IMG/VR virus record: IMGVR_UViG_3300027969_002585
Location: 1 to 20,766 of that record
Length of the DNA: 20,766 nt
Reading direction: 5' to 3' (one strand)
From: a virus
Shown here: positions 1 through 20,766 of the stretch, in pieces
Position numbering within the stretch: the stretch's first letter is position 1
Layout: each line of letters begins with the position of its first letter
Notes under the pieces: model-generated
What the model saw: only the letters and a program-made list of their open reading frames with translations
Databases searched by the model: none
What the model was told of the DNA's origin: nothing
Program-made: the position numbers and the translations under genes

Positions 1-987
1 TCCTTGGTTGTTTTTAAGTACAATAAGATCATCAAACTGATGATGCCAAATAGGATAAAAAACAGTAGCACTTGCATTACGAATACCTCCTTGACTGCAA
101 CTACGCAGGTCGCCAAACCATTTTTTCAGGAAAGGTATCATACCTGTGTGCATAATCTCACCACCGCGGATGGGACTGCCTAATGGACGTAGTCGTCCTA
201 TCTCTAAACCAATGCCTGCTCGCTTGCTGGCATACTTGGCCATCATTTCCCCGGACGCAAAAATACTGTCCAGATCATCATCCGAGCGAATAAGAACGCA
301 ACTCGAAAATTGTTTAGTAGGCGTTCCCAGGCCGGCAAGCACTGGCGTTGCGAGAGTGAAGAGCCCATCTGAGGCTGCTGTGTAATACTCTTTGATAAAT
401 CGCATTCTTGCAGAGTTCGGGTCTTCTCTGTGAAATACAGTAGCAGCCGCGACCATGTATCTAATTTGTGGAGTTTCATAGGTTTCCTTTGTGGCACGAT
501 TCTTGACCAAATATTTTTCAATCAACTGCTCAATGGCAGCATATCCGTATTCTTCGTCTTTGGAATGATCCAGCATGTCATTCATTTTGTTCCAGTCTTC
601 TTGACTGTACCATTCAAGAAGCTCTGCCGTATATAGTCCAGTGGCCACATTGGTCTTTACGATCTCGTAGAGGTGGGGAGGTTCGTAGGAGCCATAAACA
701 TCTTTCCTCAACATCGATAGACGTTGCTTGCCTGCTACATATTGATAATTGACATGTCCCACATCTGGATTTGATTCTACATCAATCAAATCCACAATGG
801 CTCTCAGAGTGATTCCATCTATTTCTTGTGTGGTGATTCCGTCGTAAAAATGCGGTTGAGCTTTGATCTCAATCATGCTCTGACTGACATCTGCTATTCC
901 TCTACATACTTTTGCAATCTGTGTCTGCCATTTTTCCAGTGTCAACTGTTCTCTTTGCCCATTGCGCTTAATCACCGTTATTGTCAT
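1..987 (-). CDS. nrdA: Ribonucleoside-diphosphate reductase large (alpha) subunit, class I, 3' part cut by window edge
   Basis: This subunit reduces ribonucleoside diphosphates to deoxyribonucleotides with NrdB, feeding phage DNA synthesis in the cytoplasm. I translated it by hand: the ATG is at 987 and the frame stays open to base 1, giving 329 residues of a protein that is usually about 750. The N-terminus (MTITVIKRNGQ...) is an ATP-cone, the allosteric activity domain. Further on come the barrel motifs TPVLAGLGTPTKQFSSCVLI, whose FSSC cysteine is the redox cysteine of the family, then RAGIGLEIGRLRPLGSPIRGGE and SCSQGGIRNASATVFYPIWH, all close to E. coli NrdA. A TAAATA late-type motif lies about 30 bases upstream and overlaps the previous gene's stop. 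NrdB would be expected further left, outside the window. Family assignment is very secure. Confidence 0.96.
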   Translation of the reverse strand, partial: MTITVIKRNGQREQLTLEKWQTQIAKVCRGIADVSQSMIEIKAQPHFYDGITTQEIDGITLRAIVDLIDVESNPDVGHVNYQYVAGKQRLSMLRKDVYGSYEPPHLYEIVKTNVATGLYTAELLEWYSQEDWNKMNDMLDHSKDEEYGYAAIEQLIEKYLVKNRATKETYETPQIRYMVAAATVFHREDPNSARMRFIKEYYTAASDGLFTLATPVLAGLGTPTKQFSSCVLIRSDDDLDSIFASGEMMAKYASKRAGIGLEIGRLRPLGSPIRGGEIMHTGMIPFLKKWFGDLRSCSQGGIRNASATVFYPIWHHQFDDLIVLKNNQG

Positions 988-1021
988 TGTTTTCTCTACG
1001 TTATTCTTTGCGATCTGATAT

Positions 1022-1444
1022 TTATTTGTTACTGCTATTTGTCCAAATGATGCTGGTCTCAACTAGGGTTAATTCAACAGTTGACAAAACACACCCATAT
1101 TCCAGGTTTAAAACGTGGTTATCTACTACCAAAAAATATTTACTGTACCTACTGGCCTCTATAGTAGACATATGTATCTCAAATCGACTTGTCATAAACC
1201 GCTGTGTTAACTTCAAAGTATACAGCATTCCTAGAACAATAGCAAGCTCATCCAGCTTAGAATTTAAAACTAGATGCCAAGGATCCGGCCATTTGTCCGG
1301 AGTGTGGGGATTGAGATAGGTGTTGACAAATGGTGCTCGACTCCAAAGATGAGCTACATCTTCTAGTGGAGTTAAACTGGTTTCTAGGTTGTCACGAAAC
1401 TGTCGCCATTTTATCAGTCTATCATTGTCATAAAGATCAAACAC
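1022..1444 (-). CDS. Conserved T4-like phage protein of unknown function
   Basis: About 140 residues with no recognised domain. It is rich in Trp, Leu and Asp, with stretches such as LWSRAPFVNTYLNPHTPDKWPD and IVLGMLYTLKLTQRFM. I recall similar proteins beside tail or structural genes of T4-like aquatic phages, but cannot verify this here. No ATG is available. I prefer the GTG at 1444, which overlaps the end of the tail-spike gene (stop 1437) by 8 bases and so looks translationally coupled. A GTG at 1480 in the same frame would add 12 residues and a 44-base overlap. Neither has a clear Shine-Dalgarno. Its TAA stop (1024-1022) is also the start of a TAAATA promoter-like motif for nrdA. Its position after the tail spike suggests a virion or assembly role, but this is only inferred. 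Confidence 0.75.
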   Translation of the reverse strand: MFDLYDNDRLIKWRQFRDNLETSLTPLEDVAHLWSRAPFVNTYLNPHTPDKWPDPWHLVLNSKLDELAIVLGMLYTLKLTQRFMTSRFEIHMSTIEASRYSKYFLVVDNHVLNLEYGCVLSTVELTLVETSIIWTNSSNK

Positions 1445-3311
1445 CGTAGGTAATACTGTATTCGATTGAACCAGTAGCACCAGAAATTAATGGGTTTTGA
1501 TATTTAAGAAGTAGCGTGTCATTATTCGGTCCAGCTGAATCATCATAGTTGCTGTTGTTTTTTAGTTCTGCAAAAAATTCGAATCCTGTCATAACAATTC
1601 CTCCTCCCGAATAGGTATATGTATCTGAAATTTCTATATCAGTGTTTAGTGTGTTGATCACTATGACAATTTGTCCAGTCCTCACGTGCTGGCTCAATCT
1701 CAAAGTATAATCAATATAAATGTAGTTGTTGTATGCACTGAACACAGCCAGTGGTCTAGGTGCATCACTGAGATACAACTCACTGTAGTTTCTATCCACC
1801 AAACTGGCCAAACTGGCATTTTCAAATTCCACTCTGGTATCCGCAGTGGCCACACTGACAATTCCAGATTCTTGATGTCGATTGCTGGAACAGTTTACCA
1901 GAGTGTTGCCAAAGGATTCACCAAATGACACTATGCTAGTATAGGGAGAGGACGCACTGTTGGTATTGTTACCACAGTTGATAAATCTAGATCTTTGAAA
2001 CTGTGTTCCTCTTCCTTGAGTGCTAATGAATGCTTGATTGGCTATTTCTTCAAAATGGCAATCATCAATGTGCCAAAGATTGCCCTGACCACTGACACCA
2101 CCAATATATATTCCTGTGTCGCAGACAAAAAATTCACAGTGTTCGAAATCTACCACCGAATCAAATATCACAGTCTGCTGACATTCTACTGCTAGTGGTG
2201 TTGAATGCCATTTACAATCTTCAAACACCAACTTGTTGACCCTGGTGCCGAACAAGGTGTTTTCCCAAAATACTGATGCATTCACATTGGCGGAACCATC
2301 TGTGAATTCTGCCAGTACTGGTGTAATAGTGCTGATTGATGGGGCGCTGGGTGAAGACAAACTGGTCACTGTGAAATTAGATTGCACAGTGGCGGCCAGT
2401 GTTGATTCTGACTTAGAACTTATTTTGATACCGCCACCTACCACAATGGCTTCAAAGTTTGCACTAAATGTAGGATCACCATTTAATGTTCCTACTGCAA
2501 TGTTAAGAGCATTTGAAAAAGTAGTAGTAACTGTTGTATTGATAGTTGTGCTGACACCGCTACCTGATACAACAATGTTACCGCCTATTGATGCTGTAGG
2601 AATAATATACAAACAACTGGCATTTTCTGGAACAAAAACAACATCACCTAGCACATAGCTAGACCGCCATTTCACACCTTTGAATTTACATTCTTGTGAA
2701 CCAGTTATCACTGTTTGACCGTCATTGTGATCAATGGTTAAATTTTCTATCACAATGCCTTGCGGTCTACCAGAAATATCTTGAAATATAATATTGTTAT
2801 CCCCGATTTCTAGCACAGTTTCTTGTGAATTTTCTCCCTTGATCAAAACATTGCTGGGTATAATTAGATCATCAAGAAAAAGATACACACCATTTGGCAC
2901 AGCCAGTATTTTCTTGAATTTATCGTTGGAGTTTTTAAACAGTTCATCAATAGCAGTAGTAAATGCCAAAGTGCTGTCAGTTGATCCGTCGGGTATTGCA
3001 CCAAAATCTACCACACTGACCTGTATCTCGTCTATTTTAGACTGCAATCCACGAGCAACACTAAGAGTAATTGAATTATCATCGGCGGCGAATCTATAAC
3101 TAGCAGCCAATTCTAAAATATTATCGTGTTCTGTAAGAACTTTGGTGTTGCCCACTGCTGGAGCACCTTCAGCAACACTGCCGTTGCCTATGAATAGTTC
3201 TTGACTGTCAACTGCCCAGGCAAATTCTGCTGAACTCAGTTGTGGAACACCTATGCCTGAATTTTTTTGGCCTCTTCTGACCTGGATTTTCGAGATTTGA
3301 ATTACAGCCAC
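1437..3311 (-). CDS. Tail spike/fibre with pectin-lyase-like beta-helix
   Basis: A 624-residue protein that starts at GTG (3311), preceded by a GAGG Shine-Dalgarno. Residues 1-65 form the short 'QIRRG...' N-terminal domain common in phage fibre proteins (IQVRRGQKNSG; LSSAEFAWAVDSQELFIGNG), which probably attaches the protein to the tail. Residues about 98-130 carry the pectate-lyase superfamily signature VVDFGAIPDGSTDSTLAFTTAI. The following 400 residues are Ile/Val/Asn/Thr-rich with the regular short strands of a right-handed beta-helix. The Asn/Ser-rich C-terminus is probably trimer-forming. It likely binds, and may cleave, a surface polysaccharide. No catalytic residues can be assigned by eye. 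A TAAATA motif (3343-3338) lies just upstream and overlaps the exonuclease stop codon. Confidence 0.9.
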   Translation of the reverse strand: MAVIQISKIQVRRGQKNSGIGVPQLSSAEFAWAVDSQELFIGNGSVAEGAPAVGNTKVLTEHDNILELAASYRFAADDNSITLSVARGLQSKIDEIQVSVVDFGAIPDGSTDSTLAFTTAIDELFKNSNDKFKKILAVPNGVYLFLDDLIIPSNVLIKGENSQETVLEIGDNNIIFQDISGRPQGIVIENLTIDHNDGQTVITGSQECKFKGVKWRSSYVLGDVVFVPENASCLYIIPTASIGGNIVVSGSGVSTTINTTVTTTFSNALNIAVGTLNGDPTFSANFEAIVVGGGIKISSKSESTLAATVQSNFTVTSLSSPSAPSISTITPVLAEFTDGSANVNASVFWENTLFGTRVNKLVFEDCKWHSTPLAVECQQTVIFDSVVDFEHCEFFVCDTGIYIGGVSGQGNLWHIDDCHFEEIANQAFISTQGRGTQFQRSRFINCGNNTNSASSPYTSIVSFGESFGNTLVNCSSNRHQESGIVSVATADTRVEFENASLASLVDRNYSELYLSDAPRPLAVFSAYNNYIYIDYTLRLSQHVRTGQIVIVINTLNTDIEISDTYTYSGGGIVMTGFEFFAELKNNSNYDDSAGPNNDTLLLKYQNPLISGATGSIEYSITYGV

Positions 3312-3340
3312 TTTGATATCCTCTATGTTCTATAGAGTAT

Positions 3341-4036
3341 TTATCTACCTAGCTTGTAGTATTCCTCTACCTTGTTGAGCCAAGCATCCTGCCACTTGTT
3401 GAAGTCTTGAGGCTCCAGTGTGAACTGTTGGTATTCAAAATCCCGGCTGCACATAAAAATAACACCCTTACGAATATCTGTGCCGTAGACTTCATTATGT
3501 GCCAGTATGTAGGCCATTAGCTGTAGATAGTAATCTTCTACCCATTCTGCTTTCTTGGGCTTGTTGGTCTGTTTATAATCGCATACTGCGGGCTCGCCAT
3601 CGTGTACTGCAACCAGATCAGTTGTGCCCGAGAACAAGCCTGGAAAATATAAACTCTGTTCCATGGCCCATACTTCGGATACTTTTGATAATCCGTTTTC
3701 AATAATAACATCGGCCATTTTGTTGGCCTGTACATGGACAGGATTGTTGCCGGGCTGTCGTTGTATGCCAGCAATAAATCGTTCTAGATTGCTGTGCATG
3801 GCTGTCCCCACGCCAGCAGCTTCTGTGGTAATTTGCTGTGCTTTTTCAACTCCCACTCGTTTCTTCCACTCGTTCAAATGAGTCATATCTTTAGTGGCAC
3901 TAAGGATTGTGGTAACGCTTGGTAGACTTTCTCCGTCTGGAGTTTGGTAGACACGTTTACGTGTTACAGGATCGTTGATTTGAACACAATTTTTATATTG
4001 GAAACGTTCAATAAAAGGTGGTGGGGTAGTAATCAT
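3341..4036 (-). CDS. PD-(D/E)XK exonuclease, MGME1/Cas4/RecB-like
   Basis: A 231-residue nuclease of the RecB/Cas4/MGME1 type, expected to process single-stranded DNA ends during phage replication or recombination. The N-terminal part has SVTTILSAT and GTAMHSNLERF (His81). The catalytic set follows: E126, GTTDLV (D140), VCDYKQ (D153, K155) and QLMAY (Q172, Y176), which is the order D, DxK, Q-x3-Y typical of the family. No iron-sulphur cysteine cluster is visible, so it is closer to MGME1 than to Cas4. It has its own sigma70-type promoter and a LexA-box-like palindrome directly before the ATG, so it may be expressed early or on DNA damage, independently of the structural genes around it. Confidence 0.9.
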   Translation of the reverse strand: MITTPPPFIERFQYKNCVQINDPVTRKRVYQTPDGESLPSVTTILSATKDMTHLNEWKKRVGVEKAQQITTEAAGVGTAMHSNLERFIAGIQRQPGNNPVHVQANKMADVIIENGLSKVSEVWAMEQSLYFPGLFSGTTDLVAVHDGEPAVCDYKQTNKPKKAEWVEDYYLQLMAYILAHNEVYGTDIRKGVIFMCSRDFEYQQFTLEPQDFNKWQDAWLNKVEEYYKLGR

Positions 4037-4037
4037 A

Positions 4038-4074
4038 TACTGTATATATTACAGTAAAACAATCTCAATGTCAA
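4038..4074 (-). promoter_or_regulatory. Sigma70-type promoter with overlapping LexA-like palindrome for the exonuclease
   Basis: On the minus strand a TTGACA -35 (4074-4069) overlaps the stop codon of the upstream gene. After exactly 17 bases comes TAATAT (4051-4046) as -10. The predicted start is about 4039, only a few bases before the ATG at 4036, so the mRNA would be nearly leaderless. The palindrome TACTGTATATATTACAGTA (4038-4056) covers the -10. It matches the SOS box except that the spacing between CTGT and ACAG is 7 instead of 8. The promoter is well supported by sequence; the operator's identity is uncertain. Confidence 0.6.
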
Positions 4075-4439
4075 GCCTGGGTGGCTAATTGTTGTGGAGC
4101 AGCACCGGCTGCAATTTTATCTACTTCAGCCTGGCTGTCTTTAGTGCCGTCTGGTTTTTGTGCTTGATCGCCGGCTCCGGGCACTTTGAGTTCAATGCCA
4201 TCATCATTGAAATTTGAAATCATTGCCTGTACCGCTGGGCTAGAATCATACATGGCCTTGAAGGTTTCATAATCAGCAGTGAGCTCAAATCCGTTGGTTG
4301 ATAAAACTTTGTTGAGGCCGTTCCAATTTAATTTTGAAGGAGCTTTTTGACTGGCGGCACGACCAATATAGTTTCTAAGAACCATAATGAATCGATCAAT
4401 CTCTATTCCGGAGTTTCCGCCAAATTCAAAAAATCTCAT
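4071..4439 (-). CDS. Unknown phage protein, third gene of a coupled trio
   Basis: 122 residues, starting MRFFEFGGNSGIEIDRFIMV. The first 85 residues look like a compact mixed helical domain (LRNYIGRAA, LNWNGLNKVLS, FKAMYDSSPAVQAMISNF). The last 35 are a polar Ala/Gln/Lys tail that is probably disordered. The start overlaps the previous stop in an ATGA arrangement, so translation is coupled to the coiled-coil gene before it. I do not recognise the family. Its setting with the scaffold-like protein suggests a head-assembly or structural role, which is inference only. Confidence 0.8.
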   Translation of the reverse strand: MRFFEFGGNSGIEIDRFIMVLRNYIGRAASQKAPSKLNWNGLNKVLSTNGFELTADYETFKAMYDSSPAVQAMISNFNDDGIELKVPGAGDQAQKPDGTKDSQAEVDKIAAGAAPQQLATQA

Positions 4440-4750
4440 TTTAAGGTGCTCAATTCTTTGGTAAGTTCTTGAATCTGTTTTTGCATTTCTTTGATCTGCT
4501 CTTGGATGGCTTTCTTTCGTTCAGCCATCTGCTTGGCCTGTTCAGCCTGCTGTTTGGCCATTGCTTGAGGATCCATTGCGGGGGCTGGTGGTTGTCCTGG
4601 TGGCTGACCAGCAGCTGGAGGCTTTGATCCTGCGGCACCGGCTGCAAATGTTCCCAACGGAGACGGTTTAGCACCTGGAGCAGCGGCACCAGGCATAGGA
4701 GGTGTTAACTCGCTTAGTCGAAAACCGCTGGTGAATTCTTGAAGTTTCAT
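4436..4750 (-). CDS. Small Pro/Ala-rich protein with C-terminal coiled coil
   Basis: 104 residues. The middle (about 20-62) is a flexible Pro/Ala/Gly-rich linker (PPMPGAAAPG; GQPPGQPPAPAMDPQ). Residues 63-104 form a strong coiled coil of Lys/Gln/Glu/Met heptads ending in KEMQKQIQELTKELSTLK-like sequence. It starts with MKLQEF, like several neighbours. It is linked to both neighbours by ATGA overlaps (4747-4750 and 4436-4439), so the three proteins are made together. A role as a scaffolding, chaperone or assembly factor is plausible. No family recognised. Confidence 0.8.
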   Translation of the reverse strand: MKLQEFTSGFRLSELTPPMPGAAAPGAKPSPLGTFAAGAAGSKPPAAGQPPGQPPAPAMDPQAMAKQQAEQAKQMAERKKAIQEQIKEMQKQIQELTKELSTLK

Positions 4751-5931
4751 CCTGCCAATGCTCTCATCAAACGATTCTGGTGATTGATGCTTTCGCGCAT
4801 CTCACGGCCTGCTTCTTCTGCACCACCTGCGGCTGGCTCAGCTGCGGCAAATTCATCACCACCTAATTCAGCATCAGTATTCATGGCATCGGGTTCAGCT
4901 GCCATGTCAGCTGCTGGCTCGCCGCCTAACATATTAACAGGCTGCTCTTCACCGGTTAGTGTACGTACTCCGGTGGCCAATGCTTCACGTGTGGCCTTGA
5001 GATTTTCCAATGCTGATTGAATTGCTGGAGCCACTGCTTCGATAAATCCTTTGGCCTGCTCTTGTCCCATTTCATCACGAATGCTATCACCTAACTGCAA
5101 TAGAGTATCATTCTCCATGCCGCTTAGTTCTTCGATCCAACGGCCAACTCTGTCAACCATTGTTTTAGCTGTGACGATCGCAGAAGCTTGCTGGATCTCA
5201 CCTTCTCTTAAATTGCTCATACTTTCTCCTTGTGTTCTTGATGTGTTGTTCTCCGGCAGTCTAGGACGATTATGAGTTCCACGTGCAGCTTCGGCTGCAA
5301 GACCTTTTCCTTGATCAAATGTTTCATAGTCTTCATCACTGCCGTGTCCTGCTGATGCTAGGGCATAACCATCATCAGTATCACCGCCTTCGTCATCTGA
5401 TCCTTGTACAATATGATTAAGATTGGCTTCTAGGTCTTCAATGTATGGATCCATATTACGAAGTTCGCCACCTTCTTGATCACTATAGGAATTCCATACT
5501 TCATCAACCGCAGATTCAACATCACCGTTGCGTAAAGCTGCCATAATTTTCTCATAATCAGGATCGCCGTAGCCGTAAATCTCGTTCATATCCTCGTCAA
5601 ACTTCTTGAGAAGTTCAACTACTTCTTGTTCGTCAAAGTTTCCACCTTCGTAGACAGTGTTGTCCACAATAGGCTCGTCACGCTCTGATAATTCAGCTAC
5701 TATGGCATCGTGCATGAACTGGGCCTGCGACAGTGCATCATTTTCAACATTTTCATTGAAGCTGGAACTGCTGCGAGCTGTGTAGATCTGTGTACGCAGT
5801 TTGTTTCTGGCATCTTCCAGCTGTTCAACATTGAACGTTTCTAGGTTCAGTTTGCGACCAAAAGTCTTAAACATGCTTTCGTTCAGTCTTTTACTGGTTC
5901 TATTAATTTTGAAGAGATCTGTGGTTTTCAT
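4747..5931 (-). CDS. Phage structural or scaffold-like acidic protein (two-part)
   Basis: 394 residues, strongly acidic. Residues 1-85 (FKINRTSKRLNESMFKTFG; LEDARNKLRTQI; FMHDAIVAELSER) resemble a small helical domain I recall in several proteins of T4-like aquatic phages. Residues about 100-240 are Asp/Glu/Gly-rich and probably disordered. Residues 240-330 form a helical domain (MVDRVGRWIEELSGMENDTLL; FIEAVAPAIQSALENLKATREAL), followed by an Ala/Glu-rich tail. An in-frame ATG at 5220 is preceded by AAGGAG at ideal spacing, so a 157-residue C-terminal form may also be made. A TAAATA motif (5961-5956) lies about 25 bases before the ATG. Function is not established; a scaffold or head-assembly role fits its composition and its operon. 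Confidence 0.85.
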   Translation of the reverse strand: MKTTDLFKINRTSKRLNESMFKTFGRKLNLETFNVEQLEDARNKLRTQIYTARSSSSFNENVENDALSQAQFMHDAIVAELSERDEPIVDNTVYEGGNFDEQEVVELLKKFDEDMNEIYGYGDPDYEKIMAALRNGDVESAVDEVWNSYSDQEGGELRNMDPYIEDLEANLNHIVQGSDDEGGDTDDGYALASAGHGSDEDYETFDQGKGLAAEAARGTHNRPRLPENNTSRTQGESMSNLREGEIQQASAIVTAKTMVDRVGRWIEELSGMENDTLLQLGDSIRDEMGQEQAKGFIEAVAPAIQSALENLKATREALATGVRTLTGEEQPVNMLGGEPAADMAAEPDAMNTDAELGGDEFAAAEPAAGGAEEAGREMRESINHQNRLMRALAG

Positions 5932-5962
5932 ATTGGTTGATCCATAGTGATGTATTATTTAT

Positions 5963-6403
5963 TCAGAAATAAGTCAAAGCGGTTACAGTTTCTTTGGCAG
6001 ATAGAGTTTTATCTCTGCTTTCACAGTACCTTGCCCAAAGAGTATCCGCTTTTTCATAGTTTTTAGCTACTACAGCCTTTTGATACTGTGTTCTAAGAAT
6101 CTGACTGTCTGTGAACCATTTGCCATATTCTTGGTCTAATCTGTAGATTTTATCTACGGTTGCAGAATTGGTATTTTTTGTCAATAAATTGGCCATTCTG
6201 ATTGCTGTGGCGTTGAGATTAATGTTGCTGTAGATAACACTGTTGTGCCTATAAAGATGTTTTGTGGTTTCTTCACTGACAATTAACACATCACCAACAA
6301 GAATGCCTCCAGCCACCTTCAGTGGCAGAATGTGGTTGTCAGCTATGAGTCTGCGCTGTGCGTTAGCTACTAAATTCTCTAAACGCCGCTGTATGTTTGT
6401 CAT
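5963..6403 (-). CDS. Unknown phage protein
   Basis: 146 residues, basic N-terminus (MTNIQRRLENLVANAQRRLIADN). A short beta section (ILPLKVAGGILVGDVLIVSEE) is followed by a helical C-terminal half (IYRLDQEYGKWFTDSQILRTQYQKAV...). No signal peptide or membrane segment. The ATG at 6403 follows directly on the U-run of the previous gene's terminator, and its own TAAATA motif (6430-6425) is fused to that terminator. No clear Shine-Dalgarno is free on the short leader; the only AAGGA lies in the terminator stem. Family not recognised; the context is structural. Confidence 0.82.
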   Translation of the reverse strand: MTNIQRRLENLVANAQRRLIADNHILPLKVAGGILVGDVLIVSEETTKHLYRHNSVIYSNINLNATAIRMANLLTKNTNSATVDKIYRLDQEYGKWFTDSQILRTQYQKAVVAKNYEKADTLWARYCESRDKTLSAKETVTALTYF

Positions 6404-6425
6404 AAAAAAAGGACCTATGGTCCTT
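6404..6425 (-). terminator. Rho-independent terminator after the holin-like gene
   Basis: On the minus strand a 7-bp stem AAGGACC / GGTCCTT with an ATA loop is followed by a run of T down to 6404. It ends the 6443-6790 transcript. The next gene's ATG (6403) abuts the T-run, and that gene's TAAATA motif overlaps the first bases of the stem. Confidence 0.8.
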
Positions 6426-6442
6426 ATTTAAGTGTGGATGCG

Positions 6443-6790
6443 TTACAGTCCCATAAACTTGAGTAAGTGCGGAAAGCTAACTGCATTGAGCCAGCCTGTG
6501 CCGGCAGCAAAAGCCAAGGCAACCATTAGGTACATAGAGACTTTATTTTTAAAAGTCTGTATTTCTTTAACTTTACCCGCTAGTTCATTGTGCTGAGCAC
6601 AACTTTCTTCATGCATCTTATCCAGTTGTTTCATAATGCCGTCACGAGTCTGATCTAGACAGTCATGCACATCCCTAACATCATTTTTAAGATCATCTAC
6701 TTTTTCGTTTAGATTTTTTACTTCGACTTCAACTACAGCTACCCGCTCAGGTAGTGCAGTCAGTTGTGCTACCGCTTCTTTTGTGGCCAT
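6443..6790 (-). CDS. Coiled-coil protein with C-terminal membrane helix, XhlA/holin-accessory-like
   Basis: 115 residues. Residues about 12-80 form a long coiled coil (VAVVEVEVKNLNEKVDDLKNDVRDV...; MKQLDKMHEESCAQHNELAGKVKEIQTFKNKV). Residues about 86-104 form one hydrophobic segment (MYLMVALAFAAGTGWLNAV). This architecture matches the haemolysin XhlA-type family of phage membrane proteins linked with lysis, but similar small proteins also occur as virion components, so the lysis role is inference. AAGGA lies before the ATG. A TAAATA motif at 6889-6884 and a hairpin at 6822-6834 lie in its leader, and it has its own terminator. Confidence 0.82.
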   Translation of the reverse strand: MATKEAVAQLTALPERVAVVEVEVKNLNEKVDDLKNDVRDVHDCLDQTRDGIMKQLDKMHEESCAQHNELAGKVKEIQTFKNKVSMYLMVALAFAAGTGWLNAVSFPHLLKFMGL

Positions 6791-6821
6791 TGTGGCTGTT
6801 TCCTTTTATGTTAAGTCAAGT

Positions 6822-6834
6822 GCTCGCTCCGAGC
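6822..6834 (-). promoter_or_regulatory. Leader hairpin with GAG loop before the holin-like gene
   Basis: On the minus strand GCTCG-GAG-CGAGC forms a 5-bp GC-rich stem about 30 bases before the ATG at 6790. The same core CGGAGCG tops the hairpin at 7772-7788 before another structural gene. It may affect translation or mRNA stability. No T-run follows, so it is not a terminator. Confidence 0.4.
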
Positions 6835-6886
6835 CATGTGCCTAAGTGTTCTGAAATGCCTAATTGTTTTGCCTGTTAAATTATAT

Positions 6887-7291
6887 TTATCCCACTTGTG
6901 CGATTTCATATATCCAAATGTTTGCACGATTGCCTTTGGTTTGAAATATCGAAGGTGTAATATCTACTGAATTATTTAACCGATTTATCACAGGAACACC
7001 CTGTAGGTCATCCAACAACAGACCCACTGGATCATCATCTAGTCGAAAAACAAAATCTCTTTCTACAGAAAATTCCCATATCCAATGTGTAGCAGCACCT
7101 TCTATGGCGTCAGGTAGTCTGCCTGTGTGGCATTCTGGGTCTTGGTCCCATTCCACATTTGACCTAATGCCAATGGCCTGTATGAGGCTGTTGAAATTGG
7201 CCTGTTGCCCTAATTTCAAATGATCTGTTTCTGATCTAGATGGGAGAGAACGTGTGATATCAACCACACTGACAAGTTTGAACAGTTGCAT
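6887..7291 (-). CDS. Conserved T4-like phage protein of unknown function
   Basis: 134 residues, starting MQLFKLVSVVDITRSLPSRSE. Features include KLGQQANFNSLIQAIGIRSN, a Trp-rich centre (THWIWEFSVERDF) and PVINRLNNSVDITPSIF near the end. I recall close relatives in T4-like cyanophages and other aquatic myoviruses, annotated as hypothetical. The TAAATA motif at 7310-7305 is 14 bases before the ATG. Its stop codon TAA (6889-6887) is the start of the next TAAATA motif. It may be a virion protein; no catalytic motif is visible. Confidence 0.85.
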   Translation of the reverse strand: MQLFKLVSVVDITRSLPSRSETDHLKLGQQANFNSLIQAIGIRSNVEWDQDPECHTGRLPDAIEGAATHWIWEFSVERDFVFRLDDDPVGLLLDDLQGVPVINRLNNSVDITPSIFQTKGNRANIWIYEIAQVG

Positions 7292-7331
7292 AATTATATG
7301 CTACTATTTAACTCTACAAAATTGTAGTCGT

Positions 7332-7355
7332 AAAAAAGCCCGGCGAACCGGGCTT
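7332..7355 (-). terminator. Strong rho-independent terminator
   Basis: On the minus strand an 8-bp stem AAGCCCGG / CCGGGCTT with a TTCG tetraloop is followed by six T in all. It lies 29 bases after the stop of the 7384-7749 gene and isolates that gene as its own unit. Confidence 0.93.
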
Positions 7356-7383
7356 AGTCTTCCCATCCCTGAGAATCTAACTA

Positions 7384-7749
7384 TTAGGTCTGTAAGCTAG
7401 CGAAAGATGTTTTTTCAGTTACAGTAAATGTTGTTGAATCTGTAAATGTCCAAACGCCTGAAGATGTTCTTGAACCTGTGCCAATCTGACGACCTAAACG
7501 AATTGCAATTGCATCAACGTCTAAAGCGTGTCCGTCACCAACAACTGTTACCTTAAGACCGTTGGACTTCCACTGATGTATGGCTGCTGTAGTGCCAATT
7601 TCGTCTGATAAGAAAGATGCTGTTGCTGCGTTGATAGCAGAAGCTGTACCTGAACCTGACAGGACTCCTTCAAATATTTTTAGTTGTAGCGTACTTTGGA
7701 TTGTACCTAGTGTTACTGCTGTAGGGTTTACTCTTGTGAATGTTGCCAT
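7384..7749 (-). CDS. Small Thr/Ser-rich phage protein, probably an abundant virion component
   Basis: 121 residues, rich in Thr, Ser, Ala and Val (MATFTRVNPTAVTLGTIQST...; GVWTFTDSTTFTVTEKTSF), with the alternating pattern of a beta-sandwich. No signal peptide or membrane helix. It has the best expression signals in the structural region: AAGGAG seven bases before the ATG, a TAAATA promoter motif (7801-7796), a hairpin at the predicted 5' end of the mRNA and a strong terminator. Together these suggest a protein made in quantity late in infection, such as a decoration, tail or neck protein. I do not recognise the family. Confidence 0.85.
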   Translation of the reverse strand: MATFTRVNPTAVTLGTIQSTLQLKIFEGVLSGSGTASAINAATASFLSDEIGTTAAIHQWKSNGLKVTVVGDGHALDVDAIAIRLGRQIGTGSRTSSGVWTFTDSTTFTVTEKTSFASLQT

Positions 7750-7771
7750 GATATGTTCTCCTTAAATCAAT

Positions 7772-7788
7772 AGTCCCGCTCCGGGACT
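7772..7788 (-). promoter_or_regulatory. Hairpin at the predicted 5' end of the 7384-7749 mRNA
   Basis: The minus strand has a 7-bp stem AGTCCCG / CGGGACT with a GAG loop. If TAAATA (7801-7796) is a T4-like late promoter, transcription starts near 7790, so this stem would cap the mRNA about two bases from its 5' end. It is followed by ATTGATTT, not a T-run, so it is not a terminator. Confidence 0.5.
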
Positions 7789-7834
7789 GGCATATTATTT
7801 AGTCAGATTGGAAAAAACCGTGGTCTTAGGGTTA

Positions 7835-9040
7835 TTAATCGGCTCGAAACGGTGTCCAGCGGTCACGCGGCACTAGTTTTGAACCTCCTGCAACATAGCC
7901 TTCACCGCCTGGTTTACCACCTGTAGTTTGCTCTATGTCGCCACCTGATGCATCTAGCTCACGAATTACTTCGTCTTTGGCTGCCATGATCTCACGTACC
8001 AGTTCAAACATCACATCCATGACTCCGGGATGTTGTTCGCTGTGTGCTGCAATCTTGGCAGCTTTTGCAGGAGTCTTTTGTTCAAAGGCCATAAACGCCT
8101 CTGTGTTGATATTGTCCAGTTGTTTTGTTTTCGATTGGTTATTAACAAAAGTGTAAATTTCACTCTGTAGATAGCCCATACCAGCAACGGGTGCTAACAA
8201 TTTATCAATGGCCTGTTGATTTTTAGCCAATGCTTCAATAGCAGCAAGATTGTCTGCACCAACAGCTGGTCTATAGCTGACACTGGTCAGTCCGAATATT
8301 TTTAATTCTGGATTGCCACTGAACTGATCAGGATTATCAAAGTCTTCACCTGTCTTGTCTCCAAAGTAACCAAACACCTTGTGGGCGGCTACTGCTATCT
8401 TGGCCTTGGCCAATGCTCGACCAATTTCACTAGTGCCGGCAACAGAGTAAGTGGTTTGATTGGGAGTAAATGTAATTTTGCCGTTGGCGCCGGCATATGG
8501 TTTGCCAGGGTGGAATAGAATGTCTCCGTAGACATAGCCACGGAATTCTGCAGGTGTTGCACGTTCAAATATTGGCCACAGTGCTGCCATATCTCCGGCA
8601 AACTTCTCACGCCAGTCTTCGCCCTTGCCACGACTCATGATAAATTGTTGGAGTTCTTCTGGACTGGAACTTTTGCCTTCTTCACGACCCCAATTGTTTT
8701 TGCCCACCAGTCGAAAGGAGCCATCATCTTCACGTCCCCAGTACACTGTGGGATTGCCGTCCCACTTGATAGTGATACTGGTTTCAGGACTGGCTAGATC
8801 TTTAAGTATCTTGATGGCCTTATTAGCACCATTGGCTTCTGTGAACACAAGATCTTCTAGGTGGTTGAACTCACGGCCCACTTTCTTAGCGGGAGCTGCT
8901 GCTTCAGCTTCATAGATACTTTCGTTTTTCTTGCGGCCAGCACAATGCGCTTTTTGGCTAAATCCTTTGGGGCTGGCACAATTGATAGAGCTTTTGTATT
9001 TCTTGCTCCACGTTTCATCAAGGAATTCAAATGCTCTCAT
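7835..9040 (-). CDS. Ligase-like (KxDG) phage protein, possible nucleotidyl transferase fold
   Basis: 401 residues from the ATG at 9040, which overlaps the previous stop as ATGA; a longer TTG start at 9070 is unlikely. Residues 16-38 hold a short Cys-containing peptide (INCASPKGFSQKAHCAGRKK) that I recall from several T4-like phage proteins. Residues 88-104 (ITIKWDGNPTVYWGRE) contain K92-W-D-G, which fits motif I of ATP-dependent DNA/RNA ligases. LVGKNNWG follows, and RGYVYGDILFHPGK could be motif III with Asp for Glu. Motifs IV and V are not clear. It may correspond to a phage family of unknown function (I think DUF6267). The gene before it is a pol-beta-type nucleotidyltransferase, which supports a nucleic-acid end-processing role. 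Catalysis is unproven. Confidence 0.8.
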   Translation of the reverse strand: MRAFEFLDETWSKKYKSSINCASPKGFSQKAHCAGRKKNESIYEAEAAAPAKKVGREFNHLEDLVFTEANGANKAIKILKDLASPETSITIKWDGNPTVYWGREDDGSFRLVGKNNWGREEGKSSSPEELQQFIMSRGKGEDWREKFAGDMAALWPIFERATPAEFRGYVYGDILFHPGKPYAGANGKITFTPNQTTYSVAGTSEIGRALAKAKIAVAAHKVFGYFGDKTGEDFDNPDQFSGNPELKIFGLTSVSYRPAVGADNLAAIEALAKNQQAIDKLLAPVAGMGYLQSEIYTFVNNQSKTKQLDNINTEAFMAFEQKTPAKAAKIAAHSEQHPGVMDVMFELVREIMAAKDEVIRELDASGGDIEQTTGGKPGGEGYVAGGSKLVPRDRWTPFRAD

Positions 9041-9852
9041 TTGACTCGTTCCATCATTTTGCGGAACCAAGAAGGTGTTCCTGTTTGCGCACTTTCAAAC
9101 GAAATAACATTTTCCGGCAAGGCAATACCTTGCTTGCCCAATGTTTCTCTTGCACCTGCAACTAGTTCTTCGTAGTTGGGCAGTTTCTTGATGTAGTTGA
9201 GAATTGCATCTACTGATTTAATATCTTTAACTGTGGCAGTTTGGCCCAACAGCACTTTGGCAATTTGATTCCAATCGTTGCCATTGGGCAATAGTTCGTC
9301 AGTGGTAGCATTCAGTATTCCGTGCTTGGGGCTGTACTTGATGCCGCGGGCACGAGCAATTGAGCTCAATAGAATATGACGATGCTCACCTCGATATTCA
9401 CCTTGCCCACCAATCATTGAGCCTTGTTGAAATTTAGGGTTAGCTGAAAACATAAAGTCTGCCTGTACAAATCCATTGTCTGGACTGCCTTTGATTGGCA
9501 CCTTCCAGTGTACATTGTCGCCGCTGAGTTTGATGTTTTCTTTGCCAAATTGTGATATCAGTTTTTCAGCAAATGATTTCTTATCTACTTCGTTGGCATC
9601 CACTGACAGGTCTAGATCACCTGAACTGTTCTTTTCAAAGGTGCCATCCGGATCTTCTTTACGTCCAGTAGTACCCAGCCATTTAACAGGCTTTTTGTCA
9701 TCAAGATGCTTTTCTTTGGTAAAGTCCAAGCCTGTGATTTTTTCAATGTAGAGAATGGTTTCTTCTACGTCTCCTGTGGCAATACGCTGTGTTAGCGATT
9801 GCTTTTCTGGGCCTTTGAATACGTTGCCGCCTTCTGACAGTTTACTGATCAT
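9037..9852 (-). CDS. Pol-beta-superfamily nucleotidyltransferase-like protein
   Basis: 271 residues. The signature is WLGTTGRK (about 58-65) followed by SSGDLDLSVD (about 76-85), then VQADFMF further on. This fits the hG[ST]...Dh[DE]h pattern plus the third carboxylate of pol-beta-type nucleotidyltransferases. A later segment (GEYRGEHRHILLSSIARARG) is basic and could bind the substrate or nucleic acid. It overlaps the small gene before it by 11 bases and the ligase-like gene after it by 4. The substrate is unknown: adenylation or end addition on RNA, DNA or a protein are all possible. I have moderate-to-good confidence in the fold and none in the target. Confidence 0.82.
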   Translation of the reverse strand: MISKLSEGGNVFKGPEKQSLTQRIATGDVEETILYIEKITGLDFTKEKHLDDKKPVKWLGTTGRKEDPDGTFEKNSSGDLDLSVDANEVDKKSFAEKLISQFGKENIKLSGDNVHWKVPIKGSPDNGFVQADFMFSANPKFQQGSMIGGQGEYRGEHRHILLSSIARARGIKYSPKHGILNATTDELLPNGNDWNQIAKVLLGQTATVKDIKSVDAILNYIKKLPNYEELVAGARETLGKQGIALPENVISFESAQTGTPSWFRKMMERVK

Positions 9853-10126
9853 TGCTTTCTTCCAATTTTTTCTTGAGTTTACGTGCTTCTGCTATTCTGC
9901 GGACACCACGTGTGAACTTTGCAGGGTCTTGCCCTTTGATTGCATTAATAAGCCTGCGTTCAAGTTCGTCTGCTGAAGCAGAATCATAATTTTTATGAAT
10001 ACTTTCCAATAGATTGATAGCTGAATTGATGATGTTGGCAGCACGACTTTCTATCAACGAATCAGTGCTGCGCACATCGGCAATAGAATTCAGTTCCTGC
10101 AAAATCGATCTGGTTTGAAGCTTCAT
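9842..10126 (-). CDS. Small helical phage protein, first gene of the nucleotidyltransferase/ligase-like operon
   Basis: 94 residues, almost all predicted helix (ILQELNSIADV; AANIINSAINLLESIHKNY; DELERRLINAIKG; GVRRIAEARKLKKKLEES), with a basic C-terminus. No known family. It is the first gene after the divergent promoter hub and carries both a consensus sigma70 promoter (10194-10166) and a TAAATA motif (10150-10145), so it could be transcribed both early and late. The 11-base overlap with the nucleotidyltransferase gene suggests that the products work together, perhaps as an accessory or nucleic-acid-binding subunit. Confidence 0.82.
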   Translation of the reverse strand: MKLQTRSILQELNSIADVRSTDSLIESRAANIINSAINLLESIHKNYDSASADELERRLINAIKGQDPAKFTRGVRRIAEARKLKKKLEESNDQ

Positions 10127-10144
10127 TGAAATGTTCCTATTGTG

Positions 10145-10194
10145 TATTTAACTCAATTGAGTTATAGTATAACTAAACACTAAATGGTTGTCAA
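10145..10194 (-). promoter_or_regulatory. Leftward sigma70 promoter with overlapping palindromes
   Basis: Minus strand: TTGACA (10194-10189), 17 bases, then TATACT (10171-10166). Two perfect palindromes overlap the -10 and the start region: AGTTATAGTATAACT (10160-10174) and AACTCAATTGAGTT (10150-10163). These are good candidates for repressor or activator sites. A TAAATA late-type motif (10150-10145) follows. It drives the small helical protein / nucleotidyltransferase / ligase-like operon. Confidence 0.8.
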
Positions 10195-10198
10195 GAGA

Positions 10199-10228
10199 TT
10201 GACTTTTTGTGCGGTCGCAGCATATAAT
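10199..10228 (+). promoter_or_regulatory. Rightward sigma70 promoter
   Basis: TTGACT (10199-10204), an 18-base spacer, then a perfect TATAAT (10223-10228). Its -35 stands four bases from the -35 of the leftward promoter, so the two probably share regulators. A CTAAATA motif (10231-10237) follows directly. Confidence 0.82.
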
Positions 10229-10236
10229 GACTAAAT

Positions 10237-10256
10237 ACTCAGTAGAAACACTGAGT
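10237..10256 (+). promoter_or_regulatory. 5'-terminal mRNA hairpin of the rightward operon
   Basis: A 7-bp stem ACTCAGT / ACTGAGT with an AGAAAC loop starts about two bases after the expected transcription start (about 10235). Such 5' stem-loops are known to slow mRNA decay from the 5' end. No T-run follows. Confidence 0.55.
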
Positions 10257-10281
10257 CTACATAAACACACAGGAAAACGAA

Positions 10282-10458
10282 ATGAAATTCTTATCAGATC
10301 GAATGTTAGCTATTATGGAACGTTTAAGTGAAATGTTTCCAGGAACCAGTTATCAAAGCCGCTTGGATCAATATCTAAGTACCAAAGGCATTACCGATGC
10401 CGCACAGTTGGAAAACTACATCCGACAATTTAATTCTCAAAAGGAAACTTATCTATGA
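10282..10458 (+). CDS. 58-aa DUF3563-like small protein
   Basis: Starts at ATG after ACAGGAAAACGAA, a good Shine-Dalgarno. The product begins MKFLSDRMLAIMERLSEMFP, followed by a helical part with RLDQYLSTKGITDAAQLENYI. The R-L-D-x-Y-L-S ... D-L-E pattern resembles DUF3563, a short family I know from Burkholderiales and other proteobacteria, with no known function. It is the first gene under the strong rightward promoter, so probably made early. Its stop overlaps the next start as ATGA. The gene call is good; the family match is tentative. Confidence 0.72.
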   Translation: MKFLSDRMLAIMERLSEMFPGTSYQSRLDQYLSTKGITDAAQLENYIRQFNSQKETYL

Positions 10459-10571
10459 AAACAATCTTAAACTCAATCTGGTCAGTGCTTGAAGCATTTG
10501 GTCAAGCTCGTGCTGCCGCAAGTCTAGCACGTATGGGCGACATCGAAGGCGCTAAGGCAGTGTACAAGTGA
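10455..10571 (+). CDS. 38-aa small protein
   Basis: Starts at ATG overlapping the previous stop (ATGA). The product is MKTILNSIWSVLEAFGQARA followed by AASLARMGDIEGAKAVYK: an amphipathic helix, then a basic helix. I have the impression that similar very short proteins occur in proteobacteria and phages, but cannot name a family. Translational coupling to both neighbours supports it as real. A host-takeover or membrane-associated role is conceivable but unsupported. Confidence 0.65.
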   Translation: MKTILNSIWSVLEAFGQARAAASLARMGDIEGAKAVYK

Positions 10572-10663
10572 TCACTACATTACTAATGTTATTACGCTGG
10601 CAGAAAGAAGGATGGGAAGTACATCCTATCAATCTAGACTCTGAGTTCCACGGTTGGTTCTAA
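10568..10663 (+). CDS. 31-aa possible small protein
   Basis: GTG start overlapping the previous TGA as GTGA (10568-10571). The product reads MITTLLMLLRWQKEGWEVHP then INLDSEFHGWF; an ATG six codons later is an alternative start. The Trp-rich composition and the coupled overlap favour a real gene over chance, but at 31 codons this is weak. It sits between the 38-aa gene and the hydrolase gene, and a TAAATA motif follows it at 10668. Confidence 0.45.
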   Translation: MITTLLMLLRWQKEGWEVHPINLDSEFHGWF

Positions 10664-10678
10664 CCGCTAAATATTGGC

Positions 10679-11254
10679 ATGAAATTAGTGTACATACACG
10701 GTGCCAATGCCACCAGCGAGAGCTTCAACTATATCAAGAGTAAACTAGGCGAAGGCCTAGACCTTAACTATGACAGTCGCAATGGGTTTGAAAACAATCT
10801 AAAAGACATGCAGGTTGCACTAGATGGACACACTGATCTAGTGTTTGTTGCTCATAGCCTAGGCGGTATCTACAGCCTACATTTGGCCAACTCAATGCCT
10901 AGTGCTGTTAAGGGTGCTGTGACTCTAAGCACACCATATGGTGGTGCTGAAGTAGCAGACTATGCTCAATACTTCTTGCCATTTAGCAGACTAATGCGTG
11001 ACATTGGGCCTAGCTCGTGGGTTATGAAGCAGGCTAGCCGTATCAAGATACAGCATCCTTGGACCAATATTGTCACAGTAAAGGGTCAAAGCCCTTTTAT
11101 GCATCAAGCCAATGATGGTGTAGTGACCATTGCCAGTCAACGGCATCACGAAGATATGGAACTAGTAGAAGTAGATTATAATCACTATGAGGTTGTGCTC
11201 AGTGACGTAGTGGTTGAACTTATTAAGGAACGAGTAAACAAGTTCAAGAAATAA
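10679..11254 (+). CDS. Alpha/beta-hydrolase (lipase/esterase-like)
   Basis: 191 residues, a small alpha/beta-hydrolase. It starts directly with the first strand and oxyanion-hole turn MKLVYIHGAN. The nucleophile elbow is VFVAHSLGG (S60), the acid is likely D146 in ANDGVV, and the base H169 in YNHYEVV, giving a full Ser-Asp-His triad. No signal peptide, so it acts in the cytoplasm or at the inner membrane face. The likely substrates are lipids or esters; a role in membrane lipid turnover would fit the desaturase and LpxH-like genes nearby, but this is inferred. There is no Shine-Dalgarno. TAAATA (10668-10673) lies so close that a transcript started from it would be leaderless. Confidence 0.9.
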   Translation: MKLVYIHGANATSESFNYIKSKLGEGLDLNYDSRNGFENNLKDMQVALDGHTDLVFVAHSLGGIYSLHLANSMPSAVKGAVTLSTPYGGAEVADYAQYFLPFSRLMRDIGPSSWVMKQASRIKIQHPWTNIVTVKGQSPFMHQANDGVVTIASQRHHEDMELVEVDYNHYEVVLSDVVVELIKERVNKFKK

Positions 11255-11255
11255 G

Positions 11256-11284
11256 TTGCTTTTAGATCATAGAGCATATATAAT
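11256..11284 (+). promoter_or_regulatory. Sigma70 promoter for the 90-aa gene
   Basis: TTGCTT (11256-11261), a 17-base spacer, and a perfect TATAAT (11279-11284). It gives a leader of about 50 bases before the ATG at 11342. Confidence 0.72.
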
Positions 11285-11341
11285 AGTACATAGAGAAAAA
11301 GAAGTATCTATGTAAACAGACATTACACACAGGAGATTAAT

Positions 11342-11614
11342 ATGTCACAATTCGAAATCCCAAAGCTACCAGAAGTTAAATTCAACAAGAACGGCTACGA
11401 AATCCGTACAGACATCTTGGGCATGGCCAAGAGCCTAGTACAAGACGACTTCCAAGCCAAATTCCAAGGATGGGAAATGACTGCTACTCGCGATGAGAAG
11501 ACCGGTCAAATCGTTACTAAAGTAGACATGCCACAGTTTCCAGGACTTGACAAAGTTCTAGAAACAGCAGAGAAAATGTACGCATTTGTCAATGCTGGCG
11601 CTAACAAGAAATAA
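11342..11614 (+). CDS. 90-aa phage protein of unknown function, well expressed
   Basis: 90 residues: MSQFEIPKLPEVKFNKNGYE..., a central MAKSLVQDDFQAKFQGWEM, and a C-terminal helix PGLDKVLETAEKMYAFVNAG. The short Pro-rich N-terminus and amphipathic helices recall phasin-like or small nucleic-acid-associated proteins, but I cannot assign a family; I think relatives exist in T4-like phages. It has its own consensus-like promoter, a strong ACAGGAG Shine-Dalgarno and a bidirectional terminator, so it is a single-gene unit likely expressed early at a high level. Confidence 0.82.
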   Translation: MSQFEIPKLPEVKFNKNGYEIRTDILGMAKSLVQDDFQAKFQGWEMTATRDEKTGQIVTKVDMPQFPGLDKVLETAEKMYAFVNAGANKK

Positions 11615-11656
11615 GCTATTAGCCGCATAGCGGTATTAAAATAAAAATAGTAAAAG

Positions 11657-11679
11657 AAAAGCCCCTTTCGGGGCTTTTT
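11657..11679. terminator. Bidirectional rho-independent terminator
   Basis: A 9-bp stem AAAAGCCCC / GGGGCTTTT with a TTTC loop (GAAA on the other strand). It is flanked by T-runs in both directions, ending the rightward 90-aa gene and the leftward desaturase gene (stop at 11681), which converge here. Confidence 0.93.
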
Positions 11680-11680
11680 C

Positions 11681-12385
11681 TTATGTGCGTAGTTTGGCCA
11701 GTCTTAAGAACTGTAGAATTTGTATGTAGGTCCAACCTATGTCAATTTCCCACCAACGGTGTTTGAATTTGGCACTGGCTCCATCTGCGTGGTGATTGTT
11801 GTGTAGCTCTTCACCACCTATCCATATGCCCCAAGGCACTAGGTTACGGCTGGTGTCTTTGGTATCGGTGTTGCGATATCCCCACCAATGACTGACGCCA
11901 TTGACCACACCAGCTGCCCAGAATGGGATCCAGATCATTTGAATACCCCACACTATCAGTCCCCACGGTCCAAAGAGCAAGCAGTCTATGACCAGCATTA
12001 AAAGAATACCTGAGCGACTGTGTGCGGAGTAAAGGTTGCGTTCAATCCAATCATTGGGGCAGTCTTTGCTCAGTGAGTCGACCATTGCGGTGTCTTTGCT
12101 GGCTGCGTGATATAAGAATGCTCCGCCAAATAGCACACGCCAAATGCCGTAGATCTGCGGACTATGTGGATCGCCCTCTTGATCTGAGCGTTGATGATGT
12201 TTGCGATGTATGGCTACCCATTGGCGAGTAACCATACCTGTGGTCAGCCAAAGCCAAGCTCGCATAAAATGGTTAACCGCAGGGTGAAATTGTACAGCTC
12301 TATGTGTTTGGCTTCTGTGCAAATACAGCGTTACACAGGCTATAGTGATTTGTACCATCACCAAGGTATAGATTATTATATTCAT
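11681..12385 (-). CDS. Membrane fatty acid desaturase (delta-9 type), C-terminally short
   Basis: 234 residues. This di-iron membrane enzyme introduces a double bond into acyl chains. All three histidine boxes are present: HRSQTH (H23, H28), HRKHH (H60, H63, H64) and HNNHH (H195, H198, H199), plus a further His in NGVSHWWGY. Hydrophobic segments lie at about 2-20, 40-55, 125-150 and 150-165. The sequence resembles, from memory, betaproteobacterial desaturases that carry a longer C-terminal part; this one ends soon after the third box, so it may be a trimmed version. It would alter membrane fluidity in infected cells. Electron donors must come from the host. Transcribed against its neighbours, ending at the shared terminator. 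Confidence 0.93.
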   Translation of the reverse strand: MNIIIYTLVMVQITIACVTLYLHRSQTHRAVQFHPAVNHFMRAWLWLTTGMVTRQWVAIHRKHHQRSDQEGDPHSPQIYGIWRVLFGGAFLYHAASKDTAMVDSLSKDCPNDWIERNLYSAHSRSGILLMLVIDCLLFGPWGLIVWGIQMIWIPFWAAGVVNGVSHWWGYRNTDTKDTSRNLVPWGIWIGGEELHNNHHADGASAKFKHRWWEIDIGWTYIQILQFLRLAKLRT

Positions 12386-12400
12386 CGTTTACTTATCCTG

Positions 12401-12429
12401 TTGACAACTGCTCAAAATAGTGCTATAAT
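12401..12429 (+). promoter_or_regulatory. Perfect consensus sigma70 promoter for the HAD gene
   Basis: TTGACA (12401-12406), exactly 17 bases, TATAAT (12424-12429): both hexamers and the spacing are ideal. The start would fall at about 12435-12437, on the ATG at 12435, so the mRNA is predicted to be leaderless. Confidence 0.88.
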
Positions 12430-12434
12430 ATGGT

Positions 12435-13025
12435 ATGAACAATAAACTTATACTCACAGACGCAGACGGTGTTTGTCTTGATTGGGAATGGGCATTCTCA
12501 GTTTGGATGCAAGAACGCGGTTATACCTTAACAGCAGATAACAAGAAAAGCTACTATCTGCATGATCACTACAATGAGCTAGAAGAACAAGATTCAAAGC
12601 GGGTTGTCAAGACTTTCAACGAATCTGCAGCCATTGGATTCCTCCCTGCACTGCGTGATTCAGCTCACTATGTTAAAAGACTGCACGAAGAACACGGCTA
12701 TGAATTCCGTGTTATCACCAGCCTAAGTCTAGACAAGAACGCAGGCCGACTACGTGAAATGAATCTGCGTAAACTATTTGGCAATGCCATTGAGTCAGTT
12801 ATTTGTTTGGACACAGGTGCTGACAAAGATTCAGCATTGGAACCCTATCGTGACAGTGGCATGTGGTGGATTGAAGACAAGCCAGCCAATGCTGATGTTG
12901 GCCACCACTTAGGATTAAAAAGCGTTCTTATTGAACACGGACATAATATGCATCACGAATGCAACTATCCCGTGGTTAAGAACTGGCGTGAACTATACCA
13001 AATCATTTTAACCCAAGCAGGTTGA
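12435..13025 (+). CDS. HAD-superfamily phosphatase/nucleotidase-like protein
   Basis: 196 residues. HAD motif I is LTDADGVCLDW (D9, D11), motif II VITSLS (T95/S96), motif III likely K131 in TGADKDSAL, and motif IV WIEDKPANA (E147, D148). Length and cap position fit small HAD phosphatases, including 5'(3')-deoxyribonucleotidases, which phages and hosts use to adjust nucleotide pools. The exact substrate cannot be read from sequence. The start is fixed because motif I begins at residue 8. It is expressed from a perfect consensus promoter without a leader. Its 3' end overlaps the convergent small secreted-peptide gene by 23 bases. Confidence 0.88.
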   Translation: MNNKLILTDADGVCLDWEWAFSVWMQERGYTLTADNKKSYYLHDHYNELEEQDSKRVVKTFNESAAIGFLPALRDSAHYVKRLHEEHGYEFRVITSLSLDKNAGRLREMNLRKLFGNAIESVICLDTGADKDSALEPYRDSGMWWIEDKPANADVGHHLGLKSVLIEHGHNMHHECNYPVVKNWRELYQIILTQAG

Positions 13026-13149
13026 ATAATGCAAGTTCTCTAGCATCTTCTTTGGCACTTAATTCAACTTCTGCTGCACTTGGTGTCCATGCTGCTGTAC
13101 AAGCTGCCGCAAATGTTGCGATGACAAATATAAACGATGTTAGTTTCAT
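13003..13149 (-). CDS. 48-aa secreted small peptide or lipoprotein
   Basis: Starts at the ATG at 13149 after AAAGGA; a longer start at 13197 would remove the signal peptide from the N-terminus. The product begins MKLTSFIFVIATFAAACTAA, a short typical signal sequence, with AAAC as a possible weak lipobox. About 28 polar residues follow (SAAEVELSAKEDARELALF). It begins one base after the racemase gene, so it is the last gene of the amino-acid cluster. Function unknown; a periplasmic or outer-surface small factor is the simplest reading. Confidence 0.65.
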   Translation of the reverse strand: MKLTSFIFVIATFAAACTAAWTPSAAEVELSAKEDARELALFNLLGLK

Positions 13150-13150
13150 G

Positions 13151-13843
13151 TTAATTCCTTTTGAATTGTTTGATAGCACTCTTAACCAAACTGTCAATGC
13201 TATTGATTAAGGGGATACCATTTTCTTTATCTATCCTAATGGACAACGGTAGTTCAGTACATCCTAACACCACCGCCTTAGCACCGCGATCAATTAAACT
13301 GTGTATCACTTTCATCAACAATATTTGTGACTCGACAATTTTGCCAGCCTTGATCAAATCAATAGCAGGCTGTACAAAAAACTCCATCTCCGATCGATCT
13401 GGTGTTATACAATTCCAACCTTGCTTGTTAAGACGATATTGATATAGGCCTAACTCCACAGTGGCCTGTGTTCCCATTATTCCGATTGTGCCTTCATTCA
13501 CAGCCACATCTTGTAGTGCATCTGCAACACTATCTACAATATGGATAACCTGTACATTTATCTTGCTGAATTCGTGGAACCAAAAGTGGGCGGTGTTACA
13601 CGGGATAACGATTAGATCACATCCTGCGGATTTTAGTCCTCGTAGGCCTTCTAACAAAAAAGGTAAAGGCTTATCGTCACCATTACGCATACTGATGCTA
13701 CGGTCTGGAATTTGTGGATTACTCCAAAGAACAAATGGAATATGTTCTTGATCACAACTAGCAGGAGTCTGTTGAATCAGTCTTACAACATACTCGGCAC
13801 TAGCCGCAGGACCCATGCCACCAAGTATGCCTAGACGTTTCAT
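13151..13843 (-). CDS. Aspartate/glutamate racemase family protein
   Basis: 230 residues from the ATG at 13843, chosen because MKRLGILGGMGP is the conserved N-terminus; an upstream start at 13957 would add 38 unrelated residues. This PLP-independent racemase family uses two cysteines, here C82 in VIPCNTAHFWF and C195 in VLGCTELPL, in the proper spacing and symmetry. It interconverts L and D forms of an amino acid, commonly aspartate or glutamate; the exact substrate is not clear. It is cytoplasmic. It is encoded with an amino-acid-binding protein and a dicarboxylate/amino-acid symporter, which suggests it acts on the imported substrate. D-Glu and D-Asp also feed peptidoglycan, so wall metabolism is an alternative role. 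Confidence 0.92.
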   Translation of the reverse strand: MKRLGILGGMGPAASAEYVVRLIQQTPASCDQEHIPFVLWSNPQIPDRSISMRNGDDKPLPFLLEGLRGLKSAGCDLIVIPCNTAHFWFHEFSKINVQVIHIVDSVADALQDVAVNEGTIGIMGTQATVELGLYQYRLNKQGWNCITPDRSEMEFFVQPAIDLIKAGKIVESQILLMKVIHSLIDRGAKAVVLGCTELPLSIRIDKENGIPLINSIDSLVKSAIKQFKRN

Positions 13844-13898
13844 AATATAAACAATAAAATTATTATGACTATGACAATAACTATGACGCTGGGTAGTC

Positions 13899-14504
13899 TC
13901 ATTTTTTATCAAACAAAATAGCAGATGCAACCAACAAAGCAGTTTGTACTTCTTCAATGTCTTTTGGTTCCTCTTTCCAGCCTACACTTATCTGTCCAAT
14001 AAATACTCCAGGCTCAGCAGGAACACTGATACGGCACATGTAGTTAACACCGTAATCACGATAAACAAATCCAATAAAACTCTGCGGTTTGAGATAAGGA
14101 CTACAGGGAATCTTGCCTGACATCAATCCAATCACATCGTTGTTGTTGTCATAGTTTTTAGAGAATAAACCAACATTGAACCCATCGTGTGCTCGTTCTC
14201 TGCCAGCATCTCTGGTGGATAGAAATGCTACCTTGCGTGTGTTAGCTAACGTGTTTACTTCTAATATTGCCACCATGTCTGCATTGGCCTGGGAAAGTAA
14301 AAATTTATAAGCTTCTTCGTACTTGCCATTCATCTTGGGCATGGCCTGTTGAGCACGATAACTTGCTAAAAAAGCATCTTTTTCAGAGTAGACGATCCAC
14401 CCGCCAAATCCCAATACACATAGGAATACAACTGTGAATAGGCGAAATGGACTTTCGCCTATATAGGTTAATAAACTTAAAAGAAAATCTTTAAGTTTGT
14501 CCAT
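13899..14504 (-). CDS. Membrane-anchored unknown protein of the amino-acid cluster
   Basis: 201 residues. One transmembrane helix lies at about 20-42 (LFTVVFLCVLGFGGWIVYSE). The soluble domain that follows has alternating strands and helices: MVAILEVNTLANTRKVAFL, IPCSPYLKPQSFIGFVYRDYGVNYMCRISVP, GVFIGQISVGW. The pattern is loosely like a GAF/PAS-type sensor fold, which is only an impression. It overlaps the symporter gene by 14 bases, so the two are co-translated and may form a complex. It could be a regulatory or accessory subunit of the transporter; alternatively a membrane protein unrelated to transport. No family recognised. Confidence 0.8.
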   Translation of the reverse strand: MDKLKDFLLSLLTYIGESPFRLFTVVFLCVLGFGGWIVYSEKDAFLASYRAQQAMPKMNGKYEEAYKFLLSQANADMVAILEVNTLANTRKVAFLSTRDAGRERAHDGFNVGLFSKNYDNNNDVIGLMSGKIPCSPYLKPQSFIGFVYRDYGVNYMCRISVPAEPGVFIGQISVGWKEEPKDIEEVQTALLVASAILFDKK

Positions 14505-15765
14505 CCGTAGCTACCTCTTTGTCACAGACAAATGCTGTAACTGCCACGTTACCGTGTACGTGACTTGCTGTTCGAATCATATCCATTAGTGGATCAACTG
14601 CAATCAACAACACCAATACAGCTTCGCTTGGAAGTTTTAACAGGTCACAAACCACTGCCACTGTGGCCACTGTGAGGATACCAGTTGTACCTGCACTTGC
14701 TAGACCAGCTAGAATACTGCCAAACAATACAACTAACAAACCAGTTACTCCCATCGGTGCACCATATATGTTGGCAATAAACACTGTGGCAATTGCATAA
14801 TAAACAATACTGCCAATGCGGTTAACTGTGAAACTCAGTGGTACAGTTAGCTCTACACCTGTTCTTTCAAACTTTAACTTGTGTAGGGCTTCTTGTGCAT
14901 ACGGGATACAGGCTAAACTACTGCGTGAACTGATAGCAACAATTAGCGTTTCCTTAGTTTCTTTGATCACAGTCATTAGGCTCAGTCCAGAACGTTGCCA
15001 AATAACAACGGTACCAGCAGCAATAACCAATAATCCGCCAATGGCCTGTTGCATAATAAACTCAACCATGGTCAAGAAAATGCCAACACCTACCTTGCCA
15101 ACCTGACTGCTGATCATTGCCAATAATGCAAACGGTAGGAAATAGTTTAAGAACTTGAAGATACTAATACTGGCCTGCTGGACGCTTTTCAACACATCAA
15201 CCAGCATTTCTTGCCCTGTACTTTTGATGTTGCCCAAAGCAACACCAAATATCAAACAGAAGATAACAATCTTTAAACTTTCGCCGGCAGCTAACGTGTT
15301 AAAGATATTTTCTGGAATAAACTTCTGTGCCATCTGCATTGGGTCAACATGTGGTGCAACCGGCATGGGTTCTTTTAGTGTGATGTTGAGATCGCTTCCA
15401 GATTCTTTATCGTTGACAATTGCACCGAGTTGTGCTTGTTTTGCAGGAGTCATTTCACTGCCAGTCAATGCAACAGTGCCAACACCGATCACTGCGGCAA
15501 GAAACATACTGCCAACAAAGCCTATGATAATTTTACGTATCATTGATGCACTGCCTTCTTTTTGTAGTAGACTAATAACACCAACTAAAATAGTTGCAAG
15601 TAGGAAAGGTATTACAACAACTTTAAGCAAGCTGATGTAAATTCCCCCAACACTTTCAAAGTTCATACTTTGTGCAGGTGCATACACTCCTGCCAACACT
15701 CCGATTATGATTGACCCTAAAATAGTCCAGGGACTAGTTAAAAAAGATTTTAAATTAAAGCTCAT
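14491..15765 (-). CDS. DAACS-family dicarboxylate/amino acid:cation symporter
   Basis: 424 residues, a GltP/DctA-type inner-membrane secondary transporter with the expected eight helices and two hairpins. HP1 has SSRSS (279-283). Helix 7 has NRIGS (315-319) where the family has NMDGT. HP2 has SAGTTGILT (358-366). Helix 8 has DPLMDMIRTASHVHGN (391-406). By comparison with GltPh, the Asp and Arg that bind the substrate amino group and acidic side chain are kept (D395, R398), but two sodium-site aspartates are replaced (I317, N406). Substrate is therefore probably an acidic amino acid or dicarboxylate, with changed ion coupling. It follows the binding-protein gene by 12 bases, with AGGA before the ATG. 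Such a transporter is highly unusual in a phage. Confidence 0.93.
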   Translation of the reverse strand: MSFNLKSFLTSPWTILGSIIIGVLAGVYAPAQSMNFESVGGIYISLLKVVVIPFLLATILVGVISLLQKEGSASMIRKIIIGFVGSMFLAAVIGVGTVALTGSEMTPAKQAQLGAIVNDKESGSDLNITLKEPMPVAPHVDPMQMAQKFIPENIFNTLAAGESLKIVIFCLIFGVALGNIKSTGQEMLVDVLKSVQQASISIFKFLNYFLPFALLAMISSQVGKVGVGIFLTMVEFIMQQAIGGLLVIAAGTVVIWQRSGLSLMTVIKETKETLIVAISSRSSLACIPYAQEALHKLKFERTGVELTVPLSFTVNRIGSIVYYAIATVFIANIYGAPMGVTGLLVVLFGSILAGLASAGTTGILTVATVAVVCDLLKLPSEAVLVLLIAVDPLMDMIRTASHVHGNVAVTAFVCDKEVATDGQT

Positions 15766-15777
15766 GATGTTTCCTAA

Positions 15778-16617
15778 TTATTTCTTTACAGGAGCCGGAG
15801 TCTTTTTCTCAGCCTTGTATCGATCCATTAACTTCTTTGTGTCAATATTGCTGTATTCGTTTCTAATAACATAGTTGACTATGCTCAGTAGTTGTACTGA
15901 ATTAACATTCGTAGCCACAGCAATGTTATCAATGGAGTCGGAGATGGTTACTGTTTTGGTAGTAATTGCCGCTTCGGGTTTTTCAAATGAAATTTTCTTA
16001 ATTTCAAACTCATCTCTATAACCGGCAGCAATTGTGCCGTTGGTTACATTGTTAATGATTGTGTCCCAACTATCTTCGGGAGTATACACAGCTTTGGGGA
16101 AATTTGCACGGGCAAATGTATCATAACTTGAATTACGGACAAAAGATATCTTGCCGTTAAATGTTCTAATTACTTCATATACTTCTCGGCCTTGTGAATT
16201 TTGACTCAACCAAAGGCGGTTAATAATCATTGCTTGTTTGAGTTTGATATAGGGATCACTAAATCTAACAACTTGTAAACGTGGCCCAGTTACAGATAGT
16301 TTGCTCACAGCAAGATCTGCACGACCGTCACGTACCTGTTCTACAACTTCGGCGAAACTTTCTGCATCTCGTCTAAACTGTACGGGGACTCCAATTACAA
16401 CACCAATTCGGCGTGCAATTTCTACATCAAGTCCTTTAATGTCGTCACCTTCACCACTAAAGAATGGAGGAACGTCTTTTTTAGTCATAGCAATGATTAA
16501 GACGTTTTTCTTCTTGATTGCGGCAATGTCTGTGGGTAGTGGTATTGTTGAAGTGGGTAGCTGTGCGTACACAACTGACGAAAACAAGACCAAGAGGGTA
16601 GCTAATAGTTTTTTCAT
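15778..16617 (-). CDS. Periplasmic amino-acid-binding protein (SBP family 3)
   Basis: 279 residues with a signal peptide at 1-18 (MKKLLATLLVLFSSVVYA, cut before QLP). The mature part is a bilobed family 3 solute-binding protein. VPPFFSGEGDDIKGLDVEIARRIG is lobe 1; DGRADLAVSKLSVTGPRLQVVRFSDPY contains the T-x2-R pair that usually grips the amino-acid carboxylate; EDSWDTIINNVTNGTIAAGYRDE is the lobe 2 ligand segment. A Lys/Pro-rich tail ends the protein. This family normally serves ABC importers, but here it precedes a secondary symporter by 12 bases. Two TAAATA motifs (16630-16625 and 16668-16663) lie upstream; no Shine-Dalgarno is seen. Confidence 0.92.
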   Translation of the reverse strand: MKKLLATLLVLFSSVVYAQLPTSTIPLPTDIAAIKKKNVLIIAMTKKDVPPFFSGEGDDIKGLDVEIARRIGVVIGVPVQFRRDAESFAEVVEQVRDGRADLAVSKLSVTGPRLQVVRFSDPYIKLKQAMIINRLWLSQNSQGREVYEVIRTFNGKISFVRNSSYDTFARANFPKAVYTPEDSWDTIINNVTNGTIAAGYRDEFEIKKISFEKPEAAITTKTVTISDSIDNIAVATNVNSVQLLSIVNYVIRNEYSNIDTKKLMDRYKAEKKTPAPVKK

Positions 16618-16624
16618 AGTATAT

Positions 16625-16668
16625 TATTTATGTTATTAAAAGTACAACTTAATGACCGCAATTATTTA
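16625..16668 (-). promoter_or_regulatory. Tandem TAAATA late-type promoter motifs of the amino-acid cluster
   Basis: On the minus strand CATAAATAAT (motif 16630-16625) and CTAAATAAT (motif 16668-16663) precede the binding-protein gene. They match the T4 late promoter core TATAAATA and the motif seen before most leftward genes in the window. The inner one would give an almost leaderless mRNA. Confidence 0.55.
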
Positions 16669-16673
16669 GTCAT

Positions 16674-16696
16674 AAAAATAGGATCTTGCGATCCTA
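16674..16696 (-). terminator. Rho-independent terminator after the Ala/Val/Glu-rich gene
   Basis: On the minus strand a 7-bp stem TAGGATC / GATCCTA with a GCAA tetraloop is followed by five T. It separates the 16720-17373 gene from the amino-acid cluster downstream. Confidence 0.88.
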
Positions 16697-16719
16697 CTTC
16701 TAAGTATGCCCAGATTAAA

Positions 16720-17373
16720 TTACTTGCCTAACAGTGTATCAACTTTGGCTTCAGCAACATTTAAACGTGCTTCGATAGCGTCTAATACTGGATCTGCTGG
16801 GGTAGCAACCGCGTCAAAAATGTCAGCGTGAACTTCTGCTGCAACTTCTTCTCCTGTAGCGGCTGCAATAACTTCGGCAACTGCGGCTGCAACTTCTGCT
16901 GCAACTTCTGGTGCTGGTACTGGCATGTCGGCAACTGCTTCCATGATAGCGGCGGTAATTGCCACTGGATCCATAACAACCTCTGGCTCGGCGGCAACAA
17001 CTGCTTGAACTGCGGCTGAAACAATTTCAGCAACTTCTGAGTGCTCAACTGCTGGTGCTTCTGCTTGTGCTGTGACAACATCAGCAACAATGTCAGCAGC
17101 GTCTGCGTGGTCAACACTTGGTGAAAGTGCAACTACTTCGGCAACTGCTGCTTGGATGTTCTCAACTGCTTGTGCTGCGGCTGCAACAATAGCGTCAACA
17201 TGTTCTTGAGTTTTTACAGCGATCAATCGATCAACTTGTCCTTCAACAACGGACAATCTTGTGTCTAATTCTTCAATGCTTTTGGCATTGTCTGTGTTAA
17301 CTGATGTACCAGTTAGTGTTGCCAACTTGGCTTCTACGGAAAACAATCTTGCGGCTAGGTCTTCAAATCTCAT
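16720..17373 (-). CDS. Ala/Val/Glu-rich low-complexity protein with matching terminal coiled coils
   Basis: 217 residues from the ATG at 17373, chosen because AAAGGAG lies just before it; a longer start at 17418 is unlikely. Both ends carry the same heptad pattern: near the N-terminus LAARLFSVEAKLATL and LDTRLSVVEGQVDRL, and at the C-terminus IEARLNVAEAKVDTLLGK. Between them about 140 residues are degenerate Ala/Val/Glu/Pro repeats (VAEVVA, EVAEIVSAAVQAV, EVAAEVAAAVAEVIAAA), strongly acidic. There is no signal peptide. It could be a fibrous spacer in the virion or an intracellular filament or shell protein. Single-gene unit with its own promoter motif, 5' hairpin and terminator. Function unknown. 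Confidence 0.83.
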   Translation of the reverse strand: MRFEDLAARLFSVEAKLATLTGTSVNTDNAKSIEELDTRLSVVEGQVDRLIAVKTQEHVDAIVAAAAQAVENIQAAVAEVVALSPSVDHADAADIVADVVTAQAEAPAVEHSEVAEIVSAAVQAVVAAEPEVVMDPVAITAAIMEAVADMPVPAPEVAAEVAAAVAEVIAAATGEEVAAEVHADIFDAVATPADPVLDAIEARLNVAEAKVDTLLGK

Positions 17374-17396
17374 GAGGTGCTCCTTTGGGTATGAGT

Positions 17397-17424
17397 GTGT
17401 ACCATTGTAGTACACCATTATTTA
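17397..17424 (-). promoter_or_regulatory. TAAATA promoter motif with 5' hairpin
   Basis: GTTAAATAATGG (motif 17424-17419) is followed by a hairpin GTGTAC / GTACAC (17415-17410 and 17402-17397) with a 7-base loop. The predicted start (about 17413) lies at the base of this stem. The arrangement resembles those at 7772-7801 and 10223-10256. Confidence 0.45.
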
Positions 17425-17452
17425 ACTATTAACCTATTACAATGATATTACA

Positions 17453-18169
17453 TCAACCCCAATATTTGCTGTTATCTAAGCTGTCCCAGTAGGCTTGGTT
17501 GTTGCGATTGATAAAGTTTTTAGTTAGGTACTTGGCCATACCTAGATAGCCCATCTTCTTAAATCTACGACTGTCCTGACCAAAATGGTGTCTGATAATC
17601 TTAAACTTTCTTGGGCTGTACATCCTAGATAAGAAGTAGTCCTCAGATGTTGAAAAGTTTTCAGGAAACCCACCATACTCTTCAAACTTGTCCTTGCGTG
17701 TTAGCATGAATGCTCCAACCGCAAAAGGTGAGAAGAATTTTAATGTGTGATTGATTAGGTTAAAAGCAGTAAACCCAATCTTTGCTCGTATGTCTCGATC
17801 ATAACATTTAATGTTTAGTCCAATAAGGTGCAGATTCTTTGATTCAATTTTGTTAACAGCATCTTGAATAACAGTATTCTTAAAGAATCGAACATCAGCA
17901 TCAATGAACAATATGTAAGGAGTGGTGACTAGTTTAGCGCCATTGTTCTTGGCAATAGATACTGGGCCGCCTTCAATGATTTCAACGTTCAATCTAGTAC
18001 TATTATTCAGTATAACTTGTCTAGTGTTATCCGTAGAACAGTCAGCAATAATAACTCTAGTGTTGCCTATATCTTGACTGCGTAAAGAATCTAGCAAATG
18101 GTGTATGTAATTCTCTTCATTCTTGCAAGGAACTACAATGGTAATTTTATCGCTTATTGTTTTAGACAT
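17453..18169 (-). CDS. Family 2 glycosyltransferase
   Basis: 238 residues with the GT-A fold of family GT2. TIVVPCKNEENYIHHLLDSL opens the nucleotide-binding half. LFIDADVRF carries the metal-binding DxD motif. AFMLTRKDKFEEYGGF and SEDYFLSRM form the acceptor side with the likely catalytic acidic residues. No membrane helix is apparent, so it is a soluble or peripheral enzyme that transfers a sugar from an NDP-sugar. It begins 22 bases after the LpxH-like gene, with GGTAGAAGGA as ribosome site. With that neighbour it may modify LPS or surface glycans, for example to block other phages; glucosylation of phage DNA is less likely for this family. Confidence 0.92.
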   Translation of the reverse strand: MSKTISDKITIVVPCKNEENYIHHLLDSLRSQDIGNTRVIIADCSTDNTRQVILNNSTRLNVEIIEGGPVSIAKNNGAKLVTTPYILFIDADVRFFKNTVIQDAVNKIESKNLHLIGLNIKCYDRDIRAKIGFTAFNLINHTLKFFSPFAVGAFMLTRKDKFEEYGGFPENFSTSEDYFLSRMYSPRKFKIIRHHFGQDSRRFKKMGYLGMAKYLTKNFINRNNQAYWDSLDNSKYWG

Positions 18170-18190
18170 CGTCCTTCTACCTTAAAATTA

Positions 18191-19075
18191 TTAAACTTTA
18201 GTTGCCACTTCATTGACGCTAGAGTCATTTCGCAACTGATCTGGTCTTTGAATGTTAGTTCCACTCTCCCCGGAACGTCCTGAGGATTGTTCACGTGAAC
18301 TGCTATCAGTATCAGTAGCCACATTATCTGTCTCCTTGGTCCAAGTTATGATTTCCCAGCGGCCATCATGGTGTTCTACCAGTGCTGTGCATGACTCAAC
18401 CCAGTCGCCGTCATTCATGTATGCTACGCCGTTGATCTCCTTGATCTCTGCGTGATGTATGTGCCCACAGATGACACCATCGAAGCCACGCTTCTTGCAG
18501 TAGTTGGCCAAGTTTTCTTCAAACTTGAATATAAAGTCTACTGCTCGTTTAACCTTGTACTTAAGAAAGCGGCTAAGGCTAAAGTACCCAAAACCCATAC
18601 GGCGACGAATCCAATTAAATTTATTGTTGAGCTCAAGAACAAAGTCATAGGCTTTATCTCCTAGGAACGCTATCCACGGTGCCAGTCGTGTAATGCCATC
18701 AAACAGATCTCCGTGTGTGACTAGATAGCGTTTGCCATCCGCGCCTATGTGTTCCGTTTGATTGTGTATTTCTATTAGACCAAATGAAAAACCATAGGGT
18801 ATCATGGGTCTTAAAAATTCATCGTGATTGCCTGCTATGAATACAACTCTAGTTCCACGCTTGGCGTGACCTAATACTCTGCGTACCACATTGGTATGGC
18901 TCTGCTTCCAACGCCATTTGTTCTGTTGAATCTTCCAGGCGTCGATTATATCTCCCACAAGGTATAGTGTATCACAACTATTATGCTTGAGGAAATTATT
19001 TAGTTGTCCTGCCTTGCAGTCTTTGGTACCTAAGTGGACATCGCTTACAAAAATACTACGATAAGTCTTTTGCAT
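18191..19075 (-). CDS. Metallophosphoesterase, LpxH-like (UDP-2,3-diacylglucosamine pyrophosphatase type)
   Basis: 294 residues from the ATG at 19075; the TTG one codon earlier is less likely. The metal-binding blocks of calcineurin-like phosphoesterases are complete: SDVHLG (D12, H14), VGDIID (D42), AGNHDE (N83, H84), VTHGD (H121) and GHIHH near residue 208. The KWRWKQSHTNVVRRVLG segment and overall order match the LpxH2-type proteins of proteobacteria, which cleave UDP-diacylglucosamine in lipid A synthesis. Residues from about 245 form a Ser/Asp/Asn-rich polar tail not seen in that family. No signal peptide. The gene precedes a glycosyltransferase, which supports an envelope role. Other pyrophosphatase substrates are possible. 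Confidence 0.88.
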   Translation of the reverse strand: MQKTYRSIFVSDVHLGTKDCKAGQLNNFLKHNSCDTLYLVGDIIDAWKIQQNKWRWKQSHTNVVRRVLGHAKRGTRVVFIAGNHDEFLRPMIPYGFSFGLIEIHNQTEHIGADGKRYLVTHGDLFDGITRLAPWIAFLGDKAYDFVLELNNKFNWIRRRMGFGYFSLSRFLKYKVKRAVDFIFKFEENLANYCKKRGFDGVICGHIHHAEIKEINGVAYMNDGDWVESCTALVEHHDGRWEIITWTKETDNVATDTDSSSREQSSGRSGESGTNIQRPDQLRNDSSVNEVATKV

Positions 19076-19108
19076 CAAATATTTAACGAATATTCGATTA
19101 CATTAAGA

Positions 19109-19753
19109 TTACAAAGACATCAATTCATCAACAAAATCTAACAATAATTTGTGGTGGTCACCATTGTGATACCGGCCCTGCATCCATGAGTAGCTAGCAT
19201 ACCAATGAGGTTCGCTTTCTAGATGACATCCCATGATGCCTACATTGCCTTGTATGACTGCCATGGGGTCACCGTTGGGATATAGACCCCATATCTTGGC
19301 AGTGTCTATACCTGAGCCTACTAGAGCACAACCATCATAGAAGAACATTGTCTCTTCTTGACCCTTCCACAATACTCGTTGATTCTTGGCGTGTGGCCTG
19401 CGTGTGTCAGCACCTGGGCGGGTGATATACTGTTCTGCTCGTATGTCTTTGAGTAGATCAAAGTAATAGTGTTCGGCCCAATAGGCTCCCATACAGATGC
19501 CTAGGTACTTGCCACCACTGCGCACAAACTGTTTGACCGCATCACCATTCTCACTGAACAGGTAATCAAAGCTGCTGGCATCGCCTATGCCTCCCGGAAC
19601 AGCAACACAGTCTACATCGTCAAAGAAATTCCGCTCAACTTCGTGGCGGGTAAAGATTTTAAAACTGTAATGAGAACTTAATGCTGTCATAATCCCATTG
19701 CCGCTTTGCACACTGCATTTAGGTTGATGCAAGAATAATGCTATCTTTTTCAT
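19109..19753 (-). CDS. Class I glutamine-amidotransferase-like protein (BPL_N type)
   Basis: 214 residues from the ATG at 19753; a GTG directly before it is the alternative. The fold markers are FHQPKC near the N-terminus, VAVPGGIGDASSFDYLF, the nucleophile elbow YLGICMGAYWAEHYYF with the candidate catalytic Cys, and GCHLESEPHWY near the end, where His and Glu would complete the triad. This matches the biotin-protein-ligase N-terminal type of GATase-like domain, often found alone in bacteria with unknown role. It lies 30 bases before the LpxH-like gene. A function in amide transfer or as a small-molecule hydrolase is possible; no partner synthase is encoded here. Confidence 0.85.
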   Translation of the reverse strand: MKKIALFLHQPKCSVQSGNGIMTALSSHYSFKIFTRHEVERNFFDDVDCVAVPGGIGDASSFDYLFSENGDAVKQFVRSGGKYLGICMGAYWAEHYYFDLLKDIRAEQYITRPGADTRRPHAKNQRVLWKGQEETMFFYDGCALVGSGIDTAKIWGLYPNGDPMAVIQGNVGIMGCHLESEPHWYASYSWMQGRYHNGDHHKLLLDFVDELMSL

Positions 19754-19767
19754 CACAGTTCTTTATG

Positions 19768-19923
19768 TTAGTGCTCACTTTCGAAAGTTTTGGGCACGAC
19801 TCCTACTCCTTTCGGGCCAGCAGCCGGCCCACACGTAAACCACAAGGGTCCTAAGGTAGTGTGTTCTATTCTTAAATTAATTGCACCAGCTTTGTTTAGC
19901 TTCGCCGTAATACTCTCTAGCAA
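19768..19923 (-). CDS. Possible small protein in the structured spacer before the amidotransferase-like gene
   Basis: An open frame runs from within the end of the nuclease gene to TAA at 19770-19768 and reads like coding sequence: ...LRIEHTTLGPLWFTCGPAAG then PKGVGVVPKTFESEH. Starts are all non-ATG: TTG at 19923 (51 aa), TTG at 19845 (25 aa, AGGA just before it), or GTG at 19797 (9 aa, behind AAAGGAGTAGGAG, the strongest Shine-Dalgarno in the spacer). The stretch is GC-richer than the surroundings. It could instead be a leader peptide or a structured RNA. Existence is uncertain. Confidence 0.3.
   Translation of the reverse strand: MLESITAKLNKAGAINLRIEHTTLGPLWFTCGPAAGPKGVGVVPKTFESEH
19771..19830. 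other. Structured GC-rich spacer with two hairpins
   Basis: The 123-base spacer between the nuclease and amidotransferase-like genes can form GGGCC / GGCCC (19814-19818 with 19826-19830) and GTGC / GCAC (19771-19774 with 19794-19797) enclosing the palindrome ACTTTCGAAAGT (19777-19788). No tRNA features (no T-loop GTTCRA) and no terminator T-run. It may be a leader RNA element of the downstream gene. Confidence 0.35.
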
Positions 19924-20323
19924 ATCCGTTGGCAATTAAGGCAGCACGTAGACTCTGTCCATTGATCAGTATATCACCTAGCACACGGCCACCAAACTTG
20001 TCCCAACCGTACATGGTGACTTGGAACTTGCCTCCGGCTGCTGCTGCTTGGTTGATAGCATTTTTAGTGAACGCTGAAGCAGCATCACCACGTTGTGCTT
20101 CGCTCGGACATTGGGCACGGAATCCTTTTTCCGGAGTGTCAACTCCGAAGACTCTGATGGCCAACTCTGGCTTAAGCGGTTTAGGTAGAAAGGGCGCAGC
20201 AATTACAACTGTATCGCCATCACTCACTCTTAAAATTTGTGCATCATAAGTTACACCTTGTGGTGTTTTTTGTGCAAATGCTAGTGCAGGTACTGCTAAC
20301 AACAATAATAAAAATCTTTTCAT
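19877..20323 (-). CDS. Secreted staphylococcal-nuclease-like endonuclease
   Basis: 148 residues. The signal peptide is 1-17 (MKRFLLLLLAVPALAFA, cut before QKT), so the mature enzyme acts in the periplasm or outside the cell. The SNase core is intact: VSDGDTVVI supplies the Ca-binding Asp, IRVFGVDTPEKGF the first catalytic Arg, second Asp and Glu, and FGGRVLGDI the second catalytic Arg. AQCPSEAQRG and the C-terminal LIANGFAREYYGE are typical of proteobacterial homologues. It would degrade DNA or RNA with calcium. It has a TAAATA motif overlapping the previous gene's stop (20350-20345) and a GGAG ribosome site. Cargo could be extracellular DNA or the DNA of competing phages. Confidence 0.93.
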   Translation of the reverse strand: MKRFLLLLLAVPALAFAQKTPQGVTYDAQILRVSDGDTVVIAAPFLPKPLKPELAIRVFGVDTPEKGFRAQCPSEAQRGDAASAFTKNAINQAAAAGGKFQVTMYGWDKFGGRVLGDILINGQSLRAALIANGFAREYYGEAKQSWCN

Positions 20324-20344
20324 ATTAACTCCAATAAGTGCTAT

Positions 20345-20350
20345 TATTTA
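20345..20350 (-). promoter_or_regulatory. TAAATA late-type promoter motif of the nuclease gene
   Basis: GCATAAATAATAG on the minus strand. The TAA stop codon of the preceding gene is the first half of the motif. Predicted start is about 20339, giving a short leader that keeps the GGAG site. Confidence 0.5.
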
Positions 20351-20766
20351 TGCCCAAGCAACCATTTTGAATCGCTCCTCGGGGATGCCAAAGTAGTTGC
20401 ACTTCCAACGACTCTGTGCAAAGAAATCTAAGTGATGCCACTTGTCCTTCTGTGCTAGGATCTGTTGAGCTGCATCACGCCAATCTATGGCCAGCAACAC
20501 AGGCTCTACAATTTTACGAATACATTCTGTTTCTTCGTAGACAAAGCTGTCCCATTCCCAGTGTAAGACTTCAAAGGCATTTCCTGCACGATCAGCATAG
20601 TCCATTGAAAAGTCCAAGCCCCACTTGGGCCGCAGAGCAATGACCTTGTTGACTAATGGCAAGGTCTTTGCCCAGAATTGTAATTCTTCTAGGGCGGCAC
20701 CCTTGTAGCCCTTGCGTTCAAATAGCAGGCTGTGATTAAGGTGAGCACCTTCTGTTCTGGGTAACT
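20348..20766 (-). CDS. Unknown phage protein, 5' part cut by window edge
   Basis: The frame is open to the right edge. The visible 138 residues begin LPRTEGAHLNHSLLFERKGY and continue with EELQFWAKTLPLVNKVIALRP, WGLDFSMDYADRAGNAFEVLHWEWDSF and a Trp-rich end (DFFAQSRWKCNYFGIPEERF). A TTG at 20662 is available as a start but would discard conserved-looking sequence, so I treat the gene as running off the window. I have the impression of relatives among hypothetical proteins of T4-like aquatic phages. No signal peptide can be judged. Function not recognised. Confidence 0.78.
   Translation of the reverse strand, partial: LPRTEGAHLNHSLLFERKGYKGAALEELQFWAKTLPLVNKVIALRPKWGLDFSMDYADRAGNAFEVLHWEWDSFVYEETECIRKIVEPVLLAIDWRDAAQQILAQKDKWHHLDFFAQSRWKCNYFGIPEERFKMVAWA

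Follow-up and report, generated by a model that had tools for sequence, protein, structure and literature searches.

The divergent region analysed here lies in a 20.8-kb virus record (20,766 nucleotides, the whole of which we call the window), and the relatives of its flanking genes are jumbo phages. The virus is a jumbo myovirus, a giant freshwater bacterial virus. The left arm opens with a virion gene (9842-10126, minus strand), whose 94-aa product belongs to the virion structural protein family phrog_11854 (PHROG E=2.5e-19). Its homologues are 39-47% identical in PA5oct, CBB, 121Q and other jumbo phages, and one is also found in Sinorhizobium phage Phosso. The right arm is an uncharacterised small-protein operon. 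Its first ORF (ORF1, 58 aa, 10282-10458, plus strand) has homologues downstream of the module described below in many phage contigs, none of them found in annotated phages, and the family had no credible Pfam, PHROG or NCBIfam match above the cut-off. ORF1 was considered as a regulator and set aside: its predicted structure has three helices (mean pLDDT 74) and gave no significant fold match. The second ORF (38 aa, 10455-10571, plus strand) is by eye of an ARAAxLARxGDxxxAxxIY type, and in L148, L169, L372 and L376 comparable small ORFs, again judged by eye, come immediately after the module.

Relatives are encoded by 506 stretches in IMG/VR, from which we fetched 80 loci, one of them on a 353-kb contig (G001). 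We compared 41 distinct upstream regions and set one aside for its different context (L022), leaving 40 orthologous regions. Since these sequences have common ancestry, in many cases recent, fractions of the 40 measure conservation and should not be counted as independent tests. Motif counts upstream of genes refer to predicted genes, nearly all from G001. A database search found no annotated phage DNA close to the window, and Rfam returned no known RNA family in the region, its two weak matches near 11570-11692 being below threshold.

Two sigma70-type promoters face outward with their -35 boxes 4 bp apart, TTGACA-17-TATACT to the left (10194-10166, minus strand) and TTGACT-18-TATAAT to the right (10199-10228, plus strand). 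Each matches the consensus at 11/12 positions, with hexamer spacing inside the 16-18 bp range. Shuffled sequences contained 0.56 promoters of at least 11/12 per window; a divergent pair of at least 10/12 occurred in 3% of them and one of at least 11/12 in 0/200. The back-to-back promoters named in the initial annotation are thus present beyond chance on both strands, and the evidence is good that promoters diverging from this region serve both flanking arms. The leftward 11/12 version recurs in 13 of the 40 orthologous regions and a rightward promoter of at least 9/12 in 11; judged from these alignments, the strong pair is lineage-specific. TTGACA/TATAAT is enriched upstream of predicted genes, mainly those of the 353-kb relative. 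The window holds another outward-facing sigma70 pair, at 12374-12429, whose rightward member is a perfect TTGACA-17-TATAAT and whose leftward member scores 10/12. Of the genes on its two sides, one is fatty-acid-desaturase-like and the other weakly matches a nucleotidase (NT5C).

Outside this pair lie two outward TAAATA boxes of the T4 late type, at 10145-10150 (minus strand) and 10232-10237 (plus strand). Both are present in 40/40 orthologous regions, so that the late-type motifs of the initial annotation stand, and the rightward box also occurs in 57/58 distinct upstreams of the small-ORF family. The 7-mer TAAATAC (10144-10150, minus; 10232-10238, plus) is not enriched within the window (4 against 3.3 expected); the case for it rests on its conservation and on enrichment across a relative's genome: TAAATA precedes predicted genes, mainly of that 353-kb relative, 98 times against 12.9 expected. 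Outward late boxes occupy 12/35 divergent gaps of G001, which makes this arrangement a common one. Late promoters of the form ATAAATA have been reported for CBB, together with a gp55-like sigma factor, and for GAP32 (PMC5259590). Homologues of the CBB factor, CBB_244, were found in three relatives (G001, G009 and G011; 37-41% identity, E 3e-52 to 4e-58) with the CBB protein as query, whereas the Pfam Sigma70_r2 profile gave no late-sigma match; the 20.8 kb of the window have no such gene in view. The boxes therefore resemble T4-type late promoters (TATAAATA, gp55 sigma) and those of CBB and GAP32 in having a TATAAATA-like box in the -10 position, in lying upstream of structural and other genes, and in the gp55-like homologue of the window's relatives. 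They differ in that two outward boxes, with predicted starts, flank one gap and in some lineages overlap sigma70 promoters.

Between the rightward -35 and -10 hexamers lies a TGC-N4-GCA dyad (TGCGGTCGCA, 10210-10219), a proposed operator retained in 35/40 orthologous regions. Across 91 distinct upstreams, a TGC-N3/4-GCA dyad occurs in 58 against 6.7 expected. Upstream of small ORFs it ends 1, 3 or 10-13 bp before TAAATA, and the spacings of 1 and 10-13 bp differ by about one helical turn. At the other late promoters of three relatives the dyad showed no enrichment. Its phasing and this lack of enrichment elsewhere suggest a DNA site bound by a protein, a candidate regulator. Upstreams without the dyad often have TTTAATC...TTGTAAT at the same spot, as in L143, L171, L655 and L665, which have it in common 5' of TAAATA. 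That the late promoter of a widespread, uncharacterised small-protein operon carries a helically phased dyad is a first testable lead.

The rightward leader can form two mutually exclusive hairpins. P1 (ACTCAGT-AGAAAC-ACTGAGT, 10237-10256, plus strand, -8.0 kcal/mol) begins no more than about 2-4 nt from the start predicted for sigma70 (about 10235), and P2 (GTAGA...TCTAC, 10242-10260, plus strand) begins where late transcripts are predicted to start (about 10242-10243). At the DNA level P1 is a third dyad, ACTCAGTAGAAACACTGAGT, which the initial annotation did not name; 0 copies within 3 mismatches were expected, and it is the conserved one among the three dyads of the interval. P1 is lost in part of the relatives, which often retain P2 (among them L018, L048, L053 and L064). 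When 84 leaders were folded from a start 4 nt past TAAATA, the mean was -3.55 against -1.60 in shuffles; the signal was strong for starts up to 4 nt past the box and almost lost at 6. The small-ORF hairpins begin within about 4-5 nt of the end of TAAATA, and compensatory stem changes occur in L038 and L670. By eye, CAGTAGAAAC comes next after the right late box in all orthologous regions listed except L038. Late promoters of the three relatives examined do not in general carry the leader hairpin. In one clade of small-ORF promoters (L705-L722), TTGC-N3-GCAA directly adjoins TAAATA and the leader hairpin is missing.

Phage ahpC genes, too, have a stem-loop at the predicted transcription start. 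In 51 phage ahpC leaders a hairpin begins 6-8 nt past the -10, and 61-73% of these leaders fall in the lowest decile of their own shuffles at offsets 4-6. The stems vary in sequence yet still pair (TCAGT/ACTGA, ATAGT/ACTAT, AAGAAC/GTTCTT, ACAAC/GTTGT, CAGCG/CGCTG and ACTAGTG/CACTAGT). Such compensated stems favour a structure at the RNA 5' end. The conserved 5' stem-loop common to the small-ORF operon and to phage peroxide-defence genes is a second lead.

We consider it reasonably probable (roughly 65%) that the region combines early sigma70 and late gp55-like reading with a regulator-bound dyad and a stabilising 5' stem-loop. In this lineage, early reading in each direction would fall to host sigma70 polymerase; late reading in each direction, from the conserved TAAATA boxes, would fall to polymerase equipped with the phage's gp55-like sigma. 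Leftward starts would lie near 10159 and 10139. A candidate regulator would bind the TGC-N-GCA dyad, in helical phase 5' of the right late box. Early rightward transcripts would open with P1 and late ones with P2, stem-loops that may shield the 5' end from RppH/RNase E attack and so stabilise the message.

Bacterial mRNAs of the ompA and papA type carry stabilising stem-loops at their 5' termini. The leaders described here are alike in that a short stem-loop stands at their predicted 5' end and keeps its structure as the sequence changes. They differ in belonging to phage genes, for which stabilisation is putative, and, at the small-ORF operon, in having two overlapping hairpins for two start sites. 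PeSL (promoter early stem-loop) cassettes of T4-like phages likewise combine an early promoter and a stem-loop within one intergenic gap. Those cassettes are composites with a terminator, whereas P1 and P2 lie downstream of the promoter and 3' of the start, have no U-run and are absent from the window's terminator list. PeSL cassettes are cited in a passage of PMC4503421. More generally, secondary structure at the 5' end is a known means of mRNA stabilisation (PMC3997798).

A different role for the P1 dyad, as the DNA operator of a phage regulator controlling the small-ORF operon and peroxide-defence genes, is possible but rather doubtful. Pattern scans of viral contigs for its 16-bp core, TCAGT-N6-ACTGA, gave at least the matches listed; among these, most are at small-ORF promoters and others at phage ahpC, rubrerythrin, peroxiredoxin and rubredoxin genes (named by eye). 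G011 carries the same 16-mer at both its small-ORF operon and ahpC, and G001 matches at 15/16; the rubrerythrin gene of G009 lacks it. Among 59 distinct phage ahpC upstreams gathered irrespective of the motif, 22 match at 13/16 or better, against about 0.2% in shuffles. The 16-mer also occurs as duplicated or reversed copies, and in one clade (L117, L384 and L406) the TCAGT dyad sits within the -35/-10 spacer. An RNA-only role leaves this placement unexplained, and the re-use of one 16-mer together with the promoter-spacer copies suggests that some factor may read the sequence. Against a pure DNA operator, most of the remaining ahpC leaders have a hairpin at the same place, the predicted start, with unrelated but compensated stems, which moved this view to second place. 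Moreover, the dyad's position tracks the start site, and the regulator is only putative. A host operator was rejected: across 257 Gb of bacterial genomes the 16-mer is no commoner than chance would give (79 matches against about 74 expected, estimated by hand from base composition), which argues against a host regulon. Six Polynucleobacter matches represent one orthologous site 5' of a MoxR-like gene. A resemblance to the LexA box was dropped; a literature string search gave no match.

A trans-acting jumbo-phage factor might instead recognise TCAGTAGAAAC(AC/CA)TGA either as DNA or as an RNA hairpin, coupling the small-protein operon to phage peroxide defence (AhpC, rubrerythrin, peroxiredoxin, rubredoxin). 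We regard this as unlikely; if true, the factor would define a two-operon phage redox regulon. On two jumbo phage contigs (L393 and L370), peroxide-defence genes for AhpC, AhpD-like protein and peroxiredoxin (named by eye) adjoin one another or lie near GroEL/GroES-like ORFs.

The early-transcript hairpins of T4 I-TevI, e and soc, in which a late promoter is embedded, provide a precedent for a temporal switch (PMC2988022). By analogy, P1 would form only in early or read-through RNA, and late RNA without the left arm would refold and alter translation. As in T4, the late start is predicted inside the hairpin. The stretch from TAAATA to the expected late start contains P1's left arm, which late starts about 6 nt past the box would put outside the late mRNA, and P1 and P2 exclude each other. 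Here, however, the ribosome-binding site is not sequestered, the Shine-Dalgarno AGGA (10271-10274, plus strand) being outside both hairpins. In the four loci named above P1 is broken and P2 kept, and most ahpC hairpins come after a -10 rather than TAAATA. We therefore hold a temporal switch to be quite improbable.

The initial annotation had also proposed a master switch of both arms, acting through operator-like palindromes. Both are exact: AACTCAATTGAGTT (10150-10163) and AGTTATAGTATAACT (10160-10174), which contains the leftward -10, and they overlap that -10 and its start region. Perfect 14/15-mer palindromes number 3 in the window against 3.25 expected from shuffles, so neither is beyond chance. 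Both are lineage-specific, occurring in 7/40 and 10/40 orthologous regions, respectively; most regions lack both while keeping the flanking genes, an outcome that the initial annotation had itself named as refuting its proposal. With the palindromes at chance number and poorly conserved, many further divergent promoter gaps in a relative (the 12/35 of G001) and another sigma70 pair in the window itself, the master-switch operators appear largely refuted, and we give this reading almost no credence. In our preferred reading of early and late promoters with a bound dyad and a 5' stem-loop, the region is an ordinary divergent promoter under local control, with an interesting conserved right-hand leader and no mark of a master switch. 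For a jumbo-phage control region, the analysis thereby tells elements that are conserved from those that are accidental.

Related arrangements occur elsewhere. Another divergent gap, at 90393-90437 of G011, has TTGCACTGCAA between outward TAAATA boxes; its neighbours are an ORF of 425 aa, by eye isocitrate-lyase-like, and a basic ORF of 77 aa. In the window, a hairpin AAGGACC-ATA-GGTCCTT (6409-6425, minus strand) lies just 5' of the gene at 5963-6403; its G001 homologue (11842) comes after TAAATA, recalling T4 late-promoter hairpins. At G009 60946 and G011 128693, TAAATA is followed by hairpins enclosing the ribosome-binding site, as in the regulation of T4 e and soc.
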